From: Lachnospiraceae bacterium GAM79
GTDB taxonomy: Bacteria > Bacillota > Clostridia > Lachnospirales > Lachnospiraceae
Assembly: GCA_020735665.1 (NCBI GenBank)
Contig: CP085928.1
Coordinates: forward strand, 620,001-684,000
Reading direction: 5' to 3'
DNA length: 64,000 nucleotides
The position numbers were made by a program, and so were the translations under genes. This document shows positions 1 to 64,000 of the stretch, in pieces. Below the pieces are notes generated by a model, which made no database searches, was not told the origin of the DNA, and saw only the letters and a list, made by a program, of their open reading frames with translations. Positions within the stretch are counted from its first letter, which is position 1. Every line of letters begins with the position of its first letter.

Positions 1-1
1 C

Positions 2-67
2 CGGTGGCATATTTGTCCGGGAAAAGTAATAAGATATAAGGATAAACAAACGCGGCGGTCAGCATGA
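2..67 (+). CDS. possible 3' end of an upstream gene (partial)
   Basis: An open frame enters from the left edge and stops with TGA at 65-67, overlapping the ATG at 64 in the ATGA arrangement common in operons. Only 21 codons are visible and they are rich in Lys and Arg at the end. In this gene cluster the expected upstream gene would be ftsL or another PBP, but the fragment is too short to recognise. Frame 1 also stays open to a TAA at 37-39, so the frame choice is uncertain. Confidence 0.25.
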   Translation, partial: RWHICPGKVIRYKDKQTRRSA

Positions 68-1794
68 AGCTATATAGTTTTAACCGACGTAAGATATATT
101 TTATGTGTATCGCACTGGTAATGGCAGCGGTATTGCTGATGGGAAGACTCGCATATCTGATGGTTGCAAAAGCAGACTATTATGACAGCGCAGCGACACA
201 ACTTCACGAAAGAGAGCGAAGCATCAAGGCGCCGAGAGGAAAGATATATGACAGAAATGGCAACATTCTGGCTGATAACAAGGCAGTCTGTTCTGTATCT
301 GTTATCCACAGCCAGATTGAAGATGAGGAAGAAGTTATCCGTGTCTTAAATGAACGTCTGGATAAGGCTGAAGCGGATATCCGCAAAAAGGTGAAAAAGG
401 TTTCATCGAGAGAATTGATAGCAGCCAATATAGATAAAACAACCGGAGATGCCATAAGAGAATTGAATGTTGCCGGAATTAAGGTTGACGAGGACTATAA
501 AAGGTATTATCCTTATGGAAGTCTTGCTTCCAAGGTCCTTGGATTCACAGGATCTGACAATCAGGGTATTGTCGGTCTTGAGGTATGGTATAATGCGATA
601 TTGGCAGGAGAAGATGGCAGCATCCGTACAGTAACGGATGCAAAAGGAATCGAATTACCAAATGTAAAGGAAACGAGAGTAAGTCCTGTACCGGGAGATA
701 ATCTGGTACTTTCAATGGACTTGACAATACAAAAATATGCAACACAGGCAGCGCTTGCTGTTATGGAAGAAAAGCAGGCAAAACGTGTGGCGATGATTAT
801 CATGAATCCGAAAAATGGCGAGATATATGCCATGGTTGATGTTCCGGAGTATGATCTGAACCATCCGTTTCAGTTAAATACAGGGATTGACGGTTATGAG
901 AGTATGACGGAAGCGCAGAAGATGGATGCGCTGAATAATATGTGGCGTAATTTTACAGTCAGTGATACTTATGAACCGGGATCGACATTTAAGATTGTAA
1001 CAGCGACGGCGGCATTGGAGGCAGGAACAGTGTCCTTATCCGATACCTTTTACTGTCCGGGATATAAGATCGTAGAGGATCGACGGATTCGATGTCATAA
1101 GACGACGGGGCATGGTTCGGAAGACTTCCGGCATGCACTGATGAATTCCTGTAATCCGGCATTTATGACGATCGGGGAACAAACAGGAGCCACGAATCTG
1201 TATCAGACCTATCAGAAGCTTGGCTTGTTTCAGAAAACCGGGATTGATCTTCCGGGTGAGGCAAATTCCATTATGCATAAGCTTTCCGATATCGGGCCGG
1301 TGGAACTGGCAACAATGTCATTCGGACAATCGATTCAGATATCACCGATCCAGTTTGTGACAGCAGCAGCTACTGTTATAAATGGTGGAAATAAGATTAC
1401 ACCGCATATCGGTATGAAGGTGACGGATGCAGATAATCAGGTGACAACAAATCTGGAATATCCGGTCACAGAACAGGCAGTCAGCAGTGAAACATCAGCA
1501 TTGATGCGGGATCTGTTGGAATCGGTAGTAGCGGAAGGCGGTGGAAGTAAAGCCCAGGTTGAAGGCTACAGGATCGGTGGCAAGACAGCAACCAGTGAGA
1601 AATATCCCAGAGGAACGGGAAAATACATATCATCGTTCATAGGTTTTGCACCGGCGTATGATCCGCAGATAATGGCATTTGTTATGATCGATGAACCGAT
1701 GGGCATATATTATGGCGGTACTATTGCAGCTCCGGTTGTACAGGAAGTTTTTTCCAATATTCTGCCATACTTGGGAATACAGAAGGAAGAATAA
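64..1794 (+). CDS. class B penicillin-binding protein (FtsI/SpoVD type)
   Basis: A transpeptidase that cross-links septal or spore peptidoglycan. One N-terminal membrane segment lies at about residues 11-34, followed by the PBP dimerisation domain beginning at APRGKIYDRNG and then the transpeptidase domain. The catalytic motifs are visible: STFK with Ser307, SCN at 362-364 and KTAT at 507-510. The third motif is KTA rather than the usual KTG. At 576 residues there is no C-terminal PASTA domain, so it resembles FtsI more than full-length SpoVD; the sequence alone does not decide between them. It is first in the visible cluster, followed by mraY, murD and ftsW. The start has no strong Shine-Dalgarno and may be translationally coupled to the preceding frame. 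Confidence 0.9.
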   Translation: MKLYSFNRRKIYFMCIALVMAAVLLMGRLAYLMVAKADYYDSAATQLHERERSIKAPRGKIYDRNGNILADNKAVCSVSVIHSQIEDEEEVIRVLNERLDKAEADIRKKVKKVSSRELIAANIDKTTGDAIRELNVAGIKVDEDYKRYYPYGSLASKVLGFTGSDNQGIVGLEVWYNAILAGEDGSIRTVTDAKGIELPNVKETRVSPVPGDNLVLSMDLTIQKYATQAALAVMEEKQAKRVAMIIMNPKNGEIYAMVDVPEYDLNHPFQLNTGIDGYESMTEAQKMDALNNMWRNFTVSDTYEPGSTFKIVTATAALEAGTVSLSDTFYCPGYKIVEDRRIRCHKTTGHGSEDFRHALMNSCNPAFMTIGEQTGATNLYQTYQKLGLFQKTGIDLPGEANSIMHKLSDIGPVELATMSFGQSIQISPIQFVTAAATVINGGNKITPHIGMKVTDADNQVTTNLEYPVTEQAVSSETSALMRDLLESVVAEGGGSKAQVEGYRIGGKTATSEKYPRGTGKYISSFIGFAPAYDPQIMAFVMIDEPMGIYYGGTIAAPVVQEVFSNILPYLGIQKEE

Positions 1795-1864
1795 GAAAGT
1801 TACCTCATACATGAGGAAAAAATATAGCCGTTTCATAAAAAATGGCAGGTAAGGAGTACAAAAA

Positions 1865-2824
1865 ATGAACTTGGATTTTTCAATTATTTTACCGATACTT
1901 ATAGCATTTGGAATCAGTGTGGTGTTAAGCCCGATCGTAATTCCGTTTTTAAAGAAACTGAAATTTGGACAGTTTGTACGAGATGATGGCCCGGAAACGC
2001 ATTTGAAGAAGTCAGGAACCCCGACGATGGGTGGTTTGATCATTCTGCTCAGTTTGGTGATCACCTCGTTATTTTATATGAAAGATTATCCGGATATTCT
2101 GCCGGTGTTATTTGTAACACTTGGTTTTGGATTGATTGGATTTCTCGATGACTACATTAAGGTAGTGATGAAACGTTCCATGGGGCTTCGTGCTTGGCAG
2201 AAGATGTTGGGACAGTTCGTTGTAACTACCATATTTGCATATTATATTGAGAAATATACCGAGATCAACAATGAGATCATTATTCCGTTTATCGGGAAGA
2301 CAGTTGTTCTTAATAAGTGGTTTTACATCGTATTACTGTTCTTTGTAGTACTTGGAACTGTAAACGGAGCAAATTTTACAGACGGATTAGATGGCCTTGC
2401 ATCATCTGTAACAGCGCTGATCGCTACATTCTTTACAGTTGTTGCAATCGGAACCGGTTCAGGACTTGCACCGATCTCCTGTGCAGCTACGGGAAGTTTA
2501 TTAGGATTCCTTGTTTATAACGTATACCCGGCAAGAGTGTTCATGGGTGATACCGGCTCACTTGCGCTTGGAGGATTTGTAGCATCGATCGCATATATGC
2601 TTAAGATGCCGTTATTTATTCTGATCGTGGCATTCATTTATTTTATAGAAGTATTATCGGTTATCATTCAGGTAGTTTCATTCAAGCTGACCGGAAAACG
2701 AGTGTTCAAAATGGCACCGATCCATCATCATTTTGAGCTTTCCGGATGGCCTGAGACAAAGGTTGTATCAATATTTGCGATAGTAACAGCCGTGCTTTGT
2801 GTTGTAGGTTTACTGGCTGTTTAA
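1865..2824 (+). CDS. mraY: phospho-N-acetylmuramoyl-pentapeptide transferase
   Basis: A membrane enzyme that moves phospho-MurNAc-pentapeptide from UDP to undecaprenyl phosphate, giving lipid I. The 319-residue protein is almost entirely hydrophobic with about ten membrane segments. Visible family motifs are FLDDYIK, the catalytic NFTDGLDGLA starting at residue 170, MGDTGSLALGG and the late APIHHHFE. Length is normal for the family. An AAGGAG Shine-Dalgarno lies just upstream of the ATG. It is followed 17 nt later by murD, so both consecutive steps of precursor synthesis are in one transcript. Confidence 0.97.
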   Translation: MNLDFSIILPILIAFGISVVLSPIVIPFLKKLKFGQFVRDDGPETHLKKSGTPTMGGLIILLSLVITSLFYMKDYPDILPVLFVTLGFGLIGFLDDYIKVVMKRSMGLRAWQKMLGQFVVTTIFAYYIEKYTEINNEIIIPFIGKTVVLNKWFYIVLLFFVVLGTVNGANFTDGLDGLASSVTALIATFFTVVAIGTGSGLAPISCAATGSLLGFLVYNVYPARVFMGDTGSLALGGFVASIAYMLKMPLFILIVAFIYFIEVLSVIIQVVSFKLTGKRVFKMAPIHHHFELSGWPETKVVSIFAIVTAVLCVVGLLAV

Positions 2825-2841
2825 TACGGAGGATATGAAAA

Positions 2842-4197
2842 ATGAATTTTAAAAATGCTTTAGTGGCAGGTACAGGTAAGAGCGGAATCAGTGCGGCAAA
2901 GCTTCTGATCGCGCACGGCGTAAAGGTTACGTTGTTTGATGAAAACGAAAAAAGAGATAAGAATGATCTGATGGAGAAGCTTTCCCGGTCGGAGCTTGTT
3001 ACGATCCTTCTTGGGAAATTAACAGATGAAGTATTGAAGCAGACAGATATTATGGTTATAAGCCCCGGTATTCCGGTTGATTCTGCTTTTGTAGAAGAAG
3101 TAAAAAAAGCAGGTATTCCGGTATGGAGTGAGATTGAACTTGCATATTATTTCGGTAAAGGTAAGATCGCTGCGATCACAGGAACCAATGGCAAGACAAC
3201 CACAACTGCACTTGTCGGAGAGATCGTCAAAGCATGGAATCCAAAGACTATCGTAGTCGGAAATATCGGTATCCCATATACAGAGCTTTGCGATACAACA
3301 GATGACGACAGTGCGACAGTAGCGGAGATCAGCAGCTTTCAGTTAGAAACGATCGTGGATTTTCATCCAAATGTCAGTGCTGTCTTAAATCTTACACCGG
3401 ATCACCTGAATCGTCATTATACATTTGAGAATTACGGAAATGTCAAGAAATCGATTACAAAAAATCAGACAGAAGAAGATGTGGTTGTATTAAACTATGA
3501 TGATGAACATACAAGAGCAATGGCAGAGGGGATTCGTCCGAGAGTTGTATATTTCAGCAGACTGGAGAAGCCTGCCGGAGGTGTATATGTAGAGGATGGT
3601 CATATCAAGATTGAAGCAAACGGAGAAAAGATTGATGTTCTTGCGTTAAAGGATCTGATCCTGCTTGGGGCACATAATGTTGAAAATGTACTTGCAGCTG
3701 TCGGTATCTCATATTATATGGGAGTGCCGGTTAATATTATTCGTGATGTTGCAGTAAGCTTTAAGGCTGTAGAGCATAGAATAGAGTATGTAAAGACTGT
3801 AGCTGGCGTGGATTATTATAATGATTCCAAGGGAACGAACCCGGATGCAGCCATCAAGGGAATTCAGGCAATGGTAAAACCAACCTATCTGATCGGTGGA
3901 GGTTATGATAAAGGCTCTACTTATGATGAGTGGATTGATGCATTTGACGGAAAAGTCAGATGCCTTGTTCTGATCGGTCAGACAGCGAAGAAGATTGCAG
4001 AGACTGCCAAAAAACACGGATTCCATAATATTGTATTTGAAGACGATCTGTTAGAAGCAGTAAAATATTGTCATGAAAATGCAAAAGATGGGGAAGCAGT
4101 TCTCCTTTCTCCGGCATGTGCAAGCTGGGGAATGTTCGACAATTATGAACAGCGAGGAAGAATGTTCAAAGAATATGTCCGCGATTTTAAGGAGTGA
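2842..4197 (+). CDS. murD: UDP-N-acetylmuramoylalanine--D-glutamate ligase
   Basis: A cytoplasmic Mur ligase that adds D-glutamate to UDP-MurNAc-L-Ala using ATP. The N-terminal nucleotide-binding fold begins VAGTGKSGISAA. The ATP-binding loop GTNGKTTTT is at residues 114-122, and downstream are the family segments NLTPDHLNRH and NDSKGTNPDAA. At 451 residues the length is typical. The gene sits between mraY and ftsW, as in many Firmicutes dcw clusters. Its final codons carry the AAGGAG ribosome site of ftsW. Confidence 0.97.
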   Translation: MNFKNALVAGTGKSGISAAKLLIAHGVKVTLFDENEKRDKNDLMEKLSRSELVTILLGKLTDEVLKQTDIMVISPGIPVDSAFVEEVKKAGIPVWSEIELAYYFGKGKIAAITGTNGKTTTTALVGEIVKAWNPKTIVVGNIGIPYTELCDTTDDDSATVAEISSFQLETIVDFHPNVSAVLNLTPDHLNRHYTFENYGNVKKSITKNQTEEDVVVLNYDDEHTRAMAEGIRPRVVYFSRLEKPAGGVYVEDGHIKIEANGEKIDVLALKDLILLGAHNVENVLAAVGISYYMGVPVNIIRDVAVSFKAVEHRIEYVKTVAGVDYYNDSKGTNPDAAIKGIQAMVKPTYLIGGGYDKGSTYDEWIDAFDGKVRCLVLIGQTAKKIAETAKKHGFHNIVFEDDLLEAVKYCHENAKDGEAVLLSPACASWGMFDNYEQRGRMFKEYVRDFKE

Positions 4198-4202
4198 AAT
4201 AT

Positions 4203-5348
4203 TTGAATGACAGAAACAGGAAAACAGATACAAATGAGATAGATAGCAGAAAACAGCCGTTATGGTACAGCGGACGCTACTTCGACTATCCGCTGTTTGG
4301 AATTGTATTGGGGCTTGTCCTGTTCGGGCTGGTTATGGTATACAGTACCAGCTCATACCGGGCGGATGAATTGTATGACGACAGTACATATTTTGCAAAA
4401 CGACAGCTTGTTTTTGAACTTGTTGCACTGGTTGGAATGTTTCTGGTATCCAAGATTGATTATCGCAGATATGCGAGATACTCCAAATATTTTCTGTATG
4501 TGGCAATAGCACTTCTGGTGCTGGTGTACATTATAGGAAGTGCGAGTCATGGTTCGACCAGATGGATATATATCGGAGCATTTGGCTTTCAGCCATCCGA
4601 ATTTGCAAAGCTGGCACTGATCGTTTATACAGCAGATATTTGTACCAGAAAACCCCGAAGCCTGAATACGATCAAGGGACTTGCAAAGATGCTCCTGCTT
4701 CCGCTCATAACGATCGTGTTGATCGCGATCGAGAACTTGAGTACGGCGATCATCTGTTTTGGGATCGTGATGATCATTGTATTTGTAGCGAGCCCGAAGA
4801 ACTGGCATTTTATATTGATGGGCGTTCTGGGAATCCTGATGTGTGTGGTATTTATCGCTACAGCAGGATACCGTGCAGATCGTATCCGTATCTGGCTTGC
4901 TCCGGAGAAATACGATGATGGATACCAGACCATGCAGTCGCTATACGCGATTGGTTCCGGTGGATTCTTTGGCAGAGGGCTTGGAAACAGTATTCAGAAG
5001 ATGGGATTTATTCCGGAATCACATAATGATATGATATTTTCTGTTATATGTGAGGAACTGGGCTTATTTGGAGCTGTGCTTACGATCATAATGTTTATTT
5101 TACTGATCTACAGATGTACAGTGCTTGCTATCAATTCAGGTGATCGATTTGGAGGATTGATAGCGGTTGGGGTCATGGCACATATTGCAGTACAGGTATT
5201 GATCAATATCAGTGTTGTTACAAATACGATACCTCCGACAGGTGTGCCGCTTCCGTTTATCAGTTACGGTGGCAGTTCGATTTTCTTCCTGTTACTTGAA
5301 ATGGGACTGATGTTTGCAGTTGCAAGGCAGATAAAACCGGGAAGATAG
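4203..5348 (+). CDS. ftsW: SEDS peptidoglycan glycosyltransferase FtsW
   Basis: A SEDS-family polytopic membrane protein that polymerises glycan strands from lipid II at the septum together with the cognate class B PBP. The protein has about ten membrane segments. The C-terminal signature TGVPLPFISYGGSS is clear, as is the region around RIRIWLAPEKYDDGYQ. The open frame can be extended to a GTG at 4194, but AAGGAG at 4189-4194 overlaps that codon and lies 8 nt before the TTG at 4203, so TTG is the better start. This places the start just after the murD stop. Confidence 0.94.
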   Translation: MNDRNRKTDTNEIDSRKQPLWYSGRYFDYPLFGIVLGLVLFGLVMVYSTSSYRADELYDDSTYFAKRQLVFELVALVGMFLVSKIDYRRYARYSKYFLYVAIALLVLVYIIGSASHGSTRWIYIGAFGFQPSEFAKLALIVYTADICTRKPRSLNTIKGLAKMLLLPLITIVLIAIENLSTAIICFGIVMIIVFVASPKNWHFILMGVLGILMCVVFIATAGYRADRIRIWLAPEKYDDGYQTMQSLYAIGSGGFFGRGLGNSIQKMGFIPESHNDMIFSVICEELGLFGAVLTIIMFILLIYRCTVLAINSGDRFGGLIAVGVMAHIAVQVLINISVVTNTIPPTGVPLPFISYGGSSIFFLLLEMGLMFAVARQIKPGR

Positions 5349-5363
5349 AAGATGTAGTATAGG

Positions 5364-6140
5364 ATGAATGTAGATATGCAGAAAGAACAGAATGTGCAAA
5401 AATCTGAACAGAAGAAAAAGAAGAAAGCCGGAAAGATATTTTTGATCATTTTGGCTGCATTATTGTTGCTGTGCATGGGTGCATACATTTATGTTATAAA
5501 GTCCTATAGCCTGACGAAGATACAGGTGTCCGGAAATGTCCATTACACAAAGGATGAAGTGATCGACATTGTTACAAAAGGAAAGAAAGCAGACAATACA
5601 TTATTTTTCTATATTGAAAACAAACTTCATCCGGTAGAGGATGTAACGTTTGTTGATAAGTTTCAGCTAGAGGTGATCGGTAAGCATACAGTGACTATCA
5701 CAGTATATGAGAAATCCATGGCAGGCTGTGTGATTTATATGGATCAGTATATTTATTTTGATAATGACGGCCGTGTGCTTGAGACTTCGGCTGAGAAGCT
5801 TCCTGATGTGCCATGTATACAGGGACTCAAATTTGATCGTATCGTTGTAGGAGAGAAGCTCCCGGTAACCAATGATGCGATGTTTCAGGAGATTCTTACC
5901 ATGACACAGTTGATTGATAAGAACGAGCTCCTGATCGATGAGATCCGGTTCAACAGTGATAACGAGATTGTCTTGTATAAGGATAAGATAAAGATTGAAC
6001 TTGGAAGCGGGACCGGTCTTGAGGACAAGCTGATGAATCTGGAAAGTATTCTTGCAAAACTTGAAGGAAAAAGCGGAACATTGGACCTGACAGACTATAC
6101 GGCAGGCACAGGAAATGCAATATTTAAGGAAAATAAGTAA
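5364..6140 (+). CDS. cell division protein FtsQ/DivIB
   Basis: A bitopic divisome protein that links FtsL/FtsB-type partners and the septal synthase. A short Lys-rich cytoplasmic tail (KKKKKAGK) precedes one membrane segment at about residues 27-48. A POTRA domain follows (SLTKIQVSGNVHYTKDEVIDIV), then the beta domain. The 258-residue length fits. It lies 15 nt after ftsW and is the last gene before a 200-nt gap carrying the ftsZ promoter. Sequence conservation in this family is low, so the call rests on topology, POTRA and gene order. Confidence 0.88.
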   Translation: MNVDMQKEQNVQKSEQKKKKKAGKIFLIILAALLLLCMGAYIYVIKSYSLTKIQVSGNVHYTKDEVIDIVTKGKKADNTLFFYIENKLHPVEDVTFVDKFQLEVIGKHTVTITVYEKSMAGCVIYMDQYIYFDNDGRVLETSAEKLPDVPCIQGLKFDRIVVGEKLPVTNDAMFQEILTMTQLIDKNELLIDEIRFNSDNEIVLYKDKIKIELGSGTGLEDKLMNLESILAKLEGKSGTLDLTDYTAGTGNAIFKENK

Positions 6141-6159
6141 AATTTACGATAAAAAGTTG

Positions 6160-6188
6160 TTGCGTTATTTATAAAAAAATCGTATTAT
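6160..6188 (+). promoter_or_regulatory. predicted sigma-A promoter of ftsZ
   Basis: TTGCGT at 6160-6165 and TATTAT at 6183-6188 are separated by 17 nt in the AT-rich gap between ftsQ and ftsZ. It would give a 5' leader of about 150 nt. This is a consensus-based call only. Confidence 0.5.
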
Positions 6189-6343
6189 TAAGATATTAAT
6201 GCGATTATATAGATGTACACTCCTCATACTTTTGCCACGCGGATAATATTTTCGCGGAGAAGTATTTTATGACAGAATAGAAAACTGGGGGTAGGAGCGT
6301 ACGTACAAGAAATAAAAGAAATATATAGAAGGAGGAAATAACC

Positions 6344-7615
6344 TTGCTCGAAATAAAGTCTAACGATGAGAGAACACCAGCTAGAATACTGGTAATTGGA
6401 GTGGGTGGCGCAGGTAACAATGCGGTAAACAGAATGATTGATGAAAATGTAGAGGGTGTTGAGCTGATAGCGATCAATACCGATAAGCAGGCACTTTCAT
6501 TAAGCAGAGCCACAACTAAGATTCAGATTGGTGAGAAGCTGACAAAGGGACTTGGTGCAGGTGCAAAGCCTGAGATCGGTGCCAGTGCAGTTGAGGAGAA
6601 TAGAGAAGAAATTGTTGATATTATAAAGGATGCCAACATGGTATTTGTAACCTGTGGTATGGGTGGTGGAACCGGAACAGGTGCTGCACCGGTTGTAGCC
6701 GAGATGGCAAGAAATCTTGGTATACTGACCGTTGGTGTAGTAACAAAGCCTTTTGGTTTTGAAGGAAAGCCACGTATGAAGAATGCGATGGATGGTATTG
6801 CAAGATTAAAAGAGAATGTGGATACCCTGATTGTTATTCCAAATGATAAGTTACTGCAGATTTGTGATAAGAGAACAAGTATTCCTGATGCGTTAAAGAA
6901 AGCAGATCAGGTTCTTCAGCAGGGTGTTCAGGGTGTAACAGATCTGATCAATAAACCGGGTCTTATCAACCTTGACTTTGCTGATATCCAGACAGTTATG
7001 AGAGATAAGGGTATTGCACATATCGGTATCGGTTCAGCAAGCGGTGAGAATAAAGCAGTTGATGCGATCAAAGAGGCTATGGATTCACCATTACTGGAGA
7101 CAACCGTATCAGGTGCAACCGATATTATTGTAAACTTCTCAGGAAATATTGGCATCGTAGAAGCGTACGATGCAGTTACTTATCTTACCGAACAGGCTGG
7201 CGATGGTGTAAACATCATCTTTGGTACGGTTGATAATGATAATATGGGTGAGGAGATCAGTATCACGATTATCGCAACAGGACTTGAGAAAGCTGAGACA
7301 GCTGCGCCTGTAAGCAGATTTGCGGGAACCGCTGCTCCAAAGCTTGACAGTGTGAATACAACAGCTTCATTTAGTGAGACAAGAAAGACAACGACACCTA
7401 CTTATGGTGGACAGGCACTTAGCAGTTCATCGATCAGACCTACATTCCTGTCAGAGGCTTCTTCCGCACAGACAGTAAAGCCGGTAGTTCCGAACACAAC
7501 AAGAACAACGACACCGGTTGAACCACATGTCAGTGCACCGACACCAAAGCCGGCAAGACCTGCAGCACAGGCAAATGACAGTATCAGAATACCTGAGTTT
7601 TTAAAGAAAAGATAA
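6344..7615 (+). CDS. ftsZ: cell division protein FtsZ
   Basis: Tubulin-like GTPase that forms the Z ring. The GTP signature GGGTGTG is at residues 107-113, with the T7 region and a conserved GTPase core up to about residue 315. A Thr/Pro/Ala-rich linker follows, and the protein ends in the peptide RIPEFLKKR that normally binds FtsA, SepF or other membrane tethers. The start is TTG at 6344, placed 8 nt after GGAGG; no better ATG exists. The gene is transcribed from its own predicted promoter and ends at a strong hairpin. Confidence 0.98.
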
Positions 7616-7634
7616 ATAGCAGAAATGCAATCAG

Positions 7635-7680
7635 ATATATACAAATGCCATGGCGTAATAGCCATGGCATTTGTATATAC
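7635..7680 (+). terminator. hairpin terminator after ftsZ
   Basis: Arms 7635-7654 and 7661-7680 are complementary at 19 of 20 positions around a 6-nt loop (GTAATA), with the GC core GCCATGGC. An A-rich stretch precedes the core and TTTGTATATA follows it. A weak T tract means the terminator role is likely but not certain. Confidence 0.6.
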
Positions 7681-7703
7681 CAACGGAAGGAGGTAGCAGT
7701 TTT

Positions 7704-9254
7704 ATGAAATTTCTTGCAACAGGGAATGAGATGCAGGAGATTGATCGTAACTCGATCGATCAGATCGGAATCCCGGGAATCGTATTAATGGAGCGAGCGG
7801 CTATGGCTGTAGCAGGAGAAATTGAAAATAGATTTCCGATTGATCAGAGAAGCGGACAATGTGTAGAAACCATGGCAGATATTAAGGTTCTGATTATTGT
7901 TGAAAAGGGAAATAATGGCGGCGATGGATTGGCAGTAGCGCGGATCTTGTCAGAAAAGGGTTATCAGACGGATGTATATTGCATAGGGCAGATCCGGAAA
8001 GCAACGGAGAGCTTTGCTGTTCAGCAGAATATTTTAGAGCAGCTCGGTATAAAGCTTCTTGATGAATATCCTGATCAGAAGTATGATATTATCGTTGATG
8101 CGATATTTGGTGTAGGATTAAAACGGGATATCAGGGGTATTCATCAAAAAATTATTGAGAAGATCAATGATACTCCGGCATATGTCGTATCGATAGATAT
8201 TCCATCCGGGGTGTCGGCAACTACCGGGCAGGTGATGAATGTTGCAGTAAAGGCGGATCTTACAGTAACAATGGGATTAATGAAGGTCGGAATGGTACTT
8301 TATCCGGGATGTGCTTGTTGCGGAGAAATCCTTGTAAAAGATATAGGATTTCCGGGAAAAGCAGTCGATATAGTAATGCCGGAAATATATACATACGAAG
8401 AAAAAGACTTGATGCGTCTTCCAAAAAGAGCAGAAGACGGAAATAAAGGTACATTTGGGAAAGTAGCAGTCATAGCCGGTAGTCAGGAGATATCGGGAGC
8501 AGCCTGTCTTGCGGCATCGGCAGCCTACCGGGTTGGAAGTGGTATGGTAAAGGTATATACCCATAAGGATAACAGAGTGATCGTAGGCGGATATCTACCG
8601 GAGGCATTGATGAAGACATATCAGGATGAGAAAACGGCTGTCCTCTGTGCAGAGGATGCATGTGCATGGGCAGATGTTATACTGATCGGACCGGGTATCG
8701 GAACCGGAAAAGAAGCGGAATGTATGCTTAAGACAGTGTTGGAGGATTTCAAAGGAACGATCGTTGTTGATGCCGATGGCCTTAATCTTTTATCAGCTCA
8801 TAAAGATTTGCTTACGGCAGGAGAGATAAGCAGACAGACGGGAAATATATCACTTGTTATTACACCACATATAAAGGAAATGTCCAGACTGACAGGAAAG
8901 ACAGTGGCTGAATTAAAAGAAGCACCGATTCGTGAGTGTAGGATATTTGCGGAAGCAGAAACACTTGTGTGTGTATTAAAAGATGCAAGAACCTGTGTCA
9001 GTGCAGGAGGTGTGCATACTTACATGAACACTTCGGGTAATGATGGCATGGCAACAGCAGGATCAGGTGATGTCCTTGCAGGAATGATCGCAGGGCTATC
9101 CGCCGGTGGAATATCTCCGGCAGAGGCAGCAAGACTTGGGGTGTATATACACGGACTGGCAGGGGATCGTGCAAAGAAACGGTATGGAAAGGCGGCTATG
9201 ACCGCCGGCAGTCTGATCGATGAGATCGGTCCGGTCATGAGTTCTTATGTATAA
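7704..9254 (+). CDS. nnrD: bifunctional NAD(P)H-hydrate epimerase/dehydratase
   Basis: A metabolite-repair enzyme. The N-terminal YjeF domain (about residues 1-215) epimerises R- and S-NAD(P)HX, and the C-terminal ribokinase-like domain (about 230-517) dehydrates S-NAD(P)HX using ADP or ATP. Motifs seen are NNGGDGLAVARIL in the epimerase half, DADGLNLL, and SGNDGMATAGSGDVLAGMIAGL split across the kinase-like active site. The ATG at 7704 follows GGAAGGAGG; an upstream TTG in frame at 7671 lies inside the terminator hairpin and was rejected. It is followed by alr, as in many Firmicutes. Confidence 0.93.
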   Translation: MKFLATGNEMQEIDRNSIDQIGIPGIVLMERAAMAVAGEIENRFPIDQRSGQCVETMADIKVLIIVEKGNNGGDGLAVARILSEKGYQTDVYCIGQIRKATESFAVQQNILEQLGIKLLDEYPDQKYDIIVDAIFGVGLKRDIRGIHQKIIEKINDTPAYVVSIDIPSGVSATTGQVMNVAVKADLTVTMGLMKVGMVLYPGCACCGEILVKDIGFPGKAVDIVMPEIYTYEEKDLMRLPKRAEDGNKGTFGKVAVIAGSQEISGAACLAASAAYRVGSGMVKVYTHKDNRVIVGGYLPEALMKTYQDEKTAVLCAEDACAWADVILIGPGIGTGKEAECMLKTVLEDFKGTIVVDADGLNLLSAHKDLLTAGEISRQTGNISLVITPHIKEMSRLTGKTVAELKEAPIRECRIFAEAETLVCVLKDARTCVSAGGVHTYMNTSGNDGMATAGSGDVLAGMIAGLSAGGISPAEAARLGVYIHGLAGDRAKKRYGKAAMTAGSLIDEIGPVMSSYV

Positions 9255-9280
9255 AATATAATAGGCAGAGGCGCAGACAA

Positions 9281-10447
9281 ATGAATAAATATAGAAGAAT
9301 AGAAGCAGATATCAATCTGGATAATATCAGAGAAAATATAAAAATGATGAAGGCATGTGTGCCGGAGAGCATGAAGATGCTTGCCGTGATCAAAGCAGAT
9401 GCCTATGGCCACGGAGCAGTAGAGGTTTCAAGAGCCCTTTCTGATCTGGCAGACTTTTATGCCATTGCCTGTATTGATGAGGCGGTAGAGCTTCGTCATG
9501 CAGGATGTGAGAAGCCATTGTTGATACTTGGATATACAGACCCATCAGAGTATGATGAACTGATCACATACGATGTAAGACCTGCTATGTATGATAAAGC
9601 TGAATGTGCCATTCTCTCAGATGATGCGGTAAAGAAAGGAACAAAAGCAAAGATCCATATCAAGATGGATACCGGTATGAGTCGGATCGGCTTCCAGTGT
9701 GATGATGCAGGTATCAATGATATCGTAGAGATTGCGCATATGCCGGGAATTGAGGTCGAGGGAATATTTACACATTATTCAAAGGCGGACGAATACGATA
9801 AAACAGCTGCAAATGGACAGCTTGCGTTATTCCGGTCTGTGATCGGCAGATTAGAAGAACGGGGTATATCGATTCCTGTAAAGCATATATCAAACAGCGC
9901 AGGAATCATGGAGATGGATAATGAAGGCTTTGATATGGTAAGATCCGGTATCGTAACATACGGACTATATCCATCGGATGAAGTCGATCATTCGATCGCG
10001 GCACTTAAGCCGGCAATGGAACTACTTGCCAAGGTAGTTCATGTGAAGGATGTGAAAGCAGGAACAGGTATCGGCTATGGATGGACATTTGTCGCACCGC
10101 ATGATATGAGAATAGCAACCGTGTCTGCCGGTTATGCTGACGGATATCCAAGAGCACAGTCCAATATCGGACGTGTGATCATTCATGGTAAGTATGCACC
10201 AATCACCGGACGTGTCTGTATGGATCAGTTTATGATCGATGTAAGTGATATACCGGAGACGGCAGTCGGTGATACAGTTGTTCTGATCGGAAAATGCGGA
10301 GATAAAGAGATCACGGTGGAAGAAGTTGCGGAACCGGCAAACAGCTTCAACTATGAACTGATCTGTAATATCGGAAGACGTGTACCAAGAGTCTATATTA
10401 GGGATGGAAAAGAAGTCGGGGAAGTGAATTATCTACGCCGGAACTGA
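9281..10447 (+). CDS. alr: alanine racemase
   Basis: A PLP enzyme interconverting L- and D-alanine for peptidoglycan precursors. The PLP lysine is K38 in AVIKADAYGHG, and the opposing catalytic tyrosine is Y266 in GIGYGWTF. The fold-III barrel is followed by the C-terminal beta domain with GRVCMDQFMIDVSD. At 388 residues the protein has normal length. It is 26 nt after nnrD and 70 nt before the MazF gene; alr followed by mazF is a familiar Firmicutes order, though usually with an antitoxin gene between. Confidence 0.97.
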   Translation: MNKYRRIEADINLDNIRENIKMMKACVPESMKMLAVIKADAYGHGAVEVSRALSDLADFYAIACIDEAVELRHAGCEKPLLILGYTDPSEYDELITYDVRPAMYDKAECAILSDDAVKKGTKAKIHIKMDTGMSRIGFQCDDAGINDIVEIAHMPGIEVEGIFTHYSKADEYDKTAANGQLALFRSVIGRLEERGISIPVKHISNSAGIMEMDNEGFDMVRSGIVTYGLYPSDEVDHSIAALKPAMELLAKVVHVKDVKAGTGIGYGWTFVAPHDMRIATVSAGYADGYPRAQSNIGRVIIHGKYAPITGRVCMDQFMIDVSDIPETAVGDTVVLIGKCGDKEITVEEVAEPANSFNYELICNIGRRVPRVYIRDGKEVGEVNYLRRN

Positions 10448-10517
10448 ATATCATAGAATAGAATTGGAAATACTTTTCACAACAGAAGATATTAATAAAT
10501 AAATGGAGTGAAAAGAA

Positions 10518-10862
10518 TTGGTAATCAGAAGAGGCGATATATTTTATGCTGATTTACGACCTGTCGTTGGTTCGGAACAGGGAGGAGTCAGACCGGTACT
10601 TATCATACAGAATGAAGCGGGAAATAAACACAGTTCTACGGTGATTTGTGCAGCGATCACCAGCAAGATGAACAAGGCGAAGCTGCCTACACATGTTGAG
10701 ATTGATTCCAGTCGGTATGATCTGGCAAAGGATTCGGTTGTGCTGTTGGAACAGGTGCGTACGATCGATAAACAGAGATTAAAAGAAAAAGTATGCCATA
10801 TGGGAGATGACATTCTGAAAAAGGTAGATATTGCATTAAAGATCAGTCTGGATCTGTATTGA
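10518..10862 (+). CDS. mazF: MazF/PemK-family endoribonuclease toxin
   Basis: A sequence-specific mRNA interferase of the MazF/NdoA type. The N-terminus [20 protein letters not shown] and the segment [15 protein letters not shown] match the family. They include the conserved Arg and the loop leading to VICAAITSK. At 114 residues it is full length. The start is TTG at 10518, 9 nt after GGAG. No antitoxin gene precedes it: only 70 nt separate it from alr, and no open frame there encodes a MazE-like protein. The 213-nt gap downstream holds the promoter of the next gene. Confidence 0.93.
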
Positions 10863-10956
10863 TCTTTGTGGCATGGTAATTACAGACATTGTATAATCAT
10901 ACAGTTATACAGATTTCCATATGAATACGGATTATGCAGATTCTCATATGAAAAAA

Positions 10957-10985
10957 TTGACGAATGTTGGAATTAATGATATATT
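10957..10985 (+). promoter_or_regulatory. predicted promoter of the CorC-like gene
   Basis: TTGACG at 10957-10962 and TATATT at 10980-10985 are spaced by 17 nt, a good sigma-A match. It lies in the 213-nt gap between mazF and the CorC-like gene and implies a leader of about 85 nt. Confidence 0.55.
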
Positions 10986-11044
10986 TCCATTATATTTGCA
11001 TTCGTATGGGATTAAGAATGAATGCAGAATGAAACGAACAGGAG

Positions 11045-11075
11045 AGGTGATTTGTAGACAGAGACTGTCTGGTAT
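11045..11075 (+). promoter_or_regulatory. distant Shine-Dalgarno with hairpin spacer
   Basis: AGGTGAT at 11045-11051, part of AGGAGAGGTGAT, is the only good ribosome site before the ATG at 11076, but it is 24 nt away. Between them AGACAG (11056-11061) and CTGTCT (11065-11070) form a perfect 6-bp hairpin with a 3-nt loop. Folding would shorten the effective spacing to about 9 nt. In-frame TAG at 11055 excludes an upstream start. Confidence 0.45.
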
Positions 11076-11882
11076 ATGAAATTATTTAATAACAGAAAAG
11101 CTGATGAAGAAAAAGTTGAGGAAGAGATTATTTCCATGGTCAACGAGGGAAATGAACAGGGACTCATTCATGATGACGAAGTAGAGATGATCACAAATAT
11201 TTTTGAATTCAGTGAGAAAGAAGTCCGGGATGTTATGACTCCGCGTTCCGATGTAGTTGGAATCGACAAACATACCACAATGGATGAAACGATCAAGATC
11301 ATGCTGGAGAATAATTATTCCAGATATCCGGTGTTTGATGATGATCTGGACAATATAGTCGGAATCCTTTATTTTAAAGATTTTGTAAAAGCGTATCTGC
11401 AGGATAAGAACCAGACGATCGAACAGATCATGGTTGAGCCGACATTTGTGCATCCGACTAAGAATATATCGGAATTATTCAAACGGATGCAGAAAGAGAA
11501 AATCCATATGGTTATTGTGGTGGATGAGTATGGTCAGACAGAAGGCATCATAGCGATGGAAGATATTCTGGAAGAAATTGTCGGCAATATTTTTGATGAA
11601 TACGACGATGATGAAGATGATATTGCACTTGCGGGTCATGGATATATCGTGGGCGGCAGAGCAGAACTGGATGAATTGTCGGAACATCTGGGAATTGAGT
11701 TTCCAGATGAGGATTTTCAGACACTGAACGGGTTTATGCTGTATGAACTGGGAAGGCTCCCTTATGAGAACGAAAAAATAGATATTACATATAAGGGATA
11801 TAATTTTGAGACCATTGGGATCAAGGATAAGATGATCGATAAGGTGCGGATAACCAAGGTTGAAAATGAAAATCAGGTATGA
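11076..11882 (+). CDS. CorC/HlyC-type CBS-pair protein
   Basis: A 268-residue soluble protein of the hemolysin-C/CorC family, linked in other bacteria to divalent cation efflux or homeostasis. Two CBS domains span about residues 55-185; the first starts at VRDVMTPRSDVVGID, and the second includes VVDEYGQTEGIIAMEDILEEIVG. A CorC_HlyC-associated domain forms the last 80 residues. The N-terminal DUF21 membrane domain of most Firmicutes homologues is absent and nothing in the 213 nt upstream looks like a decayed version. It therefore resembles the short Gram-negative CorC form. The very acidic stretch EYDDDEDD links the domains. Confidence 0.85.
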   Translation: MKLFNNRKADEEKVEEEIISMVNEGNEQGLIHDDEVEMITNIFEFSEKEVRDVMTPRSDVVGIDKHTTMDETIKIMLENNYSRYPVFDDDLDNIVGILYFKDFVKAYLQDKNQTIEQIMVEPTFVHPTKNISELFKRMQKEKIHMVIVVDEYGQTEGIIAMEDILEEIVGNIFDEYDDDEDDIALAGHGYIVGGRAELDELSEHLGIEFPDEDFQTLNGFMLYELGRLPYENEKIDITYKGYNFETIGIKDKMIDKVRITKVENENQV

Positions 11883-11980
11883 TATTATGAACCAGTTGGG
11901 CTTATAAAGCTTCAAAAAAGAAACCGATATCCGAAAATGGATATTCAAAAGATAGAATTACAGAGTTAAGGAGTAAAAAA

Positions 11981-12721
11981 ATGTCAGGACATTCAAAATT
12001 TGCAAATATTAAACATAAGAAAGAAAAGAACGATGCTGCAAAGGGTAAGATCTTTACCATTATCGGTAAGGAAATTGCAATCGCTGTAAAAGAAGGTGGT
12101 GCAAACCCTGATAACAACAGTAAGCTTCGTGATGTAATCGCAAAGGCAAAGGCAAACAATATGCCAAACGATACGATCAAGCGTGGTATCGACAGAGCAG
12201 CAGGTGATGCAAACTCAGTAAATTATGTTGCTAATACATACGAAGGATATGGTCCGAACGGTACAGCGATCATCGTTGATACTCTTACAGATAATAAGAA
12301 CAGAACGGCTGCAAATGTAAGAAACGCATTTACAAAGGGCGGCGGAAACGTAGGAACGACCGGTTGTGTATCTTATATGTTTGATAATAAAGGACAGATC
12401 ATTATCGATAAAGAAGAATGTGATATGGATGCAGATGATCTTATGATGATGGCACTGGATGCCGGAGCTGAGGATTTCAGTGAAGAGGAAGACAGCTTTG
12501 AGATCATCACAACACCGGATGATTTCTCAGCAGTCAGAGAGGCTCTTGAAAAAGAGGGAATCAAGATGGCAGAAGCAGAGCTTACCATGATCCCACAGAA
12601 CTATGTAGATCTGACAGATCCTGAGGTTGTAAAGAAGTTTACAAGAATTCTGGATCTCTTAGATGAAGATGATGATGTACAGGCCGTATATCACAATGCA
12701 AATCTTCCGGATGAGGAATAA
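11981..12721 (+). CDS. YebC/PmpR-family regulator
   Basis: A member of the TACO1/YebC family of DNA-binding or translation-associated proteins; recent work on family members links them to ribosome stalling relief or transcription. The start [22 protein letters not shown] is diagnostic, and three domains span the 246 residues with the acidic C-terminal half (DEEDD region) typical of Firmicutes. AAGGAG lies 8 nt before the ATG. It stands alone between the CorC-like gene and the ABC exporter leader. The exact target cannot be told from sequence. Confidence 0.95.
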
Positions 12722-12729
12722 TTATATCG

Positions 12730-12873
12730 TTCATGCCATTTGTGCATGAAAGAATTTCCACAGAATCCACATGCAATTTTATGTAAGGGGGTGTGGAGAT
12801 TCTACCATATATGTATGCCAGGCAGGCAGCAGGACGGCAGAAAGCCGTTTGGCAGCACGCCTGGCATATGGTA
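12730..12873 (+). promoter_or_regulatory. three-hairpin leader before the ABC exporter
   Basis: Three stem-loops fill the gap between yebC and the exporter. The first pairs TTCATGC 12730-12736 with 12744-12750. The second pairs AGAATTTCCACA 12751-12762 with 12792-12803 (12 bp, one GU). The third pairs TATGCCAGGC 12814-12823 with GCCTGGCATA 12859-12868, extended by TACCA/TGGTA outside and by an inner hairpin ACGGC/GCCGT at 12834-12848. No T tract follows the third stem. The arrangement suggests transcript-level control but no known class is recognised. Confidence 0.5.
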
Positions 12874-12935
12874 TGTTAAAAACAAATGCAGAGAGCATAT
12901 ATACATTTTACAACAAGAGTAGGAGCGTAGAATGA
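12771..12935 (+). CDS. possible 54-codon leader ORF
   Basis: An ATG at 12771 opens a 54-residue frame across the hairpins, and its TGA at 12933-12935 overlaps the ATG of the exporter gene (ATGA). The C-terminal half reads as a plausible peptide (AYGMLKTNAESIYTFYNK). No convincing Shine-Dalgarno precedes it. The size and position recall the Bacillus bmrB leader ORF that controls the heterodimeric exporter BmrCD by translation-coupled attenuation; that parallel is inference. A competing 60-codon frame covers the same stretch, so coding status is open. Confidence 0.35.
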   Translation: MQFYVRGCGDSTIYVCQAGSRTAESRLAARLAYGMLKTNAESIYTFYNKSRSVE

Positions 12936-14713
12936 AGGGAATATTAAGATATTTACGGGACTATAAAAAAGAATCGGTTCTGGCACCATTATTTAAAATG
13001 CTGGAAGCCTGTTTCGAACTGCTGATCCCGATCGTAATGGCACATATTATTGATACCGGTATTAAGAATCAGGACATGGGATATGTTCTTCGGATGTGTC
13101 TCGTTATGATTGCACTTGGTATCATCGGCCTGAGCTGTTCTCTGACAGCACAGTATTTTTCCGCAAAAGCAGCAACCGGATTCGGAACGGCACTTCGAAG
13201 TGATCTGTTCCGTCATATCACAAGTCTTTCTTATAATGAGATCGATACGATCGGAACATCGACACTGCTTACTCGAATGACCAGTGATATCAACCAGATC
13301 CAGACAGGTGTCAATCTGGTGCTCCGTTTGTTCCTACGTTCTCCGTTTATCGTATTCGGTGCGATGATCATGTCATTTACGATCGATGTCAAATCAGCCA
13401 TGACCTTTGTGGTTACAATACCGGCATTGTCGATCGTTGTATTCGGAATTATGCTTGTCAGCATTCCATTGTTTAAGAAGGTACAGGCAAGACTGGATAA
13501 GGTCATGCTTCTGACCCGAGAGAATCTGGAAGGTGCCCGTGTGATCCGGGCATTTAACAGACAGCAAAAAGAGGTTGATGAATTCGATAAGTCAACCGAT
13601 GATCTGATGGATATTCAGTTGTATGTCGGAAGAATCTCGGCATTCTTAAATCCTGTCACATATGTGATCATCAATCTTGCAACTGTTGCGATCATCTGGA
13701 TTGCAGCCGGACAGACCGATATCGGTATCCTGTCACAAGGTAAGGTTGTTGCACTGATCAACTACATGTCACAGATCTTAGTTGAGCTTGTAAAGCTTGC
13801 CAATCTGATCATTAACATCACAAAGTCGATCGCATGTGCAAAGAGAATCAATGTTGTGTTTGATACGAAGCCATCGATCACAGAGGTTGCAGAAGGTTCT
13901 GCTTTATCAGAAGCACAGAAGGCAGCCGGACAGGATGTTCCTAAGGTGGTATTTGACAACGTAGCCTTACGGTATGGTAAAGCATCGGAAGATTCACTGA
14001 CCGGTATATCCTTTACGGCAAAAGCAGGAGAAACGATCGGTATTATCGGTGGTACGGGTTCCGGTAAGAGTTCTCTGGTCAACCTGATCCCGAGATTCTA
14101 TGATGCCACCGGTGGTGCGGTTAAGATCGATGGTGTGGATGTAAAGGACTATGATCTCCGTTCCCTTCGAATGAAGGTAGGTGTGGTTCCGCAGAAGGCA
14201 GTTCTGTTCCAGGGCACGATCGCCGAGAATATCCGCTGGGGTAAAAATGACGCAACGGAAGAAGAGATCAATGAGGCACTTACGATCGCACAGGCAAAAG
14301 AATTCGTTGATCAGAAAACAGATGGCATGAACTTTAAGATTACACAGGGTGGCAAGAACTTATCCGGTGGGCAGAAGCAGCGTCTTACGATCGCAAGAGC
14401 AGTTGTAAGAAAGCCTGAGATCCTGATCATGGATGACAGTGCGTCGGCACTTGACTTTGCAACAGACGCAGCTCTTCGGCGTGCGATCAAAGAGCAGACA
14501 AAGGGTATGACCGTATTTATCGTTTCCCAACGAGCATCGACGATCATGGGAGCCGATCAGATCATTGTATTAGATGATGGACAGGTTGCAGGTATCGGAA
14601 CCCACGAAGAATTGTTACAGTCCTGTGAGGTATATCAGGAGATATGTCAGTCACAGTTATCGGCAAATGAAGTATCCGGTAAAAAGACTTCTGCCGGAAA
14701 TGCAATGGCATAG
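12932..14713 (+). CDS. heterodimeric ABC exporter, subunit 1 (degenerate ATPase site)
   Basis: A half-transporter with six membrane helices (about residues 1-310) fused to a nucleotide-binding domain. Walker A is GGTGSGKSS, the signature is LSGGQKQR, and Walker B reads ILIMDDSASALD. Asp502 stands where the catalytic glutamate should be, so this subunit supplies the non-hydrolytic site. It forms an operon with the next half-transporter 16 nt downstream and fits the BmrC/LmrC/TM287 pattern of multidrug exporters. The substrate cannot be deduced. AGGAG lies 6 nt before the ATG. Confidence 0.93.
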   Translation: MKGILRYLRDYKKESVLAPLFKMLEACFELLIPIVMAHIIDTGIKNQDMGYVLRMCLVMIALGIIGLSCSLTAQYFSAKAATGFGTALRSDLFRHITSLSYNEIDTIGTSTLLTRMTSDINQIQTGVNLVLRLFLRSPFIVFGAMIMSFTIDVKSAMTFVVTIPALSIVVFGIMLVSIPLFKKVQARLDKVMLLTRENLEGARVIRAFNRQQKEVDEFDKSTDDLMDIQLYVGRISAFLNPVTYVIINLATVAIIWIAAGQTDIGILSQGKVVALINYMSQILVELVKLANLIINITKSIACAKRINVVFDTKPSITEVAEGSALSEAQKAAGQDVPKVVFDNVALRYGKASEDSLTGISFTAKAGETIGIIGGTGSGKSSLVNLIPRFYDATGGAVKIDGVDVKDYDLRSLRMKVGVVPQKAVLFQGTIAENIRWGKNDATEEEINEALTIAQAKEFVDQKTDGMNFKITQGGKNLSGGQKQRLTIARAVVRKPEILIMDDSASALDFATDAALRRAIKEQTKGMTVFIVSQRASTIMGADQIIVLDDGQVAGIGTHEELLQSCEVYQEICQSQLSANEVSGKKTSAGNAMA

Positions 14714-14729
14714 GAAGGAGGAAGCGACG

Positions 14730-16490
14730 ATGAGTAAAAAAGAAAAAAGTACGTCTGTCAATAAGAAAACACTTGGCAGAATATTAAAGTATATCAAACG
14801 ATACAGTTTCTTAGTTGTCCTTTCCCTGATCTGTGCAGCGATATCCGTTGTTCTGACCTTATATGCACCGATCATTACCGGACATATGGTAGATAAGATC
14901 GTCGGAAAAGGAGCCGTTGATTTCGGAGCCTTAAAGACACTGGCAATCCGTTTTGTGATCGTAGTTGCGGTTACGGCAGTCTGCCAGTGGATCATGAATA
15001 TATTGAATAATAAAGTTACCTATCATGTTGTAAATGATGTCCGTACATCTGCATATAAGAAGTTAGAACAGCTTCCGTTATCCTATGTGGATTCTCACAC
15101 CCATGGTGATATCGTAAGCCGTGTGATCGCAGATGTAGACCAGTTTTCAGATGGTCTGCTGATGGGCTTTACACAGTTATTTACCGGTGTTATGACTATC
15201 GTTGGAACGCTTTGTTTCATGTTATCGATTAACGCTGTGATCACGGTTGCGGTTGTTGTGATCACTCCGGTTTCTCTGTTTGTTGCGGCATTTATCGCAA
15301 AGAAAACCTACCATATGTTCAGAAAGCAGGCAGAGATCAAGGGTGAGATGACATCACTTGTTAATGAGATGGTAGAAAACCAGAAGGTTGTAACAGCCTT
15401 TTCCATGGAAGAAAATGTAAATGACAGCTTTAACGAAGTAAATAAGAGATTGAATAAGGCAGGACTGGATGCGACCTTCTTCTCATCTATTACCAATCCG
15501 TGTACCCGTTTTGTAAACAGCTTAGTATATACCGGCGTTGGCATCATCGGTGCGGTCATGGCGATCAAGGGAAGAATATCCGTTGGTCAGCTTACCAGCT
15601 TTTTAAGCTATGCAAACCAGTATACAAAGCCATTTAATGAGATCTCAGGCGTCGTAACGGAGCTTCAGAATGCACTTGCATCCGCAGCCAGAGTATTTGA
15701 GCTGATCGATGAAGAACCGGAGATCGCGGAGCCTGCGGATGCCTATGTGATCGAGAAAGCAGATGGACAGGTGGATCTGTCTCATGTGGATTTCTCTTAT
15801 AATAAAGATGTAGAACTGATCAAGAATCTGAATCTGAAGGTTGAACCGGGTAAGCGTGTAGCGATCGTCGGACCGACCGGATGTGGTAAGAGTACCGTTA
15901 TCAATCTTTTAATGCGGTTCTATGATGTAGATGCCGGAGCCATTTCTGTAGATGACCATGATATTCGTCAGGTAACGAGAGAGAGCCTTCGTGATAACTA
16001 TGGTATGGTTCTTCAGGAGACCTGGTTAAAGACCGGAACGATCAAGGAGAATATCGCATACGGAAGACCGGATGCGACGGATGAGGAGATTATAGAAGCA
16101 GCAAAACAGTCCCACGCACACAGCTTTATCAAGCGTTTGCCGGAGGGGTATGATACCATGATATCAGAGGATGGCGGCGGACTGTCACAGGGACAGAAAC
16201 AGCTCTTATGTATTACCAGAGTTATGCTTGATCTGCCACCGATGCTGATCCTTGATGAAGCAACATCATCGATCGATACAAGAACCGAGATCCGGATCCA
16301 GCGTGCATTTGCGAAGATGATGAAGGGAAGAACGAGCTTTGTCGTAGCGCATCGTTTGTCAACGATCAAAGAATCTGATATTATACTGGTTATGAAGGAT
16401 GGACATATCATAGAGCAGGGTAATCATGAATCACTTTTAGCACAGAAAGGATTCTATTACACCCTTTACAATTCACAGTTTGCACATTAG
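14730..16490 (+). CDS. heterodimeric ABC exporter, subunit 2 (catalytic ATPase site)
   Basis: Partner half-transporter of 586 residues: six membrane helices followed by a nucleotide-binding domain. Walker A is GPTGCGKST, Walker B LILDEATSSID with catalytic Glu510, and the signature is LSQGQKQL, a variant at Gly. Degenerate signature here plus degenerate Walker B in the partner together create one inactive site, as expected for a heterodimer. The ATG at 14730 follows GGAAGGAGG; an in-frame extension to 14574 lies inside the previous gene and was rejected. Confidence 0.93.
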   Translation: MSKKEKSTSVNKKTLGRILKYIKRYSFLVVLSLICAAISVVLTLYAPIITGHMVDKIVGKGAVDFGALKTLAIRFVIVVAVTAVCQWIMNILNNKVTYHVVNDVRTSAYKKLEQLPLSYVDSHTHGDIVSRVIADVDQFSDGLLMGFTQLFTGVMTIVGTLCFMLSINAVITVAVVVITPVSLFVAAFIAKKTYHMFRKQAEIKGEMTSLVNEMVENQKVVTAFSMEENVNDSFNEVNKRLNKAGLDATFFSSITNPCTRFVNSLVYTGVGIIGAVMAIKGRISVGQLTSFLSYANQYTKPFNEISGVVTELQNALASAARVFELIDEEPEIAEPADAYVIEKADGQVDLSHVDFSYNKDVELIKNLNLKVEPGKRVAIVGPTGCGKSTVINLLMRFYDVDAGAISVDDHDIRQVTRESLRDNYGMVLQETWLKTGTIKENIAYGRPDATDEEIIEAAKQSHAHSFIKRLPEGYDTMISEDGGGLSQGQKQLLCITRVMLDLPPMLILDEATSSIDTRTEIRIQRAFAKMMKGRTSFVVAHRLSTIKESDIILVMKDGHIIEQGNHESLLAQKGFYYTLYNSQFAH

Positions 16491-16531
16491 TAGGAACTAA
16501 AAATTTGTATTTATATAAAGGAGACAGGAAG

Positions 16532-17758
16532 ATGAAAGTTAGTGAAAGCGGATATACAAAAGACGAATTACTTGACATAGTAGACAAATACCTCGCCGAG
16601 CAGTCCAGAAGATGGAATTTTATTGAAGAAAAGGGAGACGGCATGTATGTGTACGATGAGGAAGGGAATGAATATCTTGACTTCTTCGGCGGCATCGCAG
16701 TAAACAGTACCGGTAACTGTAACAAGAAAGTTGCGGCAGCGATCGCAGACCAGTGCCAGAATGTGATCCATGCATCCAATTACGCATATACACTTCCTAT
16801 GATCCTGCTTGCAAAGAAGATTTGTGAGACGATCGGTATGGAGAAGGTTCTGTTCCAGAATTCAGGAACAGAGACAAATGAAGCAATGATCAAGATGGCA
16901 AGAAAATACGGAACCGATCATTACGGACCGGAGCATTATCATATCGTTACAGCCATTAACAGCTTCCATGGCAGAACCTATGGAGCGTTATCAGCAACCG
17001 GACAGCCGGACAATGCATGTCAGATCGGTTTCAAGCCGATGCTTCCGGGCTTCACATATGCAGAGTTCAATAATCTTGAGGATTTCAAGAGCAAATGTAC
17101 CAAAGACACAGTTGCAATCATGGTAGAGCCTGTTCAGGGCGAGGGTGGTGTATATCCGGCAACGGAGGAATTCTTAAAAGGACTTCGTGCTTACTGTGAC
17201 GAGACCGGCATCCTGTTGTTATTCGATGAGGTACAGACCGGATGGGGCAGATGCGGAGATACGATGGCATTTATGACCTATGGAGTGAAGCCTGATATGG
17301 TATCTATGGCAAAAGCAATCGGCGGCGGTATGCCGATCGGCGCACTTTGTACATCAGCAGAGCTTGCAAGTGCATTTACACCGGGGGCACATGGTTCTAC
17401 TTATGCAGCCAATCCTGTATGCTGTGCAGCCGCACTTGCAGAGATCGATGAGATCTTAGACAATCATCTTGCAGAGAATGCAAAAGAGACAGGAGCTTAT
17501 TTTGCAGAACAGCTTTATTCCCTTCCGTATGTGAAGGAAGTACGCGGACGCGGACTTCTGGTTGGCGTTGAATTCACCAAACCGATCGCAAACGAAGTAA
17601 AGCATCTGGCTGTTGAGAACAGACTGTTGATCACAGCGGTAAGACCAAATGTGATCCGTATGGCACCGCCACTGATCGTAACAAAGGAACAGTGCGATAA
17701 GGCTGTTCAGATCCTGATCAAATGTGTGTCAAAGGCAGCAGAAGAAGCAGATGCATAA
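16532..17758 (+). CDS. class III aminotransferase, acetylornithine/ornithine type
   Basis: A PLP-dependent omega-aminotransferase of 408 residues. Motifs include the phosphate-binding QNSGTETNEAMIKMAR, the EPVQGEGGVYPA segment, FDEVQTGWGRCG, and the PLP lysine in SMAKAIGGGMPIGA. The closest guess is acetylornithine aminotransferase (ArgD) or a 4-aminobutyrate-type enzyme. No arginine genes are nearby, so the substrate is uncertain. The start at 16532 has AAAGGAG about 9 nt upstream; the nine codons before it were rejected. It is 14 nt before queF and may be co-transcribed with it. Confidence 0.85.
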   Translation: MKVSESGYTKDELLDIVDKYLAEQSRRWNFIEEKGDGMYVYDEEGNEYLDFFGGIAVNSTGNCNKKVAAAIADQCQNVIHASNYAYTLPMILLAKKICETIGMEKVLFQNSGTETNEAMIKMARKYGTDHYGPEHYHIVTAINSFHGRTYGALSATGQPDNACQIGFKPMLPGFTYAEFNNLEDFKSKCTKDTVAIMVEPVQGEGGVYPATEEFLKGLRAYCDETGILLLFDEVQTGWGRCGDTMAFMTYGVKPDMVSMAKAIGGGMPIGALCTSAELASAFTPGAHGSTYAANPVCCAAALAEIDEILDNHLAENAKETGAYFAEQLYSLPYVKEVRGRGLLVGVEFTKPIANEVKHLAVENRLLITAVRPNVIRMAPPLIVTKEQCDKAVQILIKCVSKAAEEADA

Positions 17759-17772
17759 GGAGGTAACAGAAG

Positions 17773-18267
17773 ATGGGAAGAACCGCAGAAGAAATGGAAG
17801 ATGTAACACTTCTCGGCAATAAGAATGTAAAATACAGCATGGACTATGCACCAGAGATGTTACAGACCTTTATCAATAAACATCAGGACAATGATTATTT
17901 TGTCAAGTTCAATTGTCCGGAATTTACCAGCTTATGTCCGATCACGGGACAGCCGGATTTTGCAACCGTATATATATCCTATGTTCCGGATGTGAAGATG
18001 GTAGAGAGCAAGTCTTTAAAATTATATTTGTTCAGTTTCAGAAATCACGGAGATTTCCATGAGGACTGCATGAACATTATCATGAAGGATCTGATCAAAT
18101 TGATGGATCCGAAATATATTGAAGTCTGGGGCAAATTCACTCCGAGAGGCGGTATCTCGATCGATCCATATTGTAATTACGGAAGACCGGGAACAAAATG
18201 GGAAGAAGTTGCATGGAACAGAATGTCAAATCATGACCTGTATCCGGAAAAGATAGATAACAGATAG
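17773..18267 (+). CDS. queF: NADPH-dependent 7-cyano-7-deazaguanine reductase
   Basis: Reduces preQ0 to preQ1 in queuosine biosynthesis, using NADPH. It is the short YkvM-type (164 residues). The nucleophilic cysteine lies in [14 protein letters not shown], and the QueF signature [14 protein letters not shown] follows, then the late [24 protein letters not shown] lies about 10 nt before the ATG. The other preQ0 genes (queC, queD, queE) are not in this window, so preQ0 must be made from elsewhere on the chromosome or salvaged. Confidence 0.95.
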
Positions 18268-18279
18268 GCGGAATGTCAG

Positions 18280-19629
18280 ATGAATTACAGGGAAACAGTT
18301 GAGTATATCCTAAGCATTCCACTGTTCGCACAGAAGATTGGCACAGAGAATCTTGCCAGTCTTCTTGAACGTTTAGGGAATCCGCAGGATAAGAGTAAAG
18401 TGATCCATATAGCAGGAACAAACGGTAAGGGATCAACGGCAAAGGCGCTTGCTACGATACTGATGCATGCAGGCTTTCATGTAGGATTGTTTACATCACC
18501 GCATCTTGTCTCGATCAATGAGCGGATCCGATATGATGATGAAATGATATCGGATGAAGATTTTACATGGGCGTTTGAGCAGGTGCGGAAGAAGTTCATC
18601 GTTCATCCGTCTTTCTTTGAAGTGATGTTTGCGATGGCGGCTGTTTATTATGAGAAGAAGCAGCCGGATTATGTGATTTATGAGACCGGAATGGGTGGCA
18701 GGCTGGATGCAACTAATGTCGTAAGACCGGAGCTTTGCATCATCACATCGGTAGGACTTGATCATATGGAATATCTTGGAGATACGATCGCTAAGATCGC
18801 AGGAGAGAAAGCAGGGATCATCAAACCGTCAGTTCCGGTCGTATATTTCAAGCGGGATGCGGTTTCGTCTGGAATCATAGAGACTTGTGCAAAAGAATTG
18901 GATTCTGCCGTAACAGCGGTCGAAAAATCAAACTATATAATAAATGAAATAGATGATAAAACCATTGATTTTTCATTTCATAATCGGTATTATAATTATG
19001 ACCATTTGAGGATACCGAAAACGTCTCTTTATCAGGTCGAAAATACCTGCCTTGCAGTTGCATCCTTTGATATCCTGATGCAGATCAGGGATATGGAATA
19101 CGAGAAAAATGCAGGTGCTGATGTCAGGATAGAGCAGGCAGTCAGAAGCGGATTGCTTGATTTTTCATGGGAAGGCAGGATGGAGGAGATTGCACCTGAT
19201 CTGTTTGTAGATGGTGCGCATAATCCGGAAGCGGTCGAATGTTATTGCAGAACACTTCGGACGCTTTATACGAAGAAAAAGAAGATCCTGGTCTTTGCAG
19301 CAGTAAAGGATAAGGATTATGATACGATGATACGGGATCTGACAGAAGAACTTTCATTTGAGAAGATCATAGTTACGAGTGTGGATAATAAACGGAAAGC
19401 ACCTGTTGCATTGATCGCTGACAGATTTCGAAAATACACAGGACATGCGGTGGAGGCATATGAGGATATTGCAGAAGCAATGAATGCCGCTATCCGTTAT
19501 AAAGAACAGATTACAGATTCAGCAGTCTATTGTGTGGGTTCTCTTTATCTGGTTGGTGAAGTTAAACGATGGCTTTCAGGGATAAAAGAGCAATCTGCAA
19601 ATATGGAGGAATATCATGATAAACTTTGA
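18280..19629 (+). CDS. folC: folylpolyglutamate synthase/dihydrofolate synthase
   Basis: Mur-ligase-family enzyme that adds glutamate to folates and, in bifunctional forms, to dihydropteroate. The ATP loop GTNGKGST is near residue 47, followed by the family segments TSPHLVSINERIRYD and ETGMGGRLDATNVV, then DGAHNPEAVE at the C-terminal domain. 449 residues is normal length. It lies 12 nt after queF. Its 3' end overlaps by 14 nt the start of a 48-residue gene. Confidence 0.94.
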   Translation: MNYRETVEYILSIPLFAQKIGTENLASLLERLGNPQDKSKVIHIAGTNGKGSTAKALATILMHAGFHVGLFTSPHLVSINERIRYDDEMISDEDFTWAFEQVRKKFIVHPSFFEVMFAMAAVYYEKKQPDYVIYETGMGGRLDATNVVRPELCIITSVGLDHMEYLGDTIAKIAGEKAGIIKPSVPVVYFKRDAVSSGIIETCAKELDSAVTAVEKSNYIINEIDDKTIDFSFHNRYYNYDHLRIPKTSLYQVENTCLAVASFDILMQIRDMEYEKNAGADVRIEQAVRSGLLDFSWEGRMEEIAPDLFVDGAHNPEAVECYCRTLRTLYTKKKKILVFAAVKDKDYDTMIRDLTEELSFEKIIVTSVDNKRKAPVALIADRFRKYTGHAVEAYEDIAEAMNAAIRYKEQITDSAVYCVGSLYLVGEVKRWLSGIKEQSANMEEYHDKL

Positions 19630-19762
19630 TGAAGAAGTAAAAAAATTCAGACCGACTCTGGAAGTAGATCAGGCAGAAGATGCCATTTATAATAATGATC
19701 TGAAGGATATCTCGGATATTATGCAGGAGATGCTTCGTGTAGCAAAGGAAACGGAGAAATAA
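19616..19762 (+). CDS. small acidic protein of unknown function, 48 residues
   Basis: An ATG at 19616 follows TGGAGGAATATC, with GGAGG 6 nt upstream, and opens a 48-codon frame ending one nucleotide before the next gene. The product starts MINFDEEVKKFRPTLEVDQA and ends MLRVAKETEK. It is acidic, predicted helical, and has no membrane segment. The strong ribosome site, the 14-nt overlap with folC and the 1-nt gap to the TPR gene support a real translationally coupled gene. I do not recognise a family. Confidence 0.7.
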   Translation: MINFDEEVKKFRPTLEVDQAEDAIYNNDLKDISDIMQEMLRVAKETEK

Positions 19763-19763
19763 G

Positions 19764-21173
19764 ATGGCAGATGTACTGAATTGTAAGCATTGTGGCGGTA
19801 AGATCCTTGTTACCGGATATTGCAGCCAGTGCGGATTAAAGAGTGAGTTTGTAAATAAAGCACTGAACACATCCAAATATTATTATAATATCGGTCTGGA
19901 TAAAGCCAGAGTCCGTGATATGAGCGGTGCAGAGGAAGCATTAAAGATCTCTCTTAAATATGATAAAATGAACATTGATGCCAGAAATCTTCTGGGACTT
20001 GTATATTATGAAACCGGTGAAGTTGTTCTGGCATTAAGCCACTGGGTCATCAGTGTGAATTATTTCAGCGGACGTAATGTTGCAAAACGCTACATCAAAG
20101 AAGTAAAGGGAAATCCCCATAAGCTTGAGACGACGAATAATGCGGCGAGAAAATACAATCAGGCAGTAAACTATGCCAGACAGGGCAGTAAGGATCTTGC
20201 CTTTATCCAGCTTAGAAAAGTCTTGTCGGATAATCCGAAGTTTGTAAACGGATATTTGTTGATGGCACTTCTTCTGATCGATGATAACAAATATGATAAG
20301 GCGAGAAAAGCATTAAAACGTGTTATCAAGATCGACAGAACGAACCCGCTGGCTGTCCGTTATTTTAACGAGATGGGACATACGGATGAGGAGATCATGA
20401 GTTTTCGTGATTATCCGGATGATGATTATGACGCAGATCTTTTATTTGTGGAAGACCAGCCACGGGCATATGTAGATACTGACTCGGTTGATTATGAAGG
20501 AAAACCGGTTCCGGTTGGCAGATATAAGGATATCAATTTTTACAAATATTCACTTGCATATGTATTTGCGGGACTTCTGCTTGGACTGGCGGTTATGTGG
20601 TTCCTTATAATGCCGCAACATAGCAAGAATGCGGATAACGAGAGTCGGGATGTGAAGATCGCTTACAGTGAAGATCTGGCAGATAAAAATACCAAGATTT
20701 CGTCATTGCAGGATCAGCTTGATACGCTTACGACAAAGAATGATACATTGACAAAACAGGTGTCGGAGTATGAGAAGAAAAGTAAGGCAGAGTTAGCAGA
20801 TGCAGATAAAGTATCTATGCAGCTGGCACTCAAATATTATAACGATACACAGTATGATAAAGCTATGACAGAGTTTGATAAAGTATTGGAGACCAGCCCG
20901 GATTATGATGTTGCGTTATATTACAAAGCACTTTGTTACCTTGGTACAGAGGATGAAGATAAAGCAAAGACGGCATTTGAAACCTTCCTTGATAAATGTC
21001 CGGATTCTATCTACTATACAGTTGCGGTTTCATTATCCGGCGTTAAGCCAAGTGAAGATGCGGGAGACGGGGAAAGCACTGTTGATACTACTACCGAGGG
21101 AACCACTCAAGAGGAAGGAACAACGCAAGAGACGGGAACCACAGAGCCCGGACCGGATCCTTTGAATGAGTAA
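19764..21173 (+). CDS. zinc-ribbon/TPR membrane protein
   Basis: A 469-residue multidomain protein of unknown function. Residues 7-23 hold a zinc-ribbon of the form CxxC-x9-CxxC. TPR helices follow at about 30-215 (SAEEALKISLKYDKMNIDARNLLGLVYY region and repeats). One membrane segment lies near 255-278, then a coiled coil (DLADKNTKISSLQDQLDTLT), a second TPR pair at about 345-410, and a Thr/Glu/Gly-rich tail. The layout implies an inside-facing TPR half and an outside-facing coiled-coil and TPR half, probably a scaffold for an envelope complex. It is the last gene before a strong terminator. Confidence 0.75.
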   Translation: MADVLNCKHCGGKILVTGYCSQCGLKSEFVNKALNTSKYYYNIGLDKARVRDMSGAEEALKISLKYDKMNIDARNLLGLVYYETGEVVLALSHWVISVNYFSGRNVAKRYIKEVKGNPHKLETTNNAARKYNQAVNYARQGSKDLAFIQLRKVLSDNPKFVNGYLLMALLLIDDNKYDKARKALKRVIKIDRTNPLAVRYFNEMGHTDEEIMSFRDYPDDDYDADLLFVEDQPRAYVDTDSVDYEGKPVPVGRYKDINFYKYSLAYVFAGLLLGLAVMWFLIMPQHSKNADNESRDVKIAYSEDLADKNTKISSLQDQLDTLTTKNDTLTKQVSEYEKKSKAELADADKVSMQLALKYYNDTQYDKAMTEFDKVLETSPDYDVALYYKALCYLGTEDEDKAKTAFETFLDKCPDSIYYTVAVSLSGVKPSEDAGDGESTVDTTTEGTTQEEGTTQETGTTEPGPDPLNE

Positions 21174-21207
21174 TAGATGTGTAAAAAAATAAATATTATA
21201 AAATACA

Positions 21208-21248
21208 AAAGACAAATAGGAGATAGACACGCCTGTTTGTCTTTTTTT
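21208..21248 (+). terminator. intrinsic terminator after the TPR gene
   Basis: AAAGACAAATAGG at 21208-21220 pairs with CCTGTTTGTCTTT at 21232-21244 (one GU), followed by a run of T. It ends the folC operon before spoIIAA. Confidence 0.85.
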
Positions 21249-21319
21249 GTGGAATTAATCATGCGATATCAGACAGTAATATATATACAAAAATACATGT
21301 ATGAAAAAAGGAGGGAAAT

Positions 21320-21661
21320 ATGAATAATTATGAAAAGATTGGGGATACTATACTGATCGAACTTCCTGAGGAAGTAGACGATTATCGTGCAGCCGGATTG
21401 GTAGAAGAAACGGAAGATGCTTTTTCTGATTCCAGGGTTCGTTATGTGGTCTTTGACTTTAAGCACACAAATATGATGGACAGCTCCGGAATTGGATTTA
21501 TAACCAGGCGGTTTCGTAATGTCTATGACCGAGGCGGACAGGCATTTGTCATAAACAGTAATGACAGAATGGAACGGCTGCTTACGATGTCCGGAATATT
21601 TAAGATCGTAACAAAAGCAGGAAATTTTGAGGAAGCGTATCGGACTGTACATACCTCATAG
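21320..21661 (+). CDS. spoIIAA: anti-sigma F factor antagonist
   Basis: STAS-domain protein that binds SpoIIAB and releases sigma-F in the forespore. The phosphorylation site is in MMDSSGIGF, with Ser55 as the likely residue phosphorylated by SpoIIAB and dephosphorylated by SpoIIE. It is 113 residues long, normal for the family. GGAGGG lies 5-6 nt before the ATG. It is first of the tricistronic spoIIA operon. Confidence 0.96.
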   Translation: MNNYEKIGDTILIELPEEVDDYRAAGLVEETEDAFSDSRVRYVVFDFKHTNMMDSSGIGFITRRFRNVYDRGGQAFVINSNDRMERLLTMSGIFKIVTKAGNFEEAYRTVHTS

Positions 21662-21681
21662 AAGAAAAGGAGAAGACGGAA

Positions 21682-22113
21682 ATGGACAGAAATGAAATGA
21701 AAATAGAATTTGGAAGTGATCCAAGAAATGAGAGCTTTGCAAGAGTTGTTGTTGCATCATTTATGACAAGAACAAATCCGACATTAGAAGAAGTGGCAGA
21801 TGTAAAAACAGCGGTATCAGAGGCTGTTACGAATTCGATCATCCATGGATATAAAGGAGAAGATGGTGTGATCGAAATTGTATCCCGTATTGCAAACAGA
21901 ATCCTGTACATAGAGATCACAGATCATGGATGCGGAATCGAAGATGTTGATAAAGCTATGGAACCGATGTATACAACCGGAACAGATGGAAGATCAGGAA
22001 TGGGATTTTCATTTATGGAAGCGTTTATGGATGAACTGACGGTGGAATCGGAGCCGGGAGTCGGAACAGTAGTAAAGATGACGAAAAAAATAGGGACAGG
22101 ATGTGCGATGTAA
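21682..22113 (+). CDS. spoIIAB: anti-sigma F factor/serine kinase
   Basis: A GHKL-type protein kinase that holds sigma-F inactive and phosphorylates SpoIIAA. The N box is seen as AVSEAVTNSIIHGY, the G1 box as ITDHGCGIED, and the later glycine-rich GRSGMGFSFMEAFMD. The 143-residue length is normal. It lies 20 nt after spoIIAA and its stop codon is immediately followed by the sigF ATG, so production of kinase and sigma factor is coupled. Confidence 0.96.
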   Translation: MDRNEMKIEFGSDPRNESFARVVVASFMTRTNPTLEEVADVKTAVSEAVTNSIIHGYKGEDGVIEIVSRIANRILYIEITDHGCGIEDVDKAMEPMYTTGTDGRSGMGFSFMEAFMDELTVESEPGVGTVVKMTKKIGTGCAM

Positions 22114-22791
22114 ATGGAAAATAATCTGGATCTTCTTTTACAGGCGAAAAATGGGGATGACCATGCAAAAGAGAAACTGATTGAACAGAATCTTGGGCTT
22201 GTATGGAGTGTAGCAAGAAGATTTACAGGACGAGGATATGACATCGAGGATTTGTTTCAGATCGGATGTATAGGACTGATCAAATGTATTGACAAGTTCA
22301 GCTTTGAGTATGATGTAAAATTTTCCACATATGCAGTACCGCTGATTCAGGGAGAAATCAGACGTTTTCTACGGGATTCCGGTGCGATCAAGGTGAGCAG
22401 AAGCCTGAAAGAAATGAATATGAAGGTAGAACAGTACAGACAGAAGATAAAGAAAGAAAAAGGTTATGAACCGGAGATTACGGAGATAGCTGCTGCGCTG
22501 TCCTTTGATGCCGGAGATATTGTAATGGCGATGGAAGCGTCGATGGAGATTGAATCTTTAGATACGCCCGGAGTCCTATCAAAGACTGAGGAATACAGTC
22601 AGGATATTGTGGATCATATTACGTTGTCACAGCTGTTGGATCGGCTTGATCCGGACGAACAGATGCTGATCAGACTTCGATATTTTGAAGACCGTACACA
22701 GACAGAGACAGGAAAGGCGCTTGGACTCAGTCAGGTTCAGGTAAGCAGGAAGGAGAAAAAAATTTTAGAGAAGCTCAAAGAATATGTATAA
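22114..22791 (+). CDS. sigF: RNA polymerase sigma factor sigma-F
   Basis: The first forespore-specific sigma factor. Region 2 reads DLFQIGCIGLIKCIDKF and FSTYAVPLIQGEIRRFLRD, region 3 follows, and region 4 has the helix-turn-helix TETGKALGLSQVQVSRKEKK. At 225 residues it is full length. The ATG directly abuts the spoIIAB stop. The end of the gene overlaps the -35 element of a proposed forespore promoter for the spoVA genes. Confidence 0.96.
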   Translation: MENNLDLLLQAKNGDDHAKEKLIEQNLGLVWSVARRFTGRGYDIEDLFQIGCIGLIKCIDKFSFEYDVKFSTYAVPLIQGEIRRFLRDSGAIKVSRSLKEMNMKVEQYRQKIKKEKGYEPEITEIAAALSFDAGDIVMAMEASMEIESLDTPGVLSKTEEYSQDIVDHITLSQLLDRLDPDEQMLIRLRYFEDRTQTETGKALGLSQVQVSRKEKKILEKLKEYV

Positions 22792-22815
22792 AATATAACA
22801 AATGCTGACATCCTA
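22786..22815 (+). promoter_or_regulatory. candidate sigma-G promoter of spoVAA
   Basis: GTATA at 22786-22790 and CATCCTA at 22809-22815 are separated by 18 nt, resembling the Bacillus sigma-G pattern (GNATA, 17-18 nt, CATNNTA). The -35 lies inside the last codons of sigF and the start is about 38 nt before spoVAA. Placement is what is expected of a forespore-expressed spoVA operon. This is consensus matching only. Confidence 0.4.
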
Positions 22816-22853
22816 TTTTCTATAGGAATATGGAATAAAGCGGGTGATGAAAA

Positions 22854-23483
22854 ATGGCATATATGGTTTATCTGCAGCTGGCTGAAAATGTTCTTGCCGA
22901 ACAGCGGAAGGTTCGGATAAAGGATGTATCAAAGGTTGTAGCGGATAATCCGGATCTGAAGAACAAAATCGAAAAGCTTGTGCTTATGAATTTTTCAACC
23001 GGTTCAAAAGGGCAACAGGTCATATCGATTCTGGATATCATTGAGGAGATCAAGAAGAATTGCGACGAGGAAGTCAGCATTACAAATCTTGGCCAGCCCA
23101 ATGTGGTTGTATATTACAAAGCATTTGATCCGTCAGACCGGATCAAGCAGACATTTAAGTTTATTCTGCTCTGTCTGATCGCATTCTTTGGGGCGGGATT
23201 TTCTATCATATCTTATAATTCCGATGTAAACCTGCTTGGACAGCTTGACCTGCTGCAAAATGTATTTACCGGGGGAAGTGAGTCCGGGGCTGCGATAGGA
23301 GCCGTCTCCTATTCAATCGGGTTATTTATCGGAATCATCATATTTTTTAATCACGGAACCAATAAGAAATTCACGGATGATCCGACACCGCTTCAGGTCC
23401 AGATGCGCCAATATGAACAGGAAGTGAACCAGACGATCATAACGGATGCTACAAGAAAGAAGGATGTCCGGGATGCTGATTAG
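22854..23483 (+). CDS. spoVAA: stage V sporulation protein AA
   Basis: Component of the SpoVA system that moves Ca-dipicolinate into the forespore and out during germination. The 209-residue protein has an N-terminal soluble domain starting MAYMVYLQLAENV, with the SpoVAA segment KVRIKDVSKVVAD. Two membrane segments follow at about 102-122 and 148-168. Position right after sigF matches the Bacillus order. Its end overlaps the start of spoVAB. Confidence 0.88.
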   Translation: MAYMVYLQLAENVLAEQRKVRIKDVSKVVADNPDLKNKIEKLVLMNFSTGSKGQQVISILDIIEEIKKNCDEEVSITNLGQPNVVVYYKAFDPSDRIKQTFKFILLCLIAFFGAGFSIISYNSDVNLLGQLDLLQNVFTGGSESGAAIGAVSYSIGLFIGIIIFFNHGTNKKFTDDPTPLQVQMRQYEQEVNQTIITDATRKKDVRDAD

Positions 23484-23895
23484 ACTTATCTGTTATGCGG
23501 CTGTTGCATTTATTGGCGGTGCAGCAATATCCAGTGGATATTTTGCATTTATTTCCCTGATCGGTGTATTTCCGAAGCTTGCGGAAAAGGTAAAAGGTGA
23601 CAGGCACTATATGTTGATTGAATGTCTGCTTGCCTATGGTGCAGTTGTGGGTAATGTCATTTATCTGTTTAATATCAGAATTCCGCTTTTACTTCCCGGT
23701 CTGGCATTTGTCACTTTGTTCGGCGGTATATTTACCGGCTGTCTGGTTGGAGCTCTGGCAGAAGTGTTAAATGTGTTCCCGATCATTTCAAGGCGGTTTT
23801 CCGTCAGACGGTATATTCCCTATGTGATCTATGCGGTGGCTGCAGGTAAACTTGTAGGATCGATAATAGGACTGATCTCTACCGGACTGGTCTGA
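23473..23895 (+). CDS. spoVAB: stage V sporulation protein AB
   Basis: A small inner-spore-membrane SpoVA subunit with about four hydrophobic segments, including the AAISSGYFAFISLIGVFPKL region and GIFTGCLVGALAEVLNVFPI. Three starts are possible (23446, 23464, 23473). I chose ATG 23473 because AAGAAGGA sits 8 nt upstream and the resulting 140 residues equals the Bacillus length. It overlaps spoVAA by 11 nt. Confidence 0.87.
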   Translation: MLIRLICYAAVAFIGGAAISSGYFAFISLIGVFPKLAEKVKGDRHYMLIECLLAYGAVVGNVIYLFNIRIPLLLPGLAFVTLFGGIFTGCLVGALAEVLNVFPIISRRFSVRRYIPYVIYAVAAGKLVGSIIGLISTGLV

Positions 23896-23946
23896 CAGAC
23901 AAAACAAAGAAAACGTATAAAAATGAAAGAAACAGAGGTGTACGGT

Positions 23947-24405
23947 ATGAAATATGAACCAAAAGAAAAGGAATATAATCAGTATGTAGAAACAGTAACT
24001 CCGACATCGAATTCATTCAGAAACTGTCTCTGGGCGTTTCTGGTTGGAGGACTCATCTGTACGATCGGGCAGGGTTTGTTTAACCTGTTACAGTATTTTG
24101 GATGGAATAAGAACGACAGTTCTTCCTATGTGTCTGTTATTCTTGTTTTGATCAGCGTTATCCTGACAGGGTTTAATCTTTATAAGAAGATAGCCAAATA
24201 CGGTGGGGCGGGAGCGCTTGTTCCGATCACCGGTTTTGCAAATGGCGTCTGTGCCCCGGTCATAGAATTTCAGACCGAAGGTGAGGTGTTTGGAAAAGGT
24301 GTGAAATGTTTCACGATCGCAGGACCTGTTATCATGTATGGAATTTTCGTGTCATGGGGACTCGGAGTTATTTATTGGATCTGTAAACTTGCCGGCTGGG
24401 TATAA
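23947..24405 (+). CDS. spoVAC: stage V sporulation protein AC
   Basis: SpoVAC is a membrane protein described as a mechanosensitive channel for dipicolinate release in Bacillus. The 152-residue product has about four membrane segments, with family features in FLVGGLICTIGQG, GGAGALVPITGFANGVCAP and EGEVFGKGVKCFTIAGPVI. The start at 23947 has AGAGGTG 6 nt upstream and gives the usual length; ATG 23923 in frame is a weaker alternative. The next spoVA gene, spoVAD, is not downstream but 3.6 kb away. Confidence 0.9.
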   Translation: MKYEPKEKEYNQYVETVTPTSNSFRNCLWAFLVGGLICTIGQGLFNLLQYFGWNKNDSSSYVSVILVLISVILTGFNLYKKIAKYGGAGALVPITGFANGVCAPVIEFQTEGEVFGKGVKCFTIAGPVIMYGIFVSWGLGVIYWICKLAGWV

Positions 24406-24497
24406 CCCTGCCGGTATGTGTTTGTTCCAAAATTGTTACATATTTTTTATGAAAGAATATAGCTTTTGTGAAATATTTCTTTCCTTTGGAATCCGTA

Positions 24498-24526
24498 TTG
24501 ACATATAAAAATTCCTATGATAACTT
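24498..24526 (+). promoter_or_regulatory. predicted sigma-A promoter of the VanW gene
   Basis: TTGACA at 24498-24503 and TAACTT at 24521-24526, spaced 17 nt, lie in the gap after spoVAC. It implies that the VanW gene is expressed separately from spoVA. Confidence 0.45.
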
Positions 24527-24614
24527 TAACAAATGGTTGAATATATTAATGTAGGGGATTTTAACCATCAGTTTGATGCGTATATCCTCAAATGTAGTAA
24601 AATGGAGATACATC

Positions 24615-26285
24615 ATGAAAAAAGCAAAAAGAAGTATTACTACAACGATATGTGTTATTGTTGCATTAGGTGTGTTTTATCTGATCGCATGTGCATGTAT
24701 CGGAAATAAAAAATTTTTCCCGAATACAAGCATTAACGGAATTGATGTCAGCAGTATGACAGTGGCACAGGCGGCAGAGGAAGTAAAAGAGCAGTTCCGG
24801 ACGGAATACAGCAATGCATCCATTGACGTAACGGTTAAGGATAAGAAATACTGTATCGTGATTGAAGATGCACTTGATCTGGATGTTACGGATGCAGTAA
24901 AAAAGGCAAATGATGAGAAGCATTCCTTCCTTGCAAGAGGATGGAATTTTGTAGCTGCCCTGTTCGGAGATCAGGAGATTCAGGCAAAACCTTCATTGAA
25001 GGATAAGAAGCTGTTATATACGGCAGTTAAGCAGTCTGAGCTTAATAAGTTAGAAGGGCTTGAAGATAAGTATTATACGGTAGAAAAAGATAAGATTATC
25101 GTAACAAAGGGTAGAGGCGGTTATGTTGTAGATACCGATGCGCTGGTTGACCGGATGGCTGAGCTGATCACGGCCGGTAACTATGCAGAGTCGATCGAAT
25201 GTCCGCTTACATATGGAGATGTAGATCTTGATCTGATCTATGATGAGGTCTATGTTGAACCCACAGATGCTACACTTGATCCTGAAAATGATTATAGTGT
25301 AACAGATTCTGTAACCGGTGTCAGCTTTGATAAAGATGCAGCTGCAAAGAAATTAGAGGCAGCCAAGGATGGTGAAGAGGTCAGTATAGATCTGGTATAT
25401 ACAGAACCTGAATTGTCAAAGGAGACTTTACAGTCCTATCTGTTCCGTGATACCTTAAGTTCGTTCAGCACGAATGTTGGAGGGACAGAAGCGAGAAAGT
25501 CTAATGTTGCAAAGGCCGCTGAGAATTGTAATGGAACGATTCTTATGCCGGGTGAGCAGTTCTCGTTTAACAATGTTGTAGGACAGAGAACGATTGAAAA
25601 TGGTTTCAGCGCAGCACCTTCTTATGTTAATGGTGAATCCGTGGATGAAGTTGGAGGAGGAATCTGTCAGGTATCGTCTACACTGTATGATGCATGTCTG
25701 TATGCGAATCTTCAGATCAACGAAAGACACTGTCATCCACATCCGTCTGCCTATGTAGATACAGGATTTGATGCAACAGTATCCTGGGGCGGTCCGGATT
25801 ATAAATTTACAAATAATACTGAATATCCGATCAAGATCGTATCATCTTATGGCGGAGGTGTTGTTACCTGTGTGCTCTATGGCACAAAGTTAAAAGATTT
25901 TAAGGTGTCATTATCCAGTGAAGTTGTTGCAACATATGATTATGAGACAGAGTATGAGGACGATGATACGCTGGAAGAAGGAGAAGAAAAAGTCTCCGTA
26001 ACAGGTATCACCGGACTTAAGGTTCAGACCTATCGTACCGTATATGATGAAAATGGTGAGAAGATATCATCCGAACCGGAATCCGTCAGTGTCTATGACA
26101 AACGTAACAAAGTCATTCTTCGAGGAACAAAAGAGAAAGAGACAACTGAGGAGAAGAAAGATTCCGAAAAGAAAGACGATAAGAAATCGGATAAAAAGTC
26201 AGACAAAAAGTCAGATAAAAAAGATGATACAAAAACAGACAAGTCCGACGATAAGACAACAGAAGAAACGGACAAAGCAGAATAA
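24615..26285 (+). CDS. VanW-family wall-associated protein with PG-binding_4 region
   Basis: A 556-residue surface protein of unknown enzymatic role. It has one N-terminal membrane anchor (about 8-28) and a peptidoglycan-binding-type region starting FFPNTSINGIDVSSMTVAQA to about 240. The VanW domain spans about 285-435 with GEQFSFNNVVGQRT and GGGICQVSSTLYDA. The tail is very rich in Lys, Asp, Ser and Thr, with tandem KSDK units. The start at 24615 has GGAGA upstream and discards 14 codons. It sits between spoVAC and a convergent CLC gene, an unusual place, and there is no sign it is a sporulation gene. Confidence 0.85.
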   Translation: MKKAKRSITTTICVIVALGVFYLIACACIGNKKFFPNTSINGIDVSSMTVAQAAEEVKEQFRTEYSNASIDVTVKDKKYCIVIEDALDLDVTDAVKKANDEKHSFLARGWNFVAALFGDQEIQAKPSLKDKKLLYTAVKQSELNKLEGLEDKYYTVEKDKIIVTKGRGGYVVDTDALVDRMAELITAGNYAESIECPLTYGDVDLDLIYDEVYVEPTDATLDPENDYSVTDSVTGVSFDKDAAAKKLEAAKDGEEVSIDLVYTEPELSKETLQSYLFRDTLSSFSTNVGGTEARKSNVAKAAENCNGTILMPGEQFSFNNVVGQRTIENGFSAAPSYVNGESVDEVGGGICQVSSTLYDACLYANLQINERHCHPHPSAYVDTGFDATVSWGGPDYKFTNNTEYPIKIVSSYGGGVVTCVLYGTKLKDFKVSLSSEVVATYDYETEYEDDDTLEEGEEKVSVTGITGLKVQTYRTVYDENGEKISSEPESVSVYDKRNKVILRGTKEKETTEEKKDSEKKDDKKSDKKSDKKSDKKDDTKTDKSDDKTTEETDKAE

Positions 26286-26330
26286 AATAATATATAAAAG
26301 CTTATAAAGAAAATAATATATATGGCAGAA

Positions 26331-26520
26331 AGAAAAAGAAGACATTTGTCTTATGTAGTGACCTTACGAGGATTTCGTTGAGAGATGCATAGTGCCAGTA
26401 AATACGGGTGCCTGTTTGAGCTCGAAGAGCGAGTTGGCACAGGAGTATTTACGAATCAGGCATATGCATCGAACAGAAACCGCAGTAAGACATTATATAA
26501 GACAAATGTCTTCTTTTTCT
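26331..26520. repeat. large palindromic element between convergent genes (190 nt)
   Basis: Arms 26331-26360 and 26491-26520 pair along 30 bp with only two GU pairs. Inside, further arms continue the palindrome imperfectly: GATGCATAGTGCC against GGCATATGCATC, AGTAAATAC against GTATTTACG, and GAGCTCG against AGCGAG at the centre. The left edge is A-rich and the right edge T-rich, so it could terminate transcription from both sides. It lies 45 nt after the VanW stop and 19 nt from the CLC stop. No coding frame is credible. Confidence 0.85.
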
Positions 26521-26539
26521 TTTGTTCTATACAATAGAG

Positions 26540-27841
26540 CTATTCATCATGCTCGATCGTCTTCACTTCCTGGTTTGTGTAAAGGTTTACATAGTGAGGA
26601 CGAAGCTTCGAATAGATGATCTTCTGTTCACTGTACAGGCTGTAGTAGCCGGATAACATATAGCTGACACTGGCTCCGATAGCAAAGAGCAGAATGCCGC
26701 TTGCACCGAATAATTCAATACTGAGGACTAAAGATGCCAGTGGACAGTTTACAACGCCACAGAACAGGCATACAAGCCCCATAGCGGCTCCAAAGCCGGG
26801 ATCAAGTCCGATCCAGCCACCTACGGTACAACCGACTGTAGCGCCGATAAAGAAAGAAGGAACGATCTCACCGCCACGGAAGCCACAGCCGATGGTAATA
26901 CAGGTAAAGATCAGTTTGAGCAGGAAAGCTTCCGGTTTTGCTTCTCCATGAATTGCCTGCTCGATGATATTCATACCTGCTCCGTTGTAATCATTGGAAC
27001 GAACTAATATAGTGAGCAGAACCACAAGGACACCACCAACGAAGATCCGTACATATTGATTTTTGAAAAATTTCTTAAAGGCTTTTCCTGTTGCCTGCAT
27101 AGACAGGCAGAATAATATACTGACTATCGCAACGACAACTGCGAGGATAACAACACGAATACCGGTTGCCAGGGACATATCGGGAACCTGATTTAGTATA
27201 AAGTAAGTTGGAGTTATATGAAATTTTTCAGTGATCGCATATGCAATGGTTGCTGACAGGATACAAGGCACCAGAGCACTGTAGTAGAGAATACCGATAC
27301 TGATAACCTCAACGCTGAATAAGGCAGCGGTGACCGGTGTTCCGAATAAAGCAGCAAATACAGCACTCATGCCACACAGCGTCATAATGTGCTTATCGTT
27401 ATCATTCATTTTTACCAGTTTTCCGATTGACGCGCCGATGCTTCCGCCAATCTGCAAAGCAGCTCCTTCACGACCGGCGGATCCCCCGAAAAGATGAGTG
27501 ATAGCGGTTGAGATAAATATTAACGGAGCCATTCGAAATGGAACATTATACTCTGAATTTCGGATTGAACCGATGACCAGATTTGTACCTTTGTCGTGCT
27601 TAAGTCCGCAGCTTCTGTATAAGAAGATGATGACCAGACCGGCAAGAGGCAGAAGATATATGATCCATGAATGACTGTCCCGATATTTTGTAACATATTC
27701 AACGCTGTAGTGGAAGGCTGTTCCGACAGCACCACAGGTTGTTCCGATTATAATAGAACATATTATCCATTTTATAAATGTTTTAATATATCGTTTTATT
27801 CGATCAATACAGTTTAACCAATATTCTTTTGTAAAAAGCAT
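26540..27841 (-). CDS. CLC-family chloride channel or transporter
   Basis: A 433-residue polytopic protein of the voltage-gated chloride channel family, with about ten to twelve membrane helices. The pore motif reads GSAGREGAALQIGG, where the gating glutamate is conserved and GREGP is GREGA. A second family segment is GFRGGEIVPSFFIGATVGC. No cytoplasmic CBS domain is present. Frame extends to ATG 27853, but GGAG lies 6 nt before the ATG at 27841, giving MLFTKEYW as the likely start. It stands alone on the minus strand inside the spoVA region. Confidence 0.9.
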   Translation of the reverse strand: MLFTKEYWLNCIDRIKRYIKTFIKWIICSIIIGTTCGAVGTAFHYSVEYVTKYRDSHSWIIYLLPLAGLVIIFLYRSCGLKHDKGTNLVIGSIRNSEYNVPFRMAPLIFISTAITHLFGGSAGREGAALQIGGSIGASIGKLVKMNDNDKHIMTLCGMSAVFAALFGTPVTAALFSVEVISIGILYYSALVPCILSATIAYAITEKFHITPTYFILNQVPDMSLATGIRVVILAVVVAIVSILFCLSMQATGKAFKKFFKNQYVRIFVGGVLVVLLTILVRSNDYNGAGMNIIEQAIHGEAKPEAFLLKLIFTCITIGCGFRGGEIVPSFFIGATVGCTVGGWIGLDPGFGAAMGLVCLFCGVVNCPLASLVLSIELFGASGILLFAIGASVSYMLSGYYSLYSEQKIIYSKLRPHYVNLYTNQEVKTIEHDE

Positions 27842-28038
27842 AATTAACTCCATTTCAGATTTTCTTTTAAAATCTGCATACCGGATATCTGATCTTATAT
27901 GCAGTCGATAATTTGCATCTGTTTAAGATTACTCCGAAATGAAGAATTTGTCCAGCGCATATTCTGCATGTATAAATTACCTGCAAATTACAAATGAATA
28001 AATATTATTACAATGTAAAAAGAAAGGATACACATAAC

Positions 28039-29064
28039 ATGAACAGGATGATAGGAAAACAGAGTGTTAGTTTTACGGATCCCCCATATATATTGGGAGA
28101 GGCATCTGTCTGCGGACCGAAAGAAGCAGACGGACCGCTTGCGGGATATTTTGATATCGTATCGGAAGATCCGACATTTGGAAAAGATTCATGGGAAGAA
28201 GGAGAGAGCGAGATGGTAAAGCAAGCAGTGGAGCTTGCGATCAAAAAGGCAGGTAAAGAGAAATCTGATATCCGTTATCTGTTCGCAGGAGATCTGCTGG
28301 GGCAGCTGATCGCGACAACCTTCGGTGTCAAGGATATGGATATACCGATCTTTGGTTTATATGGAGCCTGTTCGACCTGCGGTGAGGGTTTATCACTTGC
28401 GGCGATGACAGTTGCGGCAGGATATGCAGATTATGCTGTCTCGGCAACCTCCAGTCATTATGGAAGTGCGGAGAAACAGTTCCGGTTTCCACTGGAATAC
28501 GGAAATCAGCGTCCGTTGTCCGCGACATGGACGGTAACCGGAAGCGGAGCATTTGTAATAGGAAGTAAAAAAGATGATGATGCACCTGTATCTGTCAGGA
28601 TCAAAGGAGTTACAACAGGGAAGATCGTTGATTATGGTGTAAAAGATTCCTTTAATATGGGAGCATGTATGGCCCCTGCTGCGGCAGATTTGATCTATCA
28701 GAATCTACAGGATTTTGATGTGAAACCGACATATTATGATCGGATCATTACCGGCGATCTGGGAAAGATCGGTCGGAAAATTTTGATTGATCTGCTAAAA
28801 GATAATGGTGTAGATATCAGCAGACAGCATATGGATTGTGGAATTGAGATATTTGATAATGAAGAACAGGATACACATTCAGGCGGCTCGGGATGCGGCT
28901 GTTCGGCGATCACACTTGCAGGGTATATATTAAAACAGCTTCGTGAGGGTTCATGGAAAAGGGTACTTTTCGTGCCTACGGGAGCCCTTCTGTCTACGGT
29001 CAGTTACAACGAAGGTCAGAATATACCGGGTATTGCACATGGTGTAATAATAGAAAGGGAGTAG
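28039..29064 (+). CDS. spoVAD: stage V sporulation protein AD
   Basis: SpoVAD binds dipicolinate and has a thiolase-like fold. The 341-residue product carries the family segments SVSFTDPPYILGEASVCGPKE (20 shown), GLYGACSTCGEGLSLAA, ATSSHYGSAEKQFRFPLEYG and the C-terminal SGCGCSAITLAGYIL. The start at 28039 follows AGAAAGGA; 15 upstream codons were rejected. It is separated from spoVAC by the VanW and CLC genes and has its own upstream region of 150 nt, shared with CLC. Confidence 0.93.
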   Translation: MNRMIGKQSVSFTDPPYILGEASVCGPKEADGPLAGYFDIVSEDPTFGKDSWEEGESEMVKQAVELAIKKAGKEKSDIRYLFAGDLLGQLIATTFGVKDMDIPIFGLYGACSTCGEGLSLAAMTVAAGYADYAVSATSSHYGSAEKQFRFPLEYGNQRPLSATWTVTGSGAFVIGSKKDDDAPVSVRIKGVTTGKIVDYGVKDSFNMGACMAPAAADLIYQNLQDFDVKPTYYDRIITGDLGKIGRKILIDLLKDNGVDISRQHMDCGIEIFDNEEQDTHSGGSGCGCSAITLAGYILKQLREGSWKRVLFVPTGALLSTVSYNEGQNIPGIAHGVIIERE

Positions 29065-29073
29065 AGATAGTAT

Positions 29074-29430
29074 ATGGATTATATAAAAGCATTTATTATT
29101 GGTGGATTGATCTGTGTTCTGGTTCAGATCCTTATGGATAATACAAAGCTGTTGCCGGGACGTATAATGGTACTTCTTGTCTGTACGGGAGCGGTTCTCG
29201 GTGCGATAGGGGTGTATGAACCATTTTTAGAATTTGCAGGCTGTGGAGCATCCGTTCCCTTATCGGGATTTGGATATAACCTCTGGAAGGGAATCAAAGA
29301 AGCGGTAGATCAGGATGGATTCATAGGGCTGTTCCGGGGAGGCTTTAAAATGGCAGCAGTGGGAACCTCCGCGGCATTGATCTTTTCCTATATAGCCTCA
29401 CTGATATTTAAACCAAAGATGACGAAATAG
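29074..29430 (+). CDS. spoVAE: stage V sporulation protein AE (AEB type)
   Basis: A 118-residue membrane SpoVA subunit with about four hydrophobic segments. Family features include AFIIGGLICVLVQILMDNTK and the glycine-rich CGASVPLSGFGYNLWKG. It follows spoVAD by 9 nt. No spoVAEA or spoVAF gene follows; this five-protein set (AA, AB, AC, AD, AE) is the usual clostridial-type reduction. Transcription runs into a large palindromic element. Confidence 0.9.
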   Translation: MDYIKAFIIGGLICVLVQILMDNTKLLPGRIMVLLVCTGAVLGAIGVYEPFLEFAGCGASVPLSGFGYNLWKGIKEAVDQDGFIGLFRGGFKMAAVGTSAALIFSYIASLIFKPKMTK

Positions 29431-29433
29431 AAT

Positions 29434-29662
29434 TAATCCACATAAAAGAAAGAACGCTGATGTTTATCCTATTATTACGCAAGACACTTTCGTTCTATCC
29501 TCGGTGTAACGGCACATAGGACAGCAAAATACGCTGTCCTATGTGCCGACACGAGTAACTGAGACCTTAGCGAAGCAATGCTGAGGTTAGTTCGAAGTTA
29601 CACAGAGTGGATAGGCTTGCTACATAACAGATAAACACCAGCGTTCTCTTTTATGTGTATTA
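29434..29662. repeat. large multi-branched palindromic element between convergent genes (229 nt)
   Basis: Outer arms 29434-29468 and 29630-29662 pair with two mismatches and a 2-nt bulge. A second stem pairs 29495-29510 with 29597-29614. Inside it are two hairpins: a perfect 15-bp stem 29511-29525/29533-29547 around AAAATAC, and ACCTTAGC/GCTGAGGT at 29564-29587. The result is a long stem ending in a branched junction. It starts 4 nt after the spoVAE stop and ends 13 nt before the stop of the converging PBP gene. No coding frame is credible. Confidence 0.85.
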
Positions 29663-29675
29663 CTCTTATTCTCTA

Positions 29676-32600
29676 TTACTCACCGTCCGAGCTTGTTTCA
29701 GGCTCTGCTGTAGGATTTGTAGTAGGTTCTGTAGTAGGCTCCGGTGTCGGAGGTTCCGTAGTAGGTTCTGTAGTAGGCTCCGGTGTCGGAGGTTCTGTGG
29801 TAGGTTCCTCTGTCGTAGGCTTGTCTTTCTTCTTGAAGACAGCCTTGATCGTATGATTTCCCTTTACCTTCGAGAATTTGTAAGAGGTTACAGCACCGAC
29901 GGAGCTTCCATCTACGATTACATCTGAAATGGTATATCCCTTATCAGGTGTGATATAGAAGGTTGTTGATTTGCCCTTTTTAACGGTTGTTGTCGGTGAG
30001 ATCGAACCGCCGCCTTCTGAAGATGAGGAGATCTTGTACTCTTTCTTTTCTTCCTCTGTGGTATCCTCCGTTTCTTCTTCCTCAGGATGAAGTGGACATT
30101 TTTCCTTTAAAATATTCTGATCGTATTCGAAGTCGGCATCAAGGATCTCAATCTTGCCATCGTCATCAACTGTATAATAATAAGTGGTTGTTTCTTTACA
30201 TGTGTTTGTTGCAGGCTTATGAGATTCATTACAGATCACAATCTTTTTATTACCACCACATTTCTTTTTTGGAACAGTTCCCTTTGCAAAATAATCTGTA
30301 ACTGTATCGCAGCCTTCTACCGGAAGAAGACCGGTATCCTTACAAACGGTTGCACGAACAATTCCATCCGGCATTTCGAATGTCTTTGAAGTATCTAAGC
30401 CTTTGACTTCTGTAATTTCATCCATGATCTTACGCCACATATTCTTATGATAGTTTCCTGCGGCAAAGTTTGTATTCACATCGAATCCTATCCAGATAGA
30501 TGCGGTATAGTATGGAGTGTATCCACAGAACCATGCATCATAGTTACTGGAAGTTGTACCTGTCTTACCTGCTGTATAAAGACCACATGAAAGGTTTGCG
30601 GCAGTACCGGTACCGATCGTTACTACATCATGCATTGCACTTGTTAATAACCATGCATTCTGAGGTGAAATAACTGCGGATTCTTCCGGCTTCCGGTTAT
30701 CGATCAGCAGGTTTCCGTCATGGTCATATACTTCTGTATAGAAGACAGGCTTGATATAATTACCTTCATTTGCGATCGTAGCATATGCAGCTGTGATCTC
30801 AAGATTTGTGATACCATCTGTCAGACCGCCAAGAGCGAGAGACTGGTTGATATCAGATTCAATACCGCCACTTGAATTTGTACGGCTCTTTACAAGAGTT
30901 GTAAATCCAAGCTTTAACAGATACTCGTAGGCAAGCTCCGGTGTAACATCGGTGATCGTCTTAACAGCAAGAATATTCATGGAATTCTGAATAGCCTGTC
31001 GGATCGTGCTTGGACCACGGTAGCCACTGTACCAGTTCCTGACTTCGCCGCCATTTGTATAGGTGTATGGTTCATCTTTGTATACTGTTGCAAGGCTCAT
31101 ACCACATCCGTCCAGTGCAGGGAGGAAAGCGGCAACGACTTTGAATGTAGAACCGGGCTGTCTGGTTGCTTCGGTTGCACGGTTAAAGGAACGATCTTCT
31201 GTCTTTTCACCACGACCACCGACGATTGCTTTTACCTGACCGGTTTCCTGATCCATCAATGTGAAGGAAATCTGTGGTTCAACGGTTACCTTATAGCTTT
31301 CGAGCTGTTCTTTGTATCCGGTCTCAGCAATCAGATGTGCTTTGTATTCATCAGCGGCAGCTCTTGCGTCATCCTCACTTGAGAAGATCAGGTCGAAAGA
31401 AGACTGTCCTTTTTCTTCCTGGAACCATGTTACCATCATGTTCTGACTGTAGTTATACTGTTCACCATTGTCATCTACGAGAGTCAGTGCATAGGAGAGC
31501 TGGTAACTGTCAGTTGGATAGTTGTCCTCATCATTTAATACAGTATCACAGATATCCTGAATCTCTGTATCCTGACAGGTATGAACTTGCAGACCGCCGG
31601 AGTAGATCATACTGTCTGCTTCTGATTTGGAATATCCCATTGCCATGAAGTCATCTTCCAGCTGGTTAATTACTTCATCGATGTAATAGGAGTTTATCTT
31701 TGTCGGTGATGATTTCTTTATGGATGATACCTTTTTGATCTCAGCATATACATCATCGGCAATTGCTGTATCATAATCTGACTGGGAGATCATGTTCAGC
31801 TCTGACATTTTATCCAGAACCATCAGACGTCTTTTTGCATTTTCTTCCGGAAATACAACCGGATCAAATTTGCTTGGGTTCTGAGGGATTGCAGCGAGAA
31901 CCGCACACTCGGAGATCGTCAGGTCTTTTAACTGTTTATTAAAATAATACTGGGATGCGGTTTCTACTCCGTATCGTCCCTGACCAAGGTAGATAGTATT
32001 CAGATAGTATTCAGCGATACTTTTCTTTGGCAGGACTTTTTCAATCTCAACAGCGAGATACTGTTCCTGAACCTTACGTTCGATCTTGTCAAACATGGTT
32101 TTCTCATCCAGACCGACATTGAAGATCTGGTTCTTGATCAGCTGCTGTGTCAGAGTACTTGCACCCTGATCGAAGTCACCTGACTGAAGACCATGGGCAA
32201 ATGCACGCATGATACCCTGAACGTCGATACCGTTATGTTCCCAGAAACGTTGATCTTCGATAGCGATAAATGCATTGACCAGATTTTCCGGAATATCATC
32301 ATAGTAGACATATTCGCGATTTGCATCGAAGCTTGCAAGAACTTTGAGTTCCTTGCCGTCCTGATCGTACAGGGTTGTCTGATATCCTTTCGGGATCAGA
32401 TCCTTTGCATTTACCTCCGGTGTATCATCCAGAATACCCTTTAGTGCACCGAAGCCGGCTCCGATACCAAGAACAATGATCGCCAGAAATAAGACAAGCA
32501 TTGCCTTGAACAGAGAAACCGTCAGTTTCTTTTTATTTCGGGGTAGTTTAGAAACGAGAGCTTTCTGTTTCTTTTCCACGCCCTTTTTGCTAAAATCCAT
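29676..32600 (-). CDS. class A penicillin-binding protein with repeat tail
   Basis: A bifunctional peptidoglycan synthase of 974 residues. After a basic cytoplasmic tail and one membrane helix (about 32-55), the glycosyltransferase-51 domain has EDQRFWEHNGID and GASTLTQQLIKNQ. The transpeptidase domain has GSTFK, SMN and KTGTTSSN. Beyond it lies a region with Cys pairs (GCDTV, KKCGG, CNES), then a module starting GGGSISPTTTVKKGKSTTFY that resembles InlB/bacterial B-repeat modules. A Pro/Thr/Glu-rich tail of tandem repeats follows. AAGGAGG lies before the ATG. The gene is transcribed alone toward spoVAE. Confidence 0.94.
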   Translation of the reverse strand: MDFSKKGVEKKQKALVSKLPRNKKKLTVSLFKAMLVLFLAIIVLGIGAGFGALKGILDDTPEVNAKDLIPKGYQTTLYDQDGKELKVLASFDANREYVYYDDIPENLVNAFIAIEDQRFWEHNGIDVQGIMRAFAHGLQSGDFDQGASTLTQQLIKNQIFNVGLDEKTMFDKIERKVQEQYLAVEIEKVLPKKSIAEYYLNTIYLGQGRYGVETASQYYFNKQLKDLTISECAVLAAIPQNPSKFDPVVFPEENAKRRLMVLDKMSELNMISQSDYDTAIADDVYAEIKKVSSIKKSSPTKINSYYIDEVINQLEDDFMAMGYSKSEADSMIYSGGLQVHTCQDTEIQDICDTVLNDEDNYPTDSYQLSYALTLVDDNGEQYNYSQNMMVTWFQEEKGQSSFDLIFSSEDDARAAADEYKAHLIAETGYKEQLESYKVTVEPQISFTLMDQETGQVKAIVGGRGEKTEDRSFNRATEATRQPGSTFKVVAAFLPALDGCGMSLATVYKDEPYTYTNGGEVRNWYSGYRGPSTIRQAIQNSMNILAVKTITDVTPELAYEYLLKLGFTTLVKSRTNSSGGIESDINQSLALGGLTDGITNLEITAAYATIANEGNYIKPVFYTEVYDHDGNLLIDNRKPEESAVISPQNAWLLTSAMHDVVTIGTGTAANLSCGLYTAGKTGTTSSNYDAWFCGYTPYYTASIWIGFDVNTNFAAGNYHKNMWRKIMDEITEVKGLDTSKTFEMPDGIVRATVCKDTGLLPVEGCDTVTDYFAKGTVPKKKCGGNKKIVICNESHKPATNTCKETTTYYYTVDDDGKIEILDADFEYDQNILKEKCPLHPEEEETEDTTEEEKKEYKISSSSEGGGSISPTTTVKKGKSTTFYITPDKGYTISDVIVDGSSVGAVTSYKFSKVKGNHTIKAVFKKKDKPTTEEPTTEPPTPEPTTEPTTEPPTPEPTTEPTTNPTAEPETSSDGE
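29703..29818 (-). repeat. in-frame tandem repeats coding the Pro/Thr/Glu tail
   Basis: Units of about 50 bases reading on the + strand as GTAGTAGGTTCTGTAGTAGG followed by CTCCGGTGTCGGAGGTTC recur with small changes. They encode PTTEPTTEPPTPE-type repeats. Such tracts can expand or contract, so tail length may differ between strains. Confidence 0.8.
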
Positions 32601-32642
32601 GGAAAATCCTCCTTAAATTAAGTTCGATCATAAATACAACTC

Positions 32643-32648
32643 ATTATA
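32643..32648 (-). promoter_or_regulatory. extended -10 promoter of the class A PBP
   Basis: On the minus strand the sequence reads TGCTATAAT, an extended -10 box, about 43 nt before the PBP start. No good -35 is visible at 17 nt. Confidence 0.4.
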
Positions 32649-32722
32649 GCAGAGATTTACATAATAATAAAGTATAAAATCATTTCTGAAATAAAATTAA
32701 GGCATTTTAAAAAACTGTGTGC

Positions 32723-32728
32723 TATACT
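32723..32728 (+). promoter_or_regulatory. extended -10 promoter of the 103-residue gene
   Basis: TGCTATACT (TATACT at 32723-32728) is an extended -10 box about 73 nt before the ATG at 32801. It is divergent from the PBP promoter. Confidence 0.35.
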
Positions 32729-32800
32729 TGTATTATATGTAAAAAATACGATATGAATAAGCATAAAAGTCAGAATAAAAAAGAAAGGAATACAGACACT

Positions 32801-33112
32801 ATGTTTGAATCGATTGAAGATGCAGTTGCTACATGGAAAGAAGAATACTCATTTATTGAAGATGCAGTTGTAACCGGTTATGAGGGCGGCTATCCGATTG
32901 TGGATTTCACGATCGGTAAAGCCGCATGGAGCCTTGTAAAAGACAAGAGCAAATTTAAACGGATCGTCCGTTCTTCCGAGATGGAGGGAGGAATAGAGGT
33001 TGGTGTATCTACCTGTTTTAAGGATACGGCATTTGTAAAATGGAACCCACCGGTTATGACGATCTGCGGATATCCTGAGGTAATAAACCGGATAATTAAA
33101 AAGATTATGTAA
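32801..33112 (+). CDS. uncharacterised 103-residue protein
   Basis: I do not recognise this protein. It is soluble, starts MFESIEDAVATWKEEYSFIE, and has no signal or membrane segment. It contains one Cys in EVGVSTCFKD and one in TICGYPEVINRI. AAAGGA lies about 11 nt before the ATG. An in-frame extension of 28 codons to 32717 was rejected because it lacks a ribosome site and runs through the promoter. A good terminator follows, so it forms a single-gene unit between the PBP and gpr. Confidence 0.65.
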   Translation: MFESIEDAVATWKEEYSFIEDAVVTGYEGGYPIVDFTIGKAAWSLVKDKSKFKRIVRSSEMEGGIEVGVSTCFKDTAFVKWNPPVMTICGYPEVINRIIKKIM

Positions 33113-33132
33113 GATTATGTGGAACAGGCATT

Positions 33133-33170
33133 GCCCCGGTGAATAGAAATATTCATTCGGGGCATTTTAT
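33133..33170 (+). terminator. intrinsic terminator after the 103-residue gene
   Basis: GCCCCG at 33133-33138 pairs with CGGGGC at 33158-33163, extended by TGAAT with ATTCA inside, around AGAAAT. ATTTTATAT follows. It separates this unit from gpr. Confidence 0.75.
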
Positions 33171-33240
33171 ATACCAGAGCATACCGGCTGAAACTACGAT
33201 TTTCTGCCGGAGAGAGAATAGACAGAAATGGGGAACGGCT

Positions 33241-34179
33241 ATGGAACGAACGATTCGGACAGACCTTGCGATAGAATTACGAGAAGATATAAAAGATCGC
33301 GGAGAATTGGATGGAATACAGATTGCGACAAAGATCCACCGGCAGGGTATCAGGACAACGACGATCAATGTAACAAATGAGAAAGGGGCAGAGACACTTG
33401 GCAAGCCTCTTGGAACTTATATTACGATCGAATGTCCGGAGATCCGGGAATTTGATGAAACGATCCATGAGCCGTTGTGCCGTGAACTATCAAATAATCT
33501 TAAAAAATTACTGGGAGATGCAAGCTCCGTTCTGGTCGTAGGTCTCGGAAACCGTGAGGTGACACCGGATTCACTCGGTCCGCTGGTTGTTGATCATCTC
33601 TTTATAACCAGACATCTGGGAATCGAGAAGATCCCTGTATCGGGCAGACAGGAATATGATATATCGGCGATCTGTCCGGGCGTTATGGCACAGACAGGAA
33701 TTGAAACGGTGGAGATCATAAAAGGAATCTGTGGGAATATTAAGGTAGATGCGGTTCTTGTAATTGATGCTCTTGCGGCCAGAAGCAGTAAGCGGTTGAA
33801 CAAGACTGTGCAGCTTACGGATACCGGGATCAGTCCGGGCTCCGGCGTCGGAAATAACCGGATGGAGATCAACTCAGATAATATAAAAACAAAGGTCATC
33901 GCACTTGGAGTTCCGACAGTTATATCGGTTCCGTCTATCATTGATGATTCTCTTGATGAGATCGCCGATGCATTTGATCAGATACATGGGAAGAAGCTGG
34001 TGAAAGAATTGTCCGAGCAGCAGAGATATCAGATCGCATATCATCTGGTAGAACCGGAGCTTGCGGATATGTTTGTTACTCCAAAAAATATTGATGAACT
34101 GGTAAGACGAATCAGCTTCACAATATCCGAAGCAATAAATGGTATTATTTTCAGGAAGGACTCATATACTGATAAATAA
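33241..34179 (+). CDS. gpr: germination protease (SASP-specific endopeptidase)
   Basis: GPR degrades small acid-soluble proteins when spores germinate. The 312-residue product contains the RTDLA motif of the zymogen cleavage region, VVGLGNREVTPDSLGPLVVD, VDAVLVIDALAARSSKRLN and PGSGVGNNR. Start at 33241 has GGGGAA about 8 nt upstream; the frame extends to 33139 through a terminator and was rejected. With this start RTDLA lies only five residues from Met1, leaving a very short propeptide. spoIIP follows after 9 nt. Confidence 0.93.
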   Translation: MERTIRTDLAIELREDIKDRGELDGIQIATKIHRQGIRTTTINVTNEKGAETLGKPLGTYITIECPEIREFDETIHEPLCRELSNNLKKLLGDASSVLVVGLGNREVTPDSLGPLVVDHLFITRHLGIEKIPVSGRQEYDISAICPGVMAQTGIETVEIIKGICGNIKVDAVLVIDALAARSSKRLNKTVQLTDTGISPGSGVGNNRMEINSDNIKTKVIALGVPTVISVPSIIDDSLDEIADAFDQIHGKKLVKELSEQQRYQIAYHLVEPELADMFVTPKNIDELVRRISFTISEAINGIIFRKDSYTDK

Positions 34180-34188
34180 TAAAAAGTA

Positions 34189-35349
34189 ATGAGTTTATCC
34201 GGAATGAGAAACTGTCAGACAAGATGCGAAAAAAGAAGAATGCGTTATTGTTTTTTTCTGGTCATAGCCTTTTTTGCAATATGGTTTGCAAAATGTGATG
34301 ATGAGACAAAGACGGATATGCTGCGACAGCTTCTGACAGGAACGATATCGTCGGATCAGAAGCCGAATATACAGCAGGAGGGAAAGCAACATGAAGAAGC
34401 ATCCTGTTTTTTAGAAGATTGTTTGCAGGAATATTGCCTTGCAGGTGCATTTGTGTCCTGTGCATCAGAACAGGAGACGGATATTGCAGAGACGGACATT
34501 CGGAAGGATCTATCGAAAAATGTCATGCGGGAGAAAAGAGAAGCGACAGCATCGATAGCTGCGATGGCAGGATGTCGCAGTTATATGCAGGAAAAGCTTG
34601 CTGATTATGATTATATAAAAAATCACTTCTATGTGATCGACAGTACGACAAATGTATCCAGGGAAGAATTAAACGGGCAGGATCTTGCCTCTATGGATCT
34701 GACGATCGATACAGAGGATAAGAACTATAAGGTGCTGATCTATCATACACACGGAACGGAGAGCTTTAAAGATTCCGAGCCGGGCAAGGTTGAGGATACC
34801 GTGATCGGCGTTGGTGATTACCTGACGCAGCTTCTCGAAGAGAATTACGGGGTGGCAGTCTATCACGATACGACAGCCTACGATATGACCGGTGGGGAGC
34901 TGGATCGAAGCGCGGCATATGATTATGCAAGAGAGGGAGTTCAGAAGATTCTTACGGAATACCCGTCTATTGATGTCGTGATCGATATTCACAGAGACGG
35001 TGTAGCCGAGGATACATATCTGATCACGGAGATCGGGGGAAAAAAGACTGCGCAGATTATGTTTTTAAACGGAGTGAGCCGATTAAATAAGAACGGAGAT
35101 ATATCATATCTGGCAAATCCATACAAAACAGAAAATCTTGCCTTCAGTCTGCAGATGTATCTGACGGCACAGGCAAATTATGGGTCCTTTGTAAGAAAGA
35201 TATTTGTTAAGGGATATCGATATAACCTGGATCTGAAGCCCCGGTCGTTATTAGTAGAGGTCGGCAGCCAGACGAATACGGTAGAAGAGGCAAAAAATGC
35301 CATGGAACCGCTGTCTGCAATTCTTTACAAAGTATTGAGCGGAAAGTGA
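34189..35349 (+). CDS. spoIIP: stage II sporulation protein P
   Basis: A membrane-anchored amidase and endopeptidase that, with SpoIID and SpoIIM, thins septal peptidoglycan during engulfment. An N-terminal hydrophobic anchor lies at about 19-35. The catalytic domain includes YHTHGTES (His186, His188), DIHRDG and LVEVGSQTNT. 386 residues fits. The start is uncertain: ATG 34189, 34204 and 34240 lie in frame and none has a strong ribosome site. gpr-spoIIP-lepA is conserved order in Firmicutes. Confidence 0.93.
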   Translation: MSLSGMRNCQTRCEKRRMRYCFFLVIAFFAIWFAKCDDETKTDMLRQLLTGTISSDQKPNIQQEGKQHEEASCFLEDCLQEYCLAGAFVSCASEQETDIAETDIRKDLSKNVMREKREATASIAAMAGCRSYMQEKLADYDYIKNHFYVIDSTTNVSREELNGQDLASMDLTIDTEDKNYKVLIYHTHGTESFKDSEPGKVEDTVIGVGDYLTQLLEENYGVAVYHDTTAYDMTGGELDRSAAYDYAREGVQKILTEYPSIDVVIDIHRDGVAEDTYLITEIGGKKTAQIMFLNGVSRLNKNGDISYLANPYKTENLAFSLQMYLTAQANYGSFVRKIFVKGYRYNLDLKPRSLLVEVGSQTNTVEEAKNAMEPLSAILYKVLSGK

Positions 35350-35446
35350 GATTGTGTTATGATAATGAACACGAAATTATTTGCCTGCAGAAATGCATGC
35401 TTAAAATAAAAAGAGAAAAGAAATTCAGATACCGGAGGAAAACAGG

Positions 35447-37261
35447 ATGGCTCATATAGATCAGTCAAAGATACGAAACTTTTGCATTATAGCGCATATC
35501 GATCATGGTAAATCGACACTTGCGGACAGGATTATAGAAAAGACTGGCTTATTGACTGAACGTGAGATGCAGAATCAGGTGCTTGATAATATGGATCTGG
35601 AGCGGGAACGTGGAATCACGATCAAGGCACAGTGCGTTCGTACGATCTATAAAGCACAGGATGGAGAAGAATATATCTTCAATCTGATCGATACCCCGGG
35701 GCATGTTGATTTTAATTATGAAGTATCAAGAAGTCTGGCTGCCTGCGAGGGTGCGATCCTGGTTGTGGATGCAGCACAGGGAATCGAGGCACAGACACTT
35801 GCAAATGTATATCTTGCGATCGATCACGATCTGGATGTTATGCCGGTTATCAATAAGATCGATCTTCCTTCGGCCGAACCGGAACGTGTGGTAAATGAGA
35901 TTGAAGATGTGATCGGAATCGAAGCGCAGGATGCTCCGAGAATTTCGGCAAAGAATGGTATCAATATCGATCAGGTCTTAGAGCAGATCGTTACGAAGAT
36001 CCCGGCACCAGCAGGAGATCCGGAAAAACCGCTTCAGGCACTTATATTTGACAGTATTTACGATTCATATAAAGGTGTTATCATATTCTGCCGTTTATTC
36101 GACGGTGTGGTAAAACGTGGGACGTCCATCCGCATGATGGCAACCGGAGCTGTTGCAGAGGTAGTAGAAGTAGGAATCTTCGGGGCTGGCAGATTCGTTC
36201 CATGTGATGAATTATCGGCAGGAATGGTAGGCTATATCACTGCCAGCTTAAAGAATGTCAGAGATACTACAGTCGGTGATACCGTTACAGATAACGACAA
36301 TCCATGCGCAGAGGCGCTTCCGGGATATAAGAAGGCACAGCCTATGGTCTACTGCGGACTTTATCCGGCAGATGGAGCCAAATACCCGGATCTTCGCGAT
36401 GCATTGGAGAAGCTTCAGTTAAATGATGCGTCCTTAAGCTTTGAGCCGGAGACATCGATCGCACTTGGTTTCGGTTTCCGTTGCGGTTTCCTTGGACTTC
36501 TGCATCTGGAGATCATACAGGAGCGGTTGGAGCGCGAGTTCAATCTGGATCTTGTTACGACTGCGCCGGGCGTTGTTTACCGTGTGCATACAACGGATGG
36601 CAAGATGATCGAACTGACGAATCCGTCCAATCTGCCGGATCCGTCGAATATCGAATATATGGAAGAGCCGTTTGTATCCGCGGAGATCATGGTCACTACA
36701 GAATATGTAGGTGCGATCATGCAGCTCTGTCAGGAACGCCGTGGCGTATATCAGGGAATGGAATATATGGAAGAAACCAGAGCACTGCTTCGGTATGACC
36801 TTCCGTTAAATGAGATCATCTATGATTTCTTTGATGCATTAAAATCAAGATCCAGAGGCTATGCGTCCTTTGACTATGAGATGAAGGGCTATGTGCGGAG
36901 CGAGCTTGTAAAACTTGATATCCTGATCAATAAAGAAGAGGTCGATGCGTTATCCTTCATTCTTCATCAGGATACTGCTTACGAACGCGGAAGAAAGATG
37001 TGCGAGAAGTTAAAGCAGGAGATCCCAAGACATTTATTTGAGATTCCGATCCAGGCAGCGATCGGCAACAAGGTCATTGCCAGAGAGACGGTAAGAGCAG
37101 TCAGAAAGGATGTCCTTGCAAAATGTTACGGCGGAGATATCTCCCGTAAGAAGAAGCTTCTGGAGAAACAGAAGGAAGGTAAGAAACGTATGCGTCAGAT
37201 CGGAAATGTAGAGATTCCGCAGCAGGCGTTTATGAGCGTATTAAAACTTGATGAGGAATAA
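35447..37261 (+). CDS. lepA: elongation factor 4 (back-translocating GTPase)
   Basis: A ribosome-associated GTPase. G1 is AHIDHGKST, switch [10 protein letters not shown], and G4 NKID. The EF-G-like domains follow, with the LepA-specific C-terminal domain ending in [18 protein letters not shown]. 604 residues is normal. CGGAGG lies about 8 nt before the ATG. Ninety-seven nt separate it from spoIIP; TATGATAAT sits in that gap but no clear -35 was found. Confidence 0.98.
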
Positions 37262-37373
37262 ATATAAAAAAATTGCAGGTTGAATCAGGGCATTTAGAAT
37301 GAAATAAATCAAAAATGATTTTGATATAAGCAGAAAGCAGCTTACAGAAAAAACGAGAAGGCAGGAAAAACAC

Positions 37374-38588
37374 ATGAGAAAAAAACTGAGCATTTATATA
37401 CATATTCCGTTTTGTGTTAAGAAGTGTGTATATTGTGATTTCCTGTCTTTTGGTGCGGATGACCCGCAGATCAACCGGAGCGGTGCGGTCAGAAAGGCAT
37501 ATGTCCAGAGCATTTGCAGAGAATTATTAAGCTATAAAAGCATATCAAAGGACTATATTGTAAAAACGATATTTATAGGCGGAGGAACTCCGTCTATACT
37601 TTTACCGGGCGAGATCATGAATATATTGGCGACCCTTAGAAGCATTTTTAAAGTGGACGAAGAAGCTGAGATTACGATTGAGGTGAATCCGGGTACCCTG
37701 ACTGCGATCAAAGCAGCGGAATATCTGGCGGCCGGGATCAATCGTATGAGTATCGGACTGCAGTCCGCACACAATGATGAGCTTGCCATGCTTGGCAGGA
37801 TACATACATATGAACAGTTTCTGACATCCTATCAGACAGCACGTGACGCAGGCTTCAGAAATATCAATGTCGACCTGATCTCTGCGATCCCGGGGCAGAC
37901 GCTTCATTCCTACCTGGATACACTAGAGCGTGTATTGAAGTGCAGACCGGAGCATATCTCTTCATATAGCCTGATCGTGGAAGATGGAACACCGCTTGCG
38001 GGGGATCAGAAACTCCTTTCAAAGCTTCCGGATGAGGAAACAGACCGTGAAATGTATGAAGCAACCGGAAAGGTACTCGAGATGTCAGGATATAAAAGGT
38101 ATGAGATTTCAAATTATGCAAAGCCCGGATATGAATGCAGACATAATATCGTATACTGGACGATGGATGAATATATCGGGATCGGTATAGGTGCGGCTTC
38201 CTTTTTTAACGGAAGAAGATATTCGAATACGTCAGATATAAAACAGTATGTCGATACGATGGAGGAAGTATTTGAAAAACGCTCGATCGATGAAGCGTAC
38301 CGGATACCGGAGCTGCTTTCAATCAGACATATTGATGAAACTGTAGATATTGATACATTGATGGAAGAGTATGTGATATTTGGGCTTAGAATGACCAGAG
38401 GGATCAGTGCGGCGGATTTCTATGAACGATTCGGCCATTCCTTATATGATGTTTATGGGGATATTATAAGAGGGTATGTGGCAAGCGGACATATGAAAGA
38501 TGAAAAGGGGATGGTATGTTTTACCAGAAAGGGAATCGATGTAAGTAACAGGATTCTTGTAGATTTTTTACAGGATAAAGATAAATGA
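37374..38588 (+). CDS. hemW: radical SAM heme chaperone HemW
   Basis: HemW binds and delivers heme; it was long annotated as an oxygen-independent coproporphyrinogen oxidase. The radical SAM cluster cysteines are C14, C18 and C21 (CVKKCVYCDF). They are followed by FIGGGTPSIL, EVNPGTLT, SIGLQSAHNDEL and the C-terminal HemW domain. The length of 404 fits. The lepA-hemW-hrcA order is common in Firmicutes, but here a two-gene ABC transporter is placed before hrcA. Confidence 0.94.
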   Translation: MRKKLSIYIHIPFCVKKCVYCDFLSFGADDPQINRSGAVRKAYVQSICRELLSYKSISKDYIVKTIFIGGGTPSILLPGEIMNILATLRSIFKVDEEAEITIEVNPGTLTAIKAAEYLAAGINRMSIGLQSAHNDELAMLGRIHTYEQFLTSYQTARDAGFRNINVDLISAIPGQTLHSYLDTLERVLKCRPEHISSYSLIVEDGTPLAGDQKLLSKLPDEETDREMYEATGKVLEMSGYKRYEISNYAKPGYECRHNIVYWTMDEYIGIGIGAASFFNGRRYSNTSDIKQYVDTMEEVFEKRSIDEAYRIPELLSIRHIDETVDIDTLMEEYVIFGLRMTRGISAADFYERFGHSLYDVYGDIIRGYVASGHMKDEKGMVCFTRKGIDVSNRILVDFLQDKDK

Positions 38589-38614
38589 AATGATAGTCGG
38601 GGACAGGTTCGGAT

Positions 38615-39253
38615 ATGATAAAAGAGACGAATGAGCAGCAGACTGCTGTTATTATAGAAATAAATGAACTGAATTATACCTATCCTGGAACAGAACAGCC
38701 GTTGTGGGAGAAGAATCTGACATTTGTACTGCGAAAAGGCGAGATTGTCGGACTGGCGGGACAAAATGGAAGTGGAAAGAGCACGTTACTTCGTATGTTG
38801 GCGAGCTTTATTCCCCGGAAAAAGGGCAGCTGCTCAGGACAGATAAATGTAACAGATATATCCGGCAGAGATATGGCATGTGTGATCGACAGACCCTCTT
38901 TTTTTTCAGACCTTTCCGTGCGTGATAATATAAAAATGATGGAGCATATGAACGGAGATAAGCAGCTTACGGATGAAGCTTTGATCGATCTTTTGGGTAT
39001 CCATGAATTTGACCGGATCAAAGCATCTAAGCTGTCACTTGGCAATAAACAGAAGCTTGCGCTTTGTCTTGCAATCCATAAAGAGACAAGACTGGCGTTG
39101 CTTGATGAACCGTTGAACGGGCTTGATCCGTTTACGAGAGCATCGTTTTTATCTTATCTGGAGAAACGAAGAAAACAAGGAATGGCGGTTATTCTTACCA
39201 GCCACATACCCGGAGATCTGGAACAGGTCTGTGACCGGATTATTTATCTGTAA
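38615..39253 (+). CDS. ABC transporter ATP-binding protein
   Basis: A 212-residue ATPase of an ABC-2 type system. Walker A is GQNGSGKST, the signature LSLGNKQK, Walker B LALLDEPLNGLD, and the switch His lies in TSHIPGD. It is at the short end for the family and lacks any C-terminal extension. The permease gene follows 81 nt later. Substrate unknown. Confidence 0.88.
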   Translation: MIKETNEQQTAVIIEINELNYTYPGTEQPLWEKNLTFVLRKGEIVGLAGQNGSGKSTLLRMLASFIPRKKGSCSGQINVTDISGRDMACVIDRPSFFSDLSVRDNIKMMEHMNGDKQLTDEALIDLLGIHEFDRIKASKLSLGNKQKLALCLAIHKETRLALLDEPLNGLDPFTRASFLSYLEKRRKQGMAVILTSHIPGDLEQVCDRIIYL

Positions 39254-39334
39254 TATAAAAAACCACTCACGGGTATATTAAAAACAGGAGATAGATCCGG
39301 TTATTTCCTATTTAGAGGGAGCGTAGGCAACAGT

Positions 39335-40141
39335 ATGAATGTTTACAGAGCAGAAGTATTTCGATATGGCAAAAGCTTTTATGGCAGAATGATCATGATT
39401 CTGGTGATTCCGTTTGCGATTCTTGTAGCAGCTTTTCTTCATTATGTAAGTGCAGGGGTAAGCAGCGACTTCCTGGCGGCAGCAGGCTTTTCAGAACAGA
39501 CGATTACAGCGATCAAAGGTCAGATGGACGGAATCGCTTATATTGCATCGGCTTTTTCTGCTTCGGAGCTTCTGGTCCTTCTTATGATGTTTCCGGTTAT
39601 CCTTCATATATCCGAAGACTACGAACAGAATACCATACGCTGCGAGCTGCAGAGAAGTAAAAGCAGAGCGGCCTGTTATATTGCCAGAGTGCTGGCGGCA
39701 GTTACTTATGCATGGGGGATCTTACTGGAATATATTCTGATTTCAGGGATTGCGGCTGCTTTGTTTTTTAGAAATGTCCCTGAAGCTTCAGAAGCTTCCC
39801 GGATTGGAAAAACAATGCTTGCGATAGTGCTGCAGTTTATAATGATCGGAGCCTGCACGATGTTTGCATTTATGTTGGTTTCGCTGATCAGACATTCGGT
39901 TTTGTCTATGACTGCCGCGGTCCTTTTGGTGCTGTTATTTACACCCGGAGTTCGTGTCCTTGTGGATCTGTTTAATCTGCCGGCGTGGTCGGATAACATC
40001 TGGATCGTGCAGCTTCTCGGTATGACAAGTGACCTTACATTTAACGGAACAGATGCGTTAGCTGCGATTATCATCAGTCTTTTATATGCCGTGATTTCTA
40101 CAGGACTCGGTATTCATTTTTTCAAAGCTCAAAAATTATAA
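39335..40141 (+). CDS. ABC-2 type permease
   Basis: A 268-residue membrane protein with about six hydrophobic segments, beginning at residues 17-38 and ending near the C-terminus. The pattern and lengths match ABC-2 family permeases that partner the preceding ATPase. No specific motif identifies the substrate. Its stop is followed closely by the heat-shock promoter. Confidence 0.8.
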   Translation: MNVYRAEVFRYGKSFYGRMIMILVIPFAILVAAFLHYVSAGVSSDFLAAAGFSEQTITAIKGQMDGIAYIASAFSASELLVLLMMFPVILHISEDYEQNTIRCELQRSKSRAACYIARVLAAVTYAWGILLEYILISGIAAALFFRNVPEASEASRIGKTMLAIVLQFIMIGACTMFAFMLVSLIRHSVLSMTAAVLLVLLFTPGVRVLVDLFNLPAWSDNIWIVQLLGMTSDLTFNGTDALAAIIISLLYAVISTGLGIHFFKAQKL

Positions 40142-40169
40142 ATTTTCTTGATTTTTTTCAAAATAAATG

Positions 40170-40198
40170 TTGACAAACAAGGTAGTGGGTGTTAGATT
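40170..40198 (+). promoter_or_regulatory. promoter of the hrcA-dnaK operon
   Basis: TTGACA at 40170-40175 and TAGATT at 40193-40198 with a 17-nt spacer. The predicted start lies just upstream of the CIRCE element, so HrcA bound there would block transcription. Confidence 0.8.
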
Positions 40199-40209
40199 AA
40201 TTTTAGTGG

Positions 40210-40236
40210 TTAGCACTCGGGGTATTTGAGTGCTAA
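40210..40236 (+). promoter_or_regulatory. CIRCE operator
   Basis: TTAGCACTC at 40210-40218 and GAGTGCTAA at 40228-40236, separated by 9 nt, match the CIRCE consensus exactly. This is the HrcA binding site, placed 22 nt before hrcA. Confidence 0.98.
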
Positions 40237-40258
40237 CAAAAATGAAAGGGATGAGCAG

Positions 40259-41290
40259 ATGGAACTTGACGAAAGAAAAGTCAAAATTCTGAAAGCTATC
40301 GTTTCCAATTATTTAGAGACCGGAGAACCTGTAGGATCGCGGACAATTTCAAAGTATACAGATTTGAACTTAAGTTCGGCGACGATCAGGAATGAGATGT
40401 CTGATCTGGAGGACATGGGTTATATATGTCAGCCGCATACATCTGCAGGAAGAATTCCGACGGACAAAGGATATCGGTTCTATGTTGACAGCCTTATGAA
40501 TGAGAAGATAGAGGCTGAGACAGAGAAGGGAAATCTTCTTGAACGAGTTGATAAAATGGAGAAGATGCTGAAGCAGGTTGCCCGGGTATTAGCGGCAAAT
40601 ACGAATTATGCCACACTGGTTACCACACCTCAGTATAATAATACCGTGAAGTTTATACAGCTTTCCAAGGTTGCTGAGTCAAAGCTTCTTGCGGTGATCA
40701 TGGTGGATGGAAATATCGTAAAGAATAAGCTGATCGATACCACGTACGATCTGAAGAATGACGAGATTTTAAAATTCAATATTTTATTAAACACGTTCCT
40801 TCAGGGAGCTGCATTAGAAGATATTAATCTGGAACTGATACAGACGATGAAGATGCAGGCAGGTGAATATGCGGATATCTTAGAAAACATCTTTCAGGGG
40901 ATCATGGAAGCTATTCATGAAGCGGATGACCTGAAGGTTTATACAAGCGGAGCGACCAACATGTTAAAGTATCCTGAATTGATGGATTCGGCAACAGCAG
41001 AAAAACTGCTTGGAACTTTTGAAGATATAGAAGACAAAGAGGAATTTGTAAAATATGTAGAAGAAGTTATCAATAAAGATAACTCTGATATAGAGATCCG
41101 AATCGGTGATGAGAATTCCAGTGAGGATCTGAAAGATTGCTCCCTTGTAACGGCAACTTATAAGATGCCGGAAGGCGCAAAAGGAACTATAGGTATCATC
41201 GGTCCGAAACGTATGGACTATAAGAAAGTCGTTACGATGTTAAAAAATCTGACCGATGAATTGGATGATATATTTAATAATAACGAATAG
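40259..41290 (+). CDS. hrcA: heat-inducible transcription repressor HrcA
   Basis: Represses class I heat-shock operons through CIRCE. The N-terminal winged helix begins MELDERKVKILKAIVSNYLE and has ETGEPVGSRTIS, then the GAF-like domain. The start at 40259 has GAAAGGG 8 nt upstream; the in-frame extension to TTG 40226 lies within CIRCE and was rejected, leaving 343 residues. First gene of the hrcA-grpE-dnaK-dnaJ operon. Confidence 0.97.
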   Translation: MELDERKVKILKAIVSNYLETGEPVGSRTISKYTDLNLSSATIRNEMSDLEDMGYICQPHTSAGRIPTDKGYRFYVDSLMNEKIEAETEKGNLLERVDKMEKMLKQVARVLAANTNYATLVTTPQYNNTVKFIQLSKVAESKLLAVIMVDGNIVKNKLIDTTYDLKNDEILKFNILLNTFLQGAALEDINLELIQTMKMQAGEYADILENIFQGIMEAIHEADDLKVYTSGATNMLKYPELMDSATAEKLLGTFEDIEDKEEFVKYVEEVINKDNSDIEIRIGDENSSEDLKDCSLVTATYKMPEGAKGTIGIIGPKRMDYKKVVTMLKNLTDELDDIFNNNE

Positions 41291-41301
41291 GGGGTCCGAT
41301 A

Positions 41302-41967
41302 ATGGCAGACACCAAGAAAGATACTAAGAAAGTAAAGACAGATGAAAAGGCAGCAGAAACAATTGTAGATGAAGTTACAGCAGAGTCAACAGATACTGCA
41401 GAAACAACAACTACAGATGTGAATGTTACAGAAACTGTGGATGTCCCTGAAGAGCAGGCGGAAGCAGCAAAACCGAAGCCGGTTGCAAAAGAGAACAGAC
41501 GCGGCAGTAAGGCTTTAAGAGAAGAAAATGATAAATTGAAAGAGCGCTGTCAGGATGCAGAAGACAAATATAAACGTCTTCTTGCAGAGTGCGAGAATAT
41601 CCGTCAGAGAAATGAAAAGGAGTCATCCAAAATGTATGATTTCGGAGCGAAGGATGTTCTTGGAAAATTACTTCCGGTAGTTGACAACTTTGAAAGAGCG
41701 ATTGCAGCAATTCCGGAAGAGGATAAAGACAGACCGTTTGAAGCAGGAGTTGATAAAATCTACAAATCACTTATGACTTCACTGGAATCCATCGGCGTTA
41801 CCCCGATGAACTGCGAGGGTGAACAGTTTGATCCGGCGTTCCACAATGCAGTAATGCATGTAGAGGATGAGAATTACGGAGAGAACGTGATCGTCGAAGA
41901 GATGCAGCGTGGTTACATGTATAAGGATCAGGTATTACGATTCAGCATGGTAAAGGTTGCAAACTAA
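41302..41967 (+). CDS. grpE: nucleotide exchange factor GrpE
   Basis: Releases ADP from DnaK. A disordered Lys/Glu/Thr-rich N-terminus of about 75 residues precedes a long coiled coil (LREENDKLKERCQDAEDKYK) and the beta domain with MEEDxxYGEN-like segment near the end. 221 residues is slightly long because of the N-terminal tail. It is 11 nt after hrcA. Confidence 0.95.
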   Translation: MADTKKDTKKVKTDEKAAETIVDEVTAESTDTAETTTTDVNVTETVDVPEEQAEAAKPKPVAKENRRGSKALREENDKLKERCQDAEDKYKRLLAECENIRQRNEKESSKMYDFGAKDVLGKLLPVVDNFERAIAAIPEEDKDRPFEAGVDKIYKSLMTSLESIGVTPMNCEGEQFDPAFHNAVMHVEDENYGENVIVEEMQRGYMYKDQVLRFSMVKVAN

Positions 41968-42006
41968 TAGTCAAATGACTATAGCATATAAATTTTATTA
42001 AATTAA

Positions 42007-43887
<1,881 letters not shown>

Positions 43888-43929
43888 GCCTTGAAATAAT
43901 ATGAAATGTAGTCTATAGTAAATATCTGG

Positions 43930-43963
43930 CAGTAAAACGGGAAAAAGGTTTCCTGTTTTACTG
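43930..43963 (+). promoter_or_regulatory. hairpin between dnaK and dnaJ
   Basis: CAGTAAAACGGGAAA at 43930-43944 pairs with 43949-43963 along 15 bp (one GU) with a 4-nt loop. No T tract follows. It may be a partial terminator or an mRNA stabiliser lowering dnaJ relative to dnaK. Confidence 0.5.
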
Positions 43964-44002
43964 TGGATATGAATGTATATCGCAGATGAAAGGTTAAAAG
44001 TT

Positions 44003-45169
44003 ATGGCAGAAACAAAAACTGATTACTATGAGGTCCTTGGTGTAACCAAGAATGCCTCAGAGGCAGAGATAAAAAAAGCATATCGTGTCGTAGCCAAGAA
44101 ATATCATCCTGATATGAACCCGGGCGATGCGGAGGCTGAAAGAAAATTTAAAGAAGCAGCGGAAGCTTATGCAGTACTTAGTGACCCGGAGAAGCGAGCA
44201 AAATATGATCAGTATGGTCATGCGGCATTTGATCCAAATGCCGGCGGCAGTGGCTTTGGTGGCTTCGGCGGCTTTGATTTTGCTGATATGGGAGATATTT
44301 TCGGAGATATTTTCGGAGATATGTTCGGTGGTGGAAGCAGACAGAGAAATTCAAACGGACCTGTAAAGGGTGCTAACATCAAGACAACGATCAGAGTTGC
44401 TTTTGAGGAAGCAATATTTGGTACACAGAAAGAACTGGATCTTCCGTTAAAGGATGAATGTGAAGTATGTAAGGGAACCGGTTCACAGCCGGGACATCAG
44501 CCGGAGGTTTGTGGCAAATGCGGCGGAAAAGGTCAGATCGTTACAACACAGCAGTCCTTGTTTGGCGTAGTAAGAAATGTATCGACTTGTCCGGACTGTG
44601 GCGGATCCGGTAAGATCATTAGATATAAATGTAGCAACTGTGCGGGAACCGGTTATGTAAAGAGCAGAAAGAAGATTCAGATCGCTGTTCCGCCTGGAGT
44701 AGATAACGGAACCAATATCCGTATCAAAGGAAAAGGTGAACCTGGATTTAATGGTGGTGAAAGAGGAGATCTTCATGTTACGATCCTTGTTGATCGTCAT
44801 CCGAAGTTCCAGAGACAGGAATACAATCTTTACTCCTCCGAACCGATCTCATTCACACAGGCAGCACTGGGTGGAAATATTAAGATCCATACGATCGAGG
44901 GAGAAATTGATTACACGATTCCACCAGGAACACAGACCGATACCAAGGTTAAGCTGAAGGGAAAAGGTGTGCCAAACCTGAAGAATCCTACTCAGCGTGG
45001 TGATCATTATGTAACACTGGTTGTACAGGTTCCTGAGAAGCTGACTGCAGAACAGAAGCGTATCTTGAATGAATACGAGCAGGCAACATTGGTTGAGACC
45101 AGACCTGCAACAGATTCGGTAGGAACATCATTTTCGTTTGGAGATCACAAAAAAAGAAAGAAGAAATAG
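44003..45169 (+). CDS. dnaJ: chaperone protein DnaJ
   Basis: J-domain cochaperone of DnaK. The J domain has HPD in [10 protein letters not shown], followed by a Gly/Phe-rich linker with repeated FGDIFGD, four zinc-finger repeats ([32 protein letters not shown]) and the C-terminal substrate domains. ATG 44003 starts [14 protein letters not shown], and 10 upstream in-frame codons were rejected. 388 residues. Confidence 0.97.
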
Positions 45170-45180
45170 GTAAATAGATT

Positions 45181-46143
45181 ATGAAATGGACACAAATCAC
45201 GATTGAAACAACGTGTGAGGCTGTCGATTTACTCAGCGCCTTCCTCGATGAGGAAGGCGTTTTGGGTATAGAAGTCGATGACAATGTGCCTCTGACAGAT
45301 GAAGAAATGGCAGCTATGTTTGTAGATCTTCTGCCGGATGAGATGCCGACGGATGACGGAACAGCAAAGGTTTCCTGCTATCTGGATGATTCCTTTGACA
45401 AGGAAGAGATAAAGACCAAGATAAAAAATGAACTGGAACGGTTATCGGAATTTATTCCGGTTGGAGCCTGCAATATCATAGAATCCGAGACGGAAGATGT
45501 GGATTGGATGAACAACTGGAAGGCATATTTTAAGCCGTTTCGTCTGTATGACAATATCGTTATCAAACCGACATGGGAGGATGCACCTTCTGATGTGACA
45601 GATGATGATATTGTGATTGATATTGATCCGGGTGCGGCGTTCGGAACCGGCTCCCATGAGACGACCAGATTATGTATCGGACAGCTGAAGAAATATATGA
45701 AAGAAGGAGATCTGGTTCTTGACTGTGGAAGCGGAAGCGGGATCCTTTCCTTTGTATGCAGTAATCTTGGCGCAAAAGAGGTTCTCGGAATCGATATTGA
45801 TGAGACAGCGGTTCATGTCAGCATCGAGAACAGGGATATCAATCATATTACAGAAGATCAGGTTCGGTTTCTCTGTGGTAATGTACTCGCGGATAAAGAG
45901 CTTGTTCAGTCGATCGAACCGAAGTATGATATCGTAGTTGCAAATATTCTGGCGGATGTAATCATCCCGCTTTCCGGTGTTGTGCAGCAGTTTATGAAGG
46001 ATGATGCGAAGTTTATCTGTTCCGGAATTATCAATACAAAAGAAGACGAGGTCAGACAGGCACTTCTTGACAATCACTTCAGAATAGTGGATACTGTCTC
46101 TATGAAAGACTGGATCAGTTTTGTAGCTGAGAAGGATAATTAG
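45181..46143 (+). CDS. prmA: ribosomal protein L11 methyltransferase
   Basis: SAM-dependent enzyme that trimethylates ribosomal protein L11. The N-terminal substrate domain (MKWTQITIETTCEAVDLLS) is followed by the Rossmann methyltransferase domain with PGAAFGTGSHETTRLC, LDCGSGSGILS and VVANILADVI. 320 residues is normal. It lies 11 nt after dnaJ, a conserved neighbour in Clostridia and Bacilli. Confidence 0.96.
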   Translation: MKWTQITIETTCEAVDLLSAFLDEEGVLGIEVDDNVPLTDEEMAAMFVDLLPDEMPTDDGTAKVSCYLDDSFDKEEIKTKIKNELERLSEFIPVGACNIIESETEDVDWMNNWKAYFKPFRLYDNIVIKPTWEDAPSDVTDDDIVIDIDPGAAFGTGSHETTRLCIGQLKKYMKEGDLVLDCGSGSGILSFVCSNLGAKEVLGIDIDETAVHVSIENRDINHITEDQVRFLCGNVLADKELVQSIEPKYDIVVANILADVIIPLSGVVQQFMKDDAKFICSGIINTKEDEVRQALLDNHFRIVDTVSMKDWISFVAEKDN

Positions 46144-46167
46144 TCATAAAGAGACAGGATTGGGAAG

Positions 46168-46914
46168 ATGAATCGTTTTTTTGTAGATTTTGATGGAAGG
46201 GTATTTGATAAGAGCATTGATATTACCGGTGAGGATGTCAATCATATTAAGAATGTTCTTCGTTTAAAAGTAAATGATGAGATCATAATAAGTGATGGCA
46301 GGGGTAGAGATTACCGCTGCCAGATTTCAGTTATGGATCATGAAAAAGTAGTTGCAGATATTCTGGATGTATGTGATAATTTTGCAGAACTTGAAACAGA
46401 GATTACGTTGTTTCAGGGATTTCCGAAAGCGGATAAGATGGAGTGGATCATCCAGAAAACGGTAGAGCTTGGCGTTACAAGGATCGTACCGGTCATGACG
46501 AAACGGACGGTTGTCAAGCTGGATGCAAAGAAAGCAGGAAAGAAGACGGAACGTTATCAGGCGATCGCACTTGCGGCAGCGAAGCAGTCGGGCAGAGGTG
46601 TGATCCCGGAGGTAACTGCTCCTGTAACATGGAAAGAGGCTCTTGCTATGGCAAAGGAGCTTGATATGAATATGATCCCGTATGAAGAAGCAGAAGGAGT
46701 TGCATATTCGAAAGAGGTCTTTGCATCGATCAAGGGAAAGAAAAGTCTTGGTATATTTATAGGCCCGGAAGGTGGATTTGCCGGAGAAGAAGTCGTGGCA
46801 GCGACAGACATGGGTGCGAAGATGGTTACGCTTGGACACAGGATTCTGCGTACCGAGACAGCGGGAATGGCGGTTATGTCGATCATAATGTTTGAACTGG
46901 AAGAGGATAGATAG
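46168..46914 (+). CDS. rsmE: 16S rRNA (uracil-1498-N3)-methyltransferase
   Basis: A SPOUT-family enzyme. The N-terminal PUA-like domain begins MNRFFVDFDGRVFDKSIDIT. The SPOUT knot holds FIGPEGGFAGEEV and LGHRILRTETAGMAVMSII. 248 residues is normal. It follows prmA by 24 nt and ends 2 nt before the cysteine desulfurase gene. Confidence 0.96.
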   Translation: MNRFFVDFDGRVFDKSIDITGEDVNHIKNVLRLKVNDEIIISDGRGRDYRCQISVMDHEKVVADILDVCDNFAELETEITLFQGFPKADKMEWIIQKTVELGVTRIVPVMTKRTVVKLDAKKAGKKTERYQAIALAAAKQSGRGVIPEVTAPVTWKEALAMAKELDMNMIPYEEAEGVAYSKEVFASIKGKKSLGIFIGPEGGFAGEEVVAATDMGAKMVTLGHRILRTETAGMAVMSIIMFELEEDR

Positions 46915-46916
46915 AG

Positions 46917-48062
46917 ATGGAAGCATATTTTGATAATGCAGCAACAACAAAAGTATTTCCGGAAGTAAAAGATCTGGTGGTAAAATTAATGGAAGAAGAT
47001 TATGGTAATCCTTCCTCCCTGCATCAGAAAGGTCTGGATGCAGGACACTATATCAAGGAGACGAAAGAGATCCTTGCAAAAGAATGGAAGGTAGACAGCA
47101 AAGAGATTGTACTGACTTCCGGCGGAACGGAATCCAATAATCTTGCATTGATCGGGGCTGCGCTTGCAAATAAAAGAAGCGGAAACCGGATCATAACAAC
47201 AAAGGTGGAACATGCATCGGTATCAAGTACGATGGCATTTTTGGAGAGTCTTGGATTTGAAATCATATATCTGAATGTAGATCAGCACGGAATTGTGGAT
47301 TTGGAACAGCTGGAACAGGAAGTGAATGAGGATACGATTCTTGTGTCTGTTATGTATGTAAATAACGAGATCGGGACAGTAGAACCGATTCAGGAGATTG
47401 CAGAGATTATCAAAGAGAAGAATCCAAAGACGCTCTTTCATGTGGATGCGATTCAGGCATTTGGCAAATATCACATTTACCCGAAACGGATGGGGATCGA
47501 TTTGATGTCCGTAAGCGGGCATAAGATACATGGACCAAAGGGAACCGGAGCGTTGTTTATCAAGAACCGTACGAAGGTGAAGCCGATCATATACGGCGGC
47601 GGACAGCAGGGCGGAATGCGATCCGGCACAGAGAATGTTCCGGGATTTGCAGGATTTGGACTGGCAACAAAGATGGTTTATGAAGATCTGGAAGCCAGAA
47701 CTGTTCGTATGCGGGCGGTGAAAGACCGTCTGACCGAACGTCTAAAGACACTTCCGGATGTATATATCAATGAAGGGGAAGCACCACATATCCTAAGTGT
47801 ATCATTTGTTGGTGTTCGAAGTGAAGTGATGCTGCATGCATTAGAAGAACGGGAAATCTATGTTTCTTCCGGATCGGCATGTTCGTCGAATAAACCGGCA
47901 GTCAGCCATGTATTAGCTTCGATCGGGTTACCGAAGGATCGGTTGGAATCCACGATCCGTTTCAGTTTTTCAGCAGAGAACACAGTGGAACAGGCAGACT
48001 ATGCGGCGGATGTGATAGAAGAGATCCTGCCGATATATAGAAAATATGTCAGAAAAAAGTAG
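46917..48062 (+). CDS. cysteine desulfurase (NifS/IscS family)
   Basis: A PLP enzyme that takes sulfur from cysteine. It starts MEAYFDNAATTKVFPEV, with the PLP lysine in SGHKIHGPKGTG and the active Cys322 in SSGSACSS. 381 residues fits. It is followed by thiI, as nifZ-thiI in Bacillus, so it likely donates sulfur to ThiI for tRNA 4-thiouridine. No iscU or scaffold gene is nearby. Confidence 0.93.
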   Translation: MEAYFDNAATTKVFPEVKDLVVKLMEEDYGNPSSLHQKGLDAGHYIKETKEILAKEWKVDSKEIVLTSGGTESNNLALIGAALANKRSGNRIITTKVEHASVSSTMAFLESLGFEIIYLNVDQHGIVDLEQLEQEVNEDTILVSVMYVNNEIGTVEPIQEIAEIIKEKNPKTLFHVDAIQAFGKYHIYPKRMGIDLMSVSGHKIHGPKGTGALFIKNRTKVKPIIYGGGQQGGMRSGTENVPGFAGFGLATKMVYEDLEARTVRMRAVKDRLTERLKTLPDVYINEGEAPHILSVSFVGVRSEVMLHALEEREIYVSSGSACSSNKPAVSHVLASIGLPKDRLESTIRFSFSAENTVEQADYAADVIEEILPIYRKYVRKK

Positions 48063-48064
48063 CG

Positions 48065-48092
48065 TCAAACGAATGGAAGGTTTGATTATAAT
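48065..48092 (+). promoter_or_regulatory. inverted repeat and -10 box before thiI
   Basis: TCAAAC at 48065-48070 and GTTTGA at 48080-48085 form a perfect inverted repeat just upstream of TATAAT at 48087-48092. This could be an operator overlapping an internal promoter. No clear -35 is seen. Confidence 0.35.
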
Positions 48093-48151
48093 AGTATAAA
48101 ACAGGCGAAGAACAAATAAATAGAATGAAAATCGGAGGTTGAGAGAAGCAT

Positions 48152-49339
48152 ATGCAGTATAAGGCATTTATGATCAAATATGCCGAGATCGGTACAAAAG
48201 GTAAAAACCGGTATATATTTGAAGATATCCTTGTAAAAAACATTAATCGTAAGATCAAAAATTACGGTGATTTTTATATCCGTAAGGAACAGGGAAGAAT
48301 CTTTATCGAAGCAAAATCAGACTATGATTATGAAGATGTAGTGGGTGCATTGACCAAGGTATTCGGTATCGTGGGAATCTGTCCGATCGTGGTAGAGGAA
48401 GATACATCATTTGAAGCCATCAAAGAAAAGGTGATCGAATATGTGGATAAGGCATATCGTAAGAAGAACTTTACCTTTAAAGTAAATACAAGAAGAAATG
48501 ATAAGAGCTTTCCTATGACTTCGATGGAGGTCAATGCAGAGCTCGGACATTATCTGTTAGAGGCATTCCCGGATACTTCCGTTGATGTTCATGAACCGGA
48601 TGAGATCATTAATGTAGAGATCCGGAAGACGGTATATATTTATTCGATCACGATTCCGGGTCCGGGAGGACTTCCTGTCGGCACAAACGGAAAGGGAATG
48701 GCATTATTATCCGGTGGAATTGACAGCCCGGTTGCAACCTATATGATCGCAAAACGCGGTGTCCAGATGGAGGCTGTATATTTCCATGCACCGCCATTTA
48801 CCAGTGAGCGTGCCAAAGAAAAAGTAATTGATCTGGCATGTCTGGTTGCGGATTATGCAGGTGCGATCAAGTTGCATGTTGTAAATTTCGCAGATGTTCA
48901 GATGGCGATCTATGATAATTGCCCGCACGAGGAGCTTACGATCATTATGAAACGCTATATGATCAAGATTGCAGAAGAACTGGCAAAGAGAAATGACTGT
49001 CAGTGTACGGTGACAGGTGAGAGTATCGGGCAGGTGTCCAGCCAGACAGTATTCAGTCTTGCTGTTATCAATGATGTCAGTACATTGCCGGTGTTCCGTC
49101 CGTGTATCGGACTGGACAAGCAGGAGATTGTTGATATATCGGAAAAAATCGGAACATATGAGGCATCGATCCTTCCTTATGAGGACTGCTGTACAACATT
49201 TGTAGCAAAGCACCCGGTAACAAAACCGATATTATCTGCGATCGAGAAATCAGAAGCAAAGCTTGCCGGCATTATCGAGCCGTTATATGAAAAAGCGTTA
49301 GAGTCTGTTGAGACTGTAATGTGCAGAGCACAGAGATAA
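48152..49339 (+). CDS. thiI: tRNA 4-thiouridine synthase ThiI
   Basis: Adenylates and thiolates U8 of tRNA. An N-terminal ferredoxin-like domain and THUMP domain (about 1-165) precede the PP-loop ATPase with LLSGGIDSPVATYM. The C-terminal part holds ESIGQVSSQT and EDCCTTFVAKHP. No rhodanese domain is present, so this is the short Bacillus-type enzyme needing sulfur delivery by the preceding desulfurase. GGAGG is about 12 nt before the ATG. Confidence 0.95.
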   Translation: MQYKAFMIKYAEIGTKGKNRYIFEDILVKNINRKIKNYGDFYIRKEQGRIFIEAKSDYDYEDVVGALTKVFGIVGICPIVVEEDTSFEAIKEKVIEYVDKAYRKKNFTFKVNTRRNDKSFPMTSMEVNAELGHYLLEAFPDTSVDVHEPDEIINVEIRKTVYIYSITIPGPGGLPVGTNGKGMALLSGGIDSPVATYMIAKRGVQMEAVYFHAPPFTSERAKEKVIDLACLVADYAGAIKLHVVNFADVQMAIYDNCPHEELTIIMKRYMIKIAEELAKRNDCQCTVTGESIGQVSSQTVFSLAVINDVSTLPVFRPCIGLDKQEIVDISEKIGTYEASILPYEDCCTTFVAKHPVTKPILSAIEKSEAKLAGIIEPLYEKALESVETVMCRAQR

Positions 49340-49443
49340 GGTGAAGCAGAGACATTATGCAACACATGCAAAATTATTTGCTTGCCAGGATGTTGATTTT
49401 GCGGAATGCAAGGAGTGAACTGTACTCATGACAGAATAACATG

Positions 49444-49480
49444 AAAAAAGCTTGCCACTATAAAGGCGGCAAGCTTTTTT
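49444..49480. terminator. bidirectional terminator between thiI and the HPr-like gene
   Basis: AAAAAAGCTTGCC at 49444-49456 pairs perfectly with GGCAAGCTTTTTT at 49468-49480. The A run on the left and T run on the right let it work in both directions, fitting its place between convergent genes. Confidence 0.92.
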
Positions 49481-49536
49481 ATGCAGAATGACTGTTAAAA
49501 CAGGCATTCTGTATGTATGCAAATAGTCGATTGTGA

Positions 49537-49773
49537 TTATTCAACAACGTAAGGTTTGATTGCTGCAAGAATATCAGCAAGATCCTTTTCATCAGCGTGA
49601 ATGTTCAATTCAATTGGTTTTGAAATATCAAGACTGAATATACCCATAATTGATTTTGCATCAATAACATAACGTCCTGAGATGAGATCGAATTCTGCGT
49701 CAAATTTTGCAATTTCGTTACAGAATGCTTTTACCTTATCGATTGAATTTAAAGAAACCATTAATGCTTTCAT
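49537..49773 (-). CDS. HPr-like protein lacking the His15 motif
   Basis: A 78-residue protein of the PTS HPr fold. The segment AKSIMGIFSLDIS (Ser41) matches the regulatory Ser46 region of HPr. The active-site GIHARPA motif is missing: its place reads SLNSIDKVKAF. It therefore cannot carry phosphate on His15 and may be a regulatory paralogue in the manner of Crh, or may do something unrelated. The start at 49773 follows AGGAGGG; the frame extension was rejected. Single gene on the minus strand with its own promoter. Confidence 0.8.
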   Translation of the reverse strand: MKALMVSLNSIDKVKAFCNEIAKFDAEFDLISGRYVIDAKSIMGIFSLDISKPIELNIHADEKDLADILAAIKPYVVE

Positions 49774-49834
49774 GATTACCCTCCTAAAAGTTAGATTATC
49801 CGGAGCCATAACGACCGCGGATGTTTATATATTT

Positions 49835-49863
49835 ATAATATCTTTTGGAGAGGGAAAAGTCAA
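49835..49863 (-). promoter_or_regulatory. predicted promoter of the HPr-like gene
   Basis: On the minus strand TTGACT (49858-49863) and TATTAT (49835-49840) are spaced 17 nt. It implies a leader of about 55 nt. The region also carries the start signals of mtaB on the other strand. Confidence 0.65.
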
Positions 49864-49886
49864 TAATAAGAAAGGAAAAATAAGGA

Positions 49887-51206
49887 ATGCTGAAGGGAAA
49901 AACAGTAGCCCCTCTGACACTGGGCTGCAAGGTAAATCAATACGAGACAGATGGCATGATCGAACTCTTAAAAGAGGCCGGAATGACGGCTGTTTCCTTC
50001 GAAGAAAAAGCAGATGTATATCTGATAAATACATGCTCTGTTACAAATATGGCAGATAAAAAATCCAGACAGATGATACACAGAGCGAAGAAACTGAATC
50101 CGGATGCAGTCGTAATAGCGGCGGGCTGTTATGTTCAGGCTGCAAAGGATAAGCTGATGGAAGATGATCGTATATCTATTATTATAGGAAACAATAAAAA
50201 GAAAGATATTGTTCGGATTCTGGAGGATTATCTGCAGGCAGGCGTGACAGATGAAGGTATGCTCGATATATCAGCGGAAAAAGAATATGAGCCTTTGACC
50301 ATTAACAGTACTTTAGAGCATACACGGGCATATGTGAAGATTCAGGACGGTTGTAACCAGTTCTGCTCTTATTGCATTATTCCTTACGTCAGAGGAAGGA
50401 TTCGGAGCCGGGACATCGCATCCATTATAGAAGAAGTTGAACGACTGGCGTTGACCGGAGTAAAAGAAATTGTTCTGACAGGTATCCATATCTCCTCTTA
50501 TGGTAAGGATAAGGAAAATGAGGTAGGACTCGCAGATGTAATTGATGCAATCTCAAAAATCGAATCAATTAAAAGAATCCGTCTTGGTTCGCTGGAACCT
50601 AGTATTATTACAGATGAATTTATAGACCGCATTGTGGATAATGAAAAGGTGTGTCCGCATTTCCATTTAAGTCTGCAAAGTGGCTGTAATACAGTATTAA
50701 AAAGGATGAACAGGAAGTATACCTGCGAAGAATACTTTGAAAAATGTGAGATGCTTCGTAAGGCATTTGACCGCCCGGCACTGACTACGGATGTAATCGT
50801 AGGATTCCCGGGGGAGACGGAAGAAGAGTTTCGGGAGACGGTGGATTATCTGACGAAGCTTAATTTGTACGAGATGCACATATTTAAGTTCTCGCCAAGA
50901 CAGGGAACGGTTGCTGCCGGAATGAAGGATCAGGTTGCGCCTGAGATTAAAAATCAAAGAAGCGATGTTCTATTGGCTTTATCCGAAAGGAACAAACAGG
51001 CATATGAAGCGTCCTTCCGGGGAGAAAATCTCGATGTTCTTGTTGAAGAAAAAGTCCGGAGAGAGGGAAAAGACGGATATCGTGGACATACGGAACGATA
51101 TATGGATATTTTTGTGGAGGAAGAATGCATGCACAGGATCTGTGACCGGCAGACAGATATCATTAATCATGTGGTGAAGATTCCATACGGTGTGGGCGTG
51201 GAATGA
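49887..51206 (+). CDS. mtaB: tRNA (N6-threonylcarbamoyladenosine-37) methylthiotransferase
   Basis: Converts t6A37 to ms2t6A37 in ANN-decoding tRNAs. The N-terminal UPF0004 domain has LGCKVNQYETDGM with a first cluster cysteine at C14. The radical SAM motif is CNQFCSYC with C156, C160 and C163, and SLQSGCNTVLKRMNRKYT follows. A TRAM domain ends the protein. 439 residues is normal. AAGGA sites precede the ATG. Confidence 0.95.
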   Translation: MLKGKTVAPLTLGCKVNQYETDGMIELLKEAGMTAVSFEEKADVYLINTCSVTNMADKKSRQMIHRAKKLNPDAVVIAAGCYVQAAKDKLMEDDRISIIIGNNKKKDIVRILEDYLQAGVTDEGMLDISAEKEYEPLTINSTLEHTRAYVKIQDGCNQFCSYCIIPYVRGRIRSRDIASIIEEVERLALTGVKEIVLTGIHISSYGKDKENEVGLADVIDAISKIESIKRIRLGSLEPSIITDEFIDRIVDNEKVCPHFHLSLQSGCNTVLKRMNRKYTCEEYFEKCEMLRKAFDRPALTTDVIVGFPGETEEEFRETVDYLTKLNLYEMHIFKFSPRQGTVAAGMKDQVAPEIKNQRSDVLLALSERNKQAYEASFRGENLDVLVEEKVRREGKDGYRGHTERYMDIFVEEECMHRICDRQTDIINHVVKIPYGVGVE

Positions 51207-51270
51207 GCAGATTGCACAGCCGGATTATGCGCAAAATGCGTTACAACATATACAAATATGCGGCTTTAGG

Positions 51271-51299
51271 TTGAATTTTGCATGGGTTTATATTATTAT
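51271..51299 (+). promoter_or_regulatory. predicted promoter of the ireB-ruvX operon
   Basis: TTGAAT at 51271-51276 and TATTAT at 51294-51299 with a 17-nt spacer, 61 nt before ireB. Confidence 0.55.
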
Positions 51300-51359
51300 A
51301 GGGTAAGGTTTTTATGCAAAGATGCTGATGGCACTTGATAAAAGTAAGGATGTGAGTAT

Positions 51360-51623
51360 ATGAATAACAAAGAGAATACACAACATATTGCACAGCTGAA
51401 GGATAACACGATAGATGTAACACAGATCATAGGACAGGTATATGAAGCACTGACAGAAAAAGGCTATAATCCGGTCAGTCAGCTTGTCGGTTATATTATG
51501 AGCGGTGATCCTACATATATCACCAGCTATAAGAATGCAAGAAGTCTGATCATGAAAGCAGAGCGGGATGAGATCATAGAAGTTCTGTTTGAAGATTACA
51601 TTAAGAATAATCTGATCAAGTAG
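51360..51623 (+). CDS. IreB-family regulatory phosphoprotein (UPF0297)
   Basis: An 87-residue protein that in Enterococcus is phosphorylated by the IreK serine/threonine kinase and affects cephalosporin resistance. The conserved VYEALTEKGYNPVSQLVGYIMSGDP and SYKNARSLIMKAERDE match the family. It is first of the conserved cluster with ruvX and the DUF1292 gene. Confidence 0.93.
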   Translation: MNNKENTQHIAQLKDNTIDVTQIIGQVYEALTEKGYNPVSQLVGYIMSGDPTYITSYKNARSLIMKAERDEIIEVLFEDYIKNNLIK

Positions 51624-51714
51624 ATCGGGATCGTGTCGAAAATGATGGGGTCGGATGAAAAAAATCCCATCGAAAAAAGCTCGGATTACATGGAGAGAAG
51701 AACAGGATAAGAAT

Positions 51715-52152
51715 ATGCGGATAATTGGATTGGACTACGGAACAAAGACAGTAGGAGTTGCGGTCAGTGATGCGCTGATGATCACGGCACAGCCACTTGA
51801 AACAATAGAAAGAAAATCAGCAAACAAACTTCGACAGACACTTGCGAGAATAGAGAGTATTATTGAGGAATATCAGGCAGAACGGATCGTTCTCGGATAT
51901 CCGAAGAATATGAATAATACGATTGGAGAACGTGCAGAAGCGACCGAACAGTTTAAGGAAGATCTGGAACGTAGAACAGGCCTTGAGGTTATCCTGTGGG
52001 ATGAAAGACTTTCTACGGTAGAAGCAGAACGGATTTTGATGGATACCGGAGTCAGAAGAGAAAATCGGAAACAGTATGTAGACAAGATGGCCGCTGCGGT
52101 TATTTTGCAGAATTATCTTGACAGTCAGGCTCATGAAGGGCAGACCGAATAG
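51715..52152 (+). CDS. ruvX: putative pre-16S rRNA nuclease YqgF/RuvX
   Basis: A RNase-H-fold nuclease proposed to mature the 16S rRNA 5' end. [21 protein letters not shown] carries the first catalytic Asp, [16 protein letters not shown] the second region and [14 protein letters not shown] the third. ATG 51715 has AGGA upstream and gives 145 residues; the extension to 51655 was rejected. Confidence 0.93.
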
Positions 52153-52172
52153 TCGAAAGGATTAGAACAGAA

Positions 52173-52445
52173 ATGGAAAACGACAGCATAGTATTTACAG
52201 ATGAAGATGGCAATGAAGTTGCTTTTTCTGTTATGGAGCAGACGACTCTTGGCGGAGTGAATTATCTGCTTGTTACGGAAGACGGAGACGATGAAGATGA
52301 TGGTTCTTTCCTGATACTGAAGGAGAATGCTTCAGACAGTGAAGGTGAGATGGCAGCATTTGACATCGTTGAAGATGACAAAGAATTAGAAGCAGTTATG
52401 AAGATATTTGAAGAGCTGCTAGAGGACGTAGATTTGGAGGTATAG
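52173..52445 (+). CDS. DUF1292 protein (YrzB type)
   Basis: A 90-residue acidic protein of unknown function. MENDSIVFTDEDGNEVAFSVMEQ and NYLLVTEDG match DUF1292. It is always near ruvX in Firmicutes and may help in the same pathway. Its end is 4 nt from the RNase J start, and carries the GGAGG site for it. Confidence 0.9.
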   Translation: MENDSIVFTDEDGNEVAFSVMEQTTLGGVNYLLVTEDGDDEDDGSFLILKENASDSEGEMAAFDIVEDDKELEAVMKIFEELLEDVDLEV

Positions 52446-52449
52446 AACA

Positions 52450-54114
52450 TTGAAAAAATTGAATAGCGATGCGGTAAAGATTATTCCATTGGGCGGATTG
52501 GAACAGATTGGAATGAACATTACCGCAATAGAGTATGAGGACTCTATTATAGTCATTGACTGCGGTCTGGCATTCCCTGAGGACGATATGTTAGGAATCG
52601 ATCTTGTAATACCGGATGTCACTTACCTTAAGGAAAACGCGGACAAAGTCAAAGGGCTTGTGGTTACCCATGGTCATGAAGATCATATCGGAGCCATTCC
52701 TTACATTGAGAAAGAACTCAATATGCCGATTTATGCAACAAAGCTTACGATGGGACTGATCGAGAATAAACTGAAAGAACATAATCTGATGAACAACACC
52801 AGACGTAAGGTTGTAAAATATGGACAGAATATCATTCTTGGAAAATTTCGCATAGAATTTATTAAGACAAACCATTCGATTGCTGATTCCGCAGCACTGG
52901 CGATCTATACGCCGGCAGGACTGCTTGTCCACACCGGAGATTTCAAGATTGATTATACACCGGTATTTGGAGATATGATCGATCTTCAGCGGTTTGCAGA
53001 GCTTGGCAAAAAAGGTGTTCTGGCATTGATGGCAGATTCCACAAATGCAGAACGTGAGGGCTTTACAAAGTCAGAAAAGACAGTAGGAAGAACGTTTGAT
53101 AATCTGTTCAATGATAATCAGAATCATCGAATCATCATAGCTACATTTGCATCGAATGTAGACCGTGTGCAGCAGATCATCAATTCAGCATATAAGTATG
53201 GAAGAAAAGTAATCATCGAAGGAAGAAGTATGGTGAATATCATCAGTACGGCTTCCGAGCTCGGTTATATCGATATACCGGATAACACATTGATAGATAT
53301 CAGTCAGATCAAGAATTATCCGGATGAGAAGCTTGTTCTGATCACGACAGGAAGTCAGGGTGAGAACATGGCGGCTCTGTCAAGAATCGCAGCGTCAATC
53401 CATAACAAGATCTCGATCATGCCGGGAGATGTGGTCATATTCAGTTCACACCCGATCCCGGGTAATGAAAAAGCAGTATTCAAGGTGATCAATGAGCTGG
53501 AAATGAAGGGCGCCCATGTAATCTTTGAAGACACACATGTATCGGGACATGCCTGCAGAGAGGAATTGAAGCTGATCTATGCGCTCACAAAACCGAAATA
53601 TGCGATACCGGTACATGGTGAGTACAGGCATCTGAAACGCCACGCAGAGCTGGCACAGGAGATGGGTATTCCGAAAGAGAATATCAAGATTCTGACAACA
53701 GGAGATGTTCTGGAAGTAAGCGAAGATAAGCTTGAGGTGACCGGAAAAGTTCCGGCACAGGGAGTCTTTGTCGACGGACTTGGAGTCGGAGATGTCGGTA
53801 ACATTGTTTTAAGAGACAGACAGCTTCTGTCACAGAACGGTCTGCTGATCATTGTGGTGACACTTGATAAATACAGCAATAACCTGATAGCGGGTCCGGA
53901 TATTGTTTCCAGAGGATTTGTATATGTAAGAGAATCGGAGACGTTGATGGAGGACTGTCGTGCAGTAGTGGAGGAAGCATTGGAGAAATGCTTGCGTAAG
54001 AATGTTACAGACTGGGGCAAGATCAAGACGACGATCAAGGATTCCTTGAGTGAATTCCTGTGGAAACGGACGAAGAGAAGCCCGATGATCCTTCCGATCA
54101 TTACAGAAGTATAA
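52450..54114 (+). CDS. rnj: ribonuclease J
   Basis: A beta-CASP metallo-beta-lactamase ribonuclease with 5' exo- and endonuclease activity in RNA turnover. The metal site is THGHEDH (His74, His76, Asp78, His79), with HTGDFKID and DSTNAER following. The beta-CASP segment has SSHPIPGNE and IPVHGEYRHLKRH. 554 residues is normal. It uses TTG 52450 with GGAGG 8 nt upstream. Confidence 0.96.
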   Translation: MKKLNSDAVKIIPLGGLEQIGMNITAIEYEDSIIVIDCGLAFPEDDMLGIDLVIPDVTYLKENADKVKGLVVTHGHEDHIGAIPYIEKELNMPIYATKLTMGLIENKLKEHNLMNNTRRKVVKYGQNIILGKFRIEFIKTNHSIADSAALAIYTPAGLLVHTGDFKIDYTPVFGDMIDLQRFAELGKKGVLALMADSTNAEREGFTKSEKTVGRTFDNLFNDNQNHRIIIATFASNVDRVQQIINSAYKYGRKVIIEGRSMVNIISTASELGYIDIPDNTLIDISQIKNYPDEKLVLITTGSQGENMAALSRIAASIHNKISIMPGDVVIFSSHPIPGNEKAVFKVINELEMKGAHVIFEDTHVSGHACREELKLIYALTKPKYAIPVHGEYRHLKRHAELAQEMGIPKENIKILTTGDVLEVSEDKLEVTGKVPAQGVFVDGLGVGDVGNIVLRDRQLLSQNGLLIIVVTLDKYSNNLIAGPDIVSRGFVYVRESETLMEDCRAVVEEALEKCLRKNVTDWGKIKTTIKDSLSEFLWKRTKRSPMILPIITEV

Positions 54115-54173
54115 GACGCTTTGATAATTACCTCATGCATGGGTATAGGCTAAGAAGAAAAGAGGAATGAACA

Positions 54174-54509
54174 ATGAGCGATGTTGTTGAACTCAGTAAA
54201 AAACTGAATGAAACGATAAAGGAATCGGAATTCTACAGGCACTATCTGGTGTGCCGCGAAAGATTATACGAACATCCGGATCTGCTTCGGGGGCTGAATG
54301 AGTTCAAAAAGAAGAACTCGGATATTCAGAACAATGCTTCGAATGATAATCCTTATGATGAGGTAGTTGCATTATTCGAGGAATATGATCCGATCGTTCA
54401 TGACACTATTGTAAATGATTTCCTTCGGGCAGAACGAAAGCTTTGCAGGATGCTGAAAACAATGTATGATGAGATAGCTGATGGGCTGGATGTTGACATA
54501 AAGCAGTAG
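54174..54509 (+). CDS. YlbF/YmcA-family protein
   Basis: A helical 111-residue member of the DUF964 family. In Bacillus, YlbF, YmcA and YaaT form a complex that guides RNase Y. Visible segments are SKKLNETIKESEFYRHYL and LNEFKKKNSDIQN. It follows RNase J by 59 nt, which suits a role in RNA processing, but that link is inference. Confidence 0.8.
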   Translation: MSDVVELSKKLNETIKESEFYRHYLVCRERLYEHPDLLRGLNEFKKKNSDIQNNASNDNPYDEVVALFEEYDPIVHDTIVNDFLRAERKLCRMLKTMYDEIADGLDVDIKQ

Positions 54510-54567
54510 GATATGTTACAACAGTTACGTAGTGTCTGAAGGCACGAATGGATAAGGAGATTAAGAT

Positions 54568-55056
54568 ATGGCTATAGATGGAGCACTGACAATGAAACGA
54601 GTACTGCGATTCTCGGTCGGTTTACTTGTGAATGTATTTATCCTGTTTATATTGGTTAAGGTGTTTGCGTTCGGATTCGGCTTTGCTTATGATGTGTTTG
54701 CAAGTAACAGCTGCAAAGATAAGGCGGATACAAAGGTAGTAGCAGTTACGATACTTCCGGATTCATCGATCAAAGATGTCTGTGAGACATTAGATGATGC
54801 CGGAGTTGTAAAGAATGCATATGCACTGATGATTCGTATCAGAATCGGTTCTTATGCAGCAAAGATCCAGCCGGGAACGTATGAGATTGCTCCGAACTAT
54901 ACAAATGACGAGATCATAACCGTGATAACGGGTGGCAAGCTGGACGAGAAGGAGAAAAAAGCCGAAAGCAAAAAGGAAGAAAAGGCAAAAGATAAGACGT
55001 CGGACAGCACGACTGATGCCAAGTCGGAAAATGATACAACGGAGAAAAGTGAATGA
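54568..55056 (+). CDS. short MltG/YceG-like membrane protein
   Basis: A 162-residue protein with one N-terminal membrane segment (about 12-35) and the LysM-like N-terminal module of the MltG family (VVAVTILPDSSIKDVCETLDD and IQPGTYEIAPNYTNDEIITVI). It ends in a Lys/Glu/Asp-rich tail. The catalytic endolytic transglycosylase domain is missing, so it cannot be the MltG enzyme itself. The position (after YlbF, before trmR) is where mltG sits in Bacillus. AAGGAG lies 8 nt before the ATG. Its end overlaps trmR by 4 nt. Confidence 0.82.
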   Translation: MAIDGALTMKRVLRFSVGLLVNVFILFILVKVFAFGFGFAYDVFASNSCKDKADTKVVAVTILPDSSIKDVCETLDDAGVVKNAYALMIRIRIGSYAAKIQPGTYEIAPNYTNDEIITVITGGKLDEKEKKAESKKEEKAKDKTSDSTTDAKSENDTTEKSE

Positions 55057-55709
55057 TAACAGATGAAAGAATTGCGTCCTTCATTAATTCATTTAACAGT
55101 GATTATGACGATGTGATAACTGCTATCAGAAAAGAAGCAGAAGAGCAGGAGGTTCCTATCATCCGTAGAGAAGCAGGCGAGTTCATCAAGCTTCTGATGA
55201 TGATAAAGAAACCGGTAAATATACTGGAGATAGGAACGGCGGTCGGCTTTTCTGCTATTTTTATGAGCAGGTTTTTGCGAGAAGAAGGACATATTACAAC
55301 GATAGAGAACTATCGACCGAGAATAGAAAAGGCAAAGGCCAATATAAGACTTGCACAGGCTGAAGATCGGATTACCTTATTGGAGGGGGATGCAAACGAG
55401 ATCCTTCCGACATTACAGGGATCATTTGATCTGGTGTTTATGGATGCGGCAAAAGGACAGTATGGAAGCTTTTTTCAAAAAACGATCCCATTACTTGCTC
55501 CGGAAGGAATCCTGCTGTGTGATAATGTATTACAGGATGGAGACGTGCTTGAATCCAGGTTCGCGGTAACGAGAAGAAATCGGACGATTCATGCAAGAAT
55601 GCGAGAATATCTGTATGAATTAAAACATGATGAACGGCTTGAAACAGCTATTTTAAATATTGGGGACGGAATGAGCCTGTCTGTACGAAAAGACGAATGC
55701 TGTAAATAA
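55053..55709 (+). CDS. trmR: tRNA 5-hydroxyuridine methyltransferase (O-methyltransferase family)
   Basis: A class I SAM O-methyltransferase of 218 residues. ILEIGTAVGFSAIFMSRFL and LVFMDAAKGQYGSFF match the family. Placement beside a U32 peptidase-family gene matches the Bacillus yrrM-yrrN-yrrO locus, where TrmR methylates ho5U34 made by TrhP. Overlap with the MltG-like gene is ATGA. A small-molecule catechol-type activity is less likely given the context. Confidence 0.85.
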   Translation: MITDERIASFINSFNSDYDDVITAIRKEAEEQEVPIIRREAGEFIKLLMMIKKPVNILEIGTAVGFSAIFMSRFLREEGHITTIENYRPRIEKAKANIRLAQAEDRITLLEGDANEILPTLQGSFDLVFMDAAKGQYGSFFQKTIPLLAPEGILLCDNVLQDGDVLESRFAVTRRNRTIHARMREYLYELKHDERLETAILNIGDGMSLSVRKDECCK

Positions 55710-55791
55710 TCGACATATGAATATGCGCGGTTGGTGTATGATATTACAGAATGAAAGAAGATAAATAAGAATTGAAAAGAGGATTGGATAA

Positions 55792-57021
55792 ATGACAGAT
55801 CGTAAAGTGGAACTGCTTGTTCCGGCAGGCAGTCTTGAAGTTTTAAAGGTTGCGGTAGATTATGGTGCCGATGCGGTTTATATCGGCGGACAGGCATATG
55901 GGCTTCGTGCGAAAGCAGATAATTTCTCGATTGATGAGATGAAAGAAGCAGCAGCATATGCACATGCAAAAAACGCAAAAGTGTATGTGACAGCGAATAT
56001 ATTTGCACATAATTATGATATCGATGGAATGAAAACATATTTTGAACAGTTAAAGGATACCGGCGTGGATGCTGTTCTGGTGTCTGATCCCGGTATCTTT
56101 ACACTCGCAAAGGAAACTATGCCGGATATGGAGCTTCATATCAGTACGCAGGCAAATAACACCAATTATCTGACATATAACTTCTGGTATAAGCTTGGGG
56201 CAAAACGCGTGGTTACAGCCAGAGAACTGTCGCTTGCTGAGATCAGACAGATCAGGGATCATATTCCGGATGATATGGAGATTGAATCGTTCATGCATGG
56301 AGCTATGTGCATTTCTTATTCGGGAAGATGCCTGCTCAGTAGTTACTTTACAGGCAGAGATGCGAATCGTGGTGCGTGCACACATCCTTGCAGATGGAAG
56401 TACCACATCGTAGAAGAGACAAGACCGGGTGAGTATATGCCGGTTAATGAGGATGACAGGGGAACCTACATCTTTAACTCAAAGGATCTCTGCATGGTAG
56501 AACACATTCCCGAGATGATCGATGCGGGTATCGATAGCTTTAAGATAGAGGGCAGAATGAAGACTGCGCTATATGTTGCAACGGTTGCCAGAACATATAG
56601 AAAGGCAATCGATGATTATATGGAGTCGCCGGAGCTTTACAGGTCGAATATGGAATATTATAAATCAGAGATAGCAAAATGCACATACAGACAGTTCACA
56701 ACTGGATTTTATTTCGGAAAGACAGATAGTGACTCTCAGATCTATGATAACAATACTTATATCAAGAATTATACTTATATCGGAAATGTGCAGCTGGTGA
56801 CAGAAGACGGACTTGCGGTATTTGAACAGAAGAATAAGTTTTCTGTTGGAGAGATGATAGAGGCGATGGACTTTGACGGCACAAATATCTCGTGCCGGGT
56901 AGAAGAAATCTACAATGACAAGATGGAGAAAATGGAGTCTGCACCGCATCCGAAGATGCAGCTCTATGTAAGACTTGACCGCCCGGTATCAGCGGGGATG
57001 ATACTCAGACGGCAGGAATAG
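55792..57021 (+). CDS. U32-family protein, likely tRNA hydroxylation (TrhP type)
   Basis: A 409-residue member of peptidase family U32. KVELLVPAGSLEVLKVAVDYGADAVY starts the barrel. ESFMHGAMCISYSGRCLLSSYF and NRGACTHPCRWKY carry the conserved cysteines for an iron-sulfur cluster. Homologues make 5-hydroxyuridine at tRNA position 34 from prephenate. With trmR just upstream it probably supplies the ho5U that TrmR methylates. Only one U32 gene is present here, where Bacillus has two. Confidence 0.85.
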   Translation: MTDRKVELLVPAGSLEVLKVAVDYGADAVYIGGQAYGLRAKADNFSIDEMKEAAAYAHAKNAKVYVTANIFAHNYDIDGMKTYFEQLKDTGVDAVLVSDPGIFTLAKETMPDMELHISTQANNTNYLTYNFWYKLGAKRVVTARELSLAEIRQIRDHIPDDMEIESFMHGAMCISYSGRCLLSSYFTGRDANRGACTHPCRWKYHIVEETRPGEYMPVNEDDRGTYIFNSKDLCMVEHIPEMIDAGIDSFKIEGRMKTALYVATVARTYRKAIDDYMESPELYRSNMEYYKSEIAKCTYRQFTTGFYFGKTDSDSQIYDNNTYIKNYTYIGNVQLVTEDGLAVFEQKNKFSVGEMIEAMDFDGTNISCRVEEIYNDKMEKMESAPHPKMQLYVRLDRPVSAGMILRRQE

Positions 57022-57026
57022 GGAGG

Positions 57027-57707
57027 TCAGGTTTCGAGAGCTTTGCGAAGCTTGAGCAATGCACGTTTCTCGATCCTGGAAACATATGATCTGGAAATGC
57101 CCATTGCGGAGGCAATTTCTTTTTGAGTACATGGTGCTTCACCGGACAGACCGTAACGTCTGGACAGGAGCACCATTTCCTGTTTTGTAAGGTGGTGCAG
57201 CATACAATCCGGAAGCTGTTTCAGATTATAATCATGTACCATGGAATCAAGAATGGATGGAGTATCGGGACTGATGATATCCATCAGACTGATCTCGTTT
57301 CCTTCCTTGTCTGTGCCGATGGGTTCAAACAAGGATACTTCACGGGCGTGCTTTCGGTTCTGACGGAGAAGCATCAGAAGTTCGTTTTCAATACATCGGG
57401 ATGCATAGGTGACCAGTCGTTTTCCTTTTTTTGAGTCGTAGGTGTCGATGGCTTTGATCAGTCCGATCGTGCCTGCGGATATCAGATCATCATTTTCGTG
57501 GCTCCCATTGTATTTTTTTGCAATATGGGCAACCAGCCGCATATTATATTCAATCAGAGTTTTTCTGGCCCGGGGATCGCCTTCTTTGCATAATTTCAGA
57601 AAATATGCTTCCTCTTTTGGTGAGAGAGGCTTTTTAAATGTCTGCACATCAATTTCTGCTCCAGCGATTTGTATATATTTTATGATGAAACTGTAAAGAA
57701 CGTGCAT
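57027..57707 (-). CDS. sigK: sporulation sigma factor, sigma-K type
   Basis: A mother-cell sigma factor. Region 2 has NMRLVAHIAKKYNG, DDLISAGTIGLIKAIDTYD and LVTYASRCIENELLMLLR. The sigma-K-type segment SLFEPIGTDKEGNEISLMDI follows. Region 4 ends SRSYVSRIEKRALLKLRKA. The coding frame is intact, not split by a skin-type element. ATG 57707 gives 226 residues with a hydrophobic N-terminus (LYSFIIKYIQIAG) like a pro-sequence. GTG 57647, after GGAG, would give 206 residues without one. It converges on the U32 gene with a 5-nt gap. Confidence 0.88.
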   Translation of the reverse strand: MHVLYSFIIKYIQIAGAEIDVQTFKKPLSPKEEAYFLKLCKEGDPRARKTLIEYNMRLVAHIAKKYNGSHENDDLISAGTIGLIKAIDTYDSKKGKRLVTYASRCIENELLMLLRQNRKHAREVSLFEPIGTDKEGNEISLMDIISPDTPSILDSMVHDYNLKQLPDCMLHHLTKQEMVLLSRRYGLSGEAPCTQKEIASAMGISRSYVSRIEKRALLKLRKALET

Positions 57708-57796
57708 ATCCCAAAAAGAAAACTTGTTAAAATGTGAAAAAAATCAAAAAAAATTGACCAAAATCTGTTCAAAATGTTTAATTTTTTACCAGGGTG

Positions 57797-57805
57797 TGCT
57801 ATAAT
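57797..57805 (+). promoter_or_regulatory. extended -10 promoter of the type IV pilus operon
   Basis: TGCTATAAT (TATAAT at 57800-57805) is an extended -10 box 50 nt before pilB. The -35 region is only weakly matched. The upstream stretch 57708-57790 is rich in A and T runs and holds nothing else clear. Confidence 0.5.
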
Positions 57806-57854
57806 CTCTAAATGAGTGTTCGTATATTTAAAAAGTGTAGGAGGACAGACCAGT

Positions 57855-59573
57855 ATGCGATTAGGAATGGGCCGAAAAAAGATTAGAATTGGAGATATCC
57901 TTGTAGCAGCAGGAGCAATTACAGAGGAGCAGTTACAGGAGGCTCTGGCATATCAGAAAGAGAACGGCGGGAAGCTCGGAAATGTTCTCGTAGATCTGGG
58001 AATGATCAGTAACGAGATCCTTATTACTCTTCTAACACAGCAGTTAGGTATTGATTACATAGAATTGAAAGGTGCCAAGATCGAAGATAAAGTTATTCAT
58101 ATGGTACCTGAGAATATGGTTACAAAATATAAGGTTATTCCTATCGAGATCGATCCGGAAAACCCGAATATATTAAAACTTGCTATGTCTGATCCGATGG
58201 ATATCAATGCGATTGATGATATCGGACTTGTAACAAATATGCAGGTAGAGCCGATGCTCGCAACGGAGGAACAGATCAATGATGCGATCGGCAAGTATTA
58301 TGGAAGCTCAAAAGCGATGGAAGCGGCTGAGATGTATCGTCAGGAACAGGCGGATGCACTTGGTGGCGGAGATGAAGAAGAAACAAACGAAGATATTGAT
58401 AATTCACCTATCGTTCTTCTGGTTAAGCAGATCATTGAGGGCGGTGTAAGACAGAGAGCATCCGATATCCATATCGAAGCACTGGAGAACAGCGTTCGTG
58501 TCAGATACAGAATTGATGGTGCGTTGAAGCAGGTAATGTCATATGACCTCAGTATTCTGGCAGGTATTACAGCCCGTATCAAGATCATAGGCGGAATGGA
58601 TATCGCAGAGAAGAGAAAACCACAGGATGGTCGTATTACCATTTTCGTAGACAGACGAGAGTTCGATGTCCGTGTATCTATCCTTCCGACAGTATACGGT
58701 GAGAAGACGGTTATGCGACTTACTTCTAAAGACGGACTGACCAAGCCGAAGAGCGGTCTTGGACTTGATGAGGATGAGATCAAAGTATTTGATGGAATCC
58801 TGAGTAACCCACACGGAATCATCCTTGTTACAGGGCCTACCGGTTCCGGTAAATCAACTACACTGTACACATCATTAAGTGAGTTGAACAAAGAAGATGT
58901 TAATATTATCACGGTAGAAGACCCTGTCGAGGCGAATATCAACGGTATCAACCAGGTACAGGTAAATAATAAAGCAGATATGACATTCGCGGCAGCACTT
59001 AGATCTATTCTTCGTCAGGATCCGGATATCATAATGATCGGAGAAATTCGAGATGGTGAGACTGCCCAGATCGCGGTTCAGGCGGCTATCACCGGACACT
59101 TGGTTGTATCAACACTCCATACAAACTCGGCAGCATCTACGATCACTCGTCTGGAAGATATGGGTATCGAGCCTTACGTTGTAGGTGATGCGGTTGTAGG
59201 TGTTATCGCACAGCGACTGGTAAGACGTCTGTGCCCAACCTGTAAACAGCCACGACTTATAGAAGATGATGAGAGACAGGTGCTTGGCGTACCGGCTGAT
59301 GAAGAAGACGTAATCATCTATGAGCCTGCAGGATGCCCGCTTTGTAATGATACCGGCTATGCAGGACGAATCGGTGTGTATGAAATGATGCCGGTTTCAA
59401 AGGCATTACAGGCAGTTATCTCGACCGGAGCGACGGCAGATAAGATTGAGAAGCAGGCATTATCAGAAGGAATGCTCACACTGAAGATGGGCGCAGCAAA
59501 GCATGTATTAAACGGTATCACATCACTTTCGGAGATGAAGAAGATCGTTTATACAACCGGTGACGAATACTAA
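57855..59573 (+). CDS. pilB: type IV pilus assembly ATPase PilB
   Basis: The hexameric extension ATPase. A GspE/MshEN N-terminal domain (RIGDILVAAGAITEEQL) is followed by the ATPase core with Walker A GPTGSGKST at 327-335, the Asp box, Walker B PDIIMIGEIRDGETA, and the His box GHLVVSTLHTN. A zinc tetracysteine lies at C460, C463, C494 and C497. The 572-residue length is typical. Start ATG 57855 follows TAGGAGG. Confidence 0.96.
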   Translation: MRLGMGRKKIRIGDILVAAGAITEEQLQEALAYQKENGGKLGNVLVDLGMISNEILITLLTQQLGIDYIELKGAKIEDKVIHMVPENMVTKYKVIPIEIDPENPNILKLAMSDPMDINAIDDIGLVTNMQVEPMLATEEQINDAIGKYYGSSKAMEAAEMYRQEQADALGGGDEEETNEDIDNSPIVLLVKQIIEGGVRQRASDIHIEALENSVRVRYRIDGALKQVMSYDLSILAGITARIKIIGGMDIAEKRKPQDGRITIFVDRREFDVRVSILPTVYGEKTVMRLTSKDGLTKPKSGLGLDEDEIKVFDGILSNPHGIILVTGPTGSGKSTTLYTSLSELNKEDVNIITVEDPVEANINGINQVQVNNKADMTFAAALRSILRQDPDIIMIGEIRDGETAQIAVQAAITGHLVVSTLHTNSAASTITRLEDMGIEPYVVGDAVVGVIAQRLVRRLCPTCKQPRLIEDDERQVLGVPADEEDVIIYEPAGCPLCNDTGYAGRIGVYEMMPVSKALQAVISTGATADKIEKQALSEGMLTLKMGAAKHVLNGITSLSEMKKIVYTTGDEY

Positions 59574-59775
59574 ATGATATAAAGACATTAAAATATTAAA
59601 ACATTAAAACATGCAAAGACATTAATACATTCATATTAGAGTGTTCATTTGAAAAAGGGATGTTTTTAACAAAGAAATAATCCAAACAGATTTTTAACAG
59701 AGAAGAACTTACATACATAACTCTGTAAAAATAAATTGAAATTATGAAATGCAACAAGGAAAGGAAGGAAACAAT

Positions 59776-60837
59776 ATGCTGGATATGAAGGAGCTCCTGG
59801 CATTCTCGGTTGAGGCGAAGGCATCTGATGTACATATTGCAGTCGGAATACCACCAAAGCTCAGAATCAATGGACGATTGACAGAAGTTGAAGTTCCTCC
59901 GCTTACACCTGCTGATGCGGCAGAAGCGATCGGAGCAACCATGAAAGAAAGACATGTAGCGATCTTAAAGGACAGAGGTGAGGTCGATTTCTCGTTTGAC
60001 TCACCGGAGACCGGACGTTTCCGTGTGAACGTATATATGGATCGCGGTAATATGGCGGCGGCTTACAGACGAGTTGAGACACAGATCCCAAGACCTGATC
60101 AGCTTGGTATTCCGAGAGAGGTTGTTGATCTCTATAAGAGAAAGAGAGGGCTTGTACTTGTAACGGGACCTACCGGTTCGGGAAAATCAACAACACTTGC
60201 TTCTATTATAAATAAAGCAAATGAAAACCTGACAGATCATATCATCACACTGGAGGACCCTATCGAGTATATCCATCATCACAACAAGGCAATCGTAAAT
60301 CAGCGAGAAGTTGGTATGGATACACTCAGCTACGCAAATGCACTTCGTGCAGCACTCCGTGAAGATCCTGATATCATTCTGGTAGGAGAGATGCGAGATC
60401 TTGAGACTATTTCAACAGCGATCACTGCAGCCGAGACAGGACATTTGGTTTTCTCGACTCTGCATACGATCGGCGCGGCAAGTACGATCGACCGTATCAT
60501 TGATATCTTCCCTACAAACCAGCAGCAGCAGGTACGTGTACAGCTTGCGATGGTCCTTGAAGGCGTTATATCACAGTCACTTCTGCCTACGGCAAATGGT
60601 CAGGGACGAGTAGCAGCCTTTGAAGTTATGCTTGCTTCTCCTGCTATACGGAGTCTGATCCGTGAAGCAAAGACGCATCAGATCCAGTCAACGATTCAGA
60701 CAAGCAGACAGCTTGGAATGATTACGATGGATGATGCACTGTACGATCTGTTCTCTGCGGGAACTATAACCAGAGAGATGGCAATGACATATGCACAGGA
60801 TCAGCAGTACCTCAGAAAGAAGATTAACGGACAGTAA
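59776..60837 (+). CDS. pilT: twitching motility ATPase PilT
   Basis: The retraction ATPase. Walker A is GPTGSGKST at 131-139, and Walker B is PDIILVGEMRDLETIS. The His box reads GHLVFSTLHTIGA, and the PilT-type AIRSLIREAKTHQI segment lies near the C-terminus. No tetracysteine is present, as expected for PilT. ATG 59776 follows AAGGAAGG; 353 residues. The 202-nt gap before it is AT-rich with short ATTAAAA repeats (59583-59630) and no clear promoter. Confidence 0.96.
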   Translation: MLDMKELLAFSVEAKASDVHIAVGIPPKLRINGRLTEVEVPPLTPADAAEAIGATMKERHVAILKDRGEVDFSFDSPETGRFRVNVYMDRGNMAAAYRRVETQIPRPDQLGIPREVVDLYKRKRGLVLVTGPTGSGKSTTLASIINKANENLTDHIITLEDPIEYIHHHNKAIVNQREVGMDTLSYANALRAALREDPDIILVGEMRDLETISTAITAAETGHLVFSTLHTIGAASTIDRIIDIFPTNQQQQVRVQLAMVLEGVISQSLLPTANGQGRVAAFEVMLASPAIRSLIREAKTHQIQSTIQTSRQLGMITMDDALYDLFSAGTITREMAMTYAQDQQYLRKKINGQ

Positions 60838-60942
60838 AATGTATAACAGTTTTGTGCAAATCTCACAAAAAAACTGGCGGACATAAGAAAATATTGATTA
60901 TGGTAGCAAATTATAGTATTATATAATCTATATGAATGAGAT

Positions 60943-60988
60943 TTTATGCGCTTAAAGACGCATAAAGGGTGTGGTCAGATATGATCAC
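60943..60988 (+). promoter_or_regulatory. tandem hairpins in the pilC leader
   Basis: TTTATGCG (60943-60950) pairs with CGCATAAA (60959-60966), and GTGGTCA (60971-60977) pairs with TGATCAC (60982-60988). They lie between a TATAAT at 60922-60927 and the GGAGGAG site of pilC. A regulatory role is possible, but no class is recognised. Confidence 0.4.
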
Positions 60989-61020
60989 GGAAGAAATATG
61001 ATAGGGTCGGAGGAGAAACA

Positions 61021-62229
61021 ATGGCAGTATTTAACTACAAGGTTGTTGACAAAGATGGTAAGAATAAAAAAGGTACCATCGAGGCCCCAAACAGAGATGG
61101 AGCGGAGAAAAAGCTGAAGTCGGATGGCTATTCGATCATGAGCCTGACAGAGCAGAACAATCCATTTTCAGGGGGTTTAATTAAGAAGAAAGTAAAATCA
61201 CGAGACCTGGGTGTCTTTTGTAAACAGTTCTCAGCTGTTATAAAAGCGGGTGTTACGATCATTTCCGCATTGGAACTGATGGGCGACCAGATCGAGAATC
61301 CAACACTGAAGCGTGCGGTTATGGATGCGAAGACATATGTTGAAAAAGGTGGTACTCTTGCAGATGCCCTTCGAGTAAACTCAGATGTATTCCCTCCGAT
61401 CATGATCAACATGGTAGCTGCCGGTGAGTTGTCCGGTAACTTAGAGGTGTGTCTGGATCGTCTGGTAGAACACTTTGAAAAGGATAATGCATTATCCAGT
61501 AAGATCAAGGGCGCGATGGTTTATCCTATCGTAGTATTTATCGTAATGATCATCGTAGTAATCGTGGTAATGATCGCGGTAATCCCGAACTTCACCAGTA
61601 TGTTTGAAGACATGGGAACAAAGCTTCCTCTTGCAACAAGAATGATGGTTGCGGCAAGTAACTTCATTATTCATAAATGGTACATATTGATCATTGTTGT
61701 AGCAGCGATCGTGTTTGCCTGTAAGGCGTTCAAGAAGAGTTCGGTTGGTGAACAGTTCTTCTCGAATATCGCGATCAAGGCTCCGGTATTCGGAAACCTG
61801 ACGATCAAATCAGCTTGCTCCAGATTCGCAAGAACCATGAGCACTTTGATGGCATCCGGTATCTCTATGATCGATGCTGTAGAACAGGTAGCGAAGATGA
61901 TGGATAATAAGATCATACGTGATGGCCTGATGGATGCAAAGACACAGGTTGCAAAGGGTATCCCGCTTTCAAAACCATTAAAGGATATGGAGGTTCTTCC
62001 GCCGATGTTATCAGCGATGACAAAGATCGGTGAAGAGACCGGTGATATCGAGGAGATGCTCAGTAAGGTTGCCGACTACTACGATGAAGAGGTAGACGCA
62101 GCTACTAATAAATTAACGGCAGCAATGGAACCGTTGATCATGGTTATACTTGCCTGTATCGTAGGTATGATCGTAGCAGCTGTATACGGTCCTATCATGA
62201 GTATGTACGATGCAATGGATCAGTATTAA
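61021..62229 (+). CDS. pilC: type IV pilus inner-membrane platform protein PilC
   Basis: GspF/PilC platform protein of 402 residues. Two GspF cytoplasmic domains (about 65-190 and 270-390) each precede membrane segments. KSRDLGVFCKQFSAVIKAGV and GEETGDIEEMLSKVADYYDEEV are visible family segments. GGAGGAG precedes the ATG. It lies 183 nt after pilT and before the prepilin. Confidence 0.95.
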   Translation: MAVFNYKVVDKDGKNKKGTIEAPNRDGAEKKLKSDGYSIMSLTEQNNPFSGGLIKKKVKSRDLGVFCKQFSAVIKAGVTIISALELMGDQIENPTLKRAVMDAKTYVEKGGTLADALRVNSDVFPPIMINMVAAGELSGNLEVCLDRLVEHFEKDNALSSKIKGAMVYPIVVFIVMIIVVIVVMIAVIPNFTSMFEDMGTKLPLATRMMVAASNFIIHKWYILIIVVAAIVFACKAFKKSSVGEQFFSNIAIKAPVFGNLTIKSACSRFARTMSTLMASGISMIDAVEQVAKMMDNKIIRDGLMDAKTQVAKGIPLSKPLKDMEVLPPMLSAMTKIGEETGDIEEMLSKVADYYDEEVDAATNKLTAAMEPLIMVILACIVGMIVAAVYGPIMSMYDAMDQY

Positions 62230-62317
62230 TACAATAAACCAATAAACAATACATAATTTACTTACACAGTTTTACATTGATTGATTCCGGTAGAACGAGG
62301 ATGCCGGTATTGATATA

Positions 62318-62331
62318 GTGTCATATGACAC
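62318..62331. promoter_or_regulatory. perfect 14-nt palindrome before the prepilin gene
   Basis: GTGTCATATGACAC is a perfect palindrome 45 nt before the prepilin ATG. It could be a dimeric regulator operator. No promoter was seen close to it. Confidence 0.35.
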
Positions 62332-62376
62332 AACAACAACATAAAATAATTAAGAAAGAAAAAGGAGAGAATAATT

Positions 62377-62787
62377 ATGAAGAAGAACAACAAAGGTTTC
62401 TCATTAGTAGAATTAATTATCGTTATTGCTATCATGGCAATCCTTGCAGGCGCACTTGCACCGGCACTTATCAAGTACATTAACAAGTCAAGAGCATCAA
62501 CAGATATTTCAAATGCTGACACTATTCGTTCTGCATGTCAGACCGCAATGTCAAATGAAGAGGCTATGGCTTCACTTGGAAGTACTGCAAAAACAGCTAC
62601 TGTAACTTCATGGAAAGCATCAGGAAGTTTTGGACAGGAACTTAGCGAGATTCTTGGTAGCGCATCATTAAAGGGTAAATATTACGACAAGAATTCTGAA
62701 TTCAAAGTTTTAATTGATGTAGCAAACAATAAAGTTGAAGTTTATTCAGGCGGAAATACAAATAAATTACTTTCCCCACAGAACTAG
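62377..62787 (+). CDS. type IV prepilin (major pilin candidate)
   Basis: A 136-residue class IVa prepilin. The leader MKKNNKG is cut after G7, giving mature FSLVELIIVIAIMAILAGAL with Glu5. The globular part is short and Ser/Ala-rich. GGAGAG precedes the ATG. The position after pilC and its own leader suggest a major subunit. No prepilin peptidase gene is in the window. Confidence 0.93.
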   Translation: MKKNNKGFSLVELIIVIAIMAILAGALAPALIKYINKSRASTDISNADTIRSACQTAMSNEEAMASLGSTAKTATVTSWKASGSFGQELSEILGSASLKGKYYDKNSEFKVLIDVANNKVEVYSGGNTNKLLSPQN

Positions 62788-62822
62788 GCTTTAACTGAAA
62801 ACAAATATTTTATTTTAATAGT

Positions 62823-62895
62823 ATTGAAAGGCAACAAAATTAAGCTGTTTGAAATTCCTCGTATGACATATTATAGCTAGTTGTTGCCTTTCGAT
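62823..62895 (+). promoter_or_regulatory. long stem-loop after the prepilin gene
   Basis: ATTGAAAGGCAACAA (62823-62837) pairs with TTGTTGCCTTTCGAT (62881-62895) along 15 bp with one GU. The loop is 43 nt and contains an AGCT/AGCT inner pairing. No T tract follows, so it may stabilise pilin mRNA or act as partial terminator. Confidence 0.55.
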
Positions 62896-62979
62896 AACAT
62901 GAGTAAGATGTTTGTGGATTTATAGACATCACTATATCATAATGCAATGCAGAAAAGATATATGATGTCTTGGAAGCAG

Positions 62980-63215
62980 TCAGTAGTTTAGTGAGTGATT
63001 AAACTAATGACGGCAACCGGCTTGCATATAAGCTGGAAAACAAGTGAATGGTCGCATATGGAGGGTCAAACATAGAGACCATTTTGAGGGTGACAGGTTG
63101 TTCACCTTATAGCCTGTAAGATACAGGCGTATTCTATTTTTATTTATATGGGGTGAACAGCATGTAAGCTGGTACTCAGGCAATTAAGGGAGAATTCCCG
63201 ACAAAACTACTGATT
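62980..63215 (+). ncRNA. candidate structured RNA before pilM
   Basis: TCAGTAGTTT (62980-62989) pairs perfectly with AAACTACTGA (63204-63213), closing a 234-nt domain. Inside are CCGGCTT/AAGCTGG (63017-63036), AATGGTC/GACCATT (63047-63083), GTTGTTCACC/GGTGAACAGC (63097-63106 with 63152-63161) and a 10-bp hairpin at 63109-63133. The closing strand can also pair locally with TAAACTA at 63000-63006, and GGTGA at 63089-63093 competes for the fourth stem. It is too long and branched for a terminator. Size and layout recall large clostridial RNA classes such as the raiA motif; identity is not established. pilM follows after 20 nt. Confidence 0.6.
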
Positions 63216-63235
63216 AGCGAGGGAGGCTATTTAAA

Positions 63236-64000
63236 ATGGCGAGTAATAAAAAAGTCTTAACAATCGACATTACAAATGAAAGTATTACTATCACAGAAGT
63301 AACCGCTTCTGAGAAGAAGACTTCAACCGTACATAATGCCATCATCTTTGAGACTCCGGAAGACTCATACGAAGATGGTTTTATCAGAGACAAAGAAAGA
63401 ATTGCAGAAGCAATCAGATCACAGCTTGCTGCAAACGGAATCACTAACAAGGACGCGATTTTCGTCCTTACCTCTACAAAGATCGTTAACAGAGAGGTCC
63501 TTGTGCCTTTCGTTAAGGAGAACAAAATCAAAGGAATTATTAATGCGAACTCATCAGAGTATTTCCCTGTTAATATAGAGGATTACACCGTATCCCATTC
63601 TGTATTAGAGACAGTCACTGATGAAGAAAATAACAAACAGTTAAGAGTCCTTGCTGTAGCAGCACCGACCAGTATGGTTCGTTCCTACTATGAAGTGGCA
63701 GCACTTGCGGGACTGAAAGTAGTGGCGCTCGATTACATTGGAAATGCCATGTTACAGCTGATCAAGACACAGACCAGTGAGAACATGACAACGATGGTAA
63801 TCCAGTTAGGTAGTGAATCTACCGTATTAAATATTGTAAAAGGAGATATCCTTTTACTCCAGAGAACTGTACCATATGGTACCAATGTTGTAGTAAATGA
63901 AGTAATGGATGCAAAGGGCGTAGATGCAACGACAGCTATGACCTTACTTCAGAATGAACGTCTGATCACAGTTGATTTCGATGATAATGCGATCACCGGT
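63236..64000 (+). CDS. PilM-like actin-fold pilus assembly protein (partial)
   Basis: The frame runs to the window end without a stop (255 codons visible). It has an actin/FtsA-like nucleotide-binding fold: KVLTIDITNESITITEV at the start and MVIQLGSESTVLNIVKGDIL further on. This matches PilM, the cytoplasmic anchor for PilN/PilO in type IV pilus systems. GGGAGG lies 8 nt before the ATG. The large structured RNA sits immediately upstream in its leader. Confidence 0.85.
   Translation, partial: MASNKKVLTIDITNESITITEVTASEKKTSTVHNAIIFETPEDSYEDGFIRDKERIAEAIRSQLAANGITNKDAIFVLTSTKIVNREVLVPFVKENKIKGIINANSSEYFPVNIEDYTVSHSVLETVTDEENNKQLRVLAVAAPTSMVRSYYEVAALAGLKVVALDYIGNAMLQLIKTQTSENMTTMVIQLGSESTVLNIVKGDILLLQRTVPYGTNVVVNEVMDAKGVDATTAMTLLQNERLITVDFDDNAITG

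Follow-up and report, generated by a model that had tools for sequence, protein, structure and literature searches.

Palindromic elements at convergent gene ends of a Coprococcus-like genome as candidate mobile hairpins inserted at terminator tips

The palindrome between spoVAE and a PBP gene

The window, i.e., the whole stretch of DNA that we analyzed, comprises 64,000 nt (positions 620001-684000) of a complete 2.96-Mb genome. The genome is Coprococcus-like, and uncultured Coprococcus (L281 and L282) are its closest named relatives at the spoVAE-PBP locus. The convergent genes at this locus carry the Pfam domains SpoVAC_SpoVAEB and transglycosylase/transpeptidase PBP, which agrees with a sequence-only reading that had named them spoVAE and PBP. 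That reading placed the palindrome 4 and 13 nt from the two stop codons; the distance on the PBP side is indeed 13 nt, while the one on the SpoVAE side measures 3 nt. The features of the locus and the second palindrome of the window are as follows (window coordinates).

29074-29430, plus strand: spoVAE gene, ending 3 nt short of the element (Pfam PF03862)
29434-29662, no strand assigned: whole palindromic element (arms and core) of 229 nt, family B in its two-hairpin form (fold, inverted-repeat analysis and BLASTN)
29434-29466, no strand assigned: left locus-specific arm with an A-rich base at 29443-29451 and the stem GAACGCTGATGTTTA; interpreted as one half (the left) of a native bidirectional terminator
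29467-29631, plus strand: family B core, conserved between copies (cmsearch score 62.1 bits, E 8e-15); BLASTN matches to other copies end at the core edges
29503-29552, plus strand: inner hairpin 1 with a perfect 16-bp stem (29510-29525/29533-29548), found at the same place in most B copies
29553-29607, plus strand: inner hairpin 2, restricted to two-hairpin B copies
29632-29662, no strand assigned: right locus-specific arm, complementary to the left, with a T-rich base at 29645-29652
29676-32600, minus strand: class A PBP gene, ending 13 nt past the element (Pfam PF00912 and PF00905)
26329-26522, no strand assigned: second palindrome, family A, with its core at 26351-26501; a vanW-like gene and a clc gene converge on it

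The RNA fold of 29424-29672 reaches -104.2 kcal/mol on the plus strand and -110.0 kcal/mol on the minus strand, whereas shuffled sequences average -51 and -55 (z = -11.3 and -12.3, respectively), and none of 200 shuffles reached this energy, which establishes the giant palindrome as real. Its outer arms pair over 29 nt without gaps and are 83% complementary, and the inner stem that had been described as perfect over 15 bp is perfect but 16 bp long. In a sliding fold scan, this palindrome and the one at 26329-26522 are the top two 250-nt stretches of the window. The neighbors of the second palindrome carry VanW/G5 and Voltage_CLC domains, and SpoVAD lies between both palindromes. The window also holds an ordinary long hairpin at 7636-7679, which has a perfect 19-bp stem, a 6-nt loop and no core.

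Two families of repeated cores

BLASTN of 29434-29662 against the genome showed that the palindrome is repeated, with nearly all matches inside query positions ~37-197, and the matches of the second palindrome likewise lie almost entirely within its core. The two had been reported as unlike in sequence, and they are in fact members of separate families, B and A. The conserved, structured core of family B is ~162 nt, the core units of both families measure 110-165 nt without their arms, and the core ends of A and B resemble each other in a short ACTATWAT-like repeat. With covariance models trained on 28 copies of family B and 40 of family A we found ~55 confident copies of B and ~46 of A; these numbers rest on searches and on the DNA that surrounds copies (371 kb of the genome). 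Together, the A/B elements seem to be non-autonomous palindromic mobile repeats with ~100 copies in the source genome.

The cores show strong covariation, as 31 of 40 pairs in family A and 16 of 23 in family B had changed on both sides and none of 500 shuffles scored as high. Unpaired letters are conserved in the cores as well, and many copies adjoin unrelated genes. Rfam gave no gathering match in the window and nothing but spurious weak matches at the elements. A search of viral contigs with exact core patterns gave no match, and our literature searches did not find a description of the A/B elements.

Position at gene ends

A facing gene is present for 80 of the 84 clear-armed copies, and the stop codon of this gene precedes the arm by a median of 9 nt. 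The gene orientation is convergent at 40 of 72 core-holding junctions vs. 2 of 90 core-free junctions of the same DNA and divergent at 3 of 72 vs. 27 of 90, where the counts are ORF-based with approximate gene calls and the DNA was chosen around copies. An A-tract and a T-tract at both arm ends, as in bidirectional intrinsic terminators, were found in 20 of 84 copies vs. 1.9 expected. The spoVAE-PBP arms display the same pattern, i.e., a stem with an A-tract and a T-tract after a facing stop codon.

The sequence-only reading suggested that the two palindromes share a role, and that a lack both of similar elements and of an excess at convergent junctions would speak against this. Such a lack is contradicted by the copy numbers and junction counts given above. 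The two palindromes do belong to high-copy families built on the same plan, in which inverted arms specific to the locus enclose a conserved core, and share the convergent excess. However, the evidence fits mobile cores that enter existing terminators, and what the palindromes have in common is then a target rather than a demonstrated function.

Arms that are private to each locus

The outer arms are locus-specific, resemble a host terminator and lie outside the repeated sequence. They pair within a copy and not between copies (mean left/right score of 28 vs. 10.5 across copies), and cores that are 85-90% identical carry unrelated arms. Only one pair among 78 copies of the source genome, L041/L043, clearly has arms in common. 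When 12 concatenated arms were compared with the genome, 11 matched their own locus alone and one locus had a partner 9 kb away. Capture of arms from elsewhere in the genome was therefore rejected at these 11 loci, and also at 7 of 7 loci of another genome of the family, G019. L095 (G000:228075-228226) and L361 (G000 ~218.8-219.1 kb), which lie 9 kb apart, are ~80% alike in arms and outer core and differ in their inner hairpins, as if the center had been exchanged or had diverged.

The median arm length is 24 bp in family B and 35 bp in family A, and the arms reach 62-107 bp in the family A copies L097, L096 and L044. The G+C content of the arms equals that of the flanks (0.39 vs. 0.41). At L044, the left arm repeats, in inverted orientation, the final codons and the 3' flank of the right-hand gene. 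At L096, the arms contain the ends of both genes, whose last residues are identical (EQE). Because long arms run into genes in this way, inverted copying is supported. Inverted repeats that have arms of at least 22 bp and lack a core were not found in the 371 kb, where plain terminators reach a stem of ~20 bp, and simple pre-existing long palindromes were thus rejected as targets.

The same junction in congeners

In four congeners, spoVAE and the PBP gene are also convergent and the element is absent. The spacers there measure 81, 82, 98 and 127 nt, and all of them hold a terminator-like hairpin whose stem is roughly 10-15 bp. The source-genome spacer is 245 nt and drops to 84 nt when the core is removed, and these joined flanks fold as a single hairpin of the terminator type, which has a tetraloop and an A/T-rich base (-31.2 kcal/mol, z -9.8). 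Removing arms and core together leaves ~17 nt of native spacer vs. 81-127 nt in the congeners. The congeners in this comparison of empty junctions are other species with genes ~70% identical, and the argument uses the exact spoVAE-PBP spacers, the statistics for all convergent pairs being too noisy from spurious ORFs. The single 84-nt hairpin is what one would expect if the core alone had entered a terminator at its tip, and it is the main support for the explanation preferred below. Most likely, a native terminator between spoVAE and PBP received the core at its tip.

Other genomes of the family

Model B matched 103 of 250 genomes of the family, sampled one per genus (~40% of sampled genera), and model A matched 9 of 150 genomes. 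BLASTN against the four congeners found family A absent and family B nearly absent. In some genomes the core is part of ordinary MITE-like repeats, and arms are shared: the core lies inside a ~272-bp repeat with arms common to ~50 copies in G138 and inside a 216-bp repeat with arms common to ~40 copies in G065. Copies in G031 share arms as well. Lachnospiraceae bacterium CE91-St56 has a clean insertion of ~235 bp relative to Eisenbergiella tayi, which consists of the core and both 62-bp arms.

Most of the G065 copies that we checked (L169-L177) start at or next to the upstream stop codon, and the TAA of the element is the stop. Several of the genes upstream of G065 copies, which by eye resemble thrS, leuD and rubrerythrin genes, seem to be of full length. 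A target-site duplication is not recognizable; in G065, many copies begin at the TA of a stop codon, but the right end is inconsistent.

In G019, seven copies (L245-L251) have arms of 56-107 bp whose two sides are 91-99% identical. These arm pairs are mutually unrelated, each is found nowhere else in the genome, and their G+C content is 0.60-0.73 vs. 0.32-0.57 in the flanks. This suggests that arms may also be made or replaced during transposition. The outer edges of the G019 arms are sharp, mostly GGGA. Across the family, arms can thus be a host terminator, as at the spoVAE-PBP locus, sequence shared by the element, or private sequence.

Proposed apex insertion and template switching

The explanation that we find moderately probable is a non-autonomous mobile DNA hairpin whose core inserted at the apex of a native terminator, with arms kept or lengthened by template switching. 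The ~162-nt family B core would enter the apex of a bidirectional intrinsic terminator, and the two halves of the terminator stem would become the locus-specific arms. The combined structure is predicted to keep terminating transcription both ways, and this may account for its persistence at gene ends. Template switching during replication at the hairpin, with one arm copied onto the other, and not RNA selection would keep the arms and the core stems complementary and would have lengthened them in many copies. Insertion at the tip cannot by itself explain all arms, because those of 62-107 bp are too long for a native terminator.

A stem under selection as RNA is expected to pass through G-U as a favored intermediate. 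The arm mismatches read in the core sense comprise 68 G.T and 64 A.C (42:32 in the mRNA sense), and core mismatches give G-U to A-C counts of 21:14 in family A and 22:16 in family B; none of these ratios differs significantly from 1:1. Complementarity that shows no preference for G-U over A-C speaks for template switching at the DNA level and not for RNA selection. Parsimony on the family A tree, with ties resolved against double changes, counted 88 double Watson-Crick changes that each took place within one branch, whereas 22 changes led to G-U and 48 gave other mismatches. Template switching at hairpins is a described mechanism (PMC8794818), and it explains both the double changes and the arms that are longer than any terminator. 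Some RNA-level selection may act alongside, which is compatible with the wobble counts. Further observations count against the preferred explanation: in G065, G138 and CE91-St56 the arms travel together with the core, and L041 and L043 share arms in the source genome.

The arms might also have formed in one step, if a core came to lie downstream of a gene and, during this insertion, the adjacent flank was copied in inverted form onto the other side by hairpin priming. Arms that are unique per locus and absent elsewhere, long arms that occur with cores only, arm G+C that matches the flanks, and the gene ends within the arms of L044 and L096 are all in line with such copying. We still consider it unlikely, as the 84-nt core-less spacer is already within the range of the empty spacers and leaves no room for a duplicated flank, and as one-step copying predicts neither the terminator tracts nor the stop-codon position of the outer ends. 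Rather improbable, too, is an ordinary MITE in which arms and core transpose jointly and the arms differ through many small subfamilies. The common arms in G065, G138 and G031, the unit insertion in CE91-St56 and the L041/L043 pair are what this would produce. However, the single arm-sharing pair in the source genome, the 85-90% identical cores with unrelated arms, the seven long G019 arm pairs that are all unrelated and unique in their genome, and the residual spacer of ~17 nt are not.

The covariation, the conserved unpaired core letters and the position just past stop codons might indicate a functional RNA or 3'-UTR regulator with pairing kept by selection on the transcript. Against this, G-U is not significantly preferred to A-C in arms or cores, the element is missing from the same site in congeners, many copies lie by unrelated genes, and Rfam has no match, so we see very little chance that it holds. 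A REP/BIME moved by a RAYT (Y1) transposase is largely refuted and barely credible here. Such an element would be palindromic, extragenic, near gene ends and often in inverted pairs, as the A/B elements are, but the units of 110-165 nt plus arms are not the 20-40 nt of REP/BIME. The sole PF01797 match in the genome is a partial and decayed IS200-like (Y1) fragment (30/121 positions) at L201:1474-1851, downstream of a guaA-like gene; no core lies nearby, and RAYT/Y1 was rejected as mobilizer.

Beyond the spoVAE-PBP locus, apex insertion and template switching could be extended, tentatively and with some doubt, to the whole family: mobile hairpins would target terminator tips and then nucleate palindromes, one flank being copied onto the other until coding sequence is reached, which would leave each copy with near-perfect arms of its own, up to ~100 bp long.

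Relation to known repeats

MITE-like repeats such as Correia/NEMIS, ERIC and YPAL/RU-2 (reviewed in PMC2229807) resemble the A/B elements in being short, non-coding, palindromic, mostly intergenic and dispersed, and in encoding no transposase. The A/B elements also qualify as high-copy dispersed non-coding repeats. However, MITEs share terminal repeats, whereas the A/B elements of the source genome share their center and have locus-specific outer inverted repeats. As to terminal repeats, the core ends have the short ACTATWAT-like repeat in common, and the outer arms are shared in G065, G138 and G031 but not in the source genome. A target duplication was not recognized at A/B elements.

Like the stem-loop repeat families and REP/BIME (PMC2267715; PMC3733652), the A/B elements are extragenic palindromes that are frequent at gene ends, but their structured core is much longer and the genome has no intact RAYT. 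The template-switch (quasipalindrome) mutation that we propose for arms and core both makes and keeps perfect stems, and a single event produces double compensatory changes (PMC8794818); it is a mechanism of mutation rather than a mobile element. A further likeness concerns insertion that is tied to intrinsic terminator hairpins. Group IIC introns insert beside intrinsic terminators, on the 3' side of the hairpin, whereas A/B elements would lie at its apex. Unlike these introns, the A/B elements have no reverse transcriptase, and at 110-165 nt they are much too short for an intron ribozyme.

If our explanation is true, the A/B elements are an undescribed and widespread mobile element in a major gut family, and the terminator apex is a type of target that makes insertion nearly harmless. 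With ~100 copies in a single genome, the arms are natural replicates for the study of the origin and upkeep of long palindromes in bacterial chromosomes, and very strong covariation alone need not signify a selected RNA.

Two minor features of the cores were also seen. Closely spaced inverted core pairs, 250-400 nt apart, occur at L036, L039, L052, L062, L092 and other loci. In the core alignments of both families, GA/GA internal-loop motifs lie beside a short GCC/GGC stem and look kink-turn-like by eye.
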